In this document: one piece after another, positions 1 to 64,000 of the stretch | Numbering within the stretch: the first letter of the stretch is position 1 | Layout: the number at the start of each line of letters is the position of its first letter | Source of the DNA: Methanoculleus methanifontis | GTDB lineage: Archaea > Halobacteriota > Methanomicrobia > Methanomicrobiales > Methanoculleaceae | Direction: 5' to 3' | Assembly (NCBI RefSeq): GCF_030464365.1 | Contig: NZ_VCYI01000001.1 | Span: forward strand, 62,001-126,000 | DNA length: 64,000 bases | Position numbers and translations under genes: made by a program | The notes under the pieces: generated by a model | Database searches by the model: none | Told to the model about the DNA's origin: nothing | The model's input: only the letters and a program-made list of their open reading frames with translations

Positions 1-426
1 GGTGTACTGCCCCGTCGTCAGCCCGTAGACCCGGTTGTCGTGGACGATGACGGTGATGTCGCTGTTCCGTTTTGCTGCAAAGATGAGGTGGTCGAGTCCC
101 TCAGCGTAGATGTCCCCGTCCCCGACATGGCAGATCACCTTTAAGTCCGGATTTGCGAGGCGTATCCCGGTGGCCGCCGGAACTGAACGCCCGTGGATGG
201 CGTAGAGGCTGTTGACGTTCAGGTAATCGGCCAGTTTCCCGTGGCACCCGATCCCGCCGAGAAGAACGAAGTTCTCGAGGGGTATCCCCTCCTCCTCCGA
301 GAGTTCGGCGACGGCCGACTTCATCATGTGCTGGATCGAGAAGTTGCCGCATCCGGGGCACCAGGTGTTCTCCGCAGGGCTGATGAGACCGCCGGCAGGG
401 TGTCCGGGGGATCGATCCGGGGTCAT
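1..426 (-). CDS. 2-oxoacid:ferredoxin oxidoreductase, beta (TPP-binding) subunit, partial
   Basis: This is the N-terminal 142 codons of the beta subunit; the gene runs off the left edge. The family oxidatively decarboxylates a 2-oxoacid with CoA and reduces ferredoxin, or runs in reverse for carbon fixation, in the cytoplasm. The translation shows the Cys pair in TWCPGCGNFS at about residues 22-31 and the thiamine-diphosphate/Mg motif GDGDIYAEG at about 100-108. The ATG at 426 overlaps the stop of the gamma/alpha gene in an ATGA arrangement, so the two genes are translationally coupled. The substrate (2-oxoglutarate or another acid) cannot be fixed from the sequence. Confidence 0.93.
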   Translation of the reverse strand, partial: MTPDRSPGHPAGGLISPAENTWCPGCGNFSIQHMMKSAVAELSEEEGIPLENFVLLGGIGCHGKLADYLNVNSLYAIHGRSVPAATGIRLANPDLKVICHVGDGDIYAEGLDHLIFAAKRNSDITVIVHDNRVYGLTTGQYT

Positions 427-2081
427 GCGAAGACCTCCCCGAGCCGTGCTGTAAGTTCGTCGACCGCGAACGGCCGCCCGTCGTACTTCAGGATTGGGCG
501 GCCGGGATCGAACCCCTGCTGGCGGAGGAGACGGCCTAACTGCCCGGTAGCGTTGTTCTCGACGCAGACAACCTTCCCTGCCCCGATCATCGTTTCCTTC
601 CACTGCCGGGTAGGGAACGGCGAAAGGACGAGCGGCTGGACGACCCGTGCCCCGAACTCCTCGGCGGCCTCGATGCAGACCCACTTCTGCGAACCCCAGC
701 AGACGATTGTCGTCCCGGCGTCCCGTGCGCCGTAGGTCTTCACCGTCGGGTAGGCAGCAAGTTCCGCCTTCAGGCTCTCGCCTTTCCTGAGCAACTTCTC
801 CTGGAGTTCCCTTGCCTCAACCGGCTTTTCCGTCGTGAACCCGGCCTCGTCGTGCGCGTAACTGGTTGCCTTGACGATTGCCCCCTCCCTTCCCGGGAAG
901 GCGAGCGGCGACACCCCGTCCTCCGTCCGGACATACCGGCGGTACTCTCCTGCACCATCCCAGAGCACGGGTTCCCTGTCCGGGGGCGGGGTGATCGACC
1001 CGAGATCGAACGAGTAGGCGCCTTCCGCGAGCGTCTTGTCGGTGAGGACGATCGCGGGAACCTGGTATCTCCAGGAGAGCATCAGGGCGGCCGCCGACCA
1101 GGCGTAGGTCTCTTCGAGGTCGCCAGGGGCGACGACGAGCCGGGGGAACTCGCCCTGGCCCGCGTTCAGGACAAAGTGGAGCTCGGTCTGGGAGGTGTAG
1201 GTCGGCAGGCCGGTGCTCGGGCCGGGCCGCTGCCCCATCACGATCGTCACGGGAATCTCCGACATCCCGGCAAGGGAGAGGCCTTCGGTCATCAGGCAGA
1301 ACCCGCCGCCCGAGGTGCCGACCGCCGTTTTTTCGCCGGCGTAGGCGAGCCCGAGCGCCATCAGGATGACGCTGATCTCGTTTTCGGGATGAATGACCTT
1401 GACTGAGAGGTCTTCGGCCCGGTTCGCGAGGAAGTGGAGGAGGCTCGATGACGGTGTCATCGGGTACGCGACGTAGGTGCCCAGCCCGCCGTGGACGAGC
1501 CCGAGCCCTGCGGCTTCGTTTCCGGTCAGGACCGGGAACGCCGGTGCATCGCCCCTCTTGACGGTGAAGACTTCCTCCACGGCGTCGTAGCCCCGGCCGG
1601 CGACCCTGAGATTCGCCTCCAGGTGTTTTGCCGGAACGCTTCCGCGGAGGACGTCCTCGAGCACCTCCCGCCCGATGCCCGCCACCCGGGCAAGCGCCCC
1701 GAGCATCGCGGAGTTCTTGGTGATCGGGGGAGCGTTCTCCTCCTTGACGATATCGTCGAGCGGGAGGCCGTAGCCCTCGCCCCTCACCACCTGCGAGGCG
1801 TCATGGACGACTGTGGTGCCGTCGTGGATCTTCTGGCGGTGGTTCTCGATGCTGTTCTGGTCGAAAGCCAGGAGGACGTCGACCGGAGTTCGATGCGCTC
1901 CGATCGCTCTGTCTGCGGCCCGGACGATTGCGAAGTTGTGCCCGCCGCGGATGAGCGAGGGATAATCGAAGTACATGTAGGTGCGGTAGCCGAGGCGGGA
2001 GAAGAGACCGGCGATGGAGAGGCCCGCCGTGTTGATGCCTTCCCCCGCCTTGCCGCCGATCAGTACGGAGTATTCGGCCAT
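423..2081 (-). CDS. 2-oxoacid:ferredoxin oxidoreductase, fused gamma/alpha subunit
   Basis: This 552-residue protein joins a gamma domain (residues 1 to about 190, with IGGKAGEGI near the start) to an alpha pyrimidine-binding domain (from about 200, with YPMTPSSSLL and HPENEISV). It forms the oxidoreductase with the beta subunit, which follows with a 4-base overlap. An open frame extends 24 codons further upstream, but ATG 2081 fits the conserved start MAEYSVLIGG and lies about 34 bp after a TATA-like box, so it is preferred. No ferredoxin-type delta subunit is seen nearby. KorA-like fusions of this shape occur in many archaea; substrate specificity is not assigned. Confidence 0.93.
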   Translation of the reverse strand: MAEYSVLIGGKAGEGINTAGLSIAGLFSRLGYRTYMYFDYPSLIRGGHNFAIVRAADRAIGAHRTPVDVLLAFDQNSIENHRQKIHDGTTVVHDASQVVRGEGYGLPLDDIVKEENAPPITKNSAMLGALARVAGIGREVLEDVLRGSVPAKHLEANLRVAGRGYDAVEEVFTVKRGDAPAFPVLTGNEAAGLGLVHGGLGTYVAYPMTPSSSLLHFLANRAEDLSVKVIHPENEISVILMALGLAYAGEKTAVGTSGGGFCLMTEGLSLAGMSEIPVTIVMGQRPGPSTGLPTYTSQTELHFVLNAGQGEFPRLVVAPGDLEETYAWSAAALMLSWRYQVPAIVLTDKTLAEGAYSFDLGSITPPPDREPVLWDGAGEYRRYVRTEDGVSPLAFPGREGAIVKATSYAHDEAGFTTEKPVEARELQEKLLRKGESLKAELAAYPTVKTYGARDAGTTIVCWGSQKWVCIEAAEEFGARVVQPLVLSPFPTRQWKETMIGAGKVVCVENNATGQLGRLLRQQGFDPGRPILKYDGRPFAVDELTARLGEVFA

Positions 2082-2108
2082 GGTGATCGGGCGTGGCGTA
2101 GATTGCCC

Positions 2109-2120
2109 GCGGGTATATAT
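2109..2120 (-). promoter_or_regulatory. TATA-type promoter of the oxidoreductase operon
   Basis: On the minus strand an ATATATA run lies about 34 bp before ATG 2081. Transcription would start near the codon, giving a short or absent leader. No Shine-Dalgarno sequence is visible before the ATG. Confidence 0.55.
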
Positions 2121-2171
2121 GTTGTGCCGGAAGGGGACGTGGAGAATGCACATTCCTGGAAGGTCATGATT

Positions 2172-2256
2172 ATGGCCTCACGCGAAGAGCGCGAAGCCGC
2201 GAAGGGGAGTTGCTCTCGGATAACCGATCTTCGCGTTCTTCGCGGCTTCGCTTGAG
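2172..2256. repeat. CGCGAAG hairpin repeat, tandem unit 1
   Basis: An imperfect inverted repeat: TCACGCGAAG...CCGCGAAG on the left pairs with CTTCGCG...GGCTTCGC on the right. Bases 2172-2243 recur almost exactly at 2279-2350 with one substitution. Confidence 0.8.
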
Positions 2257-2278
2257 TTAACGGTTTATATGCGATGAT

Positions 2279-2447
2279 ATGGCCTCACGCGAAGAACGCG
2301 AAGCCGCGAAGGGGAGTTGCTCTCGGATAACCGATCTTCGCGTTCTTCGCACCTGCGGTGCTCAAGCTCCGGGCGTTCCGCCCATCGCTCTTCGCGGCTC
2401 GCACCTGGCGGTGCTCAAGCTCGCTACGCTCGCACTTCGCGTGAGTC
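2279..2447. repeat. CGCGAAG hairpin repeat, tandem unit 2 (longer form)
   Basis: The first 72 bp match unit 1, 107 bp upstream. The right part adds further small palindromes (GCACCTGCGGTGC-like, CTCGCTACGCTCG) before closing with ACTTCGCGTGAG, the complement of the left end. The same modules recur at 13811-13901 and 24040-24222. Confidence 0.8.
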
Positions 2448-2488
2448 AAAGTAGCGGATAGATTACGCTACAGTCTTGCCCGAACCCC

Positions 2489-3235
2489 TCACCGTACCAC
2501 CGGGGACGCCGTCTCGTCGAAGGGATTGCTCCGCATCGCAAGCGAGAAGAGGTACGGGTAGTTTCTCTGGAGGTACTCCATGTAGGCGAGCCATTCTCCG
2601 ATGAGCCGCCCGTAAACCCGTTCGACGTCCCCCGCGAGGTGCTCGACGTCGCTTGCCGGGAGCCCGGCGAAGTCCCGCCGCCGTTCGAGTTCCTCGGTCA
2701 GGTGGAAGACTGCTCGGAGAAGGTCGGTGAACGACTCGTGCTCCAGGAGGACAGGGTTCTCGAGCAGGCGGAGGAGGAATCCCCGCTGCTCCTTGAGGTA
2801 CCGGCAGAGTTCCTGCAGGTCGGCGGCACCGACGGTGACCCGGCAGGTGTGGTGCCGGAGGCGGCTGCGTACCTCGGAGAACCTCTCAGGTGTCCAGGCG
2901 TTTGTTATGACGAGGTCGTGCCGGATCTCCGGGAGGCTCGGGTCGCGGTCAGAGAGGATGGTGAGGAGCTCGGTGCCGACCTCCGAGAAGAAGGTGCCGA
3001 TGACCATGTTCAGTTTGTCCAGCCTCTCGCGCTTTGCCCGGACGCTCAGGAGCTGGTTTAAGATGAGGGTGACCAGGAGGACGTTTATCGGGAGGAACCC
3101 GAGAGCGTTGAAGATATACTGATAGGTGTTCTCGGCGTCGCCGAGCAGGAGGTGTTTCACTCCGTAAATGACGGCCGATGAAGCAACGAGAACAATCCCG
3201 AGCCTTACTTCCCACGTCCGGAGACTGATGCGCAT
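2489..3235 (-). CDS. Conserved membrane protein of unknown function
   Basis: A protein of 248 residues that I do not assign to a family. Two hydrophobic helices are predicted at about residues 11-30 and 38-62, with a short loop between them. The remaining 185 residues are soluble, charged and helical, so the protein is probably a membrane-anchored cytoplasmic domain. It starts at ATG 3235 with GTGATC five bases upstream, which fits the archaeal anti-Shine-Dalgarno. It stands alone between repeats and an epimerase gene on the same strand. No catalytic motif is evident. Confidence 0.75.
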   Translation of the reverse strand: MRISLRTWEVRLGIVLVASSAVIYGVKHLLLGDAENTYQYIFNALGFLPINVLLVTLILNQLLSVRAKRERLDKLNMVIGTFFSEVGTELLTILSDRDPSLPEIRHDLVITNAWTPERFSEVRSRLRHHTCRVTVGAADLQELCRYLKEQRGFLLRLLENPVLLEHESFTDLLRAVFHLTEELERRRDFAGLPASDVEHLAGDVERVYGRLIGEWLAYMEYLQRNYPYLFSLAMRSNPFDETASPVVR

Positions 3236-3288
3236 GATACGATCACGTACTTCCGGCGGAGAAATAAAGGTTGGGAACCGGGTACCCT

Positions 3289-4422
3289 TCAGACCCGCAG
3301 GCGTGACGATCCGAGCGCCTTGATGGGTACAGGAACCTTCTGTCGCGCCGCGATCTCGGCCTGAACCCAGGCGACCAGGTCGAGCAGGCCGGCCTCGAGG
3401 GTAACCTCCGGTTCGTAGCCGAGAACCTCCCGTGCACGGCCGATGTCTGCGAAACAGTGGCGGATGTCGCCGATCCGGGTGGTGCCCATGATCTCCGGGG
3501 CGAGATCCTGCCGCCCGGTTATCGTTGCAAGATGGTCGGCGGCGGTTTTGAACGTGCAGGGACGGCCGCTTGCGATGTTGAACGTCACGCCGGCAGCATC
3601 GGGCGATTCGAGGGCCAGGCGGAAGGCACGCACCGCGTCGTAGACGCTCACGAAATCACGCTGCTGGTAACCGTCCTCGAAGAGGTGTATGGGAATTCCC
3701 TGGAGCAGGCGGGACGCGTAATCGGCCAGCATGCCGGAATACGGGTTTGCATACCCCTGGTGAGGGCCGTAGACGGGAAATAACCGGAGAATGGTCGTCG
3801 GGATGCCGTATGTATCCCCGATCAGCCGGCACATCTCTTCCTGGTCGTACTTGGAGATGGCATAGACCGAGAGCGGTGAAACCTCCTTCGTCTCCGGTGT
3901 CGGGAGGGGGTAGATCACCTCTCCGTCCGGGCTCCGGGGCTCCCACCCGCCCCGTGCCGTCTCTTTCGGGGAACGCCGAACCTTCGGGTAGACGGTGCCG
4001 TTGTACGAGCAGTACAGGCCTTCCCCGTAGACGGCGCTGCTTGAGGCTACGATGAGTCGCTCGATTGGATGATCGAGCAGCGCTTCGAGGAGAACGGCGG
4101 TTCCGGCGGTGTTGATGCTCATGTACTTTTCGAGCCGGTACATGCTCGATCGTTCACCGATGACCGCCGCCAGATGAATGACGGCGTCAACTCCGTCGAG
4201 AGCCTCCTCGAGCTGATGCGAGTCCCGGATATCCCCGACAAGAACCTCCGCTCGCTGGTCGAGGTGGTCGGGCCGCCGTCGCTCCGCGCCGTGCACCTGT
4301 GGCATCAGGTTATCGAGGATACGAACCTGGTAGCCGTGCTGCAACAGTTCCGTCGCGAGGTGCGACCCGATGAATCCCGCTCCCCCGGTGATGAGAACGG
4401 TCGGACTGGTATCCGTATGCAT
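3289..4422 (-). CDS. NAD-dependent epimerase/dehydratase (extended SDR)
   Basis: A 377-residue Rossmann-fold enzyme of the nucleotide-sugar epimerase/dehydratase group. The NAD-binding GGAGFIGSH lies at about residues 13-21, the acidic residue after strand 2 in ILDNL, and the catalytic Tyr/Lys pair in YAISK near residue 187. It probably acts on a UDP- or dTDP-activated sugar for surface glycans, but the substrate cannot be read from the sequence. Compared with short UDP-glucose 4-epimerases it has an insert around residues 135-180. The start at ATG 4422 follows a very AT-rich promoter region. Confidence 0.85.
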   Translation of the reverse strand: MHTDTSPTVLITGGAGFIGSHLATELLQHGYQVRILDNLMPQVHGAERRRPDHLDQRAEVLVGDIRDSHQLEEALDGVDAVIHLAAVIGERSSMYRLEKYMSINTAGTAVLLEALLDHPIERLIVASSSAVYGEGLYCSYNGTVYPKVRRSPKETARGGWEPRSPDGEVIYPLPTPETKEVSPLSVYAISKYDQEEMCRLIGDTYGIPTTILRLFPVYGPHQGYANPYSGMLADYASRLLQGIPIHLFEDGYQQRDFVSVYDAVRAFRLALESPDAAGVTFNIASGRPCTFKTAADHLATITGRQDLAPEIMGTTRIGDIRHCFADIGRAREVLGYEPEVTLEAGLLDLVAWVQAEIAARQKVPVPIKALGSSRLRV

Positions 4423-4444
4423 GGTGTATCAGGCATCCCTGATG

Positions 4445-4502
4445 CACTCTTCGCATTAAATATTATCGTGGTTGCAAAATATTAATAAAAAATGTTTATT
4501 TG
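4445..4502 (-). promoter_or_regulatory. AT-rich promoter of the epimerase gene
   Basis: An AT-rich block in an otherwise GC-rich sequence. On the minus strand it contains TTTATTAATATT-type TATA matches 30-60 bp before ATG 4422. Several alternative TATA boxes overlap, so the exact one is not resolved. Confidence 0.5.
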
Positions 4503-4584
4503 GGGTATTTGTATCTTCCGAGGTTGTTTTACCTCCCCGATGGTGTGCGGCCGGCGGGGGGGTTGTTCGTCTCTCGATACGTTC

Positions 4585-6174
4585 TTATGAGTCGAGGATC
4601 GCCTCGGCAGCGTCGCGGTAAGCCCGCATCACGTACGGGATGCCCGAGACCGCTTCCGCCTCCTCGGTCAGGGCCATCAGGTCGCTCCGGCTGACCGTCT
4701 TGAGGCTGAAGTTCCGACTTCCGGCCATGATCTGCTGGAGCCCCGTTCTGAACTTCTGGGCGTAGGTGTAGATCCCGATTGCTCCGAGCGGGATCTCGCC
4801 TATCCGGCCGGGGTATCTCTCTTTGAGTTCCTCGTAGCAGACAAAGATCTCCTCAACAGTGCTGCCGTACTTGGAGACAGTCCTGGGGATCTCGCCGGTC
4901 TCAAGCCACTTTGCGATGTTCTTCCCGACCATGCCGGGGATCATCAGAGCGCGGCCCATGCAGACTGCCTTGACGTAGGGGCTTCCCATGGCGATCCCCT
5001 TGAAGACGTTGGCCTCGTCCGCGAACCCGCCGGCGATGGCGATGTCCGGGACCCGGATGCTCCGCTGCCGAAGCCTCTCGGCGAACTGGTAGGCAAGCGA
5101 CTCGATGTAGAATGTCGGAATGCCCCACTCGTTCATCATCGGCCAGGGGCTCATCCCCGTACCTCCGGGCGCACCGTCGATGGTGAGGAGGTCGATCTTC
5201 GCCTCGGCGCCGTAACGGATGGCCATCGCAAGTTCGACGGCCGAGTAGGCGCCGGTCTTGAGGGTGACGCGCTTGAATCCGATATCGCGGAGCCGGTCGA
5301 CCTCGTCGAGGAATTCTTCCCGGGTGACGAAGCCGAGACGGGAGTGCCGCTCGAACTCCTTTACGGCGCCGTCCTTGAAGGCCGCCCGGACCTCATGAAC
5401 CCCCGGGTCGGGGAGGACGATGTACCCGCGGTCTTTGAGCTGGTTCGCCCGGTCGAGGCTGCCGACCTTGATCTCGCCGCCGATGCACTTTGCGCCCTGG
5501 CCCCACTTCAGCTCGATCGTCTCCAGGTTGTGCTTCGAGGAGACGTACTCGGCGGTTCCAAGCCGCGTGTCCTCCACGTTCAACTGCACCAGGAGTTCGC
5601 CATACCGGTCCTTGAACGCCCTGTAGGACTCGATCCGGCGATCCATCTCGGGTGATTCGGCGACTTTGCCGTCGTGATCGAGCACCAGTCCCGGGTCGAC
5701 GCCGCAGACGTTCTCCCCGCAGACGAGCGTGATGCCGGATATTGCCGCTCCGATGGCGAAGTGCTCCCAGTTCTCCCGGGCGATCTCGGTCGACCCGAGC
5801 GCCCCGGTGAATATCGGCACCCGCATCGGCACTTTGACGTCCCAGCCGTATTCTGTTCGGGTATCGACGTCCTGGAATACGGCGGTGTCGGGGTTGGCTT
5901 CGACGCCTTCCGGCAGCCCTTTTGCGCCCCGGGCGTAGCCCTGGATGTTCAGGTGCGAGTAGTCGATCGGGTAGTCTTTGTCTGCGCCGGCCGTGATCTC
6001 GCCGAACGGGCCGGGGTAGAGCACCTCCCTGCCCCGGAAGGAAGAGAGCCAGATCTCGCAGGATCCTTTGCACCCATCGACGCACCGGCTACAGATGCCG
6101 GACATCGGCACGACGTCCCGGGAGCGGTTTGTGGTTCCCGTCGCATCGTTAGCGTTTGGTCTTCGCAGATTCAT
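4585..6174 (-). CDS. FMN-binding glutamate synthase-like protein
   Basis: A 529-residue protein matching the FMN-binding synthase domain of glutamate synthase (GltB central part) without the amidotransferase domain. An N-terminal Cys group (CSRCVDGCKGSC) precedes the TIM barrel. The barrel holds GGEIKVG, the glycine-rich LTIDGAPGGTGMS and AIAGGFADEAN, which build the FMN phosphate site. Archaeal proteins of this type may work with separate ferredoxin or amidotransferase partners, but none is adjacent here. The start is ATG 6174, with AAGGTG six bases upstream; an in-frame GTG at 6183 is less likely. Whether it makes glutamate or serves another oxidoreductase role is open. Confidence 0.85.
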   Translation of the reverse strand: MNLRRPNANDATGTTNRSRDVVPMSGICSRCVDGCKGSCEIWLSSFRGREVLYPGPFGEITAGADKDYPIDYSHLNIQGYARGAKGLPEGVEANPDTAVFQDVDTRTEYGWDVKVPMRVPIFTGALGSTEIARENWEHFAIGAAISGITLVCGENVCGVDPGLVLDHDGKVAESPEMDRRIESYRAFKDRYGELLVQLNVEDTRLGTAEYVSSKHNLETIELKWGQGAKCIGGEIKVGSLDRANQLKDRGYIVLPDPGVHEVRAAFKDGAVKEFERHSRLGFVTREEFLDEVDRLRDIGFKRVTLKTGAYSAVELAMAIRYGAEAKIDLLTIDGAPGGTGMSPWPMMNEWGIPTFYIESLAYQFAERLRQRSIRVPDIAIAGGFADEANVFKGIAMGSPYVKAVCMGRALMIPGMVGKNIAKWLETGEIPRTVSKYGSTVEEIFVCYEELKERYPGRIGEIPLGAIGIYTYAQKFRTGLQQIMAGSRNFSLKTVSRSDLMALTEEAEAVSGIPYVMRAYRDAAEAILDS

Positions 6175-6215
6175 CGGTTGCACCTTCTCAAGTATGGATA
6201 GAAAGTTCCTTCCAG

Positions 6216-6228
6216 CAGGTATAAATCT
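6216..6228 (-). promoter_or_regulatory. TATA box of the glutamate synthase-like gene
   Basis: The minus strand reads GATTTATACC about 48 bp upstream of ATG 6174. This leaves a leader of roughly 20 bases carrying the AAGGTG ribosome binding site. Confidence 0.55.
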
Positions 6229-6424
6229 TTCGTTGTCGCGGACCCACTGTTCCGAAACCTCGTCGAAATCTCGTTGTCCTGCGTTCTGTTTCTGTTCCGG
6301 CCCGGTGGGATCCCCCGGTTCGCGCTGCTGATCGGCAGTATCGAGGGCTATTTATGCTGTCGCATTCAGGGTATGCCGCGATCGTGACGAAAGGGTGAAA
6401 TACCTTGATGTACATGAATCCTTT

Positions 6425-6895
6425 ATGAACTTCAGGTTGCTATCCGCTCTGATTGTGCTCCTGCTTGCATTTTCGCTCTCTGCCGCCTGCACCGGCTCCG
6501 GCGAGCCCGCCGACCCCACCACGCCGAGAGAGACGGCGACAATCGCTGAGACCCCCGCGCCCACAGCGACGCCGGTTTCGCTTACGCCCGGCCCGACGGA
6601 GACGGCGCCGCCGGGAAAGGAGGTTGAGTTCCAGCTTACGGGTGGATACCCTTCACGGATCACAAACGACCTGTACATCGCGTTCAGCGGCGGTAAAGGG
6701 CAGGACTACGTAACGAATATCGACGTGCGCGTGACCAAGTCGACCGGGGAAGTCATCACCGATACTCTGCAGCCGATCCGGGGCGAAGAAATCATCATCC
6801 ATAATGCCAAAGGCGAGAATCGGGTTGAGATAACTGTATCCTTCGTCACGGGAGGCACGTTCAAGATCAAAGACCAGATCGTGAAAGTACCCTGA
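6425..6895 (+). CDS. Predicted secreted lipoprotein, unknown function
   Basis: 156 residues. The N-terminus is a signal peptide (MNFRLLSALIVLLLAFS) ending in a lipobox-like LSAAC, so the mature protein is probably lipid-anchored at Cys outside the membrane. A Pro/Thr-rich linker (about residues 25-65) separates it from a compact beta-rich domain of about 90 residues, perhaps immunoglobulin-like. ATG 6425 is preferred over the in-frame GTG at 6395 because it begins directly at the signal peptide. I do not recognise a family. It stands alone between an FMN protein and the riboflavin-pathway reductase on the other strand. Confidence 0.7.
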   Translation: MNFRLLSALIVLLLAFSLSAACTGSGEPADPTTPRETATIAETPAPTATPVSLTPGPTETAPPGKEVEFQLTGGYPSRITNDLYIAFSGGKGQDYVTNIDVRVTKSTGEVITDTLQPIRGEEIIIHNAKGENRVEITVSFVTGGTFKIKDQIVKVP

Positions 6896-6963
6896 TCCGA
6901 ACAAACTTTTTCCGATCGGCCAGCCGGTTTTGAACAATAACTATTGACGGGGGGCATCCCGCC

Positions 6964-7644
6964 TCACGTCGTCTCCACTTCCCACCGCACGAGCAGGCCG
7001 TCGTCGAGCCGGACGGCCTCGATGAGCCGCAGCCGGGGAAAGTCCTCCTCCCGGAGAAGCCCGGCACCGTCAGCGGGTGTGGGAGCATCCTTTCCGCCGA
7101 TGACAATGTTGCCGACGAACACCTGGAGTTCGTCGACGAGCCCCTGCTCGAAAAGTGTCCATATCAGCGTCCCCCCACCCTCGACCATCAGGCGCCGGAC
7201 ACCCTGCCGGTGGAGTTCTTCGAGCAGGGCGGAAAGATCGACAGTCTCTTCGCCGGCGACGACGACGGTGGCGTGGTGCCGCAGTTCCTCCACGGCTTTC
7301 TGGGGCGCCTTCTCTGAAACAGCAACGATACGCTTTCCGCTTCCCTTGTGAAGGATGTCCGCATCGGGGGGCGTCCTCCCCCTGCCGTCCACCACGATAC
7401 GGATGGGGTTCTCGTCCTTTCCGGCCGCTCTCCGCCGTTCCCGGAGTTCCGGAGACTTGACGGTGAGGGACGGGTTGTCAGCGAGCACGGTGCCGATACC
7501 GACCATGATGGCATCGCTCTCCGCCTTGATCCGGTCGACCCGCAGGTAATCCTCGTTACCCGAGATCCTCACCTGCCGCCGCTCTCTCGTCGAAATCTTC
7601 CCGTCAGCGCTCATAGCGGCGTTGACGAAGACAAACGGGCGCAT
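6964..7644 (-). CDS. 2,5-diamino-6-(ribosylamino)-4(3H)-pyrimidinone 5'-phosphate reductase
   Basis: A 226-residue member of the RibD C-terminal/dihydrofolate-reductase-like family. In archaea the single-domain form (ArfC/RIB7 type) reduces the ribosyl side chain of the GTP-derived pyrimidine with NAD(P)H in riboflavin and F420 precursor synthesis. Typical features are the start RPFVFVNAAMSADGKIS, the substrate loop VGIGTVLADNPSLT, and VEGGGTLIWTLFEQGLVDEL near the C-terminus. Length and motifs match the family throughout. It is monocistronic and ends about 70 bp from the lipoprotein gene, which runs towards it. Confidence 0.92.
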   Translation of the reverse strand: MRPFVFVNAAMSADGKISTRERRQVRISGNEDYLRVDRIKAESDAIMVGIGTVLADNPSLTVKSPELRERRRAAGKDENPIRIVVDGRGRTPPDADILHKGSGKRIVAVSEKAPQKAVEELRHHATVVVAGEETVDLSALLEELHRQGVRRLMVEGGGTLIWTLFEQGLVDELQVFVGNIVIGGKDAPTPADGAGLLREEDFPRLRLIEAVRLDDGLLVRWEVETT

Positions 7645-7826
7645 AAATTAGGGTTGCATGCCGATCTTCATATATGCTCCCTTTTCCGGCGACATTGAAC
7701 CGGCTGACGTTCCTGGCGCCCTCTGCCATGGATTGATAAATAATCGGTGTCTGGCCGGCAAAAGGTCACGTAATAATACTTATTTTTCTGAAATGCTACT
7801 GGTTATCTGCCGGAAAATTCCGAATT

Positions 7827-7840
7827 GCTTATATATCCTT
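7827..7840 (+). promoter_or_regulatory. TATA box of the 7865 sensor kinase
   Basis: GCTTATATATCC lies about 30 bp before ATG 7865, indicating a leaderless transcript. This supports the shorter start over the open frame that extends back to 7658. Confidence 0.65.
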
Positions 7841-7864
7841 CTCGGAGTACTCTCTTTATTGCCT

Positions 7865-9658
7865 ATGCCCCTGAACCGGAGCCGCTTGAGGTGTTTTCGA
7901 CAGGACTGTTTTACCGCGACGGATATCGTCAAGATGATTGTGGTGGTATCATTGTCAGCGGTGTCGCTCATGCTCACGGCGGCTACGCCGGTGAGCGCCC
8001 AGTTGTTCTGCCCCCTGACCTACTGCATCCCGATACTCCTCGCCGCTCTCTGGTTCCCCCGGCAGGCATTCAGGGCGACCGCGCTCCTTGTTGCCGGGTT
8101 CGCGATCATCCGGGTGCACCTCTCGGCACTCGGCTTTGCCGTCGATCCCGTGATGACGGGGCTGCACACGATGATCTTCTTCTGGGTCTTCGGGGCCACC
8201 ACCCTCTTTTCGCAGGATGCTCACCTGGCCGCCTCCCGGTGCCGGCGGATCGTCGAGGAAACCCGGGACGCAAGGTTCCTCTGCGACCCTGAGACGCTCC
8301 GTGTTGTCTGCGCCAGCGGAAAATGTGCCGATATGTTCGGTTACGCGCCCCGGGAGTTTGTCGGCATCCCGGCAGAGATGTTCTGGGCGGACGAAACCGG
8401 CAAGGCATGGTTCATCGAGGAGATGAAGCGGGAAGGCTACGTCGGAAACGCGGAAATGGTCTTTTACGCGAATAACGGCGACGCGAGAAGAGTTCTTCTC
8501 TCCTGCAGGGCACTCTCCCCCGAGAACCTTTTCGAATGCACGGTTGTGGACACCGGCAGGCTTCTCGGCGAGAACAACGAACTCATCCGGTCGAACGGGC
8601 GGCTGATGGAACTCATCCGGCAGACAAACGATATCTTCTTCATGCAGGATGCCGCGGGCTGCATCCTGCATTTCTCCTGGGTTCGTGCGTCCGAGTACGG
8701 GTTCTCTCCCGAAGATATCGTTGGAAAAGGCGCGGACGCCTTCCTGCCCCCCAACCTTGCCGCGCAGAACATAGAACTGATCCAGAAGGTGATCGAAGAG
8801 CAGAAGAGCGCCAGTTATGATCTCGACCTGGAGATTGGAGGTGTCCGGTATACCTTCTCTGTTACAATCGCCCCGTACAACGGGGTTGACGGTGCGTTCA
8901 CGGGCGTCGTGGGGTCGGCACGGGACACCAGCGAGGTGCGGCGGCAGAGGCTCGCGTGCAGACAGCTCTCCTGGGAGGTTGAACAGTGGAAGGGGCTCGT
9001 CACCCGGCTGGCCCATGAATTACGCACCCCGTTGCAGCCGCTTGTCGGCTACCTCCGGATGGTCGTCGAAGACCCCGGTTATTACGGCTCCACGAAGGAA
9101 GCGGAGAAGATCCTCAAGACCTGCCTCGAGTGCGCCGACCAGGAACAGGCAGTGGTGGAGAGGGTGGTCGAGCTCAGCCTGCTCACGATGGACTACGTCG
9201 ATCTGACCGTTCAGGATATACCGCTCCGCGAACTCATCGAAACCACCGTCTCGGAAGGCGGATACGAACGAAGTGCCCGGATTTGTAACGAAATACCTGA
9301 TAACGTCCGTATCCCGGGAGATCCCGACAGGCTTTCCATGGCAGTGGCAGGGCTGGTAGCGAATGCCGTTAAGTATAATGAACCGCCAGAGAACGTATGG
9401 ATCCGGTATGCGAGATCAAATGCGAACCATTATATTATGGTGTGTGATAATGGCATCGGTATCCCCGAGGATAATATCGAATCGATCTTTGAGCCGCTCC
9501 ACGTCGGAGACGTCAACCAGGATCGCAAAGACGGCAGCACCGGCCTTGGGCTCACGATCGCGAACAAGTATGTCCAGTTGCATGGAGGGGATATAACGGT
9601 GAAGAGTGAAGTGGGCGAAGGAAGCACCTTCACTATCAGAATACCAAGGGAGGTATGA
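7865..9658 (+). CDS. Membrane-bound PAS sensor histidine kinase
   Basis: 597 residues. An N-terminal membrane region of about four helices (residues 18-120) is followed by two PAS domains (about 130-250 and 255-370). A HisKA domain follows, with the phosphoacceptor in AHELRTPL near residue 383, then a HATPase_c domain with N box (VANAVKYNE), DNGIGIP and GLGLTIANKY. It senses an unknown signal at the membrane or through PAS ligands and should phosphorylate the response regulator that begins 3 bp after its stop. The frame stays open for 69 codons upstream, but the TATA box at 7827-7840 argues for ATG 7865. Confidence 0.92.
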   Translation: MPLNRSRLRCFRQDCFTATDIVKMIVVVSLSAVSLMLTAATPVSAQLFCPLTYCIPILLAALWFPRQAFRATALLVAGFAIIRVHLSALGFAVDPVMTGLHTMIFFWVFGATTLFSQDAHLAASRCRRIVEETRDARFLCDPETLRVVCASGKCADMFGYAPREFVGIPAEMFWADETGKAWFIEEMKREGYVGNAEMVFYANNGDARRVLLSCRALSPENLFECTVVDTGRLLGENNELIRSNGRLMELIRQTNDIFFMQDAAGCILHFSWVRASEYGFSPEDIVGKGADAFLPPNLAAQNIELIQKVIEEQKSASYDLDLEIGGVRYTFSVTIAPYNGVDGAFTGVVGSARDTSEVRRQRLACRQLSWEVEQWKGLVTRLAHELRTPLQPLVGYLRMVVEDPGYYGSTKEAEKILKTCLECADQEQAVVERVVELSLLTMDYVDLTVQDIPLRELIETTVSEGGYERSARICNEIPDNVRIPGDPDRLSMAVAGLVANAVKYNEPPENVWIRYARSNANHYIMVCDNGIGIPEDNIESIFEPLHVGDVNQDRKDGSTGLGLTIANKYVQLHGGDITVKSEVGEGSTFTIRIPREV

Positions 9659-9661
9659 GTT

Positions 9662-10084
9662 TTGGGAAACAAGATCATGGTCGTCGATGACGATCTGCCG
9701 ACGCTGGAAGTAATGGAGCTGCTGCTCAAGAAGATCAACCGTGAACCACTCCTGGTTCATAATGGATGGGATGCCCTGCGGGCAATCAAGAAAGAGAAAC
9801 CCGCGCTTATCATTCTCGATGTGATGATGTCTCCCATAGACGGATGGCAGTTCCTGGAAGAACTAAAACGGAATGACGAATACAAGGATATCCCGGTCTT
9901 GCTGTTCACCGCAAAACACGTCTGGCCGGAAGAGTACTCGAGATACGCGGAAGATATCGTCGGTGTCCTGGAAAAGCCTATCTCTCTTGCCGAGTTGAAG
10001 GCCGCCCTGGAGAGGGCCCTTCCCCAAGACGCCTCTTCTCGCGTGGACGACACCCGCCGTACCCTGCAGATCAAGAGCGGGTGA
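9662..10084 (+). CDS. Single-domain response regulator (receiver)
   Basis: A 140-residue CheY-like receiver without an output domain. Visible residues are the acidic pair VVDDD (about 7-11), the phosphoacceptor Asp in LIILDVMM (about residue 52), the Thr in LLFTAKH, and Lys in LEKPIS. It is the likely partner of the kinase just upstream. The start codon is TTG at 9662, supported by GGGAGGT (9648-9654), which overlaps the kinase stop; the pair is translationally coupled. Output must go through protein-protein contact. The last 20 residues are hydrophilic and probably disordered. Confidence 0.9.
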   Translation: MGNKIMVVDDDLPTLEVMELLLKKINREPLLVHNGWDALRAIKKEKPALIILDVMMSPIDGWQFLEELKRNDEYKDIPVLLFTAKHVWPEEYSRYAEDIVGVLEKPISLAELKAALERALPQDASSRVDDTRRTLQIKSG

Positions 10085-10186
10085 CCTCTTTTCACACACA
10101 TCCCGCGGCATCCCCCCGGGTTAGCCTGCCTTCCACCGAAAGGCATTTTATCGGCCAGGTGCGTATTACCCGGTAGTGTTCCTCTC

Positions 10187-11515
10187 ATGATCGTTACGGA
10201 TCTCCCCGGATATCCTTCCCTCAGGGAATATCAGCGTATCGTGGGCACGAAACAGTTTTCGGCGATCGAGGAACTCGCCGGACGCCTCTCCGGCGTCAGT
10301 CTCCAGGAGATCAACTCGACTCGTTATGGAGGCGGCGTCTCGGAGATCCTGATCTCGTACGTGCCGTTCCTCAACGCGCTCGGCCTCGAGACAACCTGGA
10401 GCGTCATGGAAGCCGAACAGCCGTTCTTCGACGTGACAAAGACGCTCCACAACTTCCTCCAGGGCCGGGAGGGCGGGTTCTCGCCGGAGATGATCGAGAC
10501 CTACTGGGAGGCTCAGCGGCAGAACGAAGGGCTGATCGAGGATGATGCCGACGTCGTGACCATCCACGACCCCCAGCCGCTCGGCCTTGTCGAATTCCTG
10601 ACGAACCGGGAACTCGAGCGGAAGAGACTGCTCTGGCGGTGTCATGTCCAGCTGGAGACGGTACCCACCACGGCCGTCGGGAGCATCGGCAACGTCTTAC
10701 GGAGGCTGGTCGAGAAGTATCACGCCGGGGTGTTCTCCAGTTTCCAGTACCTTCCTCTCTGGAACGTGCCGAGTTTCATCATCCCGCCGTTCATCGACCC
10801 GCTATCCGAGAAGAACCGCGATCTCCCCGTATCCGAGATCGACGCAACCCTCGCCAAATTCGGTATCGACCCGGAGAAGCCGATCGTCACCCAGGTCTCC
10901 CGGTACGATGTCTTCAAGGATCCGGTCGGCGTCATCCAGGCGTTCAAGAACGTCCGGCGGAAGATGCCCTGCCAGCTCGTCCTCGTCGGCGGGCGGGCGT
11001 GCGACGACCCGGAATGCTTCATCGTCCTGCGCGAGGTCCGCGAGACGGCCGAGGACGATCCCGATATCCATATCCTCGATCTCCCCCCGGACAGTCACCG
11101 CGAGATCAACGCGCTCCAGCGGGCGTCTGATGTGATCGTCCAGAAGTCCATAAAAGAGGGGTTCGGGTTGACGGTGACCGAAGGGCTCTGGAAGGAGAAG
11201 CCGGTCGTCGCCGGGAGCGTCGGCGGCATACCGCTCCAGATCCGTGACGGCTGGAACGGCTACCTGGTCTCGACGGTCCAGGAGACCGCCGACCGGATCC
11301 TCCATCTCCTCCGGCACCCGGAGACGGCCCGCGAGATGGGGGCACGGGGCAAGGAGTTCGTGCGGGAGTACTATCTCCTCACCCGGGGCGTGCAGGATCA
11401 CCTCACCGTCATCGATCAGGTGAAGAACGGCAGGATCACCGCCCGGGACAGCGTCATCTGCTACCACCCGCAGGTGGTGACGACCCGGATGGCCGGGTGT
11501 GCGGCCCGGCACTGA
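10187..11515 (+). CDS. Trehalose synthase-like GT4 glycosyltransferase (TreT family)
   Basis: A 442-residue GT-B fold glycosyltransferase resembling trehalose glycosyltransferring synthase, which joins an NDP-glucose and glucose to make trehalose. The N-terminal domain has the substrate loop NSTRYGGGVSEIL (about residues 43-55) and TIHDPQPLGL. The C-terminal domain has the nucleotide-sugar motif EGFGLTVTEGLWKEKP and GSVGGIP. The last 25 residues extend beyond the core. A TATA-like CATTTTATC lies about 37 bp upstream. If the call is right, it makes a compatible solute in the cytoplasm. No trehalose-degrading gene is nearby. Confidence 0.82.
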   Translation: MIVTDLPGYPSLREYQRIVGTKQFSAIEELAGRLSGVSLQEINSTRYGGGVSEILISYVPFLNALGLETTWSVMEAEQPFFDVTKTLHNFLQGREGGFSPEMIETYWEAQRQNEGLIEDDADVVTIHDPQPLGLVEFLTNRELERKRLLWRCHVQLETVPTTAVGSIGNVLRRLVEKYHAGVFSSFQYLPLWNVPSFIIPPFIDPLSEKNRDLPVSEIDATLAKFGIDPEKPIVTQVSRYDVFKDPVGVIQAFKNVRRKMPCQLVLVGGRACDDPECFIVLREVRETAEDDPDIHILDLPPDSHREINALQRASDVIVQKSIKEGFGLTVTEGLWKEKPVVAGSVGGIPLQIRDGWNGYLVSTVQETADRILHLLRHPETAREMGARGKEFVREYYLLTRGVQDHLTVIDQVKNGRITARDSVICYHPQVVTTRMAGCAARH

Positions 11516-11536
11516 TGGTTGCCTCCTCCAGTCCCG

Positions 11537-12034
11537 TCATTCGATGGGGATCTTTTTGCCGCCGGGCCCGCCCGGCTTCCCCATCTTCTTCAGGCGTAAT
11601 TCGAGAACACCGTTCTTGAATCCGGTCTCGGCACCGTCTTCTACCACGCTCGCGGGCAGGCGTATCATCCGGCTCAGGGTGCCGTCTCCGCGTTCGTGGA
11701 TGTAGTATGTTCCCGGTTTTTCCTCGACCGGCCCGGGGCGCCTCGCCGTAATTCGCAGGGTCTGGGGGGTTGGCAGGTTGATCTGGATCTCGTTCTTGTC
11801 AGCGCCGGGCAGTTCCGCAACGACGATCACCTTGTCGCCGTGTTCGAGGATGTCGACCCGGAAGTCTGCGGTGAGGCCGGGGAAATCGCGGCTGCCGGCG
11901 CGTGAGACCGGCGGCAGCCCGCCTTTCTTCCCGCCTCCATGGGTTCTGTCGGATCCGCTGTCCTGGTTGCTCGTTCCCTGATCCCCCTCCTGCCGCCGCC
12001 CGGGGCCGGAAAGGTCGTCTTCTCTCCCTGTCAT
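11537..12034 (-). CDS. Hsp20-family small heat shock protein
   Basis: 165 residues: a disordered, charged N-terminus of about 55 residues (GGREDD-like, Asp/Gly/Lys-rich), then the alpha-crystallin domain (about 65-150; RVDILEHGDKVIVVAELPG) and the conserved FKNGVLELRLKK with a short IPIE tail. It acts as an ATP-independent holdase that forms oligomers. ATG 12034 follows GGAGG nine bases upstream. It differs in its N-terminus from the second Hsp20 at 45548-46018. The C-terminal IPIE corresponds to the I-X-I/V oligomer motif. Confidence 0.92.
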   Translation of the reverse strand: MTGREDDLSGPGRRQEGDQGTSNQDSGSDRTHGGGKKGGLPPVSRAGSRDFPGLTADFRVDILEHGDKVIVVAELPGADKNEIQINLPTPQTLRITARRPGPVEEKPGTYYIHERGDGTLSRMIRLPASVVEDGAETGFKNGVLELRLKKMGKPGGPGGKKIPIE

Positions 12035-12425
12035 GGTGCTTGCCTCCTGCAGTCAGGTTGCCGTCGGATGGCCGGTCGCCATCCGTCGTTCCCCTCTTGA
12101 ACCTGCATACTTAACAGTTTGTACCCGGGTGCCGGGGTCGCCCTGACTTGCAGCAGCACCTTCAGTGATGCATACGTTGCGGTCTTCCCGGCGGCCCGGG
12201 GCGGATAATCCCTGGCCGTCGTCAGGGTGGCCATTGATACGACTTCGGAAGACGTTCTTCGTGCCGTCGTTTGCCGGCCGTTAGGTTTTTGTGGCGTGAC
12301 CGGTATGGGGAGCAACCCCTGGTTTTCCGGGGCGCGGGGGACTGCAAGATTCACCGCCCGTGCTGCCGTAATACCGGAGATGCCCGTGCCGACGGGTTCG
12401 GCGGGGGGTTATGGAGGAAGACGAG
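12035..12425. other. 391-bp spacer upstream of Hsp20 and the ferritin-like gene
   Basis: A divergent intergenic region. On the minus strand TTAAGTATG (about 12106-12114) is a possible TATA box for Hsp20. The right half is GC-rich and shows no convincing gene or RNA structure. The Shine-Dalgarno GGAGGA at 12412-12417 belongs to the ferritin-like gene. Confidence 0.45.
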
Positions 12426-13670
12426 ATGGCGCAATTCAAACCATTCGAGATGGAAGGGATGCCTATAGAAGAGCAGCCCATGAACTGGAAGGATATGGTT
12501 CCGGCCCCGTATGACAAAAAGGCGGTCGACGCCTACACCCGGACCCGGATCATCCTCATGAACGGGATCGAGAACAACGCTGTTCTGATGTCGCACGCGA
12601 TCGAGCGGATGCACCCCGATCCCGAGGTGAAGAAGTCGATGGCCCTGATGCGGCGGATCGACTCCCAGCAGCAGGAGACAGTCAACTGGCTCAACCCGGC
12701 GGACCAGTCGATCGTCGAGACCACGCTCGGCTACGAGCAGGTGGCGGTCGACCTCACTGCGAACCTGGCGCAGAACGAGCCGGATCCCTACGTGAAGCAG
12801 ACGCTGGACTTTGCCCTGCTCGAGGACTTCGATCACCTCTACCGCTACAGCTGCCTCTACGACTACATCGAGGGCGGCGACCCCGACTCGATCGTCCAGG
12901 GCAAGACCGAGGTGAAACCCGGCAGGCCGACGAGTATCGAGCACCGCCACCCCTTCGACTCGATGCGCAAGCACTACGACAAGGAGACGGCCGACATCAA
13001 GACGAAGATGAACTACATCACGATCACCGCCGGAGAGCAGCAGACGATGCTCTACTACCGGGCGCACGGGTTCATGTATCCCGATGAGATTGCACGGCAA
13101 CTGTATGCCGAGATCGCGGAGATCGAGGAGCAGCACGTCACCCAGTACGGCCTGCTCGGCGACCCGAACGAGACGATGCTCGAGAAGATGGCGATGATTG
13201 AGCTCAACGAGGCCTACCTCTACTACTCATGCGCACAGACCGAGAGCGACCCGAGGATCAAGGGGATCTGGGAGAAGTTCATGAAGATGGAGATCGCGCA
13301 CTTCAACGAGTGCGCACGGCTCATCAAGCAGTATGAGGGCCGTGATGTCATGGACCTCGTGAAGGCCGACGTCATCGAGCCCCTGGTCGTCTTCGAGGAG
13401 AACAAGGACTACGTCAACAGCGTCATCGACAACCAGCTCGATCTTGCGCCGAACAACATGGAGTTCGTGCGGATGCGGGATCTCCCGGACGACTGGGCAA
13501 GTTTCGGCTACCTGCGCGTCATGAACGCAAAGGGTGTTCCGAGCGAGGAGGTCGTCTCCAAAGCGGGCCCGGGCCTTGCAGAGCGCGACCAGGCGCAGAA
13601 CATCAAGAAGGTCAAGCAGGAGATGGCCCGCCGGGTCGAGAAGGGTATGGCAGCGGTGCCTGCCCGATAA
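12426..13670 (+). CDS. Ferritin-like (diiron-type) protein of unknown function
   Basis: 414 acidic, almost wholly helical residues. Two E-x-x-H motifs, in IEEQHVTQYG (about 240) and MEIAHFNECARL (about 294), are spaced as in ferritin-like four-helix bundles. A similar helical half precedes them (about 30-130), so the protein may contain two bundles. Iron binding or peroxide/oxygen defence is plausible but not shown. ATG 12426 is chosen because GGAGGA lies eight bases upstream; ATG 12411 would overlap that site. It is monocistronic, with a T-tract at 13677-13682 just after the stop. Confidence 0.7.
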   Translation: MAQFKPFEMEGMPIEEQPMNWKDMVPAPYDKKAVDAYTRTRIILMNGIENNAVLMSHAIERMHPDPEVKKSMALMRRIDSQQQETVNWLNPADQSIVETTLGYEQVAVDLTANLAQNEPDPYVKQTLDFALLEDFDHLYRYSCLYDYIEGGDPDSIVQGKTEVKPGRPTSIEHRHPFDSMRKHYDKETADIKTKMNYITITAGEQQTMLYYRAHGFMYPDEIARQLYAEIAEIEEQHVTQYGLLGDPNETMLEKMAMIELNEAYLYYSCAQTESDPRIKGIWEKFMKMEIAHFNECARLIKQYEGRDVMDLVKADVIEPLVVFEENKDYVNSVIDNQLDLAPNNMEFVRMRDLPDDWASFGYLRVMNAKGVPSEEVVSKAGPGLAERDQAQNIKKVKQEMARRVEKGMAAVPAR

Positions 13671-13683
13671 GGTCCCTTTTTTG

Positions 13684-13976
13684 GGTTTTGTTGAAACCCT
13701 CTCCCGGAGGATGAATTATCTCCGGATAATCCATGTCTCACCGACGCACGCGAAGGCGCGAAGAACGCGAAGTCTGGATGGGTATTGACTGTCTCCCTTC
13801 GCGGCTTCGCGGCTCGAAGCCTACGGCTTCTCACGCTCCCGTCCTGTGGACAGTCGCGGCTCGCACCTACGGTGCTCAAGCTCGCTGCGCTCGCACTTCG
13901 CGTGAGACCCACATCACCCGCCTCTATCGGCAACCGAGTGTTATCCAGGGGTTGTGGAAAGCATTTCAACAGGGCC
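13684..13976. mobile_element. MITE-like element copy A (293 bp), IS6-like ends
   Basis: The ends are GGTTTTGTTGAAA on the left and, on the complementary strand, GGCCCTGTTGAAA on the right, 10 of 13 bases identical. An exact 8-bp direct repeat CTTTTTTG flanks it (13676-13683 and 13977-13984). The inside is an imperfect palindrome with a CGCGAAG hairpin and no gene. Compared with copy B (37971-38172) it carries 91 extra bases at 13811-13901. Terminal sequence and 8-bp duplication resemble IS6-family ends; no transposase is present. Confidence 0.78.
13811..13901. repeat. 91-bp palindromic cassette inside MITE copy A
   Basis: Absent from the otherwise collinear copy B, and bounded by a repeated CTTCGC. 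Its first 66 bases (13811-13876) are the exact reverse complement of 24138-24203. It holds GAAGCCTACGGCTTC and GCACCTACGGTGC hairpins. Confidence 0.8.
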
Positions 13977-14108
13977 CTTTTTTGCTTGACGGCCCGAACC
14001 TTCGGGCTGCTGTGCGGCTTACCTCTTCCGCGGAAGAGTATACTGTTGTCTCTGCCCTGTTTGCCTCACACAACTTGCGATGGCCCGTAGGATCTTATGC
14101 ACCACCCG

Positions 14109-16511
14109 CTACATATCTGGTGCCGGTAGCTCGCCGTTATCCGTGGCCTCCCTGAGCGTGAACCGGAACACCGCCCCATCATCGGAACGGCCCGGCACCC
14201 GGTCTTCGACCCAGATTCTGCTGCCGTAGCGGACAACAAGCATCCGGCAGATCGAGAGGCCGAGGCCCTGGCCGCTCTCCCGGGCCTTCCCCTGCTCGAA
14301 CCGGGAAAATATGGCTTTCTTCGCCTCTTCCGGAACCCCCGGGCCGGTGTCGGCGACGGTGACGAGGACGAGCCCGTCATCTTCAGCGTCTTCGACGACG
14401 ATCTCTATCTCGACGCCCGGCCCGCCATGCTTCTCGGCGTTGCCGATGAGGTTCGTGAAGATCTCGGGGAGGAGGTCGTCTGCGAGGACTATCACCCGCA
14501 GCCCCTCGTAGGTGATGCGAGCGTCTGGATGGTGAGCGATCTCCTTGCGGATAACCCCGTCCAGGTCGACCGGGTGGAGCGCCGCCCGGCTCTCGCGGAT
14601 CTTGCGGATCGTGGTGACGTTTGCCGTGATATCGATGCTCTTTCTGATACCGGCGCGGAGTCTCTTCAGGTATTCCCGCTCCTTCCCGGAGAGTGCTTCG
14701 TCGAGCAGTTCGGCGTAGATGTTCGTGACGTTGTCGGCGTTTTTGATGTCGTGGGTGAGGATGTCGAGGTAGAGGTTCGCCTCCCGGTGCGCCGCCTCGA
14801 GCCGTGAGTGGAGTATCCCACGGAGAACCCCGCTCCCGACCTCACGGCCGATCGCTTCGAGAACCCGCCGGGTTTCCTGCGGGATCTCCGGTGTGGTGGT
14901 GCTCCCGAGCACGAACGCCCCGACGACGGAGGATTCGGCGGCGAGCGGAATGAAGGCCAGGGAAGCGACGCCGAAGTCCGCGAGAAGATCCAGGTCCCGG
15001 CCGGGCGCGTCTTCCGCCCCCTCAACGAACCATGGTTGCCCCGCGACGAAGACCCGGTTGTAGGGCCAGTGCCGGACGTTGAGCCTCCCGTTCTGCATCA
15101 GGGCGAACGCGGAGACCCCGCGGTGGCACCGGATGCCGGCCTGCACCCGCTCCCTTCCCTCCAGCATGTAGATCAACCCGAGATCGAACCCGAGGTTGTC
15201 GAGTGCCGCATCGAGCGTGTTTTCGAGCAGTTCGTCCAGGGTGAATGCGGATGCCGAGGCGGTGATGACCGCGTTCAGGACGGCGAGCCTCCTGTTCCTG
15301 ATAAGAATCTCTTTCCCTGAGCGTATCCGTTCCGTGACGTCGGCAAGCGAGAGGACCAGCCCCTGGACGTTTCCCTTTGCATCCTTCACCGGCACGAGAC
15401 TCCAGTCCCAGTAGGTCGTCCCGCGTTCGGGCTGGTCAACGTACGCGAACGGTTTTGCGTGTATCCGGAACGGCTCGCCGGTATCCCGAACCCGCTCAAA
15501 GATCGTCTGGTTCTCCAGGTTCGGGAAGAGGTCGAAGTGCCCCTGCCTGAGAAGTTCCTCCTTCGCGTACCCCGAACCTTCTGCGTAGGCCGTATTCACG
15601 CGAACGAACCGGAACCCAGGATTGAGGTACGCAAGGTGGACGTCGGTGTACTCCATGATCGTCCGGAGGAGGTCGCGTTCTTCCGCGAGGTCGGCAGCGA
15701 GCGACTGGTTCTCGGCGAGCAACTGCTCCCGCTCCGCATCCACCTGAACTCTTTTGGTGATGTCCTGGGTGAGCCACCGGATCTCTGTAAGGCCGCCCCG
15801 GTCGTCACGGACGGCCGTGGCCGAGAGGGAGACGGGGACGGGCTCTCCGGTCGCCGGCTGTACCCGGACCTCGATCCCCCGCAGGGGGCCGGGGGCTCCG
15901 CTCTCGAACTGCGCGACGAGGTCACGGCAGGCCTTCCTGTCCCCGGGGGCGATGTGATCGGCGCCGGCCGTCCCGATCAGGGTTTGCCGGTCTTTTGCGA
16001 GGAGGAGGGCTCCCGCCCGGTTCACGTCGAGGATCATCCCTTGCGGGTCGCAGATGAAGTAGCCGTCGGGGGCGAGTTCGAAGAGTTCCCGGTAGCGGTT
16101 TCGCTCCTGCTCGAGACGGTGGTAGTTCTCCTCGCTCTCCTTCCTCGCGGTGATGTCGCTGACGAGGAGGAGCACCGCGCCGTTGCCCGGAACCCGGACC
16201 GAGCATGCCGCCCACCTGTCGGGAGCAATCTGGCATTCCAGCCCGGAGATAATCTTCCTTTCCCGGATCGCCGCGATCAGCCGCCAGGCTGTCTCCTGAT
16301 CGGCGATGAGCGGTGCGAGGTGGGTGCGGACGAGCGCCATCCCGTCCGCCCCGGTGAGATCCCTGTTGTCCGGCAGCGATAGAAGGCTTTGAAAGATCCG
16401 GTTGACCCGTATCACTCTCCTGTCGGCGTCGAGCAGGAGCACGCCGTCTTCGAGTTCGTCGAGGGTGGCGTGTGGGTTGAGCACTTCATCGGATGCAGGT
16501 GTGAAAGACAT
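14109..16511 (-). CDS. Soluble multi-PAS/GAF sensor histidine kinase
   Basis: 800 residues with no membrane helix. Three PAS-type domains (about 15-110, 140-260 and 275-400) are followed by a GAF domain (about 415-560). Next comes a phosphoacceptor region with His in ILTHDIKNADN near residue 586, and a HATPase_c domain with NLIGNAEKHG, DTGPGVP and GQGLGLSI. Asp-Ile after the His (HDIKN) is the variant common in methanogen kinases. No receiver gene is adjacent, so its partner is unknown. The cytoplasmic layout suggests redox, ligand or light-type sensing, but no cofactor residue is identifiable with confidence. Confidence 0.9.
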   Translation of the reverse strand: MSFTPASDEVLNPHATLDELEDGVLLLDADRRVIRVNRIFQSLLSLPDNRDLTGADGMALVRTHLAPLIADQETAWRLIAAIRERKIISGLECQIAPDRWAACSVRVPGNGAVLLLVSDITARKESEENYHRLEQERNRYRELFELAPDGYFICDPQGMILDVNRAGALLLAKDRQTLIGTAGADHIAPGDRKACRDLVAQFESGAPGPLRGIEVRVQPATGEPVPVSLSATAVRDDRGGLTEIRWLTQDITKRVQVDAEREQLLAENQSLAADLAEERDLLRTIMEYTDVHLAYLNPGFRFVRVNTAYAEGSGYAKEELLRQGHFDLFPNLENQTIFERVRDTGEPFRIHAKPFAYVDQPERGTTYWDWSLVPVKDAKGNVQGLVLSLADVTERIRSGKEILIRNRRLAVLNAVITASASAFTLDELLENTLDAALDNLGFDLGLIYMLEGRERVQAGIRCHRGVSAFALMQNGRLNVRHWPYNRVFVAGQPWFVEGAEDAPGRDLDLLADFGVASLAFIPLAAESSVVGAFVLGSTTTPEIPQETRRVLEAIGREVGSGVLRGILHSRLEAAHREANLYLDILTHDIKNADNVTNIYAELLDEALSGKEREYLKRLRAGIRKSIDITANVTTIRKIRESRAALHPVDLDGVIRKEIAHHPDARITYEGLRVIVLADDLLPEIFTNLIGNAEKHGGPGVEIEIVVEDAEDDGLVLVTVADTGPGVPEEAKKAIFSRFEQGKARESGQGLGLSICRMLVVRYGSRIWVEDRVPGRSDDGAVFRFTLREATDNGELPAPDM

Positions 16512-16680
16512 GGTGGGTTCGGCCGTTTTGCGTTTCTATTGGAGGTGGAACCTGATCGACAGTAAACTTTGGCATGGGGTATTCCGGAAGGAGCCAGTCC
16601 TGGAGAGGCCGATATCTCCGGTTGTGCATGAAGATTTTACGGTCTGTTCATATCGGGCATACCCTGCGCAGATAGGTACC

Positions 16681-16711
16681 TTTATATCTTTTCGCGCATA
16701 TGAGTAATATG
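16681..16711 (+). promoter_or_regulatory. TATA box plus CATATGAGT motif before the first DUF5320 gene
   Basis: TTTATATC at 16681-16688 is followed eight bases later by CATATGAGTAATATG (16697-16711), at the expected transcription start. A near-identical 15-mer sits just after the TATA box of the second DUF5320 gene, suggesting a common regulator. Its outer parts CATAT/ATATG are inverted repeats. Confidence 0.6.
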
Positions 16712-16732
16712 TTACAACAGAGGTGAACAGCA

Positions 16733-16972
16733 ATGCCAGGATTTGATGGTACCGGGCCCCAGGGTATGGGGCCGATGACCGGGCGGCGCATGGGCCGGTG
16801 TGTCCTGCCGCCGCAGCCGCCGGCAGAAGGCAGCCCTGCCGGAGAAACGAACGAGACCACCCAGCAGGCTCCGGCCCAGCAGCAGCCTGTTTACGGCCTT
16901 GGGCGAGGCGGAATCCCGTACGGGTGCGGTCGTGGCCGCGGCTTCGGCGGCGGACGCGGGCGCCGGTGGTGA
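16733..16972 (+). CDS. DUF5320 family small Gly/Arg-rich protein
   Basis: 79 residues beginning MPGFDGTGPQGMGPMTGR, the signature start of DUF5320, and ending in a Gly/Arg/Tyr-rich tail (GLGRGGIPYGCGRGRG). The middle is Pro/Gln-rich and probably disordered. The function is unknown; in many anaerobes such genes lie near iron-sulfur or NifB/NifX-type proteins. Here a 2[4Fe-4S] ferredoxin gene follows 75 bp downstream on the same strand, and a paralogue lies on the opposite strand at 17457-17702. AGAGGTGA (16719-16726) upstream is a good ribosome binding site. Confidence 0.85.
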   Translation: MPGFDGTGPQGMGPMTGRRMGRCVLPPQPPAEGSPAGETNETTQQAPAQQQPVYGLGRGGIPYGCGRGRGFGGGRGRRW

Positions 16973-17047
16973 ACGCCTGATGCGAGCTGGTGCGGGCTGG
17001 ATTGCCATCCGGCCGCCCCTCGCGGAGCCTGCCGGAGTACAGTAAGC

Positions 17048-17221
17048 ATGGCAGCAATTATCGATCCGGAACTCTGCACCGGGTGCGAAACCTGTGTGGA
17101 TGCCTGCCCGGCCGGAGCAATCCGGATGGAAGACGCGAAGGCAAAGATCGACGCCGGGCTCTGCATCGACTGTGGAACCTGTGTCGACGAGTGCCCGTCA
17201 GGCGCCATACGTCTTGAGTAG
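17048..17221 (+). CDS. 2[4Fe-4S] ferredoxin
   Basis: 57 residues, a complete small ferredoxin. Two cysteine clusters, CTGCETCVDACP (about 10-21) and CIDCGTCVDECP (about 39-50), each supply C-x2-C-x2-C-x3-C-P and bind two [4Fe-4S] clusters. It carries low-potential electrons in the cytoplasm, as needed for example by ferredoxin-linked oxidoreductases. It lies between two DUF5320 genes facing each other, and may be transcribed with the first. A T-tract follows about 35 bp after the stop. Confidence 0.95.
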   Translation: MAAIIDPELCTGCETCVDACPAGAIRMEDAKAKIDAGLCIDCGTCVDECPSGAIRLE

Positions 17222-17255
17222 TGCCGGCCGGGCAGGGTCCAGCCGGTGAAAAACC

Positions 17256-17261
17256 TTTTTT
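17256..17261 (+). terminator. Oligo-T terminator after the ferredoxin gene
   Basis: Six T residues about 35 bp after the ferredoxin stop codon, in a GC-rich context; a typical archaeal T-tract terminator. No clear stem precedes it. Confidence 0.4.
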
Positions 17262-17456
17262 AAGCGATTCTACGCAGACTGCTATACCTGCAGGGTCAGT
17301 TGCGGTCAAACACGGTTACTCAAACCCGGGTACGGGTGATCCGTCCCGGGTTATGGAGCATGAGTGGAAGAGTAGGGAAAGAAGGGGTTTGGTGCCGTTA
17401 GCACGGCGAGGATCCCGGTGATGCGTGCAGACAGGGTTCCCCCTGCCGGCCCGTGG

Positions 17457-17702
17457 CTACCAGCACCGCCAACCGCGGCCCCGTCCCCCGCCGAAGCCGC
17501 GGCCACGGCCGCCACCGCGTGGCAGCCCCCCGCGGCCGAGACCGTAGACCGGTCCCGGGTAGGGTGAGTACGGAACGCGATAACCCCCAACGGGCCCCCA
17601 CACGGGCGGCCACTGTCTCCGTGCGGCGGGGTTGCAATAACCGAACCCGCCGCCGGTCAGCGGCCCCTGCCCTCTTGGTCCTGTACCGTCAAATCCTGGC
17701 AT
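17457..17702 (-). CDS. DUF5320 family small Gly/Arg-rich protein, paralogue
   Basis: 81 residues starting MPGFDGTGPRGQGPLTG, with a Tyr/Pro-rich middle and a C-terminal Gly/Arg tail nearly the same as in the 16733 gene (VYGLGRGGLP...RGRGFGGGRGRGW). The two paralogues face each other across the ferredoxin gene. Cysteine is scarce, one in the middle and one near the end, so a metal-binding role is not obvious. The rc of CTCCTTG (CAAGGAG, 17711-17717) is a suitable ribosome binding site. Function unknown. Confidence 0.83.
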   Translation of the reverse strand: MPGFDGTGPRGQGPLTGGGFGYCNPAARRQWPPVWGPVGGYRVPYSPYPGPVYGLGRGGLPRGGGRGRGFGGGRGRGWRCW

Positions 17703-17736
17703 GATTCATCTCCTTGCGGGCGTGCTCTCACCCGCT

Positions 17737-17764
17737 ATTATGACTCATATGTTCGTAAGTATAT
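17737..17764 (-). promoter_or_regulatory. TATA box plus CATATGAGT motif before the second DUF5320 gene
   Basis: On the minus strand ATATACTT (17764-17757) is followed five bases later by CATATGAGTCATAAT (17751-17737). The motif shares 12 of 15 positions, including the first nine, with the one at 16697-16711. Confidence 0.55.
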
Positions 17765-17971
17765 GTATGTTCTTGTTGCGGCGAGCGAAAAGGCAGGTGT
17801 TGGTGTTCTGGACGTTGCCTGCCGGGATAGCCCGGAGAACCATGTTGTCGCGGCTGAAAAGTTCGTGGCCCCGCTCTTTCCCCATCATGATGATCTCTCG
17901 CACGAGAAGATCGAAGCCGTCCTGCCGGTTCAGGCACTTCCCGCCCTCGATGCCGGCGGTTGAGAGGGGAT
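17749..17971 (-). other. Coding-like open frame without a clear start
   Basis: A minus-strand frame overlaps the end of trpF and stops near 17748. It has marked GC preference at third positions, unlike the antisense frame. Part reads STAGIEGGKCLNRQDG and later FSRDNMVLRAIPAGN. The first ATG in frame would give only about 47 residues, although coding-like sequence extends further upstream. It may be a gene remnant or a short gene downstream of trpF. No family recognised. Confidence 0.25.
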
Positions 17972-18634
17972 CTACCTTTCGTTCCCGGCGTTCGGCAGGG
18001 CGTTTCTCGCTTCGCGGGCAAAAGCAAGCGTTCGCTCAGGGTTGCGGACACCGTCTTTCCTGACGCCGGTATGCACGTCGACCCCGTAGGGGCGGACTTT
18101 CTGTATTGCAGCTCCGACATTCTCCGGCGTAAGCCCTCCTGCAAGTATGACGGGGATTGGCGAGTTTGCGACGATTGTTGCGCTGATGTTCCAGTCGTGA
18201 GGGATCCCCGTTCCCCCGAGTTTCTCGCGGGTCCTGGTGTCGAGGAGGAGTGCGTCGGCGTATGGCTCGTAGCGTTTTGCCGCCGCGGCGGCCGATGCGT
18301 CCGTCACGTGAACGGCTTTCACGATCGTTACGTACGGGAGAGCGTCGCGGACGGTATCCAGTTCGGTGGGTTCGACGGTGTTCTGAACCTGCAGCGTCGT
18401 GCAACGCGACTCTTTTACTAACTCGATGAGGTCTTTTGTCTCCTGCAGGTGGGTGACCGCGACCGGTTCGATGAACGGCGGGAGACGGCGTATCATTCTC
18501 GCAGCTTCTGCCGGAGTTACGAAGTCGCTGCTCTTGTGGGTCACGCCCATGATGAACCCCACGGCGTCGCAGCCCGCGTCGATTGCGCACCGCATATCCG
18601 CAAGGCTGGCCGTTCCGCAGAATTTTACACGCAT
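17972..18634 (-). CDS. trpF: Phosphoribosylanthranilate isomerase (TrpF family)
   Basis: 220 residues of a (beta/alpha)8 barrel. The start MRVKFCGTASLADM carries the catalytic Cys of the K-[IF]-C-G motif. LLLDTRTREKLGGTG contains the second catalytic Asp and the GGTG loop, followed by PVILAGGLTPENV and GVDVHTGV. The enzyme isomerises phosphoribosylanthranilate in tryptophan synthesis. ATG 18634 is chosen; a GTG three codons upstream (18643) is possible. It is an orphan here with no other trp genes, so a paralogous role cannot be excluded. The strand-4 region (VTHLQETKD) departs somewhat from bacterial TrpF. Confidence 0.85.
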   Translation of the reverse strand: MRVKFCGTASLADMRCAIDAGCDAVGFIMGVTHKSSDFVTPAEAARMIRRLPPFIEPVAVTHLQETKDLIELVKESRCTTLQVQNTVEPTELDTVRDALPYVTIVKAVHVTDASAAAAAKRYEPYADALLLDTRTREKLGGTGIPHDWNISATIVANSPIPVILAGGLTPENVGAAIQKVRPYGVDVHTGVRKDGVRNPERTLAFAREARNALPNAGNER

Positions 18635-18674
18635 GGGGACCACTTCACAACGACATCAGAAAAGTTGCTCGAAG

Positions 18675-18748
18675 TGCCCCCGCCCGGATTTGAACCGGGG
18701 ACAACCAGATCTTCAGTCTGGCGCTCTCCCAGTCTGAGCTACAGGGGC
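18675..18748 (-). tRNA. tRNA-Phe (GAA)
   Basis: A 74-nt cloverleaf on the minus strand. The acceptor is GCCCCTG paired with CGGGGGC, the D-arm region TAGCTCAGACTGGGAGAGC, the anticodon loop ACTGAAGAT with GAA, and the T-arm CCGGGTTCAAATCCGGG type. CCA is not encoded. A TATA-like GTATTTATTAAG lies about 30 bp upstream of the 5' end (18775-18787). Confidence 0.97.
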
Positions 18749-18871
18749 TTCTGCCTTACAATGTTGTCGGTCGTTCTTAATAAATACTCTGTTTACCGGG
18801 ACACAAACCCGCCGGCACCGGGACGGCGGGGTGGGAGCCGACCCATAACCGCCTGTTTATCACGTTGTACG

Positions 18872-18882
18872 CCGATATAAAG
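18872..18882 (+). promoter_or_regulatory. TATA box before the DHH gene
   Basis: GATATAAAGAA lies only 10 bp before ATG 18887 but about 55 bp before ATG 18932. Transcription would start near 18900, so it decides for the downstream start codon. Confidence 0.5.
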
Positions 18883-18931
18883 AACAATGGGCGCAAGCGA
18901 TCGAAAGCCGGATACCAGGGGCGGAAACCTC

Positions 18932-19861
18932 ATGCAGGCTCTCTCCGGGAGGACAGCGAGCGTCGTGCACCTCACGCACAACGACCTCGACGCCGTCGGG
19001 AGCGATGCCGTTCACCGGAGAACCTATGGGGAGGTCTTCACCGTCTGGTCTTCGGTCGGCAAATTCCTCTCCCTCTTCGACGCCGTCGCCGGTTCTCCCG
19101 GCCGGGGCGACCTCCTCAGCATATCGGATCTCGGCTACCAGCAGGGTGTCGAGCAGCGGCTGGCGAAGGCGCGCTCCAACGGGTGGCGGATCGAGTGGCG
19201 CGACCATCATCGCTGGAAGGACGAGGAGATCCGTGCCGTCGAGAAGAAGACGAGCCTCCTCCACGTCGACGTTTCCACCTGCGCGACCGGGATCGTCGCC
19301 CGCGACCTCGCTCCCGGCGACCCGGTGGCCGAAGAGGTCGCGCGGGTCGTCTGCGACTACGACCTCTGGAAACACCAGGATCCCCGGTCGAAGATGCTCG
19401 GCCAGGTGGTGATGCGGAAGGGCTGGCGGGAGTACGTCCGCGACAACCTTGTCGGGGGAACGATCGTCGATGCAAAGGTTGAGAGCGAGTACGACGAGAT
19501 CGTCCGCGAGATGGAGCGGGACATCAAAAAGAGCATCCGGCACACCACGATCATCGAGAGCGATCGCTACCGGATCGCGTTCGCTCCCCTCTACGGCTAC
19601 CCGAGCGAGACCGCTCACGCCATCCGTGAAGAACTCGGCACCGATATCGAGGTGATCGTCTCCTCTAACGGCCGCATATCCATCCGCTCCGTCCCCCCCG
19701 TCAGCCATATCATCGCCCGGGAGTTCTCCGGCGGCGGCCATCCCCACGCGGCCGGGGGGACGTTCTCCTTCAACCTCGTCGACCGGCTCCTCTTCTGGCT
19801 CATCAAGAGGAACCGTCACTACCGCCGCCTGGCGGAGAAGGCCGCGTCTATCGAGAAATGA
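18932..19861 (+). CDS. DHH/DHHA1-family phosphoesterase
   Basis: 309 residues. The N-terminal DHH domain shows THNDLDAVGSDA (about residues 14-25), SISDLGY and the DHH triad in WRDHHRW, which coordinate two divalent metals. The C-terminal DHHA1 domain carries GGGHPHAAGG near residue 275, the substrate-binding loop. Relatives hydrolyse short oligoribonucleotides, pAp or cyclic dinucleotides; which substrate applies is not clear. ATG 18887 would add 15 residues, but the TATA box at 18872 favours 18932. Its last 14 bases overlap the end of the convergent gene at 19848. Confidence 0.85.
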   Translation: MQALSGRTASVVHLTHNDLDAVGSDAVHRRTYGEVFTVWSSVGKFLSLFDAVAGSPGRGDLLSISDLGYQQGVEQRLAKARSNGWRIEWRDHHRWKDEEIRAVEKKTSLLHVDVSTCATGIVARDLAPGDPVAEEVARVVCDYDLWKHQDPRSKMLGQVVMRKGWREYVRDNLVGGTIVDAKVESEYDEIVREMERDIKKSIRHTTIIESDRYRIAFAPLYGYPSETAHAIREELGTDIEVIVSSNGRISIRSVPPVSHIIAREFSGGGHPHAAGGTFSFNLVDRLLFWLIKRNRHYRRLAEKAASIEK

Positions 19862-20636
19862 ACGCCCGGTCGACGAGGCTCTTCCAGTAGTCCGGGCAGG
19901 ACTCCTTGCAGTAGCCGCCCGCCTCGAACAGATCCGGATCGGCGAGTTCGGCCGCCGCCGCCGCAAGATCCGTTCCCTCCGCGTCGAGGAGGATCAGCTT
20001 TCGGACACGGAACCGCTCCATCAGGTCAAACGCCCGGCCGAGCGCGGCCGCCGGGAGGACGAGGGTGTCCTGGTATTCGAGCAGGAGTTCCAGGTCGAAT
20101 GTCTCCGGGTTTCTCGGGAAGAAGAGGACTTTTCTGCCCGCTAGCATCTCGAGTTCGATCGCATCCGCTTCATCTGCGATCAGAACGTGGCCCTGCACGC
20201 CTGCGTCCCGCATCTCCCGCGCAAGGCGAGCATACAGGTCCGCTATCGTCTCGGAGAACTCTTCCTCGTCCCCCATGCAGGCGTCGCGGAACCCGAGCAT
20301 GTGGGGGGTGGGGAGCGCGGTCCACGCATCTTTACACTTCGTTCTGATGAACCGGGCGTCCTCGGTCACGGCGGCCGGTTCGATCCCCGGTTCGCCGACG
20401 AGCACCCCGTTCTCCATGCCGAGGAATGCCCCGCTCAACCGCTCGCCGTAGAAGACGCCGCCGGCGGCTGGCACCGCCACGCCCTCCTGGGCGTCGAGCG
20501 ACCGCTCGAGCCGGTAGGTGGTGAGATCCGCTTCCACCCCTCTCTTCTCCTTCAACCATTCTGCGAGTTCCGGAACCGCAGGTATCCCGACCTCGGAACC
20601 GAACGACCTCACTGGTATTGTAATCCGTCGTGCCAT
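19848..20636 (-). CDS. Conserved hypothetical protein
   Basis: 262 residues, acidic and soluble, no signal or membrane helix. It has a predicted alternating alpha/beta pattern, a C-terminal Cys pair (GGYCKESCPDYW) and two further Cys in the middle (FIRTKCKDAW and RDACMGDE), which might bind a metal or cluster. I do not recognise the family. It is divergent from metG with only 42 bp between start codons, and its 3' end overlaps the DHH phosphoesterase gene by 14 bp. A minus-strand TTATTTAC about 33 bp before ATG 20636 suggests a leaderless transcript. Confidence 0.65.
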   Translation of the reverse strand: MARRITIPVRSFGSEVGIPAVPELAEWLKEKRGVEADLTTYRLERSLDAQEGVAVPAAGGVFYGERLSGAFLGMENGVLVGEPGIEPAAVTEDARFIRTKCKDAWTALPTPHMLGFRDACMGDEEEFSETIADLYARLAREMRDAGVQGHVLIADEADAIELEMLAGRKVLFFPRNPETFDLELLLEYQDTLVLPAAALGRAFDLMERFRVRKLILLDAEGTDLAAAAAELADPDLFEAGGYCKESCPDYWKSLVDRAFISR

Positions 20637-20678
20637 GCGCTGGTATCTTTATTAGCATCGCAACCAGAGTAAATAAGG
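20637..20678. promoter_or_regulatory. Compact divergent promoter between 20636 and metG
   Basis: Forty-two bp contain CTTTATTAGC (plus strand, about 30 bp before metG) and CTTATTTACT (minus strand, about 33 bp before the unknown gene). Both transcripts would be nearly leaderless. Confidence 0.55.
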
Positions 20679-22673
20679 ATGAGTGGTAAGCCGTTGCTGG
20701 TAACGTGCGGGCTCCCGTACACGAACGGTCCCTGCCATATCGGGCACCTGCGGACCTACGTGCCGGCGGATTTTTATGTCCGGTATATGCGCCGGTCCGG
20801 GGAGAAGGTCGTCTTTGTATGCGGTTCCGATAACCACGGAACGCCGATCGTGATCAGCGCCGAGCAAGAGGGCTCGACACCCCGCGCCCTCTCGGAGCAG
20901 TATCACGAGCACTTCTACGAGACGTTCCGGCGGATGGACGTCGTCTTCGACCGGTTCGGGATGACCGACGACGCCATGAACCACGAGACCACCCGCTCGA
21001 TCGTGCAGCGGCTCATCGAGAACGGCTACGTCTACGCAGAGACCATCAGCCAGAGTTACTGCCCGGACTGCGAGCGGTTCCTCCCCGACCGGTACGTGGA
21101 GGGGATCTGCCCGCACTGCGGGGCGGTCGCCCGGGGCGACGAGTGCGACCAGGGGTGCGGGCAGCACCTTGAGCCGGGCGAGATCAAGGACGCGGTCTGC
21201 AAGGTCTGCGGCGGGAAGGCTGAGTACCGGGAGCAGGAACATTACTTCTTCAAGCTCTCGGCGTTCCGCGAGTTCCTCCTTGAGTACCTCCCGAACCTCC
21301 AGGGCACGTCCACCGCCCGCAACTACGCTCTCGGGTGGGTGAAAGAACTCCTGCACGACTGGTGCATCACCCGGACGCTGGACTGGGGCGTCAAGTTCCC
21401 CGGACGCGACGATCTCGTCGTCTACGTCTGGGTCGACGCGCCCATCGGCTACATCTCGTTCACGAAGGAGTGGGCAGAGGCTGCCGGCGCCGACTGGAAG
21501 GACTACTGGTGCGGCGACGATACCCGCGTCACGCACTTCATCGGCGGGGATATCATCTACCACCACTGCATCTTCTGGCCGGCGCTCCTCAAAGGTGCGG
21601 GCTACGGCCTCCCGCACGCGGTGGTCGCGAGCGGCATGGTCACGATCGAGGGGAGGAAGTTCTCGAAGTCCCGCGGCTACGTCGTCTGGACGAACGACGA
21701 CTATCTGGACCAGGGCCTCCCGGCGGACTATCTCCGCTACTACCTCCTCTCCTACACGAACCACACGAAGGAGCTCGACTTCTCCTGGAAGGTCTACGCC
21801 GAGCGGGTGAACAACGAGATCGTCGGGACGCTCGGGAACTTCGTCTACCGGACGATGTACTTCGCCGAGAAGGAGTTTTCCGGCGTGCCCGACCTTGCCC
21901 CGCGGCCGGAGGTCGTCGAAGAGATCGAGCGGTCGCTTGCCGCTATCGACGGTCTGATGCGCGACTACGACTTCAAGAACGCCGTCGATGCGATGATGAC
22001 GCTCGCGTCATACGGGAACGGCTACATCCAGAACAACGCGCCCTGGAAGCTGATCAAGGAAGACCGGGCCGCGGCAGAGCAGGTGATCGCCGACTGCCTC
22101 CAGATCGTGAAAGCGCTCGTCCTCGTCTTCGAGCCGCTGATGCCTGACGCGATGCAGCGGGCCTGGACGATGCTCGGCTACGAGGATAATATCGCAGACC
22201 ATCCCATAGGCGAGGGCACGGAGCCGGTGGGGGCACGACCGCTTGCAAAACCCGCCACGCTCTTTACGAAGGTCGAGAAAGACCAGGTCGCCGCCCTCGA
22301 GGCGACCCTTAACGAGCGGGTGGAGCAGGCGAAGGAGGCGGCCGCACCGAAGATGCCCACCGTCTCGATCGATGAGTTTGCGAACCTCGATATCCGGATC
22401 GCAACGGTCGTCTCGGCCGAACCGATCAAGGGCTCGAAGAAACTCTACAAACTCATCGTCAACCTTGGAAGCGAGAAGCGCCAGGTGGTCAGCGGGATCG
22501 CGCAGTTCTACGCCCCCGACGAACTGGTGGGCAAAGACGTGGCGCTGATCGCGAACCTGGCTCCCGCAAAGATCTTCGGTGTCGAGAGCAGGGGGATGAT
22601 CCTCGCCGCTGGCGACGAGGCCTCTCTCCTTGTTCCTCTCCGCCCGGTCAAGCCGGGGACAAAGGTCCGCTGA
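20679..22673 (+). CDS. metG: Methionyl-tRNA synthetase
   Basis: 664 residues, class I synthetase charging tRNA-Met. The HIGH motif appears as CHIGH (about 19-23) and KMSKS as KFSKS near residue 326. The inserted knuckle has Cys pairs (CPDC, CPHC, CDQGC, CKVC) for two zinc ions. From about residue 560 a C-terminal tRNA-binding OB domain follows (LDIRIATVVSAEPIKGSKKL), which promotes dimerisation and tRNA binding; it is fused here, while some archaea encode it separately. Start ATG 20679 lies about 30 bp after a TATA box. Confidence 0.97.
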   Translation: MSGKPLLVTCGLPYTNGPCHIGHLRTYVPADFYVRYMRRSGEKVVFVCGSDNHGTPIVISAEQEGSTPRALSEQYHEHFYETFRRMDVVFDRFGMTDDAMNHETTRSIVQRLIENGYVYAETISQSYCPDCERFLPDRYVEGICPHCGAVARGDECDQGCGQHLEPGEIKDAVCKVCGGKAEYREQEHYFFKLSAFREFLLEYLPNLQGTSTARNYALGWVKELLHDWCITRTLDWGVKFPGRDDLVVYVWVDAPIGYISFTKEWAEAAGADWKDYWCGDDTRVTHFIGGDIIYHHCIFWPALLKGAGYGLPHAVVASGMVTIEGRKFSKSRGYVVWTNDDYLDQGLPADYLRYYLLSYTNHTKELDFSWKVYAERVNNEIVGTLGNFVYRTMYFAEKEFSGVPDLAPRPEVVEEIERSLAAIDGLMRDYDFKNAVDAMMTLASYGNGYIQNNAPWKLIKEDRAAAEQVIADCLQIVKALVLVFEPLMPDAMQRAWTMLGYEDNIADHPIGEGTEPVGARPLAKPATLFTKVEKDQVAALEATLNERVEQAKEAAAPKMPTVSIDEFANLDIRIATVVSAEPIKGSKKLYKLIVNLGSEKRQVVSGIAQFYAPDELVGKDVALIANLAPAKIFGVESRGMILAAGDEASLLVPLRPVKPGTKVR

Positions 22674-22696
22674 CCGGGACGACCCGGTCAATCCTG

Positions 22697-22702
22697 TTTT
22701 TT
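22697..22702 (+). terminator. Oligo-T terminator after metG
   Basis: Six T residues about 25 bp after the metG stop codon in the 120-bp spacer towards the convergent nudC gene. Confidence 0.4.
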
Positions 22703-22793
22703 CTTGAGCGACTGGTTATAGATGACGGTCTACTCTGTTACTGGGTTTCACACCTGGCTGTCCACTTACTGTCCCGGTCATACTACGAAATTC

Positions 22794-23636
22794 TTAGATC
22801 TCCCGCCGGATCCAGGCCTCGATCAGCGCCCGCGAGATGCTCTCCACCGGTGGAACGAGAGGCAGGGCATCGCGGGTAAACCAGCCGGCGGCTTCGATCT
22901 CCTGGTTGTCGATCCGGATCTCCCCTCCGGCATGGTCTGCGACAAAGCCGATCATGAGCGAGTCGGGGAACGGCCAGGGCTCGCTTCCGAAGTAGCGGAG
23001 GTTACGCACCGTAATCGCGACCTCCTCGCCGACTTCGCGGTGGACGGTCTGTTCAAGATTCTCACCGGGCTCGTTGAAGCCGGCGATGACCGAGAAGAGC
23101 CCAGATGGGAAGTGGGGAGAACGGGCGAGCAGGACCTCCTCTCCCTTCTTGATCAGCACGATGACGGCGGGGGAGATCCGTGGGTAGATGATGTGGTCGC
23201 AGGCCGTGCAGATCCGTGCCCGCTCGGTCGTGACCGGGCGGGTTCTGGCACCGCACCTGCCGCAGAAGACGGTCGACCGGTCGAAGTCGAGGATCCGCAC
23301 GGCATAGGAGGCAACGGCCAGGTCGTCGTCCGGAACCGTTCCGAAGAGTTCTCTGACCGGTGACGGCTGCCAGCCGGTCGGCGGCGCGGCTCCGGCAGCG
23401 ACCTCGGCCGCGTAGTAGACGATGTCGTTGCGGGTGCCGAGGTACACCGGCGCACCGGACGTGAGACCGGCGGGGAGGGAGTCCGGCATGAGAACAGTGC
23501 CGGGTGCCGGTTTGCTCGTGAAGAATACGGAACTGCCCTGGACCAGGATCCAGCGTTTCCGTGCAGGCGCCGTCCCCTCCGGTTCCGGGTAGACGGGGAG
23601 GAGGGGGCGGACTGCGTAGAACGGACGGTGCTCCAT
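22794..23636 (-). CDS. nudC: NADH pyrophosphatase / NAD-cap hydrolase NudC-like
   Basis: 280 residues with the full NudC layout. There is an N-terminal domain of about 110 residues, a zinc ribbon (CGRCG...CTAC), a Nudix box (G-x5-E-x7-REVGEE, about residues 190-212) and the NAD-specific SEPWPFPDS motif, equivalent to SQPWPFPxS. It hydrolyses NAD(H) to NMN(H) and AMP and, in bacteria, removes NAD caps from RNA. ATG 23636 lies about 32 bp after a minus-strand GATATTTCA; an upstream TTG at 23657 is less likely. The context gives no pathway clue. Confidence 0.92.
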   Translation of the reverse strand: MEHRPFYAVRPLLPVYPEPEGTAPARKRWILVQGSSVFFTSKPAPGTVLMPDSLPAGLTSGAPVYLGTRNDIVYYAAEVAAGAAPPTGWQPSPVRELFGTVPDDDLAVASYAVRILDFDRSTVFCGRCGARTRPVTTERARICTACDHIIYPRISPAVIVLIKKGEEVLLARSPHFPSGLFSVIAGFNEPGENLEQTVHREVGEEVAITVRNLRYFGSEPWPFPDSLMIGFVADHAGGEIRIDNQEIEAAGWFTRDALPLVPPVESISRALIEAWIRREI

Positions 23637-23891
23637 ACGTATTATCTCAGTGTGCAACCCTGAAATATCTCCCGATTGCCGGCACGGATCTATCCGTTAC
23701 AGAAAGTATTCCCGCTCTTTTCGCTCGCTATACAGCGTATGGTGACGCGTCGATACACCTTTGACCCACGGGGCATCCGGCCGGGTGATGTCGGGTATCC
23801 CTTACCCTGACCCCGATGAGGTGCCGAAGTCCCCCTGGCTTTCTATGCCTGGAAACAAGCGATGGGGGCGATTATACCTGTTAAAAACGGA

Positions 23892-23966
23892 CGGGCCTGG
23901 AGGGATTCGAACCCTCGGCATCCGGGTTAGAAGCCCGGCGCTATGTCCTGGCTAAGCCACAGACCC
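23892..23966 (-). tRNA. tRNA-Arg (TCT)
   Basis: A 75-nt cloverleaf on the minus strand. Acceptor GGGTCTG pairs with CAGGCCC; the anticodon stem-loop is CCGGGCTTCTAACCCGG with anticodon TCT; the T-arm is GAGGGTTCGAATCCCTC. CCA is not encoded. A palindrome GGGTTATTAACCC (23998-24010) about 35 bp upstream may contain the TATA box. Confidence 0.96.
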
Positions 23967-24309
23967 CTGTGGTATTCCTATACATTTTGGTCGCATGGGG
24001 TTATTAACCCTTTGAGGAAGGCGCCCATGCTCCGGCCCTTCGCACTTCGCGGCTTCGCGCACTTCGCGTGAGGTCATATTGTTATCTGTACCCGCTAACT
24101 CACGCGAAGAACGACGCTTCGTCAGAAGCGGAGTTGGAGCACCGTAGGTGCGAGCCGCGACTGTCCACAGGACGGGAGCGTGAGAAGCCGTAGGCTTCGA
24201 GCCGCGAAGGACGCGAAGTCTGGTGTCCGGGTGCTGCCAGTGTCTCTTCACATCTCCGGTGCTCCTGATCCGTTCCTTGTCGGAACGTCGCACGAAAAAA
24301 GAGAGCGCA
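23967..24309. other. 343-bp spacer between tRNA-Arg and DUF473 gene, filled by repeats
   Basis: It holds the tRNA promoter and a CGCGAAG/palindrome repeat block. No gene is seen. The right end (24250-24295) resembles the left part of the repeat at 25987 (GGTGCTCC...GTTCCT...GTCGGAAC). Confidence 0.6.
24040..24222. repeat. Composite CGCGAAG/palindrome repeat
   Basis: Blocks of CTTCGCGCACTTCGCGTGAG, then TCACGCGAAGAACG, then a 66-bp stretch (24138-24203) that is the exact reverse complement of 13811-13876, and finally GCCGCGAAGGACGCGAAG. It contains GAAGCCGTAGGCTTC and GCACCGTAGGTGC hairpins. Confidence 0.8.
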
Positions 24310-24705
24310 TCATCCGGCGCGGTAACACGCCGACCGGATGATCTCGACCTTGGTCGGGTCTCCCCACTTCCGCCCCTCCACGTCGCGGGCGATGGTCATC
24401 CCCCGGAACTGAACCTTGATCCGGGCGGCCATCCGTTCCCGCTCCTCGAAGAAGAACGGGTTGGCGACCTCGATCCGCCTCATGCTGATGTTGAGGGCGA
24501 GGAGATCGACCATGATCCCCGGATCACCGGGCGAGAGGTCTTCCTCGTTGACCGACGTCACGAAGATGCACTCGCCGGGAGCGGTCTCGGTCAGCGTGAT
24601 GATGTTGTGGGCGCTGTTCAGCTCGAGAGTGCGGGCCTTGCCGCTCTTGAGTTCGGCAATGACCGACGGCGAAATTCCGGTTAACGCTGCATACTTCATA
24701 GTCAT
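24310..24705 (-). CDS. DUF473 family protein
   Basis: 131 residues with the shape of the archaeal DUF473 family: a beta-rich N-terminal half (TLELNSAHNIITLTE), an acidic GDPGIMVDLLA stretch, and a C-terminal basic part (FRGMTIARDVEGRKWG). The biochemical role is unknown. ATG 24705 shares its A with the TGA of the upstream PAC2-like gene, so the two are translationally coupled; ATG 24699 two codons later is an alternative start. The pairing with a PAC2-family gene hints at a joint role. Confidence 0.8.
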   Translation of the reverse strand: MTMKYAALTGISPSVIAELKSGKARTLELNSAHNIITLTETAPGECIFVTSVNEEDLSPGDPGIMVDLLALNISMRRIEVANPFFFEERERMAARIKVQFRGMTIARDVEGRKWGDPTKVEIIRSACYRAG

Positions 24706-25418
24706 CACCCGTACATCGGCAGCTGCTCTCTCCGGGGCTGACCCTCAGTCTTCTGCACCTGCTCGGCGATCTGGGACATCGCCGCCTCGATCTCCACCGC
24801 CTGTTCGAGCAGCGGCTGGATATCCAGGCCGAGGCCGTAGATCTGGTTTAAGACCTCGATCGTGGCCGCAGACGATCGCGGGTCGGGGGTATTCACCGTC
24901 TCCCCGAGCAGCCCTATCCCCGGGATGCCCCGCGTCTTGCACTCCGTGAGGAGGCTTGCCGCGACACCGGAGATGCTTCCCATGGGAAGGATGATCGTCT
25001 TCTCCTCGACACGCTGCAACGCACCGCTGCTGGTCGCGACCCCGAAGACCCTCTTTTCCTGTTCGTTCGTGATGATCCCGGCAATCGTGACGATCTCCCC
25101 GATGTTGAACTGGGCGAGCCAGTCCATGATGCCGTTCGCCACCTCGTAGCAGATCGCCGGGTGGATGGGGACGTCGGAGACGACTGCGGCGAGGTGATCC
25201 TTCTCGTAGAGACGTACGGGAGCGTTAATCACGCCTTTCGACATAAGAGCGACCGGCGGGAAGTATTTGCTCGTGATCGCCCCGATCTGTTCGAATTCCA
25301 TCTGTTCGACGAGGTATTGCAGGGCAATACTCCCGACGAGCCCACTCCCCGGAAAGCCGATCAACACTGTTTTTTCGGCGCCGGCGAGCGCTCTGGATAT
25401 GACCTTTATATCGTCCAT
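24705..25418 (-). CDS. PAC2 family protein (proteasome assembly chaperone-like)
   Basis: 237 residues of the PAC2 fold. Typical segments are VLIGFPGSGLVGSIALQYL near the N-terminus, DVPIHP (about 83-88) and GLLGETVNTPDPRSS (about 170-184). The C-terminus is a Glu/Gln-rich helix. Archaeal relatives are linked to proteasome assembly, but function in methanogens is untested. ATG 25418 is preferred, with GTGATTG upstream; a GTG at 25430 adds four residues. It is co-transcribed with the DUF473 gene and divergent from the DUF5611 gene 41 bp away. Confidence 0.83.
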   Translation of the reverse strand: MDDIKVISRALAGAEKTVLIGFPGSGLVGSIALQYLVEQMEFEQIGAITSKYFPPVALMSKGVINAPVRLYEKDHLAAVVSDVPIHPAICYEVANGIMDWLAQFNIGEIVTIAGIITNEQEKRVFGVATSSGALQRVEEKTIILPMGSISGVAASLLTECKTRGIPGIGLLGETVNTPDPRSSAATIEVLNQIYGLGLDIQPLLEQAVEIEAAMSQIAEQVQKTEGQPRREQLPMYG

Positions 25419-25459
25419 GGGATCAATCACTCACTCCTGGATTAGTTTAACATAGCTGG

Positions 25460-25804
25460 ATGTCCCTTAAAAATATTATGCAAGAATACCAGATCAAGCG
25501 CGGATACACGAAACAACTTGCAGAATCCATGATTCAGGGTCTCCGCGACCAGTTTGAGATCGAACCCCGTGCGGCGGAGAACGACCATTATATCATCTCC
25601 TACGGAGCGCTCCTGCGCCTTGAGGTCTGGCTGGGCGCAGGAGGCAAAACCCTGATCGTCGATACCGAGGCGAGCAAGGATGCCGACGACGAGACGATCA
25701 TCGACACCAACCGCCGGTTCCGCAACTATCTCCAGCAGGTCACCGGGTATACGGCAAAAGAGCGGGCAAAGAAGGCCCAGCAGGCCTTAAAGAAAAAAGA
25801 ATAA
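25460..25804 (+). CDS. DUF5611-like small protein
   Basis: 114 residues, mixed charge, soluble. It starts MSLKNIMQEYQIKRGY, with an alpha/beta core (YGALLRLEVWLGAGGKTLIVDTEAS) and ends in a Lys-rich helix (AKKAQQALKKKE). The length and this start fit a small archaeal family of unknown function, DUF5611, as I recall it; the assignment is by memory of the pattern. It is divergent from the PAC2-like gene across 41 bp. After the stop comes repeat-filled spacer. Confidence 0.65.
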   Translation: MSLKNIMQEYQIKRGYTKQLAESMIQGLRDQFEIEPRAAENDHYIISYGALLRLEVWLGAGGKTLIVDTEASKDADDETIIDTNRRFRNYLQQVTGYTAKERAKKAQQALKKKE

Positions 25805-26155
25805 CCGGATTCTTCTCTCCGGCAGGGCATCTCTTTTTGCGGACTTTAACTCCGCATATTTCATGCTGATTTTTGGTGCAGAAAGGCGAGGTGCTCCCGG
25901 CGTTTCAATCGTTGCCCGGTATTGGTCATCTTTCGCTTTTGCTTCAGTTAATTGGATGAACCTGTACACGGCTTCCCACCGGATATCGCACCTTTGGTGC
26001 TCCAACTCCGTTCCTGTCGGAACATCGCTTATCGCCACGCGGGAGTGATCGGGGAGGTGCGACCGGAGGGAGCTTGAGAAGACCGAAGGTCTTCGAACGG
26101 GTGTCCCCCTCCTGGCAGAGGCATGTTGGGATGACCTAAAAAAAGAGTGAGCGCC
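25805..26155. other. 351-bp spacer downstream of the DUF5611-like gene
   Basis: The right 170 bp are the repeat at 25969-26137. The left part (25805-25968) is AT-richer, with no clear gene or RNA structure. Confidence 0.5.
25969..26137. repeat. TGGGATGACC-type repeat, copy 1
   Basis: Similar to 37693-37861. The 82 bases from TATCGCCACGCGGGAG through CGGGTGTCCCCCTCC are identical in both copies. It contains the perfect hairpin GAAGACC-GAA-GGTCTTC and GCACCTTTGGTGC. It ends in GTTGGGATGACC like copy 2, but no matching left terminal repeat is visible. Confidence 0.78.
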
Positions 26156-28933
26156 CTACTCAATCACAATCGCCGGCTTGAACGGCAGCGCTCCCGAGGC
26201 CTTCGGGTGCGTGCTCGTCTCGGCGCTCTGAACCTTCACCGGCACGCCGAACTCGTGCTCCAGGAACTCCCGTGCGCCCTCGAGGATCGCCTGCTCGTCG
26301 AGCGGCGATGCTCCGATCTGCTTCACCAGTTCGGGCGGCAGTTTCAGGACGAGTTTCGTGATCTGCTTCGCGGCATCGGTCGCCTCGCGGCCGCGCTTGC
26401 GCATATCCTCGTTCTGCATGATATCGCGCATCACCCTCGTCTTATCGGCAGAAGCCGCGATGATCCGGAAGGCCTCGTGTTTCCAGGCCGGGGCAACGAA
26501 GAGGCTGATGGACGCGGGCTCCATCGGGATGAGTTTCACGATCGACTCGATATCCTCGACTGTCCGGGTGAGGAGTTCCTCGGCGAGCTCGATCTCAGGG
26601 CTGACCCTGCTCTCGTCCACCCCGGGCCAGGGGGCGAAGGAGACCATGCCCTCCCCGCCGACACGCTCCCAGAGCGCCTCACAGGTGAACGGGACGAAAG
26701 GAGCGAGCAACCGCACCCAGGTGCGGCAGAGATCCTGCATCACCGCCCCGCCGCTCGCGCCCTCGGGCAGGCGGCGGCGGTACCACTTCAGGTCGGCCTC
26801 TACGCCGAAGAACGCCTCCTGCAGCGCCTGCCGGGTCTGGAACGAATCAAACGCCGCGGTGGCGTTCTCGATGCGGCGCTGGAGCCGGCTCGCGAGCCAG
26901 GCATCAATATCGTAGGCGCCCTCCGCGTCCTTCGTCTCCTCGACCGTGTTCCAGAACCGCTCAATCTGCCTTCTCGTCGACGAGACGAGCTCGTTCCTCC
27001 AGTCAAAGTCCTGCCAGGGCTCGGCGCTCCCGACGAGGAACATCCTGACGGTATCGGCGCCAAACTCCTCGATGGCGTCCTCGAGCAGGAAGACATTACC
27101 CTTGCTCGAGGACATCTTCGCCCCGTTCAGGAGCCCCATGCCGAAGATCACCATGCCCTGTGGCTGCAGTTCCTGCGGGAAGACCGCGCGGTGATGGAAG
27201 AGCTGGAAGGTGAGGTGGTTCGATATGAGATCCTTTGCCGAGAACCGGTAATCGTAGGGGTACCAGTAGAGGAACTCGTTCCTGATCCGGTCGAGGGTCT
27301 CGCGGTCGACGGTCTCCGGGCTTCCCTCCCTGAAGAAGATGTAGTCGAAGACCTCGGGCGTCAGGTTCTCCGGCGGGATAGCCTTCAGGTGGTGGGCGAT
27401 CGTGTAATAGGCCATGTAGATCGTCGAGTCGGAAAGCGGCTCGATGATCCAGGTCGGATCCCAGGGCAGTTTCGTGCCGAGCCCCACCCGGCGGGTGCAG
27501 GCCCAGTCCTTCAGCCAGTCGACCGTCCGGTCGAACTCCGTCCGAACCTCGGGCGGGACGAGCGCCATCCGCTCGAGCTGGGTCTTCACCTGCTCCTTCC
27601 AGCACGGGTCACTGTACTCCAGGAACCACTGGTCGTGCAGGATCTTCACGAAGACCCGCCCCCCGCACCGGCAGGTGACCTGACGGTTGTCGAACTCGTA
27701 CATCGCGATGGAGCCGTACCGCTCCATCATCACCGCTGCAACGTCGTCCCGGGCCTCCCGCACCGGCTTGCCGCCGTACTTCTCAAAGACCTTCCCGCGG
27801 GAGAACTCCGCGCTGTAGACCTCCTGGGTGAGCGCCTCCATCCCTGGATCGTTCTGGTCACGGATGCCCGCCCGCTCGACCGCGTCCTTTGCCGGGATCT
27901 CGCCGTAGCCCTCGACGGAGATGAGCGGGATCGGCCGGATGGACGTGTACTTCCCCTGCTGCTGCAGGTCGCGGAGCGCGATGTAGTCGAAGGGCGCGTG
28001 GGCGGGAACGCTCATGACGATCCCGGTCCCCATGTCCGGGTCGACGAACGTCGCCGGAAGAACCGCGACATCGCCGGAGAGCGGGTGGGTGACCGTCTGG
28101 TCGACGAGCGCCGTCCCGGGGATCTCCTCTCCCACGCGGACGTCGTGGTCCTGCAGGGCGAGTTTCGCCGCCGCCTCGCGGCTCAGGATCCACTCCTCGC
28201 CGTCAAGCGTCACCCGCACGTAGGTGACGTCCGGGTTCACCCAGAGGTTCGTCACGCCGTAGACCGTCTCGGGCCGGAGGGTTGCGCAGGGAATCCTGGC
28301 GCCGTCCCAGGAGAAGACCACCAGGGTGAACTTGATGATCTCGGCCTTCTCCCCCTCGAGGAGATCGTGGTCGCCGACCGGGTTCTCGCACTGGGGGCAG
28401 TACTTGACCGGGTGGGCACCCCTGACGACGTGCTCCTCCTCGTGCAGGTGCTTGTACTGCCACTCGATGAACTTGCTGTACTGCGGATCGACGGTGATGA
28501 ACCGGCGCCGCCAGTCGATCGAGAGCCCTGACTTCTGCATCACGCGGCGGTACTCCTCCGAGAAGTAGCGGACAATCTCCATCGGGTCGATGAACCGATC
28601 GAGGATGTCCTGCGGCACCCGGTAAAGGTCGCGGTAGAGCCCGATCGTCGTCGTGTCCCCGTTTGCAATCCTCTTCGATATCCCGATGACCGGGGTGCCG
28701 GTGACGTGGAACGCCATCGGGAAGAGAACCTGTTTGCCCTTCATCCGCTGGTACCGGGCGAGGACGTCCGGGACGATGTACGTCCGCCCGTGTCCGACGT
28801 GCATCGCCCCGCTTGGATACGGGTACGCCACGGTCAGGTAATACTTCTCTTTTTCTGCCGGATCGGCCTCGAACGCGTGCTCCCACCGGGCGATGCACTC
28901 CTGTTCGTTGCCCTGCATATCTAATCCGCTCAC
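26156..28933 (-). CDS. leuS: Leucyl-tRNA synthetase (archaeal type)
   Basis: 925 residues, class I synthetase for tRNA-Leu. HIGH is present as HVGH (about 45-48) in [13 protein letters not shown], and KMSKS as KMSSSKG near residue 606. A large CP1 editing domain lies between (about 170-420), followed by the anticodon-binding helices and the archaeal C-terminal region needed for recognition of the long variable arm. Length fits archaeal/eukaryal LeuRS. The stop is followed by the repeat region. An open frame of 794 codons on the opposite strand is a GC-driven shadow. Confidence 0.97.
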
Positions 28934-28971
28934 TCTAAGCCTCCAGATTCTGGTTCCTCATAGTTGCCCTA

Positions 28972-30867
28972 TCATACCGGCCGCAGCCGGATCGTCTCGC
29001 CCTCGTTGTAGCGCTTGATCATCTCCTGGGCGATCGTGCTGTTCTTGGCAAGGAGGATATCCCCCTCATCGTTCACCGTTGCCGTGAAGAGATACTCTTT
29101 CCCGGCGAAGACGTCCACGATCTTGCCTTTGTTCTCGGGAGATACGATCGTCAGTTGTTTCTTGTCGAGGCGGATCCTGATGCCGCCGGCAAGGTGCATC
29201 TCCTCCTCGACAGGTTTCTGCGTCTCGAGTTCGCTCCTCGGCCGGATATCGATCCCGATACCCAGTTTGTTCACGATCGCCGAGACGTTCTTGCCGCCCT
29301 TCCCGATCGCCGCCGGGACGTCCTTGTCCTCGATATAGACGACGGCTTTGTTGTCGCTGATGATCCGGACCTCGACCGGCCCGCTCGTGTACCGCCCAAT
29401 CTCGCGCTGGACCTCTTTCTCGGCAACCTTCCAGGTGACGTTCTCCTCGGGCTCCGCTTCCGGTGGCGTGATGGCCGGGGGCTCCGCGTGAACAGCGGCC
29501 GGCTCTACGACGCTCTTCTTCCGGGCGAGCGGCATCACCAGGGTTTCTCCTTCGTAGCGGAAGATCTCGATCTCGGGTTCCCGCCGGGCGTGGTCGCGGA
29601 CGACGATCACCGGGCGGATGTGTGTATCGCCGGGCATCCCCTCCGGTGCCTTGATCGCCAGCTCGAGGTCGTAGATCTTCGTGATCGCACCCTGGACGAC
29701 GTAGATGACGGTGTTGATGATCTGCGGCAGGATGCTGTAGTCCACCCGGTCGCAGAACCGCCGGAGGCAGTCGTGCACCTCCATGCCATGCACCACCCCG
29801 ACCATGCCCATCCCGGCAAGGCGCATGTCCGCATAGACGTTGAAGTCCTCGTTCTTCCGGAGTTCATCAAAGATCACGTAATCGGGACGGACGAGCAGGA
29901 GGGCTTCGGCGGTGTTCGCCATGCTCCCCTCGAGCGCCGTGTACTGGGTTATGTGGTCGGGCACCTGCAGGTCGCGCGGTGCCTCCATCGTCTTCACGAC
30001 GAAGTTGTTGTCGGCGAGGAACGTCGCAAGGCTCTGGGCGAGGGTTGTCTTCCCCGCTCCTGGTGGGCCCGCGATCAGGACGCCGCGGCGGTTCCCGAGG
30101 ATCCGCTGCTTGATCTCCGGCGCCATGTCGTAATCGTCGAGCGAAAGGTCGACCAGTGGCCGGACGACCGTGATCTCCATCCCGTCCGAGAACGGCCGCC
30201 GGGCAATCGAGATCCGGAGCGACCCGATCTGGACGACCGTGATCCCCCGCTTCTCAAGTTCGATGAAGCCGTCCGGGTCGCGTTTCGCCCGCTCGAGGAG
30301 TTCCTGCGCCATGGCCTTGAGCTCGTACTCGGACATCGGTGCATCCCGGAGGGTCACCAGGCGGGTATCCCGGAGTTTCCCGATCTTTGCCACCGGCGGA
30401 GCCCGCTCCTTAAGAGTGATCGCGATCGTCTCCTCATCGAGATACTGGTCGATCGAGAGCGGCGAGAAGTCGCCGATCTGCGGCCGCAGGTAGGTGACGT
30501 CGAGCCCTTTTGCCTTCGCCACCTCCGCCTGCACGAGGTCGCTCGTGATGAACCGGGCCTCGTGGTCGATCGCGACGTTCCGGATCAGGGCATCGATCTC
30601 GCCCCCGCTGGACAGTTTCACCTGGTCGAGGCTCGGGCGTTCTCCGGAAAACCGGAGTTCGATAACGTTCTCTTCCGACATGCGGAAGAGTTCCTGGAGT
30701 TCCGTCAGACCGGAAAATCCTATCTCCCGCCCCTGATTCGCCTGGGCCTCCAGTTCGGCGACGACAGCTTCCGGTATGATTATTGTTGCGCCCTTATATT
30801 CTCCGGTTTTTATCAGCGATGTTATGCGTCCGTCTATTACGACGCTGGTATCGGGTACAATTTTCAT
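28972..30867 (-). CDS. PIN domain ATPase with KH domain
   Basis: 631 residues. The N-terminal PIN nuclease-like domain (1 to about 130) starts with VPDTSVVIDG and keeps acidic residues (D6, D12) with a later conserved AEL. An ATPase of the PilT/GspE type follows (about 200-450), with Walker A GPPGAGKTT at 267-275 and Walker B-like YVIFDELRKNEDF. A KH domain with AIGKGGKN lies near 518, and a TRAM/OB-like tail ends the protein. This archaeal PINc-ATPase family is thought to act on RNA, but its substrate is not known. It lies between leuS and hisI, same strand. Confidence 0.88.
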   Translation of the reverse strand: MKIVPDTSVVIDGRITSLIKTGEYKGATIIIPEAVVAELEAQANQGREIGFSGLTELQELFRMSEENVIELRFSGERPSLDQVKLSSGGEIDALIRNVAIDHEARFITSDLVQAEVAKAKGLDVTYLRPQIGDFSPLSIDQYLDEETIAITLKERAPPVAKIGKLRDTRLVTLRDAPMSEYELKAMAQELLERAKRDPDGFIELEKRGITVVQIGSLRISIARRPFSDGMEITVVRPLVDLSLDDYDMAPEIKQRILGNRRGVLIAGPPGAGKTTLAQSLATFLADNNFVVKTMEAPRDLQVPDHITQYTALEGSMANTAEALLLVRPDYVIFDELRKNEDFNVYADMRLAGMGMVGVVHGMEVHDCLRRFCDRVDYSILPQIINTVIYVVQGAITKIYDLELAIKAPEGMPGDTHIRPVIVVRDHARREPEIEIFRYEGETLVMPLARKKSVVEPAAVHAEPPAITPPEAEPEENVTWKVAEKEVQREIGRYTSGPVEVRIISDNKAVVYIEDKDVPAAIGKGGKNVSAIVNKLGIGIDIRPRSELETQKPVEEEMHLAGGIRIRLDKKQLTIVSPENKGKIVDVFAGKEYLFTATVNDEGDILLAKNSTIAQEMIKRYNEGETIRLRPV

Positions 30868-30890
30868 AAAAAATCACCATAGTAATGAAG

Positions 30891-31256
30891 TCATTCACCC
30901 TTATTAGCGTATACCTTCTCCGGATCGAAGACCAATCCGGCGACCTCCTCCCCGTCGACCGACCGATAGAAACACGAGACGTGGCCGGTATGGCAGGCTG
31001 CGCCGGTCTGCTCCACCTCGTAGAGGACGGCATCCTCGTCGCAGTCGACCAGGATGCGGCAGACCCGCTGGACGTGCCCGCTCTCCTCCCCCTTCTTCCA
31101 GAGTTTCTGTCTGCTCCTGCTGTAATAATGTGCATATCCCGTGGTTCTGGTGAGTTCCAACGCCTCCGCGTTTGCGTAGGCGAGCATCAGGACATCACGA
31201 GTTCGTTTTTCCTGCACGATGACAGGCACCAATCCGTCCTTGAACTGTATCTCCAT
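30891..31256 (-). CDS. hisI: Phosphoribosyl-AMP cyclohydrolase
   Basis: 121 residues of HisI, third step of histidine synthesis: hydrolytic opening of the adenine ring of phosphoribosyl-AMP. Conserved parts are [32 protein letters not shown], the metal site DCDEDAVL and the Zn ligands in [14 protein letters not shown]. The phosphatase domain HisE is not fused. No other his genes are nearby. It starts six bases after the stop of the peptidase gene upstream on the same strand, so the two may be co-transcribed. Confidence 0.96.
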
Positions 31257-31262
31257 ATTGAT

Positions 31263-32069
31263 TCACATTCCCGCGATTGCCTTCATGATTACAAAGAGGA
31301 TATCTCCCATGAACAGTGCGGTCAGAAATCCTGCTGTGATTGGTATGATGAATGGAATGCCGTAGGATATCCAGACTTTGCCGGCCTTCCTGTAAAGGGC
31401 AAGTTCCCGCTGGTAGTCATTTGGATGCAGCCTGAGATCTTTTGTGTATAACCGCCGCTCTCCCCGCACGATACGCCCGAGCGATTCCGTAAATCCGACG
31501 AACCGCCTGGCAAGTCTGCCGTCCTCCGCCTCCTCGATATCTTCCATCACGAAACCGAACTCGTTCTGGATCGATCTCCCGTCGACGGGAAAGCCGAGCA
31601 GGAGGCAGGGCACCGGGGCCCGGTTCCCCTCCAGGATGTTCTTCGCGAAGATTGCGACGGGTGCCGCGATATTGATGAGCACGGCGTTCGTCAGCACGCT
31701 GAACGGAAAGAACCCGAGGGGTGATGCGCCGAAGTACGGTTCGAGCGGGTAGAACGGAATGCAAGCAGTGATGATGATGAGGGCGTACGCATCCGCTCCG
31801 CCGAAGAGGTTTACCGCCTGGAAGAAGTAAAAAAATCCGCAGAAGACCGCAACCAGGACGAGGTACGCCGCTGCCGTTCGCCAGTCCGCAAGGATAGTCA
31901 GTCCGTACACCCAGACGGCCGCCGGAACCGCGATCACGAGTGCGAGGCGCCAGGTTTTGTGAGGCACCCGCCGCTCTTTCGCATCTAAGATGGACGCATA
32001 TATGAGTGTGACCCCTATTGCAGTCGCTGCAATCATGAGGGGGATACCTACCATGGGCGGAAGAATCAT
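31263..32069 (-). CDS. A24-family prepilin/preflagellin peptidase
   Basis: 268 residues with about six membrane helices. The two aspartates expected for the A24 aspartic peptidases are in ASILDAKERRVPHK (about residue 29) and in GGADAYALI, the archaeal form of the GxGD motif (about residue 92). The enzyme cleaves class III signal peptides of archaellins and pilins on the cytoplasmic face. The C-terminal 80 residues form a soluble insert followed by a final helix. It is divergent from the pilus-type operon at 32440-37486, which probably uses its products. Confidence 0.85.
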   Translation of the reverse strand: MILPPMVGIPLMIAATAIGVTLIYASILDAKERRVPHKTWRLALVIAVPAAVWVYGLTILADWRTAAAYLVLVAVFCGFFYFFQAVNLFGGADAYALIIITACIPFYPLEPYFGASPLGFFPFSVLTNAVLINIAAPVAIFAKNILEGNRAPVPCLLLGFPVDGRSIQNEFGFVMEDIEEAEDGRLARRFVGFTESLGRIVRGERRLYTKDLRLHPNDYQRELALYRKAGKVWISYGIPFIIPITAGFLTALFMGDILFVIMKAIAGM

Positions 32070-32439
32070 GGGCAGGTACTCTATTCACCTGTTGTCTCTT
32101 ATTTCTGGCGATCTTTCTTTGTAGGGGATCGTCGTCGTTTCGATGCGTTTTCCGAACCGATACGACACCATACGGGCACCTACCGCCGCCGGGACGGTTT
32201 GAGCGTTCGGGTTCTCCGGTCAAAGCCCCTTCCTGGCCGGAACCATATCGGGAACTTCTGTACGTAAATGGTCTCCTCCAGACTTCCAGATACTGCCCTT
32301 TCCCATTAATATTTGTTAGAATGACGATTCTATTTTCACAAGGTATTAATAATAGCATAATGATGTGATATATTGTGATAGGGGGTAAAAATCCCCTTTC
32401 CGGCATAAAATCTACAAAATATCGTACCTGAAGATCTGC
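32070..32439. promoter_or_regulatory. 370-bp divergent regulatory region, AT-rich right half
   Basis: From about 32300 the sequence turns AT-rich, with repeated AATA and TGATATATTGTGATAG blocks and several TATA-like boxes. CATAAAATC at 32404-32412 is about 32 bp before ATG 32440. The left half shows no structure. It probably controls both the peptidase and the pilus-type operon. Confidence 0.55.
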
Positions 32440-33078
32440 ATGGACGTAAACGACCTTATGGGCGAGGTCCTTCGACAGTCGACGAGCGAGGGACACTTCA
32501 CTCTTGACGAGTTGCTGCATTACGGTAGCAGGTATTCCCCGACCGGGATCGGGGTTTCCAGAGAGAAAGGGCACACGTTTTTCCTGTTTTTCTCCGGGGG
32601 CGAACCGGACGGTGCCATGTTCGTCGATACGATGGGGACGCTCTTTGGAGACTCGGCCGTCCTGCGCCTGACCGGACGAGAAGAGTTCGAACTCTTCTCG
32701 GTGACGCCGCAGATTATTGATGCACTGGTTGCACGGTGCAGGCTCTTCGACAAAAGCCACCTGAAGAAGAACGGTCGCCTTGATATCCCGACCGTCGGTA
32801 CGCCTGCCCGGCAGCGGATAGGGGTGCTCTGCCTGATCGTGCGCGACGGCCGGACGCCTCTTGCGGGAGCCCACGTCGCGATCCGGAAGGGCAAACTCGT
32901 CATGACGGGCGATGTGACGGATTCCGCGGGGAAGGTCTGTTTTCGACTGCTCAATGGGCGCTATATGTGCGTGGTCTCGGATCGGCTCGGAGAGCGGACA
33001 CGGCAAATCGTCGAGTTCCATGAACCTCAGGTAGTAGAGCACATTGATATTGGGGGCACTGAGGATGAGTACAGGTGA
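32440..33078 (+). CDS. Unknown protein, first gene of the pilus-type operon
   Basis: 212 residues, soluble, no signal peptide. The N-terminal 120 residues (FTLDELLHYGSRYSPTG; HTFFLFFSGGEPDG) form a predicted alpha/beta domain. The C-terminal 85 residues (IVRDGRTPLAGAHVAIRKGKL...GKVCFRLLNGRY) look like a carboxypeptidase-regulatory or Ig-like beta sandwich. The last 14 bases overlap the start of the secretion ATPase gene, so it is translationally coupled to it. I do not recognise the family; a cytoplasmic accessory of the secretion ATPase is an inference from position alone. Confidence 0.65.
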   Translation: MDVNDLMGEVLRQSTSEGHFTLDELLHYGSRYSPTGIGVSREKGHTFFLFFSGGEPDGAMFVDTMGTLFGDSAVLRLTGREEFELFSVTPQIIDALVARCRLFDKSHLKKNGRLDIPTVGTPARQRIGVLCLIVRDGRTPLAGAHVAIRKGKLVMTGDVTDSAGKVCFRLLNGRYMCVVSDRLGERTRQIVEFHEPQVVEHIDIGGTEDEYR

Positions 33079-35515
33079 AGATGAAGAACGTGAATTGATA
33101 GCGGCAGTCAGGAACCTTCTCACACAGCCCGGGGGACTGGAGGCCGGCAAAGAAAAATCCGCAGCGGAGAGCGTCGGTACAGATTTGCCGCCCCCGTCCC
33201 CGGAAGAGGATGTGCGGGAAGAGACGGTTCCGGAGGTTGCCGCCCCCGTCACCGATGAAAAGAACGAGCAACCGGAACAATCTCCAGTGCAAGCGCAAAA
33301 GGGCGCGGGGATTCGTTCGTTCATCGAAACGGTGGCAAGATCCGGAGACGCCGCCGAACCACGTGTACCCGGCGGCAAGGACCCGGTCAGGGCGCTCCTT
33401 AACCGGATTGGCCGGGGGAAAGAGGGCGCGTCCACCCCTACGGTAGAGACGCATGATGTCCGTGCAGAAGCGGAGATGTCGGCCGATCTGCCGGCAGCGG
33501 TTGAAGATTTCGGGCCGGAGGCGGACGTGCCGGCTCCTTCCCCCAGGCACCACGGCCCTGCGGGAATCCTTGACCGGATGAAAGGGTGGCGGGAGGACAC
33601 TGAATCCAGCACCCCCGGGTCGGGATCCCACATCGTGGAAGAGGTCGATGACCCGGGACTCGGAGGAGAGGTCTCCGACGGCGTGGTAACGGTCGATGAA
33701 CTCGGGAACCTGGCGGATCTCATCCTCCCGAAGAGCGCGACGTTCACCATCGATGAATTGAACATCAACCGAAACGAACACAGTTTTGATTTCGTCGACA
33801 ACGCCCGGGTCGTATCGGAGTTCGACGATATCTTCTCGCAGTCCCTCTCTTCCGCTTCGCTTGCTGCGGCGGCCGCACAGGTGGCGACCCCGGTCGAAGA
33901 GGTTCCGCAACCCCGGTTCGGTTTCCTCAAAATGTTCCAGGTGCCGAAAGTCGGTGCCGTGGTCGAGGAATATAACCCCACACTCCACGGTCCGCTCGTC
34001 GATCTCGCGATGCGGCCGTCACCGGGGATTGAAGAGATTGAACTCTATCCGGTGAACGAACCGTATGCCTATGTCCGGGTGACCTACGACAGCACGACGC
34101 ACGAGTACACCTATCACGTCATCGAGCCCATGCTCACGCCCGGAGAACGGGAACTCTTTTTGGAGATCAAAGAACGGCTCTTTGAGACGCTCTGTATCAC
34201 TTCCCGTGACCTCACTCACGATGAAGCCCGTAAAGCGCTCCGTGATGCGGCGAACGTGATCATCGCCGACTACGGTATCCGTCTCGACCCTCTCGGGCGC
34301 GAGAAGATCCTCTACCATGTGGAGAAGGAGTTCCTCGGCGACGGACTGATCGATCCGGTGATGCACGACAAGTACATCGAGGATATCTCCTGCGACGGCG
34401 TGGGCAGTGCCATATTCGTCTATCACACGACGTACGAATCGATGAAAACGACCCTTGTCTATCAGGATCACGTGGCGCTCGACTCGTTCGTCACGAAACT
34501 TGCGCAGCGGGCCGGGAAATACATCTCCATCGCCGAGCCGATGCTGGACGCCACGATGAGCGACGGATCGCGTATCCAGATGACACTCGGGGCGGAGGTG
34601 ACCGCACACGGTTCGACGTTCACCATCCGTAAGTTCCGCGAGGAGCCGATCACGCCGACGGACCTCATCGAGTGGCACACCTTCTCGCCGCTCGGGATTG
34701 CCTTCATCTGGCTTGCGGTCGAGAACGCCAAGTCCTGCATCTTTGCCGGCGGGACGGCGTCCGGGAAGACGACGACCTTGAACGCCATATCGCTCTTTAT
34801 CCCGCCGCTTGCAAAGATCGTCACCCTCGAGGATACCCGGGAACTGAAACTGCCTCACCCGAACTGGATCCCGAGCATCACCCGTGACTCGTTCTCGCAG
34901 GACGGGCGGGGCGAGATCGATATGTACGAACTCCTGCGTGCCGCCCTCCGGCAACGCCCGGAGTACATCCTGGTCGGTGAGGTCCGTGGCAAGGAGGCCC
35001 TGACCCTCTTCCAGGCGATGAGCACCGGTCACGTCACCTACGCGACGATGCACGCCGACTCGGTGGCGAGCGCCGTCCACCGTCTGGAGAACCCGCCGAT
35101 CGACGTGCCGAGAAACATGCTCTCTGCACTGAACCTGATGTCCATCCAGGTGCAGGCCCGTATCGGCGGTCAGCGGATCCGGCGGAACAAGCAGCTGATC
35201 GAGATCCTGGACATCGATCCCCGAACGAACGAACTGATCACGAACGAGGTCTTCCGGTGGCATCCGGCGACCGACGAGATCCGGTATTCCGGCAAATCCT
35301 ACATTCTCGAACAGATCATGGAAGACCGGGGGTGGAGCGAGGAGCGGATGCGTGAAGAGCTGAAACGGCGGCAGGAAGTCCTTGAATGGATGCGTATCAA
35401 GAAGATCCGCTATTTCAAGGACGTGAGCAAGATCCTGGTCTCCTACTTCCGCGATCCGGAGACGGTCGTCCAGCGGGTGCGTGCTGACCTCTACGGGGAG
35501 GGTGGTTCCGCATGA
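33065..35515 (+). CDS. Type II/IV secretion (archaeal pilus) ATPase, GspE/FlaI family
   Basis: 816 residues. Residues 1 to about 290 are acidic, Pro/Glu-rich and probably disordered, which is longer than in usual FlaI or GspE proteins. The ATPase core then has an N-terminal domain (about 310-480) and the motor with Walker A GGTASGKTTT near 561, the Asp box EDTRELKL, Walker B YILVGEVRGKEAL and the His box in MHADSV. It drives assembly or retraction of a type IV pilus-like filament from the cytoplasmic face of the membrane. ATG 33065 is preferred over an in-frame TTG at 33044. It is coupled to the next gene by an ATGA overlap. Confidence 0.9.
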   Translation: MSTGEDEERELIAAVRNLLTQPGGLEAGKEKSAAESVGTDLPPPSPEEDVREETVPEVAAPVTDEKNEQPEQSPVQAQKGAGIRSFIETVARSGDAAEPRVPGGKDPVRALLNRIGRGKEGASTPTVETHDVRAEAEMSADLPAAVEDFGPEADVPAPSPRHHGPAGILDRMKGWREDTESSTPGSGSHIVEEVDDPGLGGEVSDGVVTVDELGNLADLILPKSATFTIDELNINRNEHSFDFVDNARVVSEFDDIFSQSLSSASLAAAAAQVATPVEEVPQPRFGFLKMFQVPKVGAVVEEYNPTLHGPLVDLAMRPSPGIEEIELYPVNEPYAYVRVTYDSTTHEYTYHVIEPMLTPGERELFLEIKERLFETLCITSRDLTHDEARKALRDAANVIIADYGIRLDPLGREKILYHVEKEFLGDGLIDPVMHDKYIEDISCDGVGSAIFVYHTTYESMKTTLVYQDHVALDSFVTKLAQRAGKYISIAEPMLDATMSDGSRIQMTLGAEVTAHGSTFTIRKFREEPITPTDLIEWHTFSPLGIAFIWLAVENAKSCIFAGGTASGKTTTLNAISLFIPPLAKIVTLEDTRELKLPHPNWIPSITRDSFSQDGRGEIDMYELLRAALRQRPEYILVGEVRGKEALTLFQAMSTGHVTYATMHADSVASAVHRLENPPIDVPRNMLSALNLMSIQVQARIGGQRIRRNKQLIEILDIDPRTNELITNEVFRWHPATDEIRYSGKSYILEQIMEDRGWSEERMREELKRRQEVLEWMRIKKIRYFKDVSKILVSYFRDPETVVQRVRADLYGEGGSA

Positions 35516-36435
35516 ACAGTTACGAGCGGTTCTGCTTCAACCTGATCGGACACGACCTGAAGGCGAAGCGGGGAGACTACATCAGCCTCCGAAACGACCT
35601 GATGGGGGCCCGGATGAATACGCCGTTCGAGGCGTATCTTGCGACCGCTTACGTTTCCTCGGTCGCCGTGGGGCTGGTCGCCGCCGCGCTCATCGGGCTG
35701 CTGACCTACTTCCTGCGGATCCCTGATATGATCGTCTATCGCGGAGCGGTTCCGGAGGTCCTGTACGCGTTGAACGACTACAAGATGCTGCTCGGCACCA
35801 TCATCATCACGGTCATCTCTCTCCTGGTCTTCGGGGGGCTGACCTACCTGATTTACCTCCTCTATCCCGGTATAAAGGCAGGAGAGCGTCGCCGGAACAT
35901 CGATGCCACCCTCCCGTACGCCATCAACTACGTCACCGCCATGTCTTCAGCCGGGATCACCCCCGACGAGGTCTTCCGGCTGCTCGGCCAGAGTGCGATA
36001 TACGGCGAAAGCGCTGTCGAAGCGCGCTATATCTCCCGGGAGACCGATTTCTTCGGGAAGGATCTCCTCGAAGCGCTGCGGACGGTTTCACAGGCGACGC
36101 CGAGCGAACGGATGCGGGAGTTCCTGCAGGGGTCCGTTGCGAGCATCTCCAGCGGGAGCAACCTTACGGAGTACTTCCGCAACAAGGCTCACCAGTACAC
36201 GCTTGAGAATAACCAGCAGCAGAAGACGTTTTTAGAGACGCTCGGGCTGATTGCGGAGTCGTACGTCACCGCGATGGTCGCCGGCATGCTCTTTCTGATC
36301 ATCCTGCAGTCGGTGATGACGATCCTCTCGGGCGACTCGGACCCGTTCTTCCTCTACATCATCATCTACATGATTGTGCCGTTTGGGAGCATGATGTTCG
36401 TCATCCTGATCAGTTCCATGACGCCGGAGGTGTGA
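35512..36435 (+). CDS. Type II secretion F-family membrane protein 1
   Basis: 307 residues with helices at about 42-70 and 105-130 and two near the C-terminus (250-300). The cytoplasmic loop in between (about 135-245) contains YAINYVTAMSSAGITPDEVF, the T2SSF domain that contacts the ATPase. It is one of two platform proteins in the operon and overlaps the ATPase gene by four bases. Archaeal pilus systems often carry a duplicated or split platform, here as two full genes. Confidence 0.88.
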   Translation: MNSYERFCFNLIGHDLKAKRGDYISLRNDLMGARMNTPFEAYLATAYVSSVAVGLVAAALIGLLTYFLRIPDMIVYRGAVPEVLYALNDYKMLLGTIIITVISLLVFGGLTYLIYLLYPGIKAGERRRNIDATLPYAINYVTAMSSAGITPDEVFRLLGQSAIYGESAVEARYISRETDFFGKDLLEALRTVSQATPSERMREFLQGSVASISSGSNLTEYFRNKAHQYTLENNQQQKTFLETLGLIAESYVTAMVAGMLFLIILQSVMTILSGDSDPFFLYIIIYMIVPFGSMMFVILISSMTPEV

Positions 36436-36436
36436 T

Positions 36437-37486
36437 ATGGGATTTAAAGATCTTATCGACGATTTCTTGAACCGTAAATCTTCGGATCAGGAGAGTGTTC
36501 CGAATGACGTGCTGGAATCTGACCCGTTCGTGGAGCAAGACCAGGAGATCTTCGGCCGGATCGAGGACTGGCGGAAGTACCAGGAAGGGTTTTACCGGTT
36601 CCTCAGGCACCCGGTCAGGGTGATGGTGGAAGAGCCCTACACCGTCCTCTTCATATCCGTCCCCGCCGCGCTTCTCCTCTTCATAGGCGGGTTTATGAGC
36701 ATGGTGGCGTCTTACGGCATCGGCGCCCTCTTCACGACGACGATGATCGACGACGTCTTTGTTTTCGCGCTCCTCATCGCCATCGTGCCGCTTTCGCTCC
36801 TCGACTTCAAGGAGGCGTTGCGTATATCGAGCATCGAGGCGTCGCTCCCGAACTTCTTCCGTGACGTGGCCGGGATGAACGATTCAGGCATGACGCTCCC
36901 GCATGCGGTTCATATAGTCTCGGAGGGCGAGTATGGGGCGCTCACGCCGCACATCCGCAAACTTGATGCCGAGATGTCCTGGGGTGTCCCGTTCGTGGAA
37001 GCTATCCGCCAGTTCGGAAAGGCCGTGAGCACTCCGCTCGCGGAACGGAGTGTCGACCTGATCGCCCACGCGAGCTCCGCCGGCGGCGATGTGAGTGAGG
37101 TTCTGCGTGCGGCGGCGCACGACGCGTACGAGTTCTTCAACCTGCAGTCGGAGCGCAAAAACGGGATGATGATCTATATGATCATCATCCTGATGTCGTT
37201 CTTCGTCTTCCTCTTCGTCATCGGGGTGCTCTCGGGCACCTTCCTCACCACGATGGCGGAGGCGGGCGAGGCGGTCGCTGCATCGGGCTCAAGTTCGGCG
37301 CAGTCGTTCATGGGCAACGTGGACCTCTTCCTCTACAACCGGCTCTTCTGCCACGCCGCGCTGATCCAGGGATTCTTCTCGGGGCTGGCGGCGGGCATCA
37401 TGGGCGAAGGCCGGGTAGTCGGTGGGCTGAAATACTCGGCGCTGATGGTGTTTATCGCCTGGCTGGCGTTCCGGTTCATTATCTGA
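36437..37486 (+). CDS. Type II secretion F-family membrane protein 2
   Basis: 349 residues. An acidic cytoplasmic N-terminus of about 65 residues precedes paired helices (about 73-125). The soluble T2SSF domain is at 135-240 (LPNFFRDVAGMNDSGMTLPHAV; ASSAGGDVSEVL), followed by helices at about 245-265, 310-325 and 335-349. It starts one base after the stop of its paralogue. Together with it and the ATPase it should form the inner-membrane engine of a type IV pilus-like system. No pilin gene follows; the operon ends at a T-tract. Confidence 0.88.
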   Translation: MGFKDLIDDFLNRKSSDQESVPNDVLESDPFVEQDQEIFGRIEDWRKYQEGFYRFLRHPVRVMVEEPYTVLFISVPAALLLFIGGFMSMVASYGIGALFTTTMIDDVFVFALLIAIVPLSLLDFKEALRISSIEASLPNFFRDVAGMNDSGMTLPHAVHIVSEGEYGALTPHIRKLDAEMSWGVPFVEAIRQFGKAVSTPLAERSVDLIAHASSAGGDVSEVLRAAAHDAYEFFNLQSERKNGMMIYMIIILMSFFVFLFVIGVLSGTFLTTMAEAGEAVAASGSSSAQSFMGNVDLFLYNRLFCHAALIQGFFSGLAAGIMGEGRVVGGLKYSALMVFIAWLAFRFII

Positions 37487-37507
37487 GAGGGCCGGAACGA
37501 GTTCTTC

Positions 37508-37514
37508 TTTTTTT
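37508..37514 (+). terminator. Oligo-T terminator of the pilus-type operon
   Basis: Seven T residues about 20 bp after the last stop codon, in a pyrimidine-rich run. It marks the likely operon end before the repeat-filled spacer. Confidence 0.45.
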
Positions 37515-37588
37515 ACGACGTTTCGATGTGCAAGCGAAAGCGAGAAGGAGCACTGGAAGTAGGGAGCGCGACATTTTGGTGAATTATT

Positions 37589-37862
37589 GAAGTCGTCCCA
37601 AAAATACCACGGGATTGAAGATTCACAGGGTTCTGAATGTAATTACGAGCGTTCATACCGAATTGAATGATCTCCTGTATCAAATTGCTGAAACGGCTTC
37701 CCGTTGGTTATCGCACCTCCGGTGCTCCTGCTCCGGTTCTACGAACCATCGCATATCGCCACGCGGGAGTGATCGGGGAGGTGCGACCGGAGGGAGCTTG
37801 AGAAGACCGAAGGTCTTCGAACGGGTGTCCCCCTCCCGGCAGAGGCGTTTTGGGATGACCTC
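37589..37862. mobile_element. Second MITE-like element (274 bp) with 17-bp inverted ends
   Basis: Left end GAAGTCGTCCCAAAAAT and complementary-strand right end GAGGTCATCCCAAAACG agree at 13 of 17 positions. Its right 170 bp resemble the repeat at 25969-26137. No open reading frame of interest and no obvious flanking duplication are seen. Confidence 0.55.
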
Positions 37863-37970
37863 CATATTTCCTTTTCCCATTAAACTCCTCCGTGCGATGA
37901 AAGAAATACGTTGCTATTTAACTCTTGGCCCTGACGTGAGAAAGTGAGGCGGGAGAGGCAATCATAAAAC

Positions 37971-38172
37971 GGCTTTGTTAAACCCCTCTCCCGGAGGATG
38001 AATTATCTCCGGATAATCCATGTCTCACCGACGCACGCGAAGGCGCGAAGAACGCGAAGTCTGGATGGGTATTGACTGTCTCCCTTCGCGGCTTCGCGTG
38101 AGACCCACATCACCCGCCTCTATCGGCAACCGAGTGTTATCCAGGGGTTGTGGAAAGCATTTCAACAGGGCC
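37971..38172. mobile_element. MITE-like element copy B (202 bp), IS6-like ends
   Basis: The ends are GGCTTTGTTAAAC and, on the complementary strand, GGCCCTGTTGAAA. The flanking exact 8-bp repeat is CATAAAAC (37963-37970 and 38173-38180). Apart from the missing 91-bp cassette it is almost identical to copy A at 13684-13976. The different duplications show two separate insertion events. Confidence 0.8.
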
Positions 38173-38327
38173 CATAAAACGGTCTGGGAACTTCTTTGAC
38201 AGGAGGGTGGATGCGATGCTTGGAAGGACTGGCCCTAAGGGGTGGAGTTGAGAGGAATGGGGTTTTGGGTCGCAACTGACAGAACTTCAGGCGATGAAAA
38301 CGCCCGGTACACTGGACCGTGGGGACA

Positions 38328-38353
38328 GGGGAGGGGGGCATGCCCCCCTCCCC
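38328..38353. repeat. Perfect 26-bp GC palindrome
   Basis: GGGGAGGGGGGCA is followed at once by its exact reverse complement. With one bulged A the pairing extends by GAC/GTC. It could form a cruciform or a strong RNA hairpin; it lies in a gene-free region with no nearby stop codon. Confidence 0.85.
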
Positions 38354-38543
38354 GTCGGCCCCTCCCCAAGCGCGATACTCAGTGGGAATCCGTAGGTGGA
38401 GTTGCGGGATCAAGTGGAGCGTAGATCTGCCTGGGTAGTCCCAAAATGAGGATTTGACCTTCTCTTGATTACAATGTGGCTGCTCACAATCGAAGGTTTT
38501 TGGCTCTTCTAGATTCCATTTTGCGGAAAGCCGTTATTCGCTT

Positions 38544-40040
38544 TCACTTTGCTTCTTTCGCCGCCGTGCCATCGTTCTGAAAAAACTCCAGAATAGCCTC
38601 CATATCCACGTGCTCCTCGAAGTGCCGGGCCAGTTCGTCGTAAGAAGCCGCGGTTCCGAGGGCGCCTCCGCCCGCTTCCGCCACCGGTTCGAAGGCTACG
38701 CCCCGGCGTTCCGAGAGGTGGGCGAGGAGGGCGTTTACGGCGCCGGGGTTCTGGAAGAGGCCGTGCATGTAGGTCCCGAAGACCAGGCCGTCGGGGGTTG
38801 CGGCTCCTTCCCCGGCGAACGCCTCGGGCACCCCTCCCCGCTCCGTCTCGCCCATGTGGATCTCGTAGCCCTCCACCTCCCCCATCGCCGGGAGGATGGG
38901 CCCGGGACCGGTTGCCCGGCGCCGGACCTGCACCGTCGTCTTGCGATAGCCGGAAAAGGCCGTCACGACGTCGAGGAGCCCGAGCCCCGGGTATTCCGCA
39001 GGGTTCTCCGACTCGATGGCGCCGTCATGGATCCGGCTCCCGAGCATCTGGTAGCCACCGCAGATCCCGATGATCGGGACGCCCCGCTCCCGGGCGAGCC
39101 GGAGTTCCTCCCCTACGCCGTTGCGGTTCAGCACGGCGAGATCCTCGACGGTGTTCTTTGTTCCCGGCAGGATGATGCAGTCGTAGCCGGAGAGCGATCC
39201 GCCGGGCGGGACGTAGTCCACCGTTGCGTGCTCTTCGAGGAGTTCGAAGTCGGTGAAGTTCGAGATCCGCGGGAGGCGGAGGACGGCGATCCTGACCGGG
39301 CGGGCGGCCGATCGCTCTCCTTTATCGGCGATCGAGAGCGAGTCTTCGCTCGGCAGAGGGATATCGGTGTAGGGAACCACCCCGAGCACCGGGACGCCCG
39401 TGAGTTCCTCGAGTTTTTCGACGCCCGGGGCGAAGAGCCCGGGGTCTCCCCGGAACTTGTTGACGATGACCCCGGCGACGAGGGGCCGGATATCCTCCGG
39501 GAGGAGGGCGAGCGTCCCGTAGACCTGGGCGAAGACCCCGCCCCGCTCGATATCGGCGACCAGGACGATGGGGAGGCGGAGCGAGCGGGCGAGCCTGATG
39601 TTCGCGATGTCGCGGTCGTAGAGGTTCACCTCCGCCGCTCCTCCGGCACCTTCCGCCACCACGTTCCCGAAGCGCCGTTTCAGGCGCTCGAACGCGGCGA
39701 CGGCCTCGGTAAGAAGCGTATCGGTCTCCCTGTAGTAGTCCCGGATCTGCACATCCTTATAGGGTCGGCCGAGGAGCACCACCTGCGAGACAGAATCGCC
39801 TTTCGGCTTGAGGAGAACCGGGTTCATGTCTGCCTCCGGTTCGACCCCGGCCGCGAAGGCCTGGACGGCCTGGGCGATCCCGATCTCGCTCCCGTCGGCC
39901 GTGACGTAGGAGTTGAGGCTCATGTTCTGGGATTTGAACGGCGCAACCGGGATTCCGCGGCGGTAGAGCGCACGGCAGAGCGCCGCAACGGTCATACTCT
40001 TGCCCACGTGGGATGCAGTTCCGAGCACGATGAGAGACAT
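38544..40040 (-). CDS. cobQ: Cobyric acid synthase
   Basis: 498 residues of CobQ/CbiP, which amidates the corrin side chains b, d, e and g with glutamine and ATP in adenosylcobalamin synthesis. The N-terminal dethiobiotin-synthetase-like domain starts with GTASHVGKS (P-loop, 7-15) and [13 protein letters not shown]. The C-terminal class I amidotransferase has the nucleophile in [10 protein letters not shown] (about residue 323) and the His in [10 protein letters not shown] and later TYMHGLF. It is divergent from the B12-dependent ribonucleotide reductase gene across 59 bp with a shared TATA-like box. Confidence 0.96.
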
Positions 40041-40099
40041 TGCCGGCAGAAGAGTTGGGCACGACGGGTTATTAAGGGCGGGGTTCCATCAGGGATCAT
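40041..40099. promoter_or_regulatory. Shared bidirectional promoter of cobQ and nrdJ
   Basis: The 59-bp spacer contains one AT-rich heptamer, TTATTAA (40069-40075), nearly the same on both strands. It is about 28 bp before ATG 40100 and 32 bp before ATG 40040 on the other strand. No Shine-Dalgarno is seen for either, so both transcripts are probably leaderless. Confidence 0.6.
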
Positions 40100-41746
40100 A
40101 TGGAGTTCTCCCCTGCTGCTCGCCTCCTCCTGGAGAGCCGCTACCTCCTCCCGGGCGAGACGCCGGCCGGCCTCTTCTCCCGGGTCGCCGACGCCGTGGG
40201 CGGGACGGCACGGTCCCGCGAGTTCTTCTCGCTCGTATCGAGCCTTCTTTTCCTCCCGAACTCCCCGACCCTGATGAACGCGGGCACCCCCTCCGGGCAG
40301 CTCTCGGCCTGCTTCGTCCTTCCGATGGAGGACACGCTCGAAGGGATATTCGGAACCCTCGGCCACATGGCGCTCATCCACCAGTCCGGGGGAGGAACCG
40401 GGTTTTCGTTCTCCCTTCTGCGGCCCCGCAGCGACGCCGTCAACGGGGTCACGGGCGCCGCAACCGGGCCGGTCTCGTTCATGCGGGTCTTCGACGCGGC
40501 GACCGGGGCGGTCAGGCAGGGCGGCCGGCGCCGGGGGGCGAACATGGGGGTGCTCGCGGCCTCCCACCCCGACATCAAGGAGTTCGTCACCGCAAAGCAG
40601 GAAGGGGGGCTCTCGAACTTCAACATCTCGGTCGGCGTCGACGAGAAGTTCTTTTCGTGCGTCGCGACGGGGAAGGAGTACGACCTCGTCAATCCCCGCG
40701 ACGGCAGTGTCTGGAAGAGCATCGACGCCCGATCGCTCTGGCGTCTCATCGCCGCGTCCGCCAGCGTCTCCGGCGAGCCCGGGGTGCTCTTCCTCGACGA
40801 GATCAATCGACAGAGCACCACCCCGCACCTCGGTCGCATCGAGGCGACCAACCCCTGTGGCGAGCAGCCGCTCTACCCCTACGAGAGCTGCAACCTCGGA
40901 AGCGTCAACCTCGCCCGGTGCATCAGAAAGCACGACCTCGATGAAGGCCTGCTGACAAAAATCGTCCGGTGCGGCGTCGATTTCCTCGATGCGGTCATCG
41001 ACGTGAACCACTTCCCTCTACCCCAGATCCGGGAAAAGACCCTATCAACCCGGAAGATCGGCCTCGGGGTCATGGGGTTTGCCGAGACGCTCATACGTCT
41101 CGGGATACCCTACGAGTCGGAGGAGGCGCTCCGGTTCGCCGGGAGCCTGATGGAACGTATCCGGGTGACGGCCCGGGAGCGCTCGGAGGAACTCGGGAGA
41201 GAGTTCGGGTCGTTCCCGGTGATCGAGGGCTCGGTCTTTCCAGGCGAGATGCGCAACGCCACCGTCACCACCATCGCCCCCACGGGCTCGATCCACCTCA
41301 TCGCCGGCACAACGAGCGGCATCGAACCGGTCTTCTCGCTAGCCTACGACCGGACGATCGACGGCCGGCCGGTCAGCATCACGAGCGACCTTGTAGCCGG
41401 GTTCCTGCCCCCGACCGCCGGGGGGAAGGATGTGGCCGAGCACGTCCGCCGCCACGGCACGGTCGCCGCCCTCCCCCTCGACGACCATGCCCGCGACCTC
41501 TTCAGGACAGCTACCGAGATCGCACCGGAGCATCATGTCCGAATGCAGGCGGCGTTCCAGAAGCACGTGGACAACGCCGTCTCGAAGACCGTGAACCTGC
41601 CACAGAGCGCAACCGTCGACGATATCATTCGCGTCTTCTCCCTCGCCCATGATCTTGGGTGCAAGGGCACAACCGTCTACCGCTACCGGAGCAGACCCGA
41701 CCAGATATTCTCGCTAGGGTGCGATGTCTGCCTGATTGACGGATGA
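40100..41746 (+). CDS. nrdJ: Adenosylcobalamin-dependent (class II) ribonucleotide reductase
   Basis: 548 residues, reducing ribonucleotides to deoxyribonucleotides by a B12-generated thiyl radical. Seen are LSACFVLPMED with the first redox Cys (about 74), the active-site loop NPCGEQPLYPYESCNLGS (about 251-268) and PTGSIHLIAG. The C-terminal Cys pair CDVC is the expected shuttle to thioredoxin. There is no ATP cone and the protein is short for the family, which normally exceeds 600 residues. Start and end look intact, so it is a compact form rather than a truncation. The neighbour cobQ supplies its cofactor pathway. Confidence 0.93.
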   Translation: MEFSPAARLLLESRYLLPGETPAGLFSRVADAVGGTARSREFFSLVSSLLFLPNSPTLMNAGTPSGQLSACFVLPMEDTLEGIFGTLGHMALIHQSGGGTGFSFSLLRPRSDAVNGVTGAATGPVSFMRVFDAATGAVRQGGRRRGANMGVLAASHPDIKEFVTAKQEGGLSNFNISVGVDEKFFSCVATGKEYDLVNPRDGSVWKSIDARSLWRLIAASASVSGEPGVLFLDEINRQSTTPHLGRIEATNPCGEQPLYPYESCNLGSVNLARCIRKHDLDEGLLTKIVRCGVDFLDAVIDVNHFPLPQIREKTLSTRKIGLGVMGFAETLIRLGIPYESEEALRFAGSLMERIRVTARERSEELGREFGSFPVIEGSVFPGEMRNATVTTIAPTGSIHLIAGTTSGIEPVFSLAYDRTIDGRPVSITSDLVAGFLPPTAGGKDVAEHVRRHGTVAALPLDDHARDLFRTATEIAPEHHVRMQAAFQKHVDNAVSKTVNLPQSATVDDIIRVFSLAHDLGCKGTTVYRYRSRPDQIFSLGCDVCLIDG

Positions 41747-41755
41747 CCATGCCAA

Positions 41756-41766
41756 ATAATATATAA
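41756..41766 (+). promoter_or_regulatory. TATA box of the aIF1 gene
   Basis: TAATATATAAC lies about 28 bp before ATG 41790, implying a leaderless transcript. Confidence 0.6.
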
Positions 41767-41789
41767 CGAGAGCTGAAAGGTACAATGCA

Positions 41790-42095
41790 ATGAACGGTGG
41801 GATTTGTCCGACTTGCGGACTGCCAAAGGAACTGTGTATCTGTGAAGAAGTAGCAAAGGAACAACAGAGAATCAGCGTAAAGATCAACAGGCGTCGGTAC
41901 GGGAAAGAAGTCACGGTCATCGAGGGCCTCGACCCTTATGACATCGATCTCGAAGACCTCTCCAAGTTCCTGAAAGCGAAGCTGGCCTGTGGCGGCACGG
42001 TCAAAGACTCCTCGATCGAGCTGCAGGGCAACCACCGCGAGCGGGTGAAAGCTCTGCTCGCGCAGAAAGGATACAACATGGAAAATATCAGTTGA
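41790..42095 (+). CDS. Translation initiation factor aIF1 (SUI1 family)
   Basis: 101 residues. An N-terminal zinc motif [13 protein letters not shown] (about 6-18) precedes the SUI1 fold with [28 protein letters not shown] and [10 protein letters not shown]. It binds the small ribosomal subunit and monitors start-codon choice; leaderless messages, which dominate here, are a substrate of interest. It is monocistronic with a T-tract about 30 bp after the stop. Confidence 0.95.
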
Positions 42096-42126
42096 CCGGG
42101 TTGTCCTCCATAGAGGGCCCGGACAC

Positions 42127-42133
42127 TTTTTTT
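42127..42133 (+). terminator. Oligo-T terminator after aIF1
   Basis: Seven T residues 32 bp after the aIF1 stop, preceded by GC-rich sequence (AGAGGGCCCGG). Confidence 0.45.
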
Positions 42134-42224
42134 GCGAAGACGTTGCACTCAAAGAGGCTGTCCCTTCCCTGAGCGGCAGACACTATAATCAACAGATAGG
42201 TACAATATTGGGAGTGGACGACCT

Positions 42225-42560
42225 ATGGTGATGAGATGTTCGTTTGCGCTCGATCCCGACCTGATGGAGCAGATCGATCAGTTTGCCAGGGATCACGCGC
42301 TCGAAAGAAATGAGGCTATCTTAGAGTTGATTGAGGCCGGCCTTGCCTGCAAGGAGACGGGGACGCCGACAGTCCGGCAGCCGCGAACGTTTGAGGAGTT
42401 GAGCCGGCTCCAGAAGGAACTTGAGGATGTCAAAAGTGTCCTTACGGAGCTCCGCAACGAAGTCCGGCTGGTCCACCACACGATCGAGACCGACTGGAAC
42501 AACGAGGCGAAGGGCGTTCCGTTCCAGACGAAACACCCCTGGGAGTTCTGGCGGAAGTAA
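42225..42560 (+). CDS. Ribbon-helix-helix (CopG-type) protein with coiled coil
   Basis: 111 residues. The N-terminal 45 residues match the RHH fold (MRCSFALDPDLMEQIDQFARDH, then ERNEAILELIEAGL), a dimeric DNA-binding domain. Residues 55-95 are a predicted coiled coil (LSRLQKELEDVKSVLTELRNEV), and the tail is Trp-rich. It could be a transcription regulator or the antitoxin-like half of a pair, but no toxin gene is adjacent. ATG 42225 or 42231 may start it; a TATA-like CTATAATC lies about 38 bp upstream. Confidence 0.75.
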   Translation: MVMRCSFALDPDLMEQIDQFARDHALERNEAILELIEAGLACKETGTPTVRQPRTFEELSRLQKELEDVKSVLTELRNEVRLVHHTIETDWNNEAKGVPFQTKHPWEFWRK

Positions 42561-42566
42561 GCCCGG

Positions 42567-42827
42567 TTAGCTGATGATGTTTGCGATGCTCCGAAACCCT
42601 TCTTCCTGCTTATCATCGCAGAGAACCGCCTCGACTTTTGCCATATCGATATTGGGTGCATCGCGGCACCGGCTGCAGTAGGCCCGTGCCGGTGACGGCA
42701 GTTCTGCTCCTTTGACTACGACACTGGCGGAATGGACGCAGAATCTGCACCGGTCGATGGAAACACTCTCTTTTTCCGTGCACTGAACCCGGCCCTGGAC
42801 GACCGCAAGACGCCGGGGTTCACTCAT
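42567..42827 (-). CDS. Cysteine-rich small protein, unknown
   Basis: 86 residues with Cys pairs CRFC (about 27-30) and CSRC (about 51-54), arranged like a zinc ribbon or small rubredoxin-like knuckle, and additional Cys at about 16 and 69. Its start overlaps the end of the YkgJ-type gene by eight bases, so the two are probably translated together. I do not recognise a named family. A zinc or iron-sulfur binding role is an inference from the Cys pattern. Confidence 0.6.
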   Translation of the reverse strand: MSEPRRLAVVQGRVQCTEKESVSIDRCRFCVHSASVVVKGAELPSPARAYCSRCRDAPNIDMAKVEAVLCDDKQEEGFRSIANIIS

Positions 42828-43317
42828 AGGCCTCGACCTGGTATCCCGCCCGGCCGAGGATCGCGGCGACCTCGCTCTTCCAGACGATATCGTCGTCGGT
42901 CGTGAGCGGTGCGACTCCTTCCTCCCAGCATTGGTGGAGGGCGGCGTCCTCGGTGGCGAGGCTTCTCCTCCCCTTCACCTTCCCGATCTCCTGCCCGCTG
43001 GAATCGAAGATCCGCATGGTGCAACAGATGTAAGACCGGCAGATCAGCGGGCGGCTGTTGTGAATGGTGCAGACGTATTTCCCCCTCTCCCCGGGGAGGG
43101 GCCGGAGGAACGGGCACCAGGAGGGGTGTCTGTCGTTCTCGGAGGTATCCCTGAATGCGTCGAGGAACCGTTCCTCTACCCGGGCGCGGAACGTGCCGCC
43201 GACGACCTTCTGCCGGCAGAGGAAATCGCGGCTCGTGAGTCTCTTCTCTACCTCGATAAGTGCGCCGCCTGCCTGCATGCAGCACTTCCCGCAGAGTGTA
43301 CATTCGAACGCCGTCAT
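42820..43317 (-). CDS. YkgJ family cysteine cluster protein
   Basis: 165 residues. The N-terminal FECTLCGKCCMQAGG (Cys at about 6, 9, 12, 13) and the later CTIHNSRPLICRSYICC hold the eight or so cysteines typical of the YkgJ/Fe-S (UPF0153) family, which probably binds a metal or [Fe-S] cluster. The cellular function of the family is unknown. ATG 43317 is about 28 bp after a minus-strand CCTTTATCC TATA-like box. It is followed by a second Cys-rich gene overlapping by eight bases. Confidence 0.85.
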   Translation of the reverse strand: MTAFECTLCGKCCMQAGGALIEVEKRLTSRDFLCRQKVVGGTFRARVEERFLDAFRDTSENDRHPSWCPFLRPLPGERGKYVCTIHNSRPLICRSYICCTMRIFDSSGQEIGKVKGRRSLATEDAALHQCWEEGVAPLTTDDDIVWKSEVAAILGRAGYQVEAYE

Positions 43318-43413
43318 CCACTAGATTCTTTGCATAACGATGGATAAAGGTTCGTGAACGAGGTGCTTTGCCGTCCCAATAGGGTTAAATCGATACGCAT
43401 ACAATGGAGTGGC

Positions 43414-44592
43414 ATGAAGGTGTGCATAATGTGCGGAGGGGAGGGCACACGGCTCCGCCCCCTCACATTCGGGCGTCCTAAACCGTGTATTCCAATTGTC
43501 AACAAACCCTCGATCCAGCACCTGGTCTCACACCTCGCGAACCTCGGGTTCAACGACGTGGTGATCACGCTCGGTTACATGAGCGAGTCCATCGAGGAGG
43601 CCCTCGGGGACGGGTCGCTCTTTGGGGTCAATGTCACCTACGTCCACGAGAAGACGAAACTCGGAACGGCGGGGAGCGTCAAGAACGCCCAGAAATACCT
43701 CGAAGAGCAGCCGTTCCTGGTTGTCGGCGGCGACCACGTGGTGGGCCTGAACCTGCTCGAGTTCTACCGTGAACACCTCACCAACGACTCGATCACCACG
43801 ATCGGCCTCATCAGCATCGATGACCCGACCGAGTACGGGATCGCCGAGATCGACGCGGACTACCAGATCAAACGGTTCAAGGAGAAGCCGAGCCCGGGTG
43901 AGATCTTCTCGAACCTGGCGAGCACCGGGATGTACGTCTGCGACCCGGAGATCTTTGACCACATCCCGACCGGCGAGAAGTTCGATTTCGCCCGGAACCT
44001 CTTCCCCGAACTGATGGAGAAAGGCTACGGCCTGAAAGCCTGGCTTGCCCGCGGCAACTGGTCGGACGTGGGAAGCCCGCGGTCGCTCCGTGAAGCGGAA
44101 CGGTGGAAACTGCAGGATATCGGGTTCACGAACATCTCCGGCGACCTCTACATCAAGGGCGCCCGGATCCTCGGCCCGGCACAGATAGGGAGTTCGGTCT
44201 CGATTGCGGCAAATTCCCGGGTGATCGGGCCGGTTTCGATCGGCGCCGGGACGATCATCGAGGAGAACGTCATCATCGGGCCGTATACGAGCATCGGGGA
44301 GGGCTGCATCATCAAGAACAGCGCGAAGGTCTTCTCTTCGTCAATCTACAACCGGGTGGTGATCGGGAGAGACAGCACCGTCAGCGGGAGTATCATCGAC
44401 AACGATACACTCATCGGCACCGGGTGCAACATCGAGCACGATACGGTCATCGGGCCGCGTGCGGTGCTGAAAGGCGGCGTGGTCGTCCACTCGGGAACCC
44501 GGCTCTGGCCGGAGGTGATCATCCCCGAGGGGACGGTCGTCAAAGAGCACGTCTTAAACGAGGACTTCGATACCCGGACCGAAGGGTCCTAA
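43414..44592 (+). CDS. Sugar-phosphate nucleotidyltransferase with hexapeptide repeats
   Basis: 392 residues. The N-terminal nucleotidyltransferase (1 to about 240) has CGGEGTRLRPLT at 7-18, FGRPKPCIPI and VVGGDHV. The C-terminal part is a left-handed beta-helix of hexapeptides (IGPVSIGAGTIIEENVIIG). It should activate a hexose phosphate, as mannose-1-phosphate guanylyl- or glucose-1-phosphate thymidylyltransferases do; acetyltransferase activity as in GlmU is also possible. ATG 43414 is preferred because GGTTAAATC lies about 27 bp upstream; an open frame extends to 43354. Confidence 0.88.
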   Translation: MKVCIMCGGEGTRLRPLTFGRPKPCIPIVNKPSIQHLVSHLANLGFNDVVITLGYMSESIEEALGDGSLFGVNVTYVHEKTKLGTAGSVKNAQKYLEEQPFLVVGGDHVVGLNLLEFYREHLTNDSITTIGLISIDDPTEYGIAEIDADYQIKRFKEKPSPGEIFSNLASTGMYVCDPEIFDHIPTGEKFDFARNLFPELMEKGYGLKAWLARGNWSDVGSPRSLREAERWKLQDIGFTNISGDLYIKGARILGPAQIGSSVSIAANSRVIGPVSIGAGTIIEENVIIGPYTSIGEGCIIKNSAKVFSSSIYNRVVIGRDSTVSGSIIDNDTLIGTGCNIEHDTVIGPRAVLKGGVVVHSGTRLWPEVIIPEGTVVKEHVLNEDFDTRTEGS

Positions 44593-44639
44593 TTGGGGCA
44601 TTTCACCGCGCCTCGTGGTTCCCGGTGCAGGTCGCCCCC

Positions 44640-44663
44640 TCACGCGAAGGACACGAAAAGCGG
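44640..44663. repeat. Short CGCGAAG repeat remnant
   Basis: CTCACGCGAAGGACACGAAAAG matches the left arm of the hairpin family. It lies in the 99-bp spacer between convergent genes and lacks a right arm. Confidence 0.45.
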
Positions 44664-44691
44664 TTGGTTGCCGGTGATGGCCCCCGGGGCA

Positions 44692-45483
44692 CTACCCGTG
44701 CCTGACAAGCCGGTGCGTCAGCGCGACAAGGGGGTGGCGGGCGTAGTCGAGGACTTTGATGTCGTCGAGCGTCTTTAAGTTCAGCGTCCGGGCCGTCCGC
44801 TCCATCCCGAGTTCGATGTTCTCCCTGACCTCGATGATGTAGGCGTCGAGGTTCGCGATCCCGAGTCGCTTGGCCGCGATCGCACGGTGGTGCCCGTCGA
44901 CCAGGATCCAGCGGCCCGGCCGCCTGACGACGATCAGGGGCTCGGCGAGCCCCTTCTTGATCTCGTACATCCTCCCCTCCAGTTCGTCCTCGTAGATCTT
45001 CGACTGGGTGGGCAGGAGGTTGATGATTGGAACCGATCCCCGTTTCAGGGTCGGTTCCACCCCGTAGAGTTTTTTGAGTGTTTCGATGAACTTGAAGACC
45101 TTTTCCGGCGATACGTGCTCGATCTGGGACCTGATGACGTCGGCGTTCGACATGATCCCGATGAGCTCGTTTCTGTCGTTGACGACCGGGAGTTTCTGGA
45201 TGCCGGAGCGGAAGATGACGCGAGCGGCGTCGTTCACGCTCATGTCCGGGTCGGCGACGATGAGGTGGCGGGACATCACCTGCTCCACCGGTGTCGATGG
45301 GTGGACGAAGAGGAGATCCCGTGCCGATATGTAGCCCACCACCACTTTTGAATTCTCGACGACCGGAAAACCGTCGTGATGTGTATTTTTTATGGTTTCG
45401 ATGACGTCCCGAACCGTCCCGTGGGCATTGACGGTGACGACGTCGTAGGTCATGTAATCCTTGACCTTCTTTTTATCCATCAT
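44692..45483 (-). CDS. CBS-pair protein fused to a ParB/Srx-like domain
   Basis: 263 residues from ATG 45483 (MMDKKKVKDYM). Two CBS motifs (about 8-60 and 68-125) form a Bateman module that usually binds adenosyl nucleotides. The C-terminal domain contains KKGLAEPLIVVRRPG and LVDGHHRAIAAKRLG, the ParB/sulfiredoxin nucleotidase core. The family occurs in methanogens, but the ligand and target are unknown. An in-frame extension to 45555 overlaps the Hsp20 gene and is unlikely. ATG 45480, one codon later, is another possible start. Confidence 0.82.
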   Translation of the reverse strand: MMDKKKVKDYMTYDVVTVNAHGTVRDVIETIKNTHHDGFPVVENSKVVVGYISARDLLFVHPSTPVEQVMSRHLIVADPDMSVNDAARVIFRSGIQKLPVVNDRNELIGIMSNADVIRSQIEHVSPEKVFKFIETLKKLYGVEPTLKRGSVPIINLLPTQSKIYEDELEGRMYEIKKGLAEPLIVVRRPGRWILVDGHHRAIAAKRLGIANLDAYIIEVRENIELGMERTARTLNLKTLDDIKVLDYARHPLVALTHRLVRHG

Positions 45484-45547
45484 GATAGTCTCACGCTGGC
45501 CCGACATGAAATGTTCGGTTGAACCCGGCAACGCCCCCAAAAAATGG

Positions 45548-46018
45548 TTATTCAATGGGGATCGTGGTTCCGGTCTCGGCCGGCGCTTTCTTCAGCCGGA
45601 CCTCGAGAACCCCGTTCTTAAACGTTGCAGCGGCGCTCTCTTCGATTACTTCCGCCGGGAGCAGCACCGTGCGGGTCATCAGACCGTAGATGCGCTCTCG
45701 CATGAAGAAATCCAGGCTCTCCTCCTCGGTCTCTCCCGTCCGCCTGCTGGTGATCTCCAGGTGGCTGGGATCGATGAGCCGGACAGCGACGTTCTCCTTC
45801 TCGACGCCGGGGAGGTCGGCAACGACGATCACTTCGTCCTCGTGGTCGCGGACATCCACGCGGAAGTCGCGGACCGCGGGGACGACCCGGCCCCGGACTT
45901 CCTCTCCGCGTGAGCCGATCCCCCCGAGCAACGACTGGAACCTGCTCTCCATCTCGGCCATAAGGTCGTCGAAGTCCTGCCATATCGTGCGATACGGTCC
46001 TCGTTCGATTCTTGCCAT
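45548..46018 (-). CDS. Hsp20-family small heat shock protein
   Basis: 156 residues. A short N-terminus (WQDFDDLMAEMESRFQSLL) precedes the alpha-crystallin domain (about 50-145; FRVDVRDHEDEVIVVADLPG) with FKNGVLEVRLKK and the C-terminal TTIPIE. It is a holdase for unfolding proteins. ATG 46018 is fixed by GGAGTGAT five bases upstream. The promoter region at about 46085-46105 has TTTATTATAC on the minus strand. It is a paralogue of the gene at 11537-12034 with a different N-terminus, so the two may form separate oligomers. Confidence 0.92.
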   Translation of the reverse strand: MARIERGPYRTIWQDFDDLMAEMESRFQSLLGGIGSRGEEVRGRVVPAVRDFRVDVRDHEDEVIVVADLPGVEKENVAVRLIDPSHLEITSRRTGETEEESLDFFMRERIYGLMTRTVLLPAEVIEESAAATFKNGVLEVRLKKAPAETGTTIPIE

Positions 46019-46174
46019 TGTAATCACTCCTGTTGACTCGGATCGCCCCGGACGAGCGGGTCGGCCGAGGCTAACCTTTAGGTAGTGCTAAAGTATAATA
46101 AATTTATCTCTGGCGTCTCCGTATCCCTCCAGAACAATACCATTTTATTTCACCAAACGGCGATTGTACTCGTA
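46019..46174. promoter_or_regulatory. Divergent promoter region of Hsp20 and FKBP genes
   Basis: The minus-strand TATA-like TTTATTATACTT (about 46090-46102) precedes Hsp20. On the plus strand ATTTTATTTC (about 46143) is 28 bp before ATG 46175, leaderless. Confidence 0.5.
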
Positions 46175-46873
46175 ATGAAAAAAACACAGCAGAAGACCTC
46201 GAAGGATGACAACTCCCCGTGGATGAAATGGGCCTATGTGGGGATTGCCGTTCTGGTTGCGGTTGCCATGGTCGGCACCTATCTCGCACCCATGTTTGAG
46301 AAGAAACCGGCCGCCCAGGTAGGAAACATGGCGGTGATCGGCTACACCATCTTCAACGAGGACGGACGTCCCCTCATCACGACCGACCAGAACCTCCTCG
46401 TAAGCGAGTACGAGAAGGGAAACTTTGTTCTCCTGACCTACGGCCTGGAGATGCCCGTCGGTGCACAGGTCTCAGGTGAGAACATTGCACCCATTCCCAT
46501 CGCATACCCCGAGACCAACGGAACCGTGGGCGCCGGACTGCTGGGATTCGAGACCAACGCTATCTCGGCAGGGCTCGTCGGGATGCAGGCCGGCGAGACG
46601 AAGACCATCAGTTTCGCTTACGAGGAAAACGACCTCGAGATAAATATCAGCGAAGAGGAAGCAAACGAGATCGACCTCAACTTCACGGAGGCGGAAGTGG
46701 GTAAACCGTTCCTGCGCGAGTTTATGCTCGCGTCGGGCATCCATCTGGGGAATGAGACCAACCAGACCCCGACGCTGCGCTTCTGGGAAGTCGCTGACAA
46801 GACCGACGACTCGCTGGTCGTTACGTGCCGCTACGGCAGCGCCCGGGTCACACTCAACGGCATAACCGGGTGA
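46175..46873 (+). CDS. Membrane-anchored FKBP-type peptidyl-prolyl isomerase
   Basis: 232 residues. A basic N-terminus (MKKTQQKTSKDD) and one helix (WAYVGIAVLVAVAMVGTYL, about 18-36) anchor the protein, placing the rest outside the membrane. The extracytoplasmic part has the archaeal FKBP-like region with FVLLTYGLEMPVGAQ and GLVGMQAGETKTISF, where an inserted domain usually follows. It probably helps secreted proteins to fold. ATG 46175 is favoured by a TATA box 28 bp upstream; the open frame back to 46085 lacks signal. Confidence 0.8.
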   Translation: MKKTQQKTSKDDNSPWMKWAYVGIAVLVAVAMVGTYLAPMFEKKPAAQVGNMAVIGYTIFNEDGRPLITTDQNLLVSEYEKGNFVLLTYGLEMPVGAQVSGENIAPIPIAYPETNGTVGAGLLGFETNAISAGLVGMQAGETKTISFAYEENDLEINISEEEANEIDLNFTEAEVGKPFLREFMLASGIHLGNETNQTPTLRFWEVADKTDDSLVVTCRYGSARVTLNGITG

Positions 46874-46921
46874 CGGCACCCGCCCCACACTTTTTTATAA
46901 TCTCCCTGCGACCTGCCGTAC

Positions 46922-47200
46922 ATGGCGGTAAAGGTGATTAGTTTCTACCAGGAAGGATGCATGGGGTGCGAGGAGCAGGCCTCGATCCTCTGCGAGACCG
47001 AGAAGGAACTCGGAATCAAGATAGAAGAGATCGATGCCGTGAAGAACCCCGAGTATATCCAGAAGTATAATCTCCGGGTGACGCCGACGATCATCGTCCT
47101 CGATGGCGACGAGGTCAGGGAGCGGATGGAGGGGCTCGTCCACCGTGAAGACCTCGAGGCCGCGATCCGGCGCCACCTCCCCGAGCCCCTGCCCCGGTGA
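46922..47200 (+). CDS. Thioredoxin-fold protein
   Basis: 92 residues with a redox motif CMGC (about 13-16) after VISFYQEG, the following cis-Pro in VTPTIIVLDG and a C-terminal helix. The active-site pair differs from WCGPC thioredoxin and WCPxC glutaredoxin, as is common in methanogens. It probably reduces disulfides in the cytoplasm and may serve the ribonucleotide reductase. A TATA box (TTTTTTATAATC at 46891) is about 26 bp before ATG 46922. Confidence 0.85.
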   Translation: MAVKVISFYQEGCMGCEEQASILCETEKELGIKIEEIDAVKNPEYIQKYNLRVTPTIIVLDGDEVRERMEGLVHREDLEAAIRRHLPEPLPR

Positions 47201-47203
47201 GGT

Positions 47204-47794
47204 TCAGCGGCCCCGGGGGCGACCTTCGAGATACCCGTAGATCCGCTTCACCCGGCGGGCAAACGTCTTCCATCCTTCTTTTCGCATGACCGGGCCGTCG
47301 CGGAGTTTGATGTGTGATATCCTGATCCGGCGGCCCGCAAAGGTGTAGGTCTCCCCGACGACGAACTCATCCTCGCCGTCGGCGGTCTGGTAGAGCGGGA
47401 GGGTCGTGCGCCCGGTGTGGATTGACGCCTTCACCACGACCTGCTCGATTCCCCGTGTCCAGAGAGTCGTCACCTCTCCGGCCGCCGCCCGGCGAACCCG
47501 CTTTGGACCGGCCTCAATGCCGGTCACCTCGACCCCGAAGACCTCGTCGCCGCACTCCGCGGCGATCCGGTCGCCAAGGGAGACGACCTCGTCATCGAAC
47601 ATCTCGACGCTGCAGACCATTGATTCGGTCTCCTGGCTCACGATGGCTTTGATGGCAAGGATCTCGGGTTCGGGGGGTCTCGGTATCCGGTGAACCTGCC
47701 CGCACTCGCTGCACTGCACCACCAGTTCGGCGGCTTCCCGGAGAACCTGGTGTTCGCACTCCTCTTTACAGACGGGGCAAACGATGCTAATCAT
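47204..47794 (-). CDS. HVO_0476-type zinc finger protein
   Basis: 196 residues. The N-terminal zinc finger has Cys pairs CPVC (about 6-9) and CSEC (about 28-31). The remainder is a beta-rich domain (ETESMVCSVEMFDDEVVSLGDRI, then TYTFAGRRIRISHIKLR) ending in a basic helix. It matches an archaeal family of unknown function known from halophiles as HVO_0476. It is divergent from DUF371 with 33 bp between starts. It could act in RNA or ribosome biology, but that is speculative. Confidence 0.8.
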   Translation of the reverse strand: MISIVCPVCKEECEHQVLREAAELVVQCSECGQVHRIPRPPEPEILAIKAIVSQETESMVCSVEMFDDEVVSLGDRIAAECGDEVFGVEVTGIEAGPKRVRRAAAGEVTTLWTRGIEQVVVKASIHTGRTTLPLYQTADGEDEFVVGETYTFAGRRIRISHIKLRDGPVMRKEGWKTFARRVKRIYGYLEGRPRGR

Positions 47795-47827
47795 TCATTA
47801 GCAATAGCGTCCCTCTCCTAATTAAGC

Positions 47828-48655
47828 ATGAAGGCGAGGGATGTCGTGCGGGCACGGGGACACCCGCTGGTCCAGGGAACCCATCGGACGACGTTTGAAG
47901 TGACAAAAGACGAGACGCTGACCGAGACCGGAGACTGCATCATCGGCGTCGCTGCCGACAAGGGTGCCGCCGACCTCGACCCCGGTCTCAAAGCGCTGCT
48001 CTGCGACGATCGGGCGGTGCTCACGACCCGGCTTACCGCGGGGAGCGAGATCGTCGAGGTGACGTCGCGGGGCAACGCGGCGTTCAGTCTGGATCACCCC
48101 GCCGACCTCGTCTGGCGACGGAGCGATTTTGTCTCCGACCGGACGGTGGGCATCCGCTCCGACCAGGTCGCGGCGACCCTCCCCCGCGAGTTCATCGAGG
48201 CGCTCCGGCGGGGGGAGGAACTGGTCGTCGAACTCGAAGTGGAGATTCTGGGTGACAACGTTCCGGAGGAACAAGAGTTCAAGCATCGCCAGGTGCGAGG
48301 TGCGACTCGCGAAGGGCGCGAAGGGAACTGTCGATGCGCCTATCAGCCTGACTTCGCGCCTCCGCGTGAGATCCGACACACTCATTGCGCTGCTGCCTCA
48401 CACGGAGCTGTGAAATCCGTGAGGTTGCCGGTGCTCCGATCTTCCTGCCCGGAAAACCCGTGTGCCCGCTCCGCGATGCCGGCAGGGATAGATTTATGCA
48501 CTCAAGGTGCAGGGGAACGGGTGAGATATGCAACCGCTCACCCCGGCGCTCGAAGACCTCCTCGAGCACCTGGAAGATCTCGACCGCCGTCTCCGCCCGC
48601 TCAGGGCAGGCGAGGGTGCGGCTCCCGCAGGGGACCTGCTCCTGCTCAAACCTGA
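47828..48655 (+). CDS. DUF371 protein with lost stop codon (run-on ORF)
   Basis: The first ~142 residues (MKARDVVRARGHPL, GTHRTTFEVTKDE, GDCIIGVAADKG, FSLDHPADLVWRRSDFV) match DUF371, a small archaeal family of unknown function of about 140 residues. The frame then runs on for 133 more residues through a CGCGAAG repeat (48286-48375) and into the next gene. The tail is Arg/Pro/Ser-rich and shows no native codon use, so the original stop was probably removed by the repeat. Whether the extended product is stable is unknown. The overlap with the kinase gene is 128 bp. Confidence 0.8.
   Translation: MKARDVVRARGHPLVQGTHRTTFEVTKDETLTETGDCIIGVAADKGAADLDPGLKALLCDDRAVLTTRLTAGSEIVEVTSRGNAAFSLDHPADLVWRRSDFVSDRTVGIRSDQVAATLPREFIEALRRGEELVVELEVEILGDNVPEEQEFKHRQVRGATREGREGNCRCAYQPDFAPPREIRHTHCAAASHGAVKSVRLPVLRSSCPENPCARSAMPAGIDLCTQGAGERVRYATAHPGARRPPRAPGRSRPPSPPAQGRRGCGSRRGPAPAQT
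48286..48385. repeat. CGCGAAG repeat at the 3' end of the DUF371 gene
   Basis: Contains CTCGCGAAGGGCGCGAAGG and, 40 bp later, ACTTCGCGCCTCCGCGTGAG, the same paired arms as the other copies. It sits exactly where the DUF371 domain ends. Confidence 0.65.
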
Positions 48656-50483
48656 TCTTGCCGAGCTCTACGATCAGGTCGACACGCTGATTGCCGATAT
48701 CCGGAGCATCGACGCCGCATACCAACGATATCGCGACCGATTTTTCCACCTCCCGGCGATTTGCCTCTGCACGGGCGCGGACAGCATCATCCTGGAGGCG
48801 AACCGGGCGGCGACCCTCCTGTTCGGCATCGCTCCCGACCGGCTGCAGGGTTTGCCTCTCGGCGCACATCTCCACCCGGAAAGCATCCCGGCGTTCCGGT
48901 CGGCCGTTGCAGCGCTCGGCCGGGGCGAGGATCTGCCTGCGCAGGAGTTCCTGCTCGTTCGAGCCGACGGCGGCACCGTTCCGGCGACTGCGGCCGTTTC
49001 GACCTCTTACGGGCCCGGCGGCCGTGCAGCCGAGTACCTCTGGGTGTTCCACGACATATCGGGAGAGAAGCGAGTCGAGGAAGCCCTCCGGGAGAGCGAA
49101 GACCGGTACCGGGAACTGACCGAGAACGTCAGCGACGCATTCCTCGCCCTGGACCGGGACGGCCGCGTCATCTCCTGGAACCGGGCGGCCGCCCGTCTCT
49201 CGGGCCGCACGGTGGAGGAAGCGGTCGGACAGAGCATCTACGACCTGTTCCCGCAACTCCGAAACGACGAGGTTATCGGGTTTTTCCGGCAGATTGCGGA
49301 GACCGGCCGACCCGGGATAAGCGAATGCAGGTTTGATATCCACGGCCGGGAACACACGTTCGAGGTGCGTGCCGTCCCCACCCGTGCGGGCATCTCCATC
49401 TATATCCGGGACATCACAGCCCGGCGCGAGGCTGAAGAAGCGCTCCGGCAGAGCGAAGAGCGGTGCCGGATGGTCGTTGAGAGCCAGACCGAGTTGATCT
49501 GCCGCCGGCTCCCCGACGGCACCATCACCTTCGCGAACGACGCCTACTGCCGCTACGTCGGCATCCCGTGCGGCGACCTCATCGGACGGCGCTACACCCT
49601 CACCGTCCCGGCCGACGACCAGGCCCGGATCCAGGAGAGCTTCGCCTCCCTCACCCCCGACCACCCGGTATCGACGGTCGAGCACCGGGTGATCATGCCG
49701 GACGGGGGTGTCCGGTGGCAGCAGTGGACGAATACGGCGTCCTTCGATGAAGAGGGTTCCGTCGTCGAGTACCAATCGGTGGGCCGGGACATCACCGATG
49801 CGCGGATGGCGGGGGAGGCGCTTCTTCTTGCGAACCGGAAACTCAACCTGCTCTCCGATGTGACCCGGCACGATATCTTAAACCGGCTCACCGTGCTCTC
49901 CGGGTACCTTGCCCTCTTTCGCGAGCGGGTGAGCGACCCGGAACTGCTGGACTACTGCCGAAAAGAGGAAGAAGCCCTCCAGGACATCCAGCGCTACATG
50001 GCCTTCACCGCGGAGTACCGTGATGTCGGGGTGGCCACCCCTGCCTGGCAGGATGCCCGGAGGATCGTCCGTGAGGCGATGGCGGGGCTCGATCCGGGCG
50101 ATATTGCCATCGAGGTGCGGACGGGCGATCTGGAGGTGTATGCCGACCCTCTCATCGTCAGGGTCTTTGAAAACCTCATCGACAACTCGCTCCGGCATGG
50201 TGAACGGGTTACCCGGATACGCATCTATCCCGAAGGGTCCGACCGGGGGATCAGCCTTGTCTACGAGGACGACGGCATCGGCATTCCCCGTGAAGTAAAA
50301 GAGAACCTCTTCAGGCGTGGGTTCGGGCGGCAGACCGGATTCGGGCTCTTCCTCTCCCGCGAGATCCTCGGTATTACCGGGATCTCCATACGGGAGACCG
50401 GCGAGCCCGGTAAAGGCGCGCGATTCGAGATCGACGTCCCGCAAGGGTTCTACCGCTTCACCGGTCGCGGCCAAGCTCGGTGA
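48528..50483 (+). CDS. Soluble multi-PAS sensor histidine kinase
   Basis: 651 residues, no membrane helix. A coiled-coil start (LEDLLEHLEDLDRRL) precedes three PAS domains (about 65-180, 190-305, 315-430). The phosphoacceptor region has TRHDILNRLTVLSGY (His about 447), and HATPase_c shows NLIDNSLRHGE, YEDDGIGIP and GRQTGFGLFLS. It resembles the methanogen kinases that carry HD-[IL]-N after the His. GGTGAGAT lies directly before ATG 48528, and AGATTTATGC (TATA-like) is 35 bp upstream. No response regulator is adjacent. Confidence 0.92.
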   Translation: MQPLTPALEDLLEHLEDLDRRLRPLRAGEGAAPAGDLLLLKPDLAELYDQVDTLIADIRSIDAAYQRYRDRFFHLPAICLCTGADSIILEANRAATLLFGIAPDRLQGLPLGAHLHPESIPAFRSAVAALGRGEDLPAQEFLLVRADGGTVPATAAVSTSYGPGGRAAEYLWVFHDISGEKRVEEALRESEDRYRELTENVSDAFLALDRDGRVISWNRAAARLSGRTVEEAVGQSIYDLFPQLRNDEVIGFFRQIAETGRPGISECRFDIHGREHTFEVRAVPTRAGISIYIRDITARREAEEALRQSEERCRMVVESQTELICRRLPDGTITFANDAYCRYVGIPCGDLIGRRYTLTVPADDQARIQESFASLTPDHPVSTVEHRVIMPDGGVRWQQWTNTASFDEEGSVVEYQSVGRDITDARMAGEALLLANRKLNLLSDVTRHDILNRLTVLSGYLALFRERVSDPELLDYCRKEEEALQDIQRYMAFTAEYRDVGVATPAWQDARRIVREAMAGLDPGDIAIEVRTGDLEVYADPLIVRVFENLIDNSLRHGERVTRIRIYPEGSDRGISLVYEDDGIGIPREVKENLFRRGFGRQTGFGLFLSREILGITGISIRETGEPGKGARFEIDVPQGFYRFTGRGQAR

Positions 50484-50643
50484 GTTTCATCTCGGCCGTG
50501 TCGAGCAGGTCTTCGCACTGTTTGACGAGGAGCGCGCCCCGCTCGTAGATGGCGATGCTCTCCTCAAGGCTCGTCTCGCCGTCTTCGAGTTTCCGGACAA
50601 TCCCCCGCAGTTCTTCTAGCATCTCTTCAAAGGTCTTCGTCAT
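50458..50643 (-). CDS. xseB: Exodeoxyribonuclease VII small subunit
   Basis: 61 residues, helical, the usual XseB length: TFEEMLEELRGIVRKLEDGE, then LEESIAIYERGALLVKQCEDLLD. It binds the large subunit to form the single-strand DNA exonuclease. The start overlaps the end of xseA by 17 bp, and the 3' end overlaps the convergent kinase gene by 26 bp. The complex is a bacterial-type enzyme found in some methanogens. Confidence 0.93.
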   Translation of the reverse strand: MTKTFEEMLEELRGIVRKLEDGETSLEESIAIYERGALLVKQCEDLLDTAEMKLTELGRDR

Positions 50644-51874
50644 ATGTTGTCTCCTCCACGACGGCTCTCGCCCGACCGTCCATCATCCTGATCGTCACGC
50701 GCTCGCCCGGTGCGAGGCTTGCGGCGCTCCTCACGACCTTCTCGCCCGATTCGACGATGCAGTATCCCCGCTCCAGGATCGCGAGCGGGTTCTTCCCCTC
50801 GAGGCCGGCGCGAATCTCCGCGAGAGCGGAGCGTTCCCGTTGCACCCGGGCGACCGCCGCCCGCCTGAGCAGGTCGTCGTGTTCGGCGAGGCGCTGCATT
50901 CGTTCGTTGATGCGGCGCGCGAGCCGTCCGGGGCGCATGCGCTCCCGCAGGTCCTCGACCTCGCTTTGTGAGGCGGCAAGGCGGCTACGGACGAGCAGGT
51001 GCATCCTCTCCTCGCACCCGGCAAGTTCGCGGAGCATGTCCCGGCGCTCGGGCACCGCCCGTTCCGCCGCCGCCGAGGGTGTCGGCGCCCGGATGTCCGC
51101 GGCGAAGTCGCAGAGGGCGGTATCCACCTCGTGCCCGACGGCGCTGATCACCGGTGTTCTGCACGCCGCGACGGCCCGCACGACGTCCGGGTGGTTGAAG
51201 GGGAAGAGATCTTCGAAACTTCCCCCGCCGCGCCCGACGATGATCACGTCCACGAGCCCGTCGATCCGCCGGATCGCCTCCGCGATCTCGATGTGCGCCC
51301 CCTCGCCCTGGACGGCCGTCGGAGAGAGGATTACTTCCGACGGGTAGCGCCGGGAGATGACCGAGAGGATATCCTTCACGGCCGCGCCGGTCGATGAGGT
51401 GACCACGCCGATCCGTTGCGGGAAGGGAGGCAGAGGGCGTTTCCGCTCCGGATTGAAGAGCCCCTCGGTGTCGAGTTCCTGCTTCCAGCGCTCGACCATG
51501 AGATGGCGTTCTCCGAGGCCCGCCGGGAGCATCTCCCGGACGATCAGCTGGTATCTGCCGTGAGGCTCGTAGACCTCCACGGATCCCCAGGCGAGGACGT
51601 CCATGCCGTCTTTGGGTTCGAACGCGAGCGCCGATGCGGTGGTGCGCCACATGACGCAGTTGATCACCGCGGAGTTCCTCCCGCTCCTCTCCGAGAGTGA
51701 GAAATAACGGTGGCCGGAGGCGTGGTTCTTGTAGTTGGTCACCTCCCCCCGCACCCAGATCTGGCGCAGGCGGGCGTCGTCGAGGAGGTCGCAGATGAGC
51801 CCTGAGACCTCCGAGACCCCGAAGATCGGGGTGCCGAACTGTTCCGGGCCGGTGGAATGACCGCCGAGCATCAT
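50627..51874 (-). CDS. xseA: Exodeoxyribonuclease VII large subunit
   Basis: About 415 residues. The N-terminal OB domain (VSGLICDLLDD...RQIWVRGEVTNYKNHASGHRYFSL) binds single-stranded DNA. The catalytic domain has RIGVVTSSTGAAVKDIL, DVIIVGRGGGSFEDLF and SAVGHEVDTALCDFAADIRAPTPSAAAE, and a coiled coil follows near the C-terminus. It degrades single-stranded DNA to short oligonucleotides with XseB. A minus-strand GATATAAACC lies about 25 bp before ATG 51874; a GTG at 51877 is also in frame. Confidence 0.95.
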   Translation of the reverse strand: MMLGGHSTGPEQFGTPIFGVSEVSGLICDLLDDARLRQIWVRGEVTNYKNHASGHRYFSLSERSGRNSAVINCVMWRTTASALAFEPKDGMDVLAWGSVEVYEPHGRYQLIVREMLPAGLGERHLMVERWKQELDTEGLFNPERKRPLPPFPQRIGVVTSSTGAAVKDILSVISRRYPSEVILSPTAVQGEGAHIEIAEAIRRIDGLVDVIIVGRGGGSFEDLFPFNHPDVVRAVAACRTPVISAVGHEVDTALCDFAADIRAPTPSAAAERAVPERRDMLRELAGCEERMHLLVRSRLAASQSEVEDLRERMRPGRLARRINERMQRLAEHDDLLRRAAVARVQRERSALAEIRAGLEGKNPLAILERGYCIVESGEKVVRSAASLAPGERVTIRMMDGRARAVVEETTYDEDL

Positions 51875-51913
51875 CACAATCTATTTGACCGATGGTTTAT
51901 ATCAAGTAGTGTT
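51875..51913. promoter_or_regulatory. Compact divergent promoter of xseA and the TIM-barrel gene
   Basis: TTTATATC at 51897-51904 reads GATATAAA on the minus strand, placed for xseA. For the plus-strand gene only a weaker CTATTTGACC (about 51881) sits some 30 bp before ATG 51914. Confidence 0.45.
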
Positions 51914-52738
51914 ATGGGTCGTTTCGCCGTCTCGACCATGTTCTTCCACGAGTACCCCTGTGACCATATCTTCGACTACGTCGCTGAGTCCGGTCTTGAT
52001 TCGCTTGAGTTCTGGGTCGAGACGCCGCATTTCTGGCTTCGCGACCGCCCTGAAGATGAACTCGCCGGGTGCATCGCGGGGCACCCGGAACTCGCGCCGA
52101 TCACCGTCCACGCCCCGTCGCTGGACTTAAACCCCTGCTCTATCAACCCCCGGGTTGCCGGGATCTCGGTCGACTACGCCGTCGAGGCCGTCCAGATGGC
52201 GGAGCGGATGGGTGCCGCCGTGGTCACCATCCACCCGGGGAAGCGGACGGCGAAACGGCACCCGAGCGCCTACGACTACCGCCGGTTCGAGGACTACATC
52301 GCCCGGCTCCGGGAGGTGGCGGAGGGGACGCGGGTGAAGGTGGCGATCGAGAACCTGGAGCCCCGGGTCAACGCGCTCCTCTCCACGGCGGAGGATGCCG
52401 CCGAGGTGCTCGAGCGGGAACCCTGGCTCTGGTTCACGCTGGATATGGGGCACGCCATGATGACGTCGTGCGACGAGACGATCCGGTTCATCGATCTCTG
52501 CATTGAGAGGATGGTTAACGTCCACGTCAGCGCAATCGGCGGGAACGGGCGCCCCCACCACCCCATTCATGACGACCCGGAGGCGTTGCGGGTGCTCGCG
52601 GAACTTGCCGACCGGGGTTATGGTGGATACCTCACCCTGGAACTCGAGGACATGGTCTTTCCCGGGGCGCTCTCGTCCGAGGAGAAGGTCGTGCTTCTTT
52701 CAAAGGAATCGGAGGCGCTACGAGAGGCATTCTCGTGA
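51914..52738 (+). CDS. Sugar phosphate isomerase/epimerase family TIM-barrel protein
   Basis: 274 residues of the xylose-isomerase-like/AP endonuclease 2 barrel. Strand 1 is RFAVSTMFF; then LEFWVETPHFW, ITVHAPSLDLNP, VVTIHPGKRT, VAIENLEPRV, FTLDMGHAMM, VNVHVSAIGG and YLTLELED carry the His/Glu/Asp metal ligands around the barrel mouth. The substrate is not known; hydroxypyruvate isomerase-like or DNA-repair endonuclease IV-like functions are possible. An open frame extends to 51857, but ATG 51914 retains strand 1. Confidence 0.85.
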   Translation: MGRFAVSTMFFHEYPCDHIFDYVAESGLDSLEFWVETPHFWLRDRPEDELAGCIAGHPELAPITVHAPSLDLNPCSINPRVAGISVDYAVEAVQMAERMGAAVVTIHPGKRTAKRHPSAYDYRRFEDYIARLREVAEGTRVKVAIENLEPRVNALLSTAEDAAEVLEREPWLWFTLDMGHAMMTSCDETIRFIDLCIERMVNVHVSAIGGNGRPHHPIHDDPEALRVLAELADRGYGGYLTLELEDMVFPGALSSEEKVVLLSKESEALREAFS

Positions 52739-52809
52739 AGCGCTGGTTTTATTACATCTGGCTGCGACATAATTCATAAAATGCCGGGAATCAATCAATA
52801 CCGGATGCT

Positions 52810-52830
52810 GCCGCTTGATGCGGCGTGGAG
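52810..52830 (+). promoter_or_regulatory. Stem-loop beside the ribosome binding site of the CorC-like gene
   Basis: GCCGC-TTGAT-GCGGC (52810-52824) ends two bases before GGAG (52827-52830). A weaker hairpin CCGG...CCGG (about 52784-52804) precedes it. The leader may be about 30-60 nt. Confidence 0.35.
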
Positions 52831-52833
52831 TAA

Positions 52834-54114
52834 ATGGTAGTCATAGACCTTTTAACCGTAGAGATTATTTTATTCATTGTTTGTCTGCTCCTTTCGGGCT
52901 TTTTCTCAAGTTCGGAGGTCGCCCTTATATCGGTAACCCGGGCGAAAGTCCGCGCCCTCTTAAATCAGGGTCGAAAGGGAGCGAATGCGCTCGATACGTT
53001 GAAACAGTCGACGGATAGTCTTCTGATTACTATCCTGATCGGAAACAACATCGTCAACGTGGCCGCGGCATCGCTCGCGACCGCGATCGCCATAGCCATC
53101 TACGGCGATGTCGGTATCGGGATAGCGACCGGAGTCACGGTCATTCTGATGCTGATCTTCGGCGAGATCGGGCCGAAGATGTATGCCTCCCGGAATACCG
53201 AAAAACTGGCGCTCGCTGTCGCCCAGCCGATCCTCTACCTCTCAAGAGTGCTCTATCCAGTGCTCTGGGTCGCTGACCGCATCAAGCAGCAGTTCGCCTT
53301 CAGGCCCGGCGTGACCGAGCCGGTCGTCACTGAAGAGGAGATCAAGGAGTGGATCGACGTCGGCGAAGAGGAGGGCACCATCGAGGAGGAGGAGCGGGAC
53401 ATGCTCTACTCCGTGCTGCGGTTCGGGGACACAACGGTTCGCGAGGTGATGACGCCGCGGATAGACGTCACCATGATCGAGGACGTATCCACGCTCGAGA
53501 GCGCCCTCACCATCTTCAACGAGACGGGTTTCTCCCGGCTCCCGGTCTATCACGAGCACATCGACAACGTCATCGGGCTCTTAAACGTGAAAGACGTCTT
53601 CTCGGCAGTTTTCCGGCAGCAGACGAGCGCGACGGTCAGGAACCTGATGTACGAACCTTACTTCGTCCCCGAGAGCAAGAAGATCGACGAGCTCTTGAAG
53701 GAACTCCAGGTGAAGAAGCAGCACATGGCAGTCGTCCTCGACGAGTACGGCTCATTTGCCGGGATCGTGACCGTCGAGGACATGCTCGAGGAACTGGTCG
53801 GCGAGATCATGGACGAGTTCGACGAGGAGGAGCCCGAAGTGCAACAGGTCGAGGAGGGTGTCTACCTGGTCGATGCGCGGGCGTGGGTGGAGCACCTCAA
53901 CGAGGACCTGGAACTATCCCTCCCGCTGATGGATGCTTATGAGAGCATCGGCGGCCTCGTTATCGACCGGCTGGGCCACATCCCCCGCCGCGGCGAGGTG
54001 GTCAAGGTTGAGGAGAGCAACATCACACTTGTGGTGATGCAGATGCGGGGTCGGCGGATCGTCAAGGTGAAACTGATCATCGGCCCGCAGAACGGGCCGG
54101 GCGAGGCCCGGTAA
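52834..54114 (+). CDS. CNNM/CorC-HlyC family membrane protein with CBS pair
   Basis: 426 residues. A DUF21 transmembrane domain (about 1-170, with LLSGFFSSSEVALISV and ILIGNNIVNVAAAS) is followed by a linker helix and two CBS domains (about 205-325, VMTPRIDVTMIE and VLDEYGSFAGIVTVEDMLEELVGEI). The CorC_HlyC domain ends the protein (about 340-420). The family is linked to Mg2+ or Na+ transport, probably with ATP binding by the CBS pair. GGAG lies three bases before ATG 52834. It is followed 21 bp later by purN. Confidence 0.9.
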   Translation: MVVIDLLTVEIILFIVCLLLSGFFSSSEVALISVTRAKVRALLNQGRKGANALDTLKQSTDSLLITILIGNNIVNVAAASLATAIAIAIYGDVGIGIATGVTVILMLIFGEIGPKMYASRNTEKLALAVAQPILYLSRVLYPVLWVADRIKQQFAFRPGVTEPVVTEEEIKEWIDVGEEEGTIEEEERDMLYSVLRFGDTTVREVMTPRIDVTMIEDVSTLESALTIFNETGFSRLPVYHEHIDNVIGLLNVKDVFSAVFRQQTSATVRNLMYEPYFVPESKKIDELLKELQVKKQHMAVVLDEYGSFAGIVTVEDMLEELVGEIMDEFDEEEPEVQQVEEGVYLVDARAWVEHLNEDLELSLPLMDAYESIGGLVIDRLGHIPRRGEVVKVEESNITLVVMQMRGRRIVKVKLIIGPQNGPGEAR

Positions 54115-54135
54115 GGTGCCCGGAGAACGGTAGTT

Positions 54136-54762
54136 ATGAGTCCAGAGAGATCTATTGATAAAAAACGGATTGCGTTCCTCGTCTCGGGGAGAGGATCAAA
54201 CTTTCAGGCGGTGCTCGACGCCGTCGCGGCCGGGGATATCCCCGGGATCTGCGTCGGGCTCGTCACTGACAACCCGGAGGCGTACGCGATAGAGCGGGCG
54301 AAGAACGCCGGCGTCCCGGTGATGGTCGTCGACTACGCGGGGTTCCCAACGAAAGCCGCCTATGAGGAGGCCCTCCTCGTTGCGATGCGGGGCTGCCGGG
54401 CCGACCTCTTCGTCCTCGCCGGCTACATGCGGATCCTTGGGACCGGGATCGTCCGCGAGTTCTCGGGCCGGATGATGAACATCCATCCCGCCCTGCTCCC
54501 GGCGTTCTCCGGACTGCACGCGCAGCGGCAGGCGATCGAGTACGGGGTGAAGGTCGCGGGCTGCACCGTCCACCTGGTGGACGAGGGGATGGATACCGGC
54601 CCCATCGTTGTCCAGCGGTGCGTGCCCGTTCTCCCGGACGACGATGAGACGAGGCTCGCCGACCGGATCCTCGCAGAGGAGCACAAAGCCCTCCCACTCG
54701 CGGTGAAACTCTTCTGCGAGAACCGCCTGGAGGTCGACGGGCGACGCGTGTGGGTCCGCTGA
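54136..54762 (+). CDS. purN: Phosphoribosylglycinamide formyltransferase
   Basis: 208 residues of GAR transformylase 1, which transfers a formyl group from 10-formyl-tetrahydrofolate (or its methanogen analogue) in purine synthesis. Visible are FLVSGRGSNFQAV (about 14-26), the catalytic Asn and His in MMNIHPALLPAF (about 114-125) and VHLVDEGMDTGPIV with the catalytic Asp. It lies 21 bp after the CorC-like gene and may be co-transcribed. Start ATG 54136 has no strong ribosome binding site. Confidence 0.95.
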   Translation: MSPERSIDKKRIAFLVSGRGSNFQAVLDAVAAGDIPGICVGLVTDNPEAYAIERAKNAGVPVMVVDYAGFPTKAAYEEALLVAMRGCRADLFVLAGYMRILGTGIVREFSGRMMNIHPALLPAFSGLHAQRQAIEYGVKVAGCTVHLVDEGMDTGPIVVQRCVPVLPDDDETRLADRILAEEHKALPLAVKLFCENRLEVDGRRVWVR

Positions 54763-54775
54763 CCGCGGTCATCAA

Positions 54776-54790
54776 TCTCTTATATATCTT
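54776..54790 (+). promoter_or_regulatory. Promoter of the information-processing cluster
   Basis: CTTATATATC (about 54779-54788) lies some 50 bp before ATG 54834, just after purN. It probably starts the operon beginning with the RNase P gene. Confidence 0.55.
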
Positions 54791-54833
54791 CTCGCCTCCA
54801 ATCTCATGACCCACCACTGAGACGGATCGCACC

Positions 54834-55151
54834 ATGGCAGATACTAAACGAAAATCAGGCTCCCGGAGACTCGCTCGTGAGAGGATAAGTGTCCTCTTCG
54901 CGCGTGCCGCGGAGTTCTACCCGGAAAACCCCGACTGGAGCAACCGGTGCGTTGAACTGGCCCGCAAGATCGGCATGCGTCATCGCGTTCGGATAGAACG
55001 ACCACTGAAACGCCGTTTCTGCCGCCGGTGCTGCACCTACCTGGTTCCGGGGTCGAACGCCCGGGTCCGGGTTCACCGGGGGCGCGTGGTTGTCACCTGT
55101 CTTGCCTGCGGGCACCGGTCGCGGTACCCGGTCGGGAGGCCACGACAATGA
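54834..55151 (+). CDS. rnp4: Ribonuclease P protein component 4 (Rpp21)
   Basis: 105 residues. Two basic helices (ARERISVLFARAAEFYPENPDWSNRCVELARKI) are followed by a zinc ribbon CRRCC...CLACG (about 63-94). The protein binds the RNase P RNA and helps cleave 5' leaders from precursor tRNAs. It opens the cluster, and its stop overlaps the ATG of the YhbY-like gene (ATGA). Length and motifs fit the archaeal family. Confidence 0.93.
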   Translation: MADTKRKSGSRRLARERISVLFARAAEFYPENPDWSNRCVELARKIGMRHRVRIERPLKRRFCRRCCTYLVPGSNARVRVHRGRVVVTCLACGHRSRYPVGRPRQ

Positions 55152-55408
55152 GCAGAGAATCATTCCAGGATCTCAAGCCCACCATCTGGATCGGGAAACG
55201 CGGCATCACGAACGTCATGATCGACGAGATCCGGCGGCAGCTCAAGGATCGGAAGGTCGTCAAGGTGAGATGGCTCAGAAACACCGAGGTTGATCCCGAG
55301 GAGATAGCGGCGTCGGCCGGCGCGGTCCTGGCCGAGGTCCGGGGGCGGACGCTCGTCCTTACGGAGCGGCGGAACCGATCGCCCGGGCACAATCCTCGAA
55401 ATATATAA
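55148..55408 (+). CDS. YhbY/CRM-domain RNA-binding protein
   Basis: 86 residues, essentially one CRM domain: LKPTIWIGKRGITNVMIDEI contains the GxxG-like loop, followed by KDRKVVKVRWLRNTEV. Archaeal and bacterial relatives bind ribosome precursors; a role in large-subunit assembly is likely. ATG 55148 overlaps the stop of rnp4 by four bases. The same frame is open further upstream, but that part is antisense-like and would overlap rnp4. Confidence 0.9.
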   Translation: MSRESFQDLKPTIWIGKRGITNVMIDEIRRQLKDRKVVKVRWLRNTEVDPEEIAASAGAVLAEVRGRTLVLTERRNRSPGHNPRNI

Positions 55409-55410
55409 AT
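55395..55410 (+). promoter_or_regulatory. TATA-like box before rps19e
   Basis: GAAATATATAAATCG lies about 55 bp before ATG 55460. It overlaps the end of the CRM-domain gene, so an internal promoter for the ribosomal genes is plausible. Confidence 0.45.
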
Positions 55411-55459
55411 CGTCACTAAACGAATATGTAAAGACTGTTAGCGAGAGTGAGGTTCATCT

Positions 55460-55909
55460 ATGACGACTGTATATGACATCCCTGCCGATATGCTCATCCG
55501 GCAGGTGGCAGAAGAACTCAAGAAAAATCCGCAGATTCAGCCCCCCGACTGGGCCGCTTTTGCAAAGACGGGGGCACACAAAGAGATGCCCCCCGAGAAT
55601 GACGACTGGTGGTACGTGCGTGCGGCGGCGGTTTTTCGGCGGATCTACACCGACGGCCCTGTCGGTATCCAGAGGATGCGCTCCGCTTACGGCGGTGCGC
55701 TGAACCGCGGCTCGGCTCCGAACCGGTTTAAGCGGGGGAGCGGGTCGATCGTTCGGAAGATCTTCCAGCAGCTCGAAGCAGCCGGATACGTCGCCCACGG
55801 CGTTGGGGGACGCACGGTAACACCGGCGGGCAGGTCCTTCCTTGACAACGTTGCAAACGGCCTGAAACCCGAGGCTGCCACAACCGCCCCGGGCCTTGCG
55901 AAGTATTGA
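55460..55909 (+). CDS. rps19e: 30S ribosomal protein S19e
   Basis: 149 residues of the archaeal/eukaryal small-subunit protein S19e. Winged-helix core: VYDIPADMLIRQVAEELKK, WWYVRAAAVFRRIY, VGIQRMRSAYGG, and GSIVRKIFQQLEAAGYV. It contacts the head of the 30S subunit and is needed for its maturation. ATG 55460 follows a weak GAGGTT; a TATA-like box precedes it. The gene is followed 19 bp later by the PDCD5-family gene. Confidence 0.96.
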   Translation: MTTVYDIPADMLIRQVAEELKKNPQIQPPDWAAFAKTGAHKEMPPENDDWWYVRAAAVFRRIYTDGPVGIQRMRSAYGGALNRGSAPNRFKRGSGSIVRKIFQQLEAAGYVAHGVGGRTVTPAGRSFLDNVANGLKPEAATTAPGLAKY

Positions 55910-55928
55910 TCGGCAGGAGGTATGACTG

Positions 55929-56267
55929 ATGGTAGATGACGAACTCGCTGAACTGCGCCGCCGGAAGATGGAGCAGATGCAACGGCAGGCGATGGATCAG
56001 CAGGGTATGGAGGAAGAGGCCGCACGCCAGCAGCAGATGGATGCACAGATCCGCGCCGCGCTCATGGAGATCCTCGAACCTGAAGCGAGGGAGAGGCTCA
56101 ATACCATCAAGTTGACCCGGCCGGAGTTTGCAAAAGCGGTCGAGCAGCAGCTGGTGATGCTGGCCCAGAGCGGCAGGGTTCGGCAGCGGATCACCGACGA
56201 GCAGCTGAAAGCGCTGCTTGCCCAGCTGACGCCGTCGAAGAAAGAGTTCAGGATTACGCGGAAATAA
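55929..56267 (+). CDS. PDCD5/TFAR19 family DNA-binding protein
   Basis: 112 residues. A Gln/Arg/Met-rich helical N-terminus (DELAELRRRKMEQMQRQAM) precedes a three-helix core (LEPEARERLNTIKLTRPEFAKAVEQQLVMLAQSGRV) and a basic end. Archaeal members are conserved and thought to bind nucleic acid or act as chaperone factors; the role is unsettled. GGAGGT (55916-55921) before ATG 55929 is a strong ribosome binding site. Its stop shares one base with the next start (TAATG). Confidence 0.92.
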   Translation: MVDDELAELRRRKMEQMQRQAMDQQGMEEEAARQQQMDAQIRAALMEILEPEARERLNTIKLTRPEFAKAVEQQLVMLAQSGRVRQRITDEQLKALLAQLTPSKKEFRITRK

Positions 56268-56857
56268 TGGAAGCAGGTGTGCTTTTCTCGGGCGGGAAAG
56301 ACAGCGCGCTCGCGGCGATCATGCTCGCGCGCGATTACGGCGTGGAACTGAATACCTGTGTATTCGATCCCGACCGCGAGGTCCCGGAAGTGCGGGCCGC
56401 AGCGGCCGCCCTGGGACTTCCCTTCAGGAGAAGGGTGCTCGGAAGAGATCTGCTTTGCGAAGCCGTCGACCTGCTCCTCTCATGCGGGTACCCAAACGAC
56501 GCGATCGATATGGTTCACCGGACGGCGGTTGAGGCCCTAGCGGCCGAGTATGCGGTGGTCGGCGACGGCACCCGCCGGGAAGACCGGGTTCCCCGGCTCG
56601 AACGCCCTGATGTCCAGCACCTGGAGATGACCACCGGCTGTTCCTACGTCCGCCCGCTCTTCGGCTACGGAAAAACTGAGGTGGAGCGGCTGGCCGAGCG
56701 ATTGCTCGTGGTGCGGTACGGGGAGACGGGCAGCATCGGGAACGGCGACTATGAAGGAGAGCTCCGCAACGCCATCTGCGCTCGCGGCATCGACCCGGCG
56801 TCGTTCTTCCCCTCCCGCCACCTGCAGTCGCTGGTGGTCGCGAGGAGAGATACCTGA
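56267..56857 (+). CDS. PP-loop ATP pyrophosphatase family protein
   Basis: 196 residues. The PP-loop [10 protein letters not shown] at 8-17 binds the pyrophosphate of ATP. Later segments [15 protein letters not shown] and [22 protein letters not shown] fit adenylating enzymes of the N-type/TtuA-related group. Such proteins adenylate tRNA or small metabolites; the substrate here is unknown. The start is coupled to the PDCD5 gene by a one-base overlap, which is typical of this conserved archaeal cluster. Confidence 0.82.
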
Positions 56858-56877
56858 ATATTACGAGAGTGAACATT

Positions 56878-57030
56878 ATGAGCAAATTAATGAAGGGCCG
56901 GAAGATCCGGCTGGCAAAGGCATGCGAGCAGAACCGCCGCGTGCCTGCATGGGTGATGATCAAGACCAACCGTGGGGTTGCGTCGCATCCAAAGCGGCGC
57001 AACTGGAGACGGAGTTCCCTGAAGGTGTAA
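56878..57030 (+). CDS. rpl39e: 50S ribosomal protein L39e
   Basis: 50 residues, the normal size of this tiny protein at the peptide exit tunnel. It starts [19 protein letters not shown] and ends NWRRSSLKV, basic throughout, with the conserved [11 protein letters not shown]. It is followed 4 bp later by rpl31e. Confidence 0.96.
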
Positions 57031-57034
57031 GGTT

Positions 57035-57298
57035 ATGGCAGAAGCATTGAAGGAGCATATCTATATCATCCCCCTCCGCGAGGTGAAGCGTGCACCCCGG
57101 TGGAAGCGGGGTAACACCGCAATCAAGGACATCAGGGTGTTTCTCGCGCGGCACATGAAGAGCGAGGACGTCAAACTCGATAAGAGCATCAACGAGAAGG
57201 TCTGGGAGAACGGCAGTGCCAGGCCCCCGCGAAAGATTCGCGTCCGCGCGATGAAGTTCGAGGACGGGCAGGTTCAGGCCGAGCTCGCCGAGGAGTGA
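57035..57298 (+). CDS. rpl31e: 50S ribosomal protein L31e
   Basis: 87 residues. [21 protein letters not shown] and [22 protein letters not shown] are conserved; it lies near the exit tunnel of the large subunit. TAAGGTTATGG carries a minimal spacing after the L39e stop. The aIF6 gene begins one base after its stop codon. Confidence 0.96.
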
Positions 57299-57299
57299 A

Positions 57300-57962
57300 A
57301 TGACGGGAACGATCGATCTCGCCGGCGATCCGAACATCGGCGTCTACGCCCGAGTATTTGAGGATATAGCGATCGTATACCCCGGGGCGCCCGCGGAGTT
57401 TACCGCGGCCCTCGCGCGGGAACTCGATGTCGAGGTCGTGAGCACCTTTATCCAGGGAAGCAGCATCATCGGTTCGCTCGTTGCCGGAAACAGCCAGGGT
57501 CTTGTCGTCAGCGGCCTTGCCGCCGACGAGGAACTGGCGGCCTTGAACGAGTACCGGGACATTTTTCTGCTCGAGGGGGCTATGAACGCGGCCGGCAACG
57601 TTATTCTCGCAAACGATTACGTTGCCGCCGTCCACCCTGAGATGCCGTTCGATGTTGCCGAAGAGATCGGGTCGTTCCTCGGGGTGCCGGTGGTCCGGCT
57701 CTCGCTCGGCGGTATCAAGACCGTCGGTATGGCGGGATCCGCGACGAACAAAGGTGTCCTTGTCCACCCGAGAGCCAACGATACGGAGCTCGCGAACCTC
57801 GAACGAGTGGTCGAGCTCCCGATCGGGCTTGGGTCGGTCAACATGGGAAGCGGTCTCGTGGGTACCGGGCTCCTTGCAAACAGCAATGGCTACGTCGCAG
57901 GGTCCGTCACGACCGGGTTTGAGCTGGGACGAATAGAAGAAGTCTTTGGGTTTTTGGAGTGA
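57300..57962 (+). CDS. Translation initiation factor aIF6
   Basis: 220 residues of the pentein-fold factor that binds the large ribosomal subunit and prevents subunit joining. Repeats of the pentein fold are visible as [37 protein letters not shown] and [22 protein letters not shown] 57300 lies one base after rpl31e. The order L39e-L31e-IF6-L18Ae is a well known archaeal arrangement. Confidence 0.96.
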
Positions 57963-57969
57963 TACAACC

Positions 57970-58161
57970 ATGGAAAACCAGATGTTTGAAGTTGTAGGCG
58001 CGTGTAAGATCAACAACGAGTGGAAACCGTACCGCAAGGTCGTCGGCGCCCCGAACGAGAACCAGGCAAAAGAGCGGGTTCTTACTGATATCGGGAGCAA
58101 ACACCGCCTGAAGAGAAATTATATCTCTATCGAATCGGTTAACGTAGTAGCTGGTGAATGA
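57970..58161 (+). CDS. rplX: 50S ribosomal protein L18Ae (LX)
   Basis: 63 residues, the short archaeal LX form: MFEVVGACKINNEWKPYRK, then ERVLTDIGSKHRLKRNYI and the final ISIESVNVV. It is a large-subunit protein present in archaea. Its 3' end lies at the start of the prefoldin gene: the stop TGA at 58159-58161 is just before GTG 58163. Confidence 0.94.
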   Translation: MENQMFEVVGACKINNEWKPYRKVVGAPNENQAKERVLTDIGSKHRLKRNYISIESVNVVAGE

Positions 58162-58162
58162 C

Positions 58163-58612
58163 GTGAACCAGGCAGATCCTCGCGAGATACAGACTCTCCA
58201 GATGTACTTGAACGAGTACGGGCAGCAGATCGAGCTCATGACGCAGCAGCTCTCGATGATAGAGCAGCAGCGGCTTGAGGGCACCGCCGCCATCGAGACC
58301 CTCCGTGCTATCCAGGAGAACGCGGACGATACCGTTCTTCTCCCCATCGGGGGCGGTGCATACCTTCGGGTGAAGGTGCTCGATGCCGGTCATGCTCTGG
58401 TGAACGTCGGGGCCGACGTTTCGGTCGAACGGGCCACCGCGGATGCGGTGGAGTATCTGGAGGATCGGATAACCGAACTTGAGGCGCTTGCAAAGAAGGT
58501 CTCAGGTTCGGTCGAACAACTGCAGGGCCAGGCAACGGAGATTTCCCGGCGCCTCGAGGCGACGTACCGGGGGGCCCGGCAGGCTCAGGCAGGCCAGGGC
58601 GGACGTTCATAA
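58163..58612 (+). CDS. pfdA: Prefoldin subunit alpha
   Basis: 149 residues with two long coiled-coil arms joined by a beta hairpin region: LQMYLNEYGQQIELMTQQL, then VLLPIGGGAYLRVKV, and a second helical arm. Prefoldin binds unfolded chains and passes them to the thermosome. The start is GTG; 58163 has GGTGAAT five bases upstream, while GTG 58154 would overlap rplX and lacks such a site. The stop overlaps the ftsY start by one base. Confidence 0.93.
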   Translation: MNQADPREIQTLQMYLNEYGQQIELMTQQLSMIEQQRLEGTAAIETLRAIQENADDTVLLPIGGGAYLRVKVLDAGHALVNVGADVSVERATADAVEYLEDRITELEALAKKVSGSVEQLQGQATEISRRLEATYRGARQAQAGQGGRS

Positions 58613-59703
58613 TGTTTGATTCCCTAAAGAAAAAACTTCAGAATATCAGGACCAAATTCGCCTCGAATATCGAGGAGGCTGCCGGGGCCGAACCGGAGCC
58701 GCAGGTTGCAGAACTGCCGGAGGGAGCGGAGACGGAAGAACCCGTCTCCACTCCCGCCCCCCAACCCGAATCTTCTATCGCGGAGGAAGAGGTGCAGGAG
58801 GGCCGGGAGCGCCCTACGTTTTTTGAGAAGGTAAAAGTCCTCGTCCGGGATCGGGAAGTCCTCCTCCAGGAGAAGGACGTCGAGGAGCCGCTCTTCGAAC
58901 TTGAGATGGTGCTTCTCGAAAACGACGTCGCGCTCCCGGTCACGGACGAGATCATCGCCCGGATGCGAAGCGATCTTCTTGGCCGGCACCGTAAGATCGG
59001 CGCCTCGGTTGACGATCTGGTCGTGTCGACCTTGCGCTCCGCGCTCTGTGGAGTGCTCGGGGAGGGCCTCGACCTCTCGCGCTACATCCGCGAGCACGAG
59101 CGCCCGGTGAAGATCCTCTTCACCGGCGTGAACGGAACCGGCAAGACGACGACGGTCGCGAAGGTCGGGCAGTACCTGCAGAAGAACGGCTTTACGGTCG
59201 TGATTGGCGCAGGCGATACCTTCCGTGCGGGTGCGATCGAGCAGATACAGACCCACGCCGACCGCCTCGGGATCAAGACGATCCAGCACCAGGCGGGCGC
59301 CGACCCCTCCGCAGTTCTCTTCGACGCTGTCCAGTACGCGAAGGCGCACGATATCGACGTTGTCCTCGCTGATACGGCCGGCCGCTTCCACAACCGGGCG
59401 AACCTCATGAACCAGCTCGACAAGATCCGGCGGGTCATGAAGCCCGATCTCGTCGTCTACGTCGACGAGGCGGTCGCGGGGAACGACGCGGTCATCCGTG
59501 CCGACGAGTTCAACAAGGCCGTCGGCACCGACGCCGTCGTCCTGACGAAGGCGGATATGGATCCCAAGGGCGGTGCGGCGATCTCGGTCGCTCACACCGT
59601 CGGGAAACCGATCCTCTTCCTCGGAACCGGCCAGGGCTACGACGACATCATGCCGTTCGAACCCGGGGCGGTGGTGAGCGAACTTCTGGGAGATGAAGCC
59701 TGA
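58612..59703 (+). CDS. ftsY: Signal recognition particle receptor FtsY
   Basis: 363 residues. An acidic N-terminus (1 to about 75; [18 protein letters not shown]) is membrane-associating. The NG domain follows, with G1 [13 protein letters not shown] (about 174-186), G2 DTFRAGA, G3 DTAGR and G4 TKAD. It binds SRP54 and docks ribosomes at the membrane. TAATG couples it to pfdA, and TGATG couples it to srp54. Confidence 0.96.
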
Positions 59704-61034
59704 TGCTCGATAACCTCGGCACGTCCTTAAAGGACGCCGTCAAAAAACTCGCCGGCAAGACAGTGATCGACCGGGCGGCGGTCGACGAACTGGTGCGCGA
59801 CCTGCAGCGTGCGCTCCTCTCCGCCGACGTCAACGTCAAACTCGTGATGCACCTCTCCCAGGCGATCAAGCAGCGCGCCCTCGAGGAGGAGCCGCCGAAG
59901 GGGATGGGTGTCCGGGAGCACGTCCTCCGGATCGTCTACCAGGAACTCGTCCGGCTGATGGGGACGCCCGGCGAGGTGGCGCTCGAGCCCCAGACGATCC
60001 TGATGGCAGGGTTGCAGGGGAGCGGGAAGACCACGACGACGGCGAAGCTCGCCCGTTACTTCCAGCGCAAGGGGCTGCGGGTCGGGGTGATCTGCGCCGA
60101 CACCTTCCGGCCGGGCGCTTACGACCAGTTGAAGACGCTCTGCGACCAGATCAGCGTCCCGTGCTTTGGGGATCCGAAGGAACCCGATGCGCTCAAGATC
60201 GTCCGCGAAGGCCTCCCAAAGTACCGCAAGCTCTACGAGGTCATCATCATCGATACCCAGGGGCGGCACGCCCTTGAGGAGAACCTGATCGAGGAGATCG
60301 TCAACATCAACGAGATCTCGCACCCCGAGCACAGGTGGCTCGTGATCGACGCGGCGCTCGGCCAGCAGGCGAGCGAACAGGCCCGCCGGTTCCACGAGGC
60401 GATCGGGATCGACGGTGTCCTGGTCACGAAGATGGACGGTACCGCGAAAGGCGGCGGCGCGCTCTCAGCGGTTGCCGAGACCCAGAGCGGCATCGTCTTC
60501 ATCGGGAGCGGCGAGACGATCGACGACCTCGAGCGGTTCGACCCGGACGGGTTCATCTCCCGGCTGCTCGGGATGGGCGACTTAAGAGCCCTCGTCGAGC
60601 GGGCGGAAGAGGCGGTCTCGGGCGAGGAGCTCGACGTCAACGCCATGCTCAAGGGCAAGTTCACGCTCCGGGACATGTACAAGCAGCTCGAGGCCCTGAA
60701 CAAGATGGGGCCCTTGAAGCAGATCATGAGCATGCTCCCCCTCGGCGGCATGCAGATCCCGGACGACGCCTACGACATCACCAGCACGAAGATGCAGCGC
60801 TACAAGGTGATCATGGACTCGATGACGCCCCCGGAACTCGACGACCCGTCGATGATCGGGAGCTCCCGGATCCAGCGGATCGCCCGGGGCGCCGGTGTGA
60901 CGCCCGACGACGTCCGCGACCTCATCAAATACTACAAGATCATGCAGCGCGCCCTAAAGGGCATGCGGGGCATGGGCGGCGGCAAGTTCAACATGCAGCG
61001 CATGATGAAGAAGTTCGGCGGACCCAGTAGATGA
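59703..61034 (+). CDS. srp54: Signal recognition particle 54 kDa protein
   Basis: 443 residues. The N domain is followed by the GTPase G domain ([15 protein letters not shown] at about 103-117, [10 protein letters not shown], a G3-like DTQGRH instead of [16 protein letters not shown]). The Met-rich M domain (about 300-440; [20 protein letters not shown]) binds SRP RNA and signal peptides. Gln in place of Ala in the DTxGR motif is notable, although it is seen in archaeal SRP54. The gene overlaps ftsY by one base and trmY by four. Confidence 0.96.
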
Positions 61035-61600
61035 AGCGGTTTGCCGTCGTGGGCCACCTTGCCGTGACGAGCGGCACCTTCAGCCTCAACGATCTGCCCG
61101 GTAGCGGCGGGAGGATGGACGTCCTCTGCCGCTCTGTCAACTCCGCGTTCTTCCTTTCTCACGATCTGCGCCGCGACGTCGAGTGCTACCTCGTCCTCTG
61201 CGGGGAGCCCGGGCCCGAGAAGACCGTCCTCTTTCGCGGCGCCGAGGTCAGGCACCTCTCGCCGGACGAGCGGAGCAGCGCCGCTCTCATCAAGAAGGCG
61301 CTCTCGATCCCCTGCGGCGACGAGTTCCGGGAGTCGACTCCCGGCGTCTACGTCCGCCGCGGCGGGCTTTCCCGGCTGCTTGCCGAGATCCCGTTCGCGG
61401 TGCTCGATGAGGCGGGCGAGGATATCCGGGGGGCACACGACCTCCCGGAGAACTATCTCCTCTCGGATCACCACAATTTCACCGCAGAGGAAGAGGCTTC
61501 GATCGCGGGCTGCCCCCGCTACTCGGTCGGGCCGCGGTCGCTGCACGCCGATCACACGATCACCGTCCTCTTAAATGAGATGGACCGGAGGGAATCCTGA
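61031..61600 (+). CDS. trmY: tRNA (pseudouridine(54)-N(1))-methyltransferase
   Basis: 189 residues of the SPOUT-class TrmY, which methylates N1 of pseudouridine 54 in the T-loop with S-adenosylmethionine. Key segments are [43 protein letters not shown], and [14 protein letters not shown] with the knot region [11 protein letters not shown]. It overlaps srp54 by an ATGA and Pus10 by a TGATG. The neighbouring Pus10 makes its substrate. Confidence 0.93.
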
Positions 61601-62838
61601 TGGATATCATACACGAGGTAGAAGCAATTCTTGGATACGGCGATACCTGCGACCACTGTCTCGGGCGTTTCTTCGGCAAGCGGTCGTTTGGACTGACGAA
61701 CGAGGAGCGGGGCAGGGCTCTTCGGATCGCGCACGAACTTGCGGCAAACGAACCGCACCGCGAACCCGACCCGGGTTCCTGCTGGATATGCGCCGGCGAA
61801 CTCTCCCGCACCGAAGACTGGGCGGAGAAGGTTGTCGAGGCGCTGGACGGCATCGAGTTTTCAACGTTCCTTATCGGGACGAAGGTGCCGCCGCTCGTCG
61901 CGGAGAGCGAGGAGATGATCTGGAGCGATCTCTCGCTCCGCGACCCCGAACCGCTGAAGGCCGAGATGAACCGGGAGGTCGGAAAAGCCGTCTCGGCCCT
62001 CTCCGGAAAGTCGGCCGACCTCAAGAAGCCCGACGTTGTGGCGATCCTCGATCTCGGGGAAGGCACCGTCGAGGTGCAGGTGAACCCCGTCTTCTTCGCC
62101 GGCCGGTACCTGAAGTACGAGCGCGGCATCCCCCAGACCCACTGGGACTGCCGGGCGTGCCGGGGAGCCGGGTGCGAGAAGTGCAACTTCACCGGCAAGC
62201 AGTATGCCGACTCCGTCGAGGAACTGATCGGCCGGCCGGCGATCGAGGTATTCGGCGCGGAGAACGCCGTCCTGCACGGTGCCGGGAGAGAGGATATCGA
62301 TGCCCGGATGCTCGGATCGGGCCGCCCCTTCGCGATGGAGATCGAGGCGCCGCGGAAGCGGTCGGTGGATCTTGCGGCGCTTGAAGTGGAGATCAACCGT
62401 GCGGCCGAAGGCCGGGTGGCGGTTCACCTTGACGGATGGGCGGATCGGAAATTGGTGCAAAGCCTTAAATCAGACAAAGCGCATAAAAAATACAGGATCC
62501 TGGTCGAGATCGACGGTTCTGTAACCCCAGATGAGTTCAGGGCGGCCCTCGATCAGTTAAAAGGTGTAACGATACGACAGCGCACCCCGAATAGGGTGTC
62601 ACACCGACGGGCAGATAAAGTTCGGGAACGGCGTGTCCTCGATATCGAATGTACGGGTAGCGTCGACGGCAGATACTGGGTTGAAGTCGTCGGCGAAGCG
62701 GGCCTCTACATAAAAGAACTGGTATCGGGCGACAGCGGCAGAACCCAGCCCAGCCTTGCCCAGATCCTGGGGCGCACCGCAAGTGTTGTCAGCCTCGATG
62801 TGGTGCTGGTCAAAACTGCAAACGAGTATGGTGAGTAA
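61600..62838 (+). CDS. pus10: tRNA pseudouridine synthase Pus10
   Basis: 412 residues. The N-terminal THUMP-like half has Cys pairs (CDHCLGR, CWIC, CRACRGAGCEKC) for zinc. The catalytic domain has the Pus10 motif TPNRVSHRRADKVRERRV with the catalytic Asp (about residue 336), and later GLYIKELVSGDSGRTQPSL. It forms pseudouridine at tRNA positions 54 and 55. Start ATG 61600 shares one base with the trmY stop. An internal stretch near residue 240-285 has AT-richer codons than the flanks, without sign of a frame break. Confidence 0.95.
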   Translation: MDIIHEVEAILGYGDTCDHCLGRFFGKRSFGLTNEERGRALRIAHELAANEPHREPDPGSCWICAGELSRTEDWAEKVVEALDGIEFSTFLIGTKVPPLVAESEEMIWSDLSLRDPEPLKAEMNREVGKAVSALSGKSADLKKPDVVAILDLGEGTVEVQVNPVFFAGRYLKYERGIPQTHWDCRACRGAGCEKCNFTGKQYADSVEELIGRPAIEVFGAENAVLHGAGREDIDARMLGSGRPFAMEIEAPRKRSVDLAALEVEINRAAEGRVAVHLDGWADRKLVQSLKSDKAHKKYRILVEIDGSVTPDEFRAALDQLKGVTIRQRTPNRVSHRRADKVRERRVLDIECTGSVDGRYWVEVVGEAGLYIKELVSGDSGRTQPSLAQILGRTASVVSLDVVLVKTANEYGE

Positions 62839-62840
62839 TC

Positions 62841-63134
62841 ATGGCACATCACAATGGACCACGCAAGAAGACGCGGTATAAGTTCAAGAAGGACCTCAGA
62901 AAACGTGGCATCCCCCCGGTCACCTCGGTGATTCAGAAGTTCGAGATCGGGCAGAAGGTGCACGTCGTGGTCGAGCCGAGTGTCCAGAAGGGCATGCCCC
63001 ACCGGAGATTCCACGGGAAGACCGGCACGGTCATCGGACAGCGCGGACGCGCATGGCTGCTTGAAGTCAGGGATGGAGATTCGGTAAAACAGGTGATTGC
63101 GAGACCGCAACATCTAAAAGCGCAGAAAGTATAA
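62841..63134 (+). CDS. rpl21e: 50S ribosomal protein L21e
   Basis: 97 residues of an archaeal/eukaryal large-subunit protein. It has a basic start (HHNGPRKKTRYKFKKDLRKRG), the SH3-like core (KVHVVVEPSVQKGMPHRRFHGKTGTVIGQRG) and the final VIARPQHLKAQKV. It starts two bases after the Pus10 stop codon. Confidence 0.96.
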   Translation: MAHHNGPRKKTRYKFKKDLRKRGIPPVTSVIQKFEIGQKVHVVVEPSVQKGMPHRRFHGKTGTVIGQRGRAWLLEVRDGDSVKQVIARPQHLKAQKV

Positions 63135-63155
63135 TCCTCAACAGTAGTGGTTGGC

Positions 63156-63506
63156 ATGAAGGTAAAACGAATTGTGAGTGAAGAGCGGATGCTGCTTCCC
63201 GAACTGCGGGAAACCCTTCTCGCGGTGGAGGCAGCCCGGCTCGAGTCCGGTGAAGAGATGTCCTACGAGCTTCGTAAGAGCATCGAGCATGCCAACCAGC
63301 TTTCAAAGACATCTTCCGAGAGGGCTTGCGCCCTCGTTGATGAGCTCCTGAAACTTGAGAAGATGAAAGAGGAGATCGCCTACCGCATCGCGAACCTGAT
63401 GCCGCGGACCCGGGATGAACTGCGGGCCATCTACGCCAAAGAACGGTTCAATCTTACAACGGAAGAGCTGGACGAGATCCTCGACCTGGTAATGACCCAC
63501 TTCTGA
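63156..63506 (+). CDS. rpoF: DNA-directed RNA polymerase subunit F (Rpb4-like)
   Basis: 116 residues of the HRDC-like RpoF, which pairs with RpoE in the stalk of archaeal RNA polymerase. Core: VSEERMLLPELRETLLAVE, ELRKSIEHANQLSKTSSERA, then LMPRTRDELRAIYAKERFNLTTEELDEIL. ATG 63156 is chosen; a GTG at 63147 is also in frame. Its place between L21e and DUF655 is the usual archaeal order. Confidence 0.94.
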   Translation: MKVKRIVSEERMLLPELRETLLAVEAARLESGEEMSYELRKSIEHANQLSKTSSERACALVDELLKLEKMKEEIAYRIANLMPRTRDELRAIYAKERFNLTTEELDEILDLVMTHF

Positions 63507-63523
63507 TTGAAGGGGTGGTGCCA

Positions 63524-64000
63524 ATGAAGACCGAAAGGAAAGAGGAGAACGCGGTAGTTATCGATGTCCTCCCCATGGGATACGTGAGCGAGCAGCGGCC
63601 GGTCTACAAGCGCGAGCCGGTCGTCCAGGCGGTCGGCGTGAACCAGTTCAAGTTGCTCGAACTCATCCCGAAGCAGGGTGCGGATATCCAGCTCTACGAC
63701 CGCGTTTATATCGGCGATGCGGAACGGGAGAAGATCGAGCGCGTCAAGCGGCGGATCAGTTACGATGATCTGACGGCGACGGCGAAACTCGAACTGCCGT
63801 TCGTTGTCGAGGAGATCGTCCGCGAGAACGAGCCGCGGTTCGTCGACTTCTTCAACAAGTCCGTGCCCATCACACCGAAGTTTCACATGCTGCACCTGCT
63901 CCCCGGCATCGGGAAGAAGCTGATGTGGGAGATCATCGAACAGCGCGGGAAGAAACCGTTCGAGAGTTTCGCCGACATCTCCGGGCGGATCAAGTCGCTC
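63524..64000 (+). CDS. DUF655 family protein, partial
   Basis: 159 codons; the gene runs off the right edge. It matches the archaeal DUF655 family: ENAVVIDVLPMGYV, VVQAVGVNQFKLLELIPKQG, a strongly charged middle and a helix-hairpin-helix-like end (LLPGIGKKLMWEIIEQRG), suggesting nucleic-acid binding. Position after rpoF and normally before the rRNA dimethyltransferase rsmA fits ribosome biogenesis. GGGGTGGTG precedes ATG 63524. Confidence 0.92.
   Translation, partial: MKTERKEENAVVIDVLPMGYVSEQRPVYKREPVVQAVGVNQFKLLELIPKQGADIQLYDRVYIGDAEREKIERVKRRISYDDLTATAKLELPFVVEEIVRENEPRFVDFFNKSVPITPKFHMLHLLPGIGKKLMWEIIEQRGKKPFESFADISGRIKSL

Follow-up and report, generated by a model that had tools for sequence, protein, structure and literature searches.

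The small dispersed repeats (SDRs) of Nostoc, reportedly described by Elhai and colleagues in 2008, are said to be tens of bases long (21-27 nt), to form hairpins with compensatory changes, and to lie embedded in heptamer repeats, in minitransposons and in one another. The double-hairpin elements of Allomyces have variable stems. These mitochondrial elements have no flanking duplication, and an RNA intermediate has been suggested for them (Paquin et al. 2000, cited in PMC2800124). REPINs are described with conserved ends around a variable spacer, and they show compensatory changes (PMC3116915). REPs have also been sought in archaea, in a study whose archaeal genome table, as far as shown, is without Methanoculleus (PMC12306157). 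Our literature searches, within their scope, returned no description of the double-hairpin unit or of the MITE reported here.

We analysed a 64-kb stretch of the Methanoculleus methanifontis genome, hereafter the window (contig 1, 62001-126000; the genome comprises 2.61 Mb in 30 contigs). A 274-bp stretch within it is probably a non-autonomous IS5-type MITE, into which two members of a distinct family of double-hairpin repeats have made their way. Like IS5-family MITEs, the element is short and non-coding, shares its inverted ends with an IS5-family element of the same genome, belongs to a family with a 3-bp duplication, and occurs in many copies. It differs from them in having two subfamilies with a common right part of ~80 bp, an interior that is no simple deletion of the IS found, and hairpin units in some copies. 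The unit itself can be likened to the Nostoc SDRs, as these are described, in its compensated variable stems and its embedding in heptamers, minitransposons and itself, whereas it is archaeal, larger (about 41-46 versus 21-27 nt) and built of two hairpins. The Allomyces elements are likewise small two-hairpin repeats, but mitochondrial and fungal. Judged by these described features, the unit would seem to work like both, and we claim membership in neither. With REPs and REPINs it has in common that it is a short, palindromic, dispersed intergenic repeat with compensatory changes; it differs in its constant linkers and variable stems and in that its own genome has no Y1 transposase. The 45-nt and 51-nt satellite families given for Methanoculleus marisnigri in PMC6749651 may be a tandem form of the unit, a comparison made by repeat length alone.

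The 274-bp element and its MITE family

The earlier note on this DNA had described a mobile-like element of 274 bp bounded by a 17-bp imperfect inverted repeat. Its span and coordinates hold. The end repeat (left GAAGTCGTCCCAAAAAT; right, as reverse complement, GAGGTCATCCCAAAACG) was counted here as 15 bp, because the first 15 bases match at 13 of 15 positions and the next two mismatch. We also recovered the reported recurrence of the right ~170 bp at 25969-26137 (C1:87968-88137), with 89% identity; the unchanged run in that copy is present and measures 83 bases (37754-37836 = 26030-26112) instead of 82. The features concerned are as follows.

37589-37862, no strand: MITE, 274-bp copy (basic element 189 bp), delimited by its ends, the complete-copy alignment and the size classes
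37589-37603, plus strand: left terminal inverted repeat GAAGTCGTCCCAAAA, from the sequence and identical ends in other copies
37848-37862, minus strand: right terminal inverted repeat GAGGTCATCCCAAAA, from the sequence, the same ends being found on an IS
25969-26137, plus strand: right-hand fragment of a second MITE copy, 89% identity, units occupying the same two places

The recurrence of the 274-bp stretch is not due to chance. Its own genome contains 60 matches at E ≤ 0.01, many covering the inner hairpin units alone, and GWRGTCRTCCCAAAA occurs 14 times, compared with 0 times for a reversed-pattern control. Among its MITE relatives the commonest length is 189 bp; their inverted ends measure 15 bp (GARGTCRTCCCAAAA), and similarity stops there. 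The earlier note had held that similarity continuing past the ends would speak against an element; when a sister copy was searched together with its flanks, at least 40 matches (a count by eye) were confined to both ends, starting and stopping within 3 bases of them. In an alignment of complete copies the basic element measures 189 bp. Its two subfamilies differ in their left halves and have the right ~80 bp in common. We then considered all end pairs 150-420 bp apart in the collected loci (n = 40), of which 25 are 186-191 bp long, 7 are 227-234 bp and 8 are 258-373 bp; this set includes a probable chance pair in L195 (330 bp, counted in the longest class), an overlapping pair in L344, and the apparently orthologous L405 and L406. 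A pair 1189 bp apart in L118 was taken for a chance pair. The 339-bp pairs of L405 and L406 lie at corresponding places of genomes G026 and G011, exceed the usual size classes and have 3-bp duplications. A 231-bp element in L234 carries a third kind of insert, which is not a hairpin unit.

Insertion of the 189-bp family, with its 15-bp inverted ends, duplicates 3 bp of the target. A perfect duplication of this length flanks 22 of the 40 end pairs and is lacking at 18; in 1000 shuffles it flanked 1.1 pairs on average and never more than 5. No pair among the 40 has a duplication 4 to 6 bp long. The related genome G019 has a 231-bp copy with GAT on either side. Of the 15 genomes examined for its site, 12 (G000, G003, G008, G009, G010, G011, G015, G023, G024, G025, G026 and G027) have the site empty, and both the element and the second GAT are absent there. 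In the remaining three (G004, G030 and G033) the flanks of the site failed to align across the junction. The check for target duplications that had been proposed thus came out positive for copies of the family and negative for the window copy, which has no 3-bp duplication (ATT/CAT). A search for an empty site of the window copy found none, its intergenic flanks aligning to no relative past the upstream gene, and we therefore infer its insertion from its family. For the copy in L242, a search of relatives did not find the two flanks together, and no empty site was found.

Two other kinds of feature were seen in the window. A ~207-bp repeat at 37970-38176, the IS6-like MITE of the earlier note, differs from the 274-bp element; it has a 98% identical copy at C10:17130-17336 and partial copies elsewhere in the genome and the genus. 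Two tRNA genes lie on the minus strand at 18675-18748 and 23892-23966.

A likely IS5-family partner

The search for an IS with matching ends was successful: the same genome holds an IS5-family IS of 844 bp, in four complete copies and six contig-end fragments (ten stretches compared). Its right end is GTATTGGGATGACCTC; its left end, GAGGTGATCCTAT, is more divergent. In G043 and G059, the MITE end GAGGTCATCCCAAAA also bounds elements that carry a transposase gene. The G043 transposase, represented by its C-terminal 176 aa only, matches the NCBIfam IS5-family model NF033580 with 126.6 bits (cut-off 110) and Pfam DDE_Tnp_1 (PF01609). Of 61 genomes, 29 contain relatives of the transposase gene; the own genome accounts for 11 matches. 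One IS copy, on C2, has AGT on both sides and two overlapping reading frames; among IS end pairs 844-845 bp apart (n = 7), a perfect 3-bp duplication is present in three and none in four.

The MITE and this IS have similar ends and the same duplication length, and their interiors are unlike. The 274-bp element contains a single ORF, of 110 aa, which extends beyond its right end and for which we detected no Pfam match and no match to the IS transposase. The features of an IS5-family MITE are thus found here, namely ends shared with an IS, an IS5-family transposase, no transposase gene of its own, and an equal short duplication, the last of which holds for family copies and fails at the window copy. 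The 844-bp IS is the likely mover of the MITE: its transposase would recognise the MITE ends, bind them and move the element in trans, with the 3-bp duplication as the observed trace. From the sequences compared, we regard such mobilisation in trans as probable and no stronger, because the common ends and duplication length are accompanied by unlike interiors and a divergent left end of the IS. The family's target duplications, the empty site and the matching IS support the mobile-like element that the earlier note had proposed.

Double-hairpin units within the MITE

The bounds of the 274-bp element are confirmed, whereas 274 bp is not its basic size. The window copy is longer than 189 bp because it contains two double-hairpin units in opposite orientations. 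Its 85 extra bases are these two ~41-45-bp units, which have constant linkers and variable, covarying stems. The consensus of such units (~41-46 bp) reads TGCGAY-(hairpin b)-GGAGCWTGAG-(hairpin a)-CGAA, in which the linkers are constant and the stems vary and covary. The nested units were defined by their absence from 189-bp copies and by pattern detection on the strand.

37714-37758, minus strand: nested unit 1, 45 bp, with hairpin a (CACC/GGTG), linker and hairpin b (GGTTC/GAACC)
37782-37822, plus strand: nested unit 2, 41 bp, with TGCGAC, a minimal hairpin b, GGAGCTTGAG, hairpin a (AAGACC/GGTCTT) and CGAA

Unit 1 (45 extra bp) is placed after TATCG, and unit 2 (41 extra bp) lies within the 5' arm of a GC-rich terminal hairpin. 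A second repeat family, independent of the MITE and lodged within it, makes up the bulk of the repeated right 170 bp, and the fragment at 25969-26137 carries its units at 25977-26034 (minus strand) and 26044-26105 (plus strand).

The unit places are empty or filled independently among MITE copies. Of the 26 aligned copies, L001 (the window copy) and L003 carry a unit at each place. L237 and L248 have one only at place 1, and L102, L108, L009 and L244 only at place 2. The stems at place 2 also differ: the window copy has AAGACC/GGTCTT, L003 and L244 have CACC/GGTG, and L009 has AAGCC/GGCTT. L003 has an additional unit nested in the loop of a unit hairpin.

Units across the genome and the genus

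Units were also found outside any MITE at three places in the window.

24105-24209, plus strand: two tandem units in CGCGAAG heptamer sequence
13805-13864, minus strand: unit, flanking bases included
2338-2395, minus strand: unit, flanking bases included

The pattern GGAGCWTGAG..CGA has 118 matches in the own genome compared with 19 for the reversed control, a count in which a single linker may be counted repeatedly. Within the genus, 19 of 35 genomes (own included) have the unit pattern at no less than twice its control, and the other 16 do not. All 41 stretches of the named sequence collection with exact matches to one form of the unit are labelled Methanoculleus, Methanomicrobiaceae, Methanomicrobiales or Euryarchaeota. 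The units number dozens in the own genome and in many genomes of the genus, and they occur as 46-bp tandem arrays (as in L044), nested in one another and with recurrent junctions.

We assessed the hairpins at the 73 non-redundant places listed for the own genome. A perfect hairpin comes directly after the linker at 55 of them (113 of 2190 random positions) and before it at 32 (331 of 2190). The random positions come from windows that contain units, so these controls are, if anything, too high. An early count over all loci (a hairpin after 210 of 381 linkers and at 312 of 10320 random positions) is superseded by the former, since its loci had been picked partly by the hairpin pattern. At the places listed, stem a comes in 7 types and stem b in 16, and the 28 units with both stems show 21 stem combinations.

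The junctions of the units recur. Among 165 non-redundant unit arrays, 29 begin directly after CGAAG (random positions, 54 of 23520) and 12 after CGATA (32 of 23520); 17 begin after GCGGGG and 13 after GGGGAG, and a CGCGAAG-type heptamer lies on both sides of 11. We note that some of these loci are mutual copies and the counts are thus not of independent events. Heptamer-like repeats of the CGCGAAG type (TTCGCG..CTTCGCGTGAG) are present at 38030-38102 and 24105-24230, and units are often embedded in such sequence. Another host of the units is a larger, GC-rich palindromic element (ACGGCTTTCCATTGGCTATCGCCACGC...AATGGCGATACC), seen in L151, L152, L154, L155, L157 and L038, which has a TATCGCC core in common with the MITE.

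The first five of these loci represent the gap orthologous to 25805-26155 of the window. Its surroundings are alike in all the genomes compared. In the first hairpin of the palindromic element there, G010 and G032 lack a unit; G003 and G033 have one each, with different stems, and G019 has three tandem units. These differences are compatible also with slippage, recombination or deletion. In a 92-kb comparison of G019 with G033 we found no clean insertion of a single unit, and many indels with unit sequence, mainly changes in tandem copy number. With respect to genes, 38 of 74 units with context lie inside mechanically called ORFs of at least 130 aa, which may be spurious in GC-rich DNA. For 34 other units, both neighbours were called: the flanking genes are in tandem for 13 units of one orientation and 8 of the other, convergent for 12 and divergent for 1.

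Covariation of the stems

We selected fillers of hairpin b by the linkers alone and compared their pairing with that of arms re-dealt 1000 times; the fillers are kin by descent, which the shuffles ignore. In 46 distinct 13-base fillers, 195 of 230 positions pair (re-dealt mean 124.5, sd 5.4, maximum 147), and 21 of the 46 pair throughout (mean 2.0, maximum 8). Among the 12 fillers of 14 bases, 48 of 60 positions are paired (mean 34.1, maximum 46). As a register control, 48 fillers pair at 204 of 240 positions in register and at 34-104 of 240 when slid by 1 to 3 bases. The middle position of hairpin b pairs least, in 26 of 46 fillers. One-base intermediates exist, GGATGgcaCGTCC occurring beside GGATGggaCATCC and GGACGggaCGTCC.

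Alternative explanations and a proposed mechanism

Folding raised the question of whether the 274 bp could be a conserved structured RNA gene and not a transposon, as both strands fold better than shuffled sequences (z -4.0 and -3.2). That stability is due in part to the terminal repeats and to inserts absent from most aligned copies, and there is no Rfam match at the gathering threshold in the window, so this explanation was rejected; we give it hardly any credence. A related explanation assigns the units a function for the host, as structured RNA or transcript ends, with the covariation reflecting selection on the stems. The covariation is indeed strong, and only 1 of the 34 units with both neighbours called lies between divergent genes. 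Their orientation to neighbours is nevertheless not fixed (13 versus 8 in tandem contexts), copy number is very different between species, and Rfam at its gathering threshold has no match for them within the window either, and we consider a host function improbable.

Other explanations concern how the units came to be where they are. They could be repeats of the REP/REPIN kind, with a RAYT (Y1 tyrosine) transposase that recognises GGAG in front of a hairpin as their mover: GGAG precedes hairpin a in every unit, and REPINs also have compensatory changes (PMC3116915). The own genome, however, has 0 matches to Y1_Tnp (PF01797), only 7 of 35 genus genomes match (6 above the cut-off), and unit-rich genomes, among them G011, G026, G028 and G030, have none. 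RAYT is disfavoured as the mover by the missing Y1 genes in the own genome, and we regard it as very improbable. G020 has 19 Y1_Tnp matches on several contigs, many of them fragments, and most genomes of the genus have none. Alternatively, the units could be immobile ancestral intergenic sequence that diverges in place, where slippage and quasi-palindrome (template-switch) repair would pair the stems without selection. The 46-bp tandem arrays (L044), the copy-number differences between G019 and G033 and the one-base intermediates among the fillers all fit such a history, which we nonetheless judge rather unlikely, because units lie within MITEs young enough to have empty sites, different whole stems occupy one place, and dispersed copies number in the dozens.

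The boldest reading, which we hold to be possible but somewhat less likely than not, is that the units are a new archaeal family of double-hairpin mobile elements with cassette-like stems, which lands in MITEs, palindromes and heptamer arrays and has no cognate transposase gene. In our main reading, the units would spread as tiny repeats that enter GC-rich intergenic sites, multiply there and are exchanged between them; candidate sites are heptamer arrays, GCGATA sites, and the hairpins of MITEs and other palindromic elements. The route that we favour would be for units to insert occasionally, or to be exchanged, by means of short words in common (GCGA, the linkers) where single strands are readily exposed; tandem multiplication could then follow. 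Two processes, singly or together, may supply new stems: exchange by way of the common linkers, and template-switch repair in which one arm serves as template for the other. Exchange would explain the changes of whole stems between fixed linkers. Intermediates, for example GGATGgcaCGTCC beside GGATGggaCATCC and GGACGggaCGTCC, would be accounted for by template-switch repair or by selection. No consistent duplication was seen flanking the units, and we know of no enzyme for them. Insertion into hairpin loops as a general rule was rejected: the flank complementarity of 154 unit loci (mean 2.46) is about that of shuffled flanks (2.41, sd 0.08), and loop insertion fits single cases only, namely place 2 of the MITE and the nested unit in L003.

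The MITE is ordinary, one more non-autonomous transposon, and the hairpin unit is the interesting part. If the boldest reading is true, whole hairpins are swapped between copies by way of conserved linkers, the units are among the smallest mobile elements known, and they land in and are carried by MITEs, palindromic elements and heptamer arrays. Cyanobacteria and mitochondria are known to have tiny, poorly understood hairpin repeats, and the units would bring this class to the archaea. Methanoculleus, many of whose genomes have dozens of copies and which includes several closely related sequenced species, is well suited for asking how a 45-base repeat spreads without a transposase, and why its stems change and yet stay paired.

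What the first reader, a model, noticed from the sequence alone, without database searches (positions are those of the whole stretch)
37971..38172. Copy B with a different 8-bp duplication proves a second insertion event
CATAAAAC flanks this 202-bp element at both sides, differing from CTTTTTTG at copy A, while the bodies are almost identical. Independent duplications rule out a simple segmental duplication and fix the element ends at GG...GGCC.
Basis: seen in the sequence. Interest (0 to 1): 0.7.

Follow-up and report, generated by a model that had tools for sequence, protein, structure and literature searches.

The report
IS5-type MITE in a Methanoculleus archaeon
The 202-bp sequence is a small "jumping" DNA element with no gene of its own, and its flanking 8-bp duplication and relatives in other species show that it moved into this spot by itself; this is an ordinary kind of element, although its hairpin core turns out to flip orientation between species.

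Summary
A 202-bp element at 37971-38172 is flanked by exact 8-bp repeats CATAAAAC; copy A (13684-13976) is flanked by CTTTTTTG. Copy A is 293 bp, not 202: it carries 91 extra bp in the middle.

The genome is a Methanoculleus (methanogenic archaeon). The element belongs to a MITE family found only in that genus among genomes searched. Across 26 elements with the end motif GGYYYTGTTRAA (23 of this family, 3 others), 19 have an exact 8-bp duplication and 23 at most one mismatch; no other length from 4 to 12 gives an exact match. Relatives lacking copy A keep a single CTTTTTTG. Copy B's own empty site cannot be shown, because its flanks have no counterpart in the relatives held.

The likely mobiliser is a 1.0-kb IS5-family insertion sequence with the same ends and 8-bp duplications, present in this genome at contig ends.

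So B is an independent transposition, not a segmental duplication: a new member of a known kind. One unexpected extra: the central 24-nt loop flips in place between CGCGAAG arms. At one orthologous site it is forward in two species and inverted in five, and two orthologues match perfectly through the core after one is flipped.

The parts
37971..38172 (+). Copy B: 202-bp MITE, no coding capacity
37963..37970 (.). left 8-bp target-site duplication CATAAAAC
38173..38180 (.). right 8-bp target-site duplication CATAAAAC
37971..37983 (+). left terminal inverted repeat GGCTTTGTTAAAC
38160..38172 (-). right terminal inverted repeat GGCCCTGTTGAAA (read on the - strand)
38034..38059 (+). left arm of the inner hairpin, CACGCGAAGGCGCGAAGAACGCGAAG (CGCGAAG units)
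38060..38083 (+). 24-nt loop TCTGGATGGGTATTGACTGTCTCC, the segment found inverted in other copies
38084..38100 (+). right arm of the inner hairpin, CTTCGCGGCTTCGCGTG
13684..13976 (+). Copy A: 293-bp copy of the same MITE
13812..13902 (+). 91-bp extra hairpin-rich block inside copy A (the same slot holds a 47-bp x 21.7 tandem array in the 2,478,101-bp genome G019)
13676..13683 (.). left target-site duplication of copy A, CTTTTTTG
13977..13984 (.). right target-site duplication of copy A, CTTTTTTG

Best explanation
Copy B is a non-autonomous miniature inverted-repeat transposable element (MITE). A DDE transposase of the IS5 family, encoded elsewhere, recognises the ~13-bp ends GGYYYTGTTRAAA together with subterminal sequence, cuts out or copies the element, and inserts it at an AT-rich target with staggered cuts 8 bp apart; gap repair gives the 8-bp duplication (preferred form S-WWWWWW-S). 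B and A are separate insertion events. SHOWN by sequence: the ends, the 8-bp duplications at many sites, empty sites at sister copies, and a 1.0-kb IS5-family element with matching ends and 8-bp duplications in the same genome and genus. INFERRED: that this IS, or a close relative now lost, supplied the transposase; whether movement is cut-and-paste or copy-out; that the inner hairpin plays no part in transposition.
For: Exact duplications at B and A. 19/26 exact and 23/26 near-exact 8-bp duplications; no exact match for k=4-7 or 9-12; shuffled pairs average 0.5. Single-copy target in empty sites: CTTTTTTG in G003, G008, G029, GAAATAAG in many relatives, CTTATGTC in G033. IS with TIR GGCTCTGTTGAA: 1010 bp with exact GATGCTTG duplication in G029, transposase NF033579 E=1.5e-68 and PF01609 9e-22, carrying an intact D, D, and Y(2)R(3)E(6)K signature (read directly from the sequence). 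In the window's own genome this IS sits at contig ends, and four left/right end pairs share an identical outer 8-mer. The IS left end resembles the MITE left end and IS right the MITE right (alignment scores 15 and 13) more than crosswise (6 and 8). No open frame of useful length inside.
Against: B's own empty site is not visible. Many genomes with MITEs show no held copy of this IS (compare), and two genomes with the IS (G021, G029) have no MITE hit, so the pairing is by ends, not by strict co-occurrence. The shared similarity is short (13-bp ends plus weak subterminal match). Several insertions are old: A, C10, C12, C23 and C26 are shared with other species, so current activity is not shown.
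Confidence: 0.93

Rival explanations
1. Copy B arose by segmental duplication, ectopic recombination or gene conversion from another copy, not by transposition.
For: Copies are about 98% identical, the genome is rich in related repeats, and the 91-bp block is present or absent between copies and orthologous sites.
Against: Flanks differ completely at every copy, each copy has its own 8-bp duplication, and empty sites with single targets exist for sister copies. Gene conversion of element interiors after insertion remains possible.
Confidence: 0.03
2. It is a MITE, but mobilised by another family that also makes 8-bp duplications (for example IS6, ISL3 or IS1595), not by the IS5-type element.
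For: 8-bp duplications are not unique to IS5-type elements (general knowledge); many MITE-bearing genomes lack a held copy of the IS5 element.
Against: The IS5-family element has the same 12-13-bp ends, the same duplication length and end-by-end subterminal similarity, and lies in the same genome. End-pattern searches of four more genomes gave MITE-sized or 0.5-kb pairs; their interiors were not all inspected.
Confidence: 0.07
3. The repeat is a REP-like palindromic repeat whose flanking 8-mers are chance or target bias.
For: The CGCGAAG hairpin core occurs at over 20 further places in this genome without the terminal repeats.
Against: 19/26 exact 8-bp duplications cannot be chance; the stand-alone cores inspected lack the GGYYYTGTTRAA ends.
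Confidence: 0.01

Closest known systems
IS5-derived MITEs of methanogenic archaea (e.g. the M. acetivorans elements listed with IS5 partners, PMC3852290)
   Same: small, non-coding, multicopy, inverted ends matching an IS5-family element in an archaeal methanogen
   Different: those are listed with DR of 0 or 3 bp; here 8 bp; different genus and sequence; the present element has a CGCGAAG hairpin core
ISH2 (a MITE of Halobacterium mobilised in trans by ISH8)
   Same: archaeal MITE whose termini relate to those of an IS that moves it in trans (PMC10264941)
   Different: 10-bp duplications and a different IS
ISH1 (Halobacterium IS; 8-bp duplications in PMC10264941; IS5-family assignment from my own knowledge)
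   Same: 8-bp target duplication like the Methanoculleus IS5-type element; plasmid relatives of the transposase include many haloarchaeal IS5 elements
   Different: subgroup assignment was not tested; the haloarchaeal plasmid relatives listed are about 29-34% identical
Correia repeat enclosed elements of Neisseria
   Same: MITEs reported to undergo inversion (review PMC10969869)
   Different: reported there as inversion of the element; here only the core between inner arms flips while ends and flanks stay put

Membership tests
MITE (prokaryotic) | short (under about 0.6 kb), no transposase gene | tested here: met
   202 bp; no ORF of useful length inside
MITE (prokaryotic) | terminal inverted repeats | tested here: met
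   GGCTTTGTTAAAC / GGCCCTGTTGAAA, 9 of 13 identical in B
MITE (prokaryotic) | target-site duplication of fixed length, with single-copy target in empty sites | tested here: met
   8 bp, 19/26 exact; empty sites for A, C10 and C23; B's own empty site not available
MITE (prokaryotic) | multicopy, dispersed | tested here: met
   five copies with an 8-bp duplication plus degraded ones in this genome; 16 of 35 Methanoculleus genomes, none of 46 from other genera
MITE mobilised by an IS5-family element | autonomous IS with the same ends and duplication length | tested here: met
MITE mobilised by an IS5-family element | mobilisation in trans by that transposase | not testable with these tools
   needs a transposition assay
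IS5 family (for the 1.0-kb partner) | DDE_Tnp_1 transposase with Y(2)R(3)E(6)K signature | tested here: met
   NF033579 and PF01609 hits; YRERNKVETAFSVLK in the translation
ISH1-like subgroup of IS5 | 8-bp duplication and subgroup-level protein similarity | tested here: inconclusive
   8-bp duplication met; no ISfinder subgroup comparison was possible; attempted end search in a Methanomethylovorans relative found nothing

The most novel reading that the evidence does not exclude
The MITE carries an invertible cassette: the 24-nt loop, with any hairpin block inserted next to it, flips in place by recombination or replication template switching between inverted (CGCGAAG)n arms, repeatedly across Methanoculleus species. 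The arms also act as a slot where hairpin modules are gained, lost and amplified into tandem arrays.
Probability: 0.8. Interest if true: 0.5.

Novelty: new member of a known kind. Interest (0 to 1): 0.36.

Why it matters
It defines a MITE family in a biogas-relevant methanogen genus, names its likely IS5-type mobiliser, and gives clean empty/filled sites that date insertions. The duplications also show how contigs of this draft join across the IS. The in-place flipping of the core at one orthologous site offers a natural, countable assay for inverted-repeat-mediated inversion in archaea.

Tried and rejected
Segmental duplication: rejected by independent duplications and empty sites. Autonomous parent inside G019:C1:222314-223546, where the MITE ends are 1233 bp apart: rejected, the interior is a 47-bp x 21.7 tandem array, not a transposase. 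Empty site for B: tried with right flank, left flank and joined flanks against 35 genomes; no homologue. B derived from C10 because both are 202 bp: dropped, since different 8-bp arm units are missing (GGC kept in B, GAC kept in C10). Rfam found only tRNAs in the window. Literature search found no report of MITEs in Methanoculleus in the held library. TIR/duplication search on plasmid relatives of the transposase found none.

Full report
CHECK. The 202-bp element at 37971-38172 is flanked on both sides by CATAAAAC, and those are the only two copies of that 8-mer in the window. Copy A at 13684-13976 is flanked by CTTTTTTG, also the only two copies. The bodies agree at 98-100%, but A is 293 bp because of a 91-bp extra block. 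At B the repeat can be extended to CATAAAACGG, because the right flank begins with GG as the element does; the other copies fix the boundary.

HOST AND FAMILY. The window is part of a 2.61-Mb draft genome in 30 contigs. The element was found in 16 of 35 genomes of the same genus and in none of 46 from other genera (E <= 1e-12); most exact-match records are titled Methanoculleus, the rest Euryarchaeota MAGs. Copies with their own duplications in this genome: B CATAAAAC, A CTTTTTTG, C10 GAAATAAG, C12 CAAAAAAG, C23 CTTATGTC/T. Of eight elements fetched from G012, seven have exact duplications.

TARGET DUPLICATION TEST. With boundaries set by the end motif, 26 elements were tested: 23 insertions of this MITE family, including degraded ones, and 3 other elements with the same ends (96, 623 and 744 bp). 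Left and right flanks match exactly over 8 bp in 19 and with at most one mismatch in 23; no exact match occurs for lengths 4-7 or 9-12; shuffled pairing gives 0.5 on average. The duplicated 8-mers are AT-rich, mostly with G or C at the outer positions. A caution: the coordinates came from a scan that ranked end pairs by end fit and duplication fit together, although most of these short loci offer a single good end pair.

EMPTY SITES. Copy A: G003, G008 and G029 lack the element and keep one CTTTTTTG; G004 and G030 have it. C10: many relatives have an uninterrupted site with one GAAATAAG. C23: G033 keeps one CTTATGTC. Copy B: neither flank is found as a real homologue in any of the other 34 genomes. 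The intergenic stretch between the archaellum-type membrane gene (36437-37486) and the cobyric-acid-synthase-type gene (38544-40040; both names are my reading of the translations) is about 1.07 kb here and about 0.18 kb in G003, so this region is hypervariable.

MOBILISER. The end pattern also marks contig ends of this genome. They belong to a 1.0-kb IS whose intact form is seen in G029 (1010 bp, GATGCTTG on both sides) and G021. Its transposase is IS5 family (NF033579, E=1.5e-68; PF01609). In the window's genome four left ends and four right ends on different contigs share an identical outer 8-mer: GAAGGAAC, GGAAAACG, ATTATAGC and AATCTTTC, so this IS makes 8-bp duplications here. MITE left resembles IS left, and MITE right resembles IS right, more than crosswise. 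Distribution is only partly matched: the IS end is in G000, G011, G021, G029 and G031, MITEs in 16 genomes. The IS ends in G000 and G021 are identical over 127 bp, which suggests recent spread of the IS (inference), while several MITE insertions are shared between species and so older.

HAIRPIN CORE AND INVERSION. The element folds better than shuffles as DNA (z=-3.05) and RNA (z=-3.37). The inner stem is (CGCGAAG)n arms around a 24-nt loop. In other copies the loop is in the opposite orientation relative to the ends. At the C26 insertion site, orthologous by both flanks, the loop is inverted in G000, G019, G004, G010 and G031 and forward in G003 and G030. Flipping the G030 core makes it match G004 without a difference through the core and the right side, and G003 against G010 rises from 89% to 95%. 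G019 and G003 are each a single contig, so misassembly is unlikely. Two elements of G012 are inverted relative to each other, including an inserted hairpin block: identity rises from 80% to 97% on flipping. Mechanism inferred: recombination or template switching between the arms.

OTHER VARIATION. At the A site G000 and G004 carry the 293-bp form and G030 a 210-bp form without the block. At the C23 site G000 has 293 bp, G030 197 bp and G019 1233 bp with 21.7 tandem 47-bp units.

VERDICT. The element belongs to a MITE family with an IS5-type partner that I did not find described in the held literature: a new member of a known kind, with an unusual flipping core.

Noticed in passing
C26-site orthologues: L008, L316, L290, L297, L298, L299, L314: The hairpin loop of one orthologous MITE insertion is forward in two species and inverted in five; flipping restores near-perfect identity.
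   Followed up: yes
L129:2438-3454 (G019), inside the MITE at the C23 site: A 47-bp unit repeated 21.7 times at 99% match, amplified from the same hairpin block that occurs once in copy A.
   Followed up: partly
L265:251-677 (G019, at the empty copy-A site): An unrelated 86-bp unit repeated 5 times at 100% match next to the orthologous gene end.
   Followed up: no
L061, L062, L064 (G000 C23:13360, C2:59802, C27:176): Larger non-coding elements of 744, 623 and 515 bp with the same ends, full of short hairpin modules with differing stems and constant connectors.
   Followed up: partly
L063:1154-1249 (G000 C14:34653): A 96-bp minimal element with the same ends and exact GGATTATC duplication.
   Followed up: partly
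window 37585-37870, left of copy B: A repetitive mosaic (CGCACC..GGTGCTC / GGTTC..GAACC hairpins) found at many places in this and related genomes.
   Followed up: no
genome-wide, e.g. L009, L013, L014, L016: The CACGCGAAGnCGCGAAGnnCGCGAAG arm occurs 32 times in this genome, mostly outside the MITE, and also in one other genus of the order.
   Followed up: partly
G000 contig ends C27/C3, C8/C16, C29/C18, C10/C6: Shared 8-mers beside IS ends predict four contig joins in this draft assembly.
   Followed up: yes
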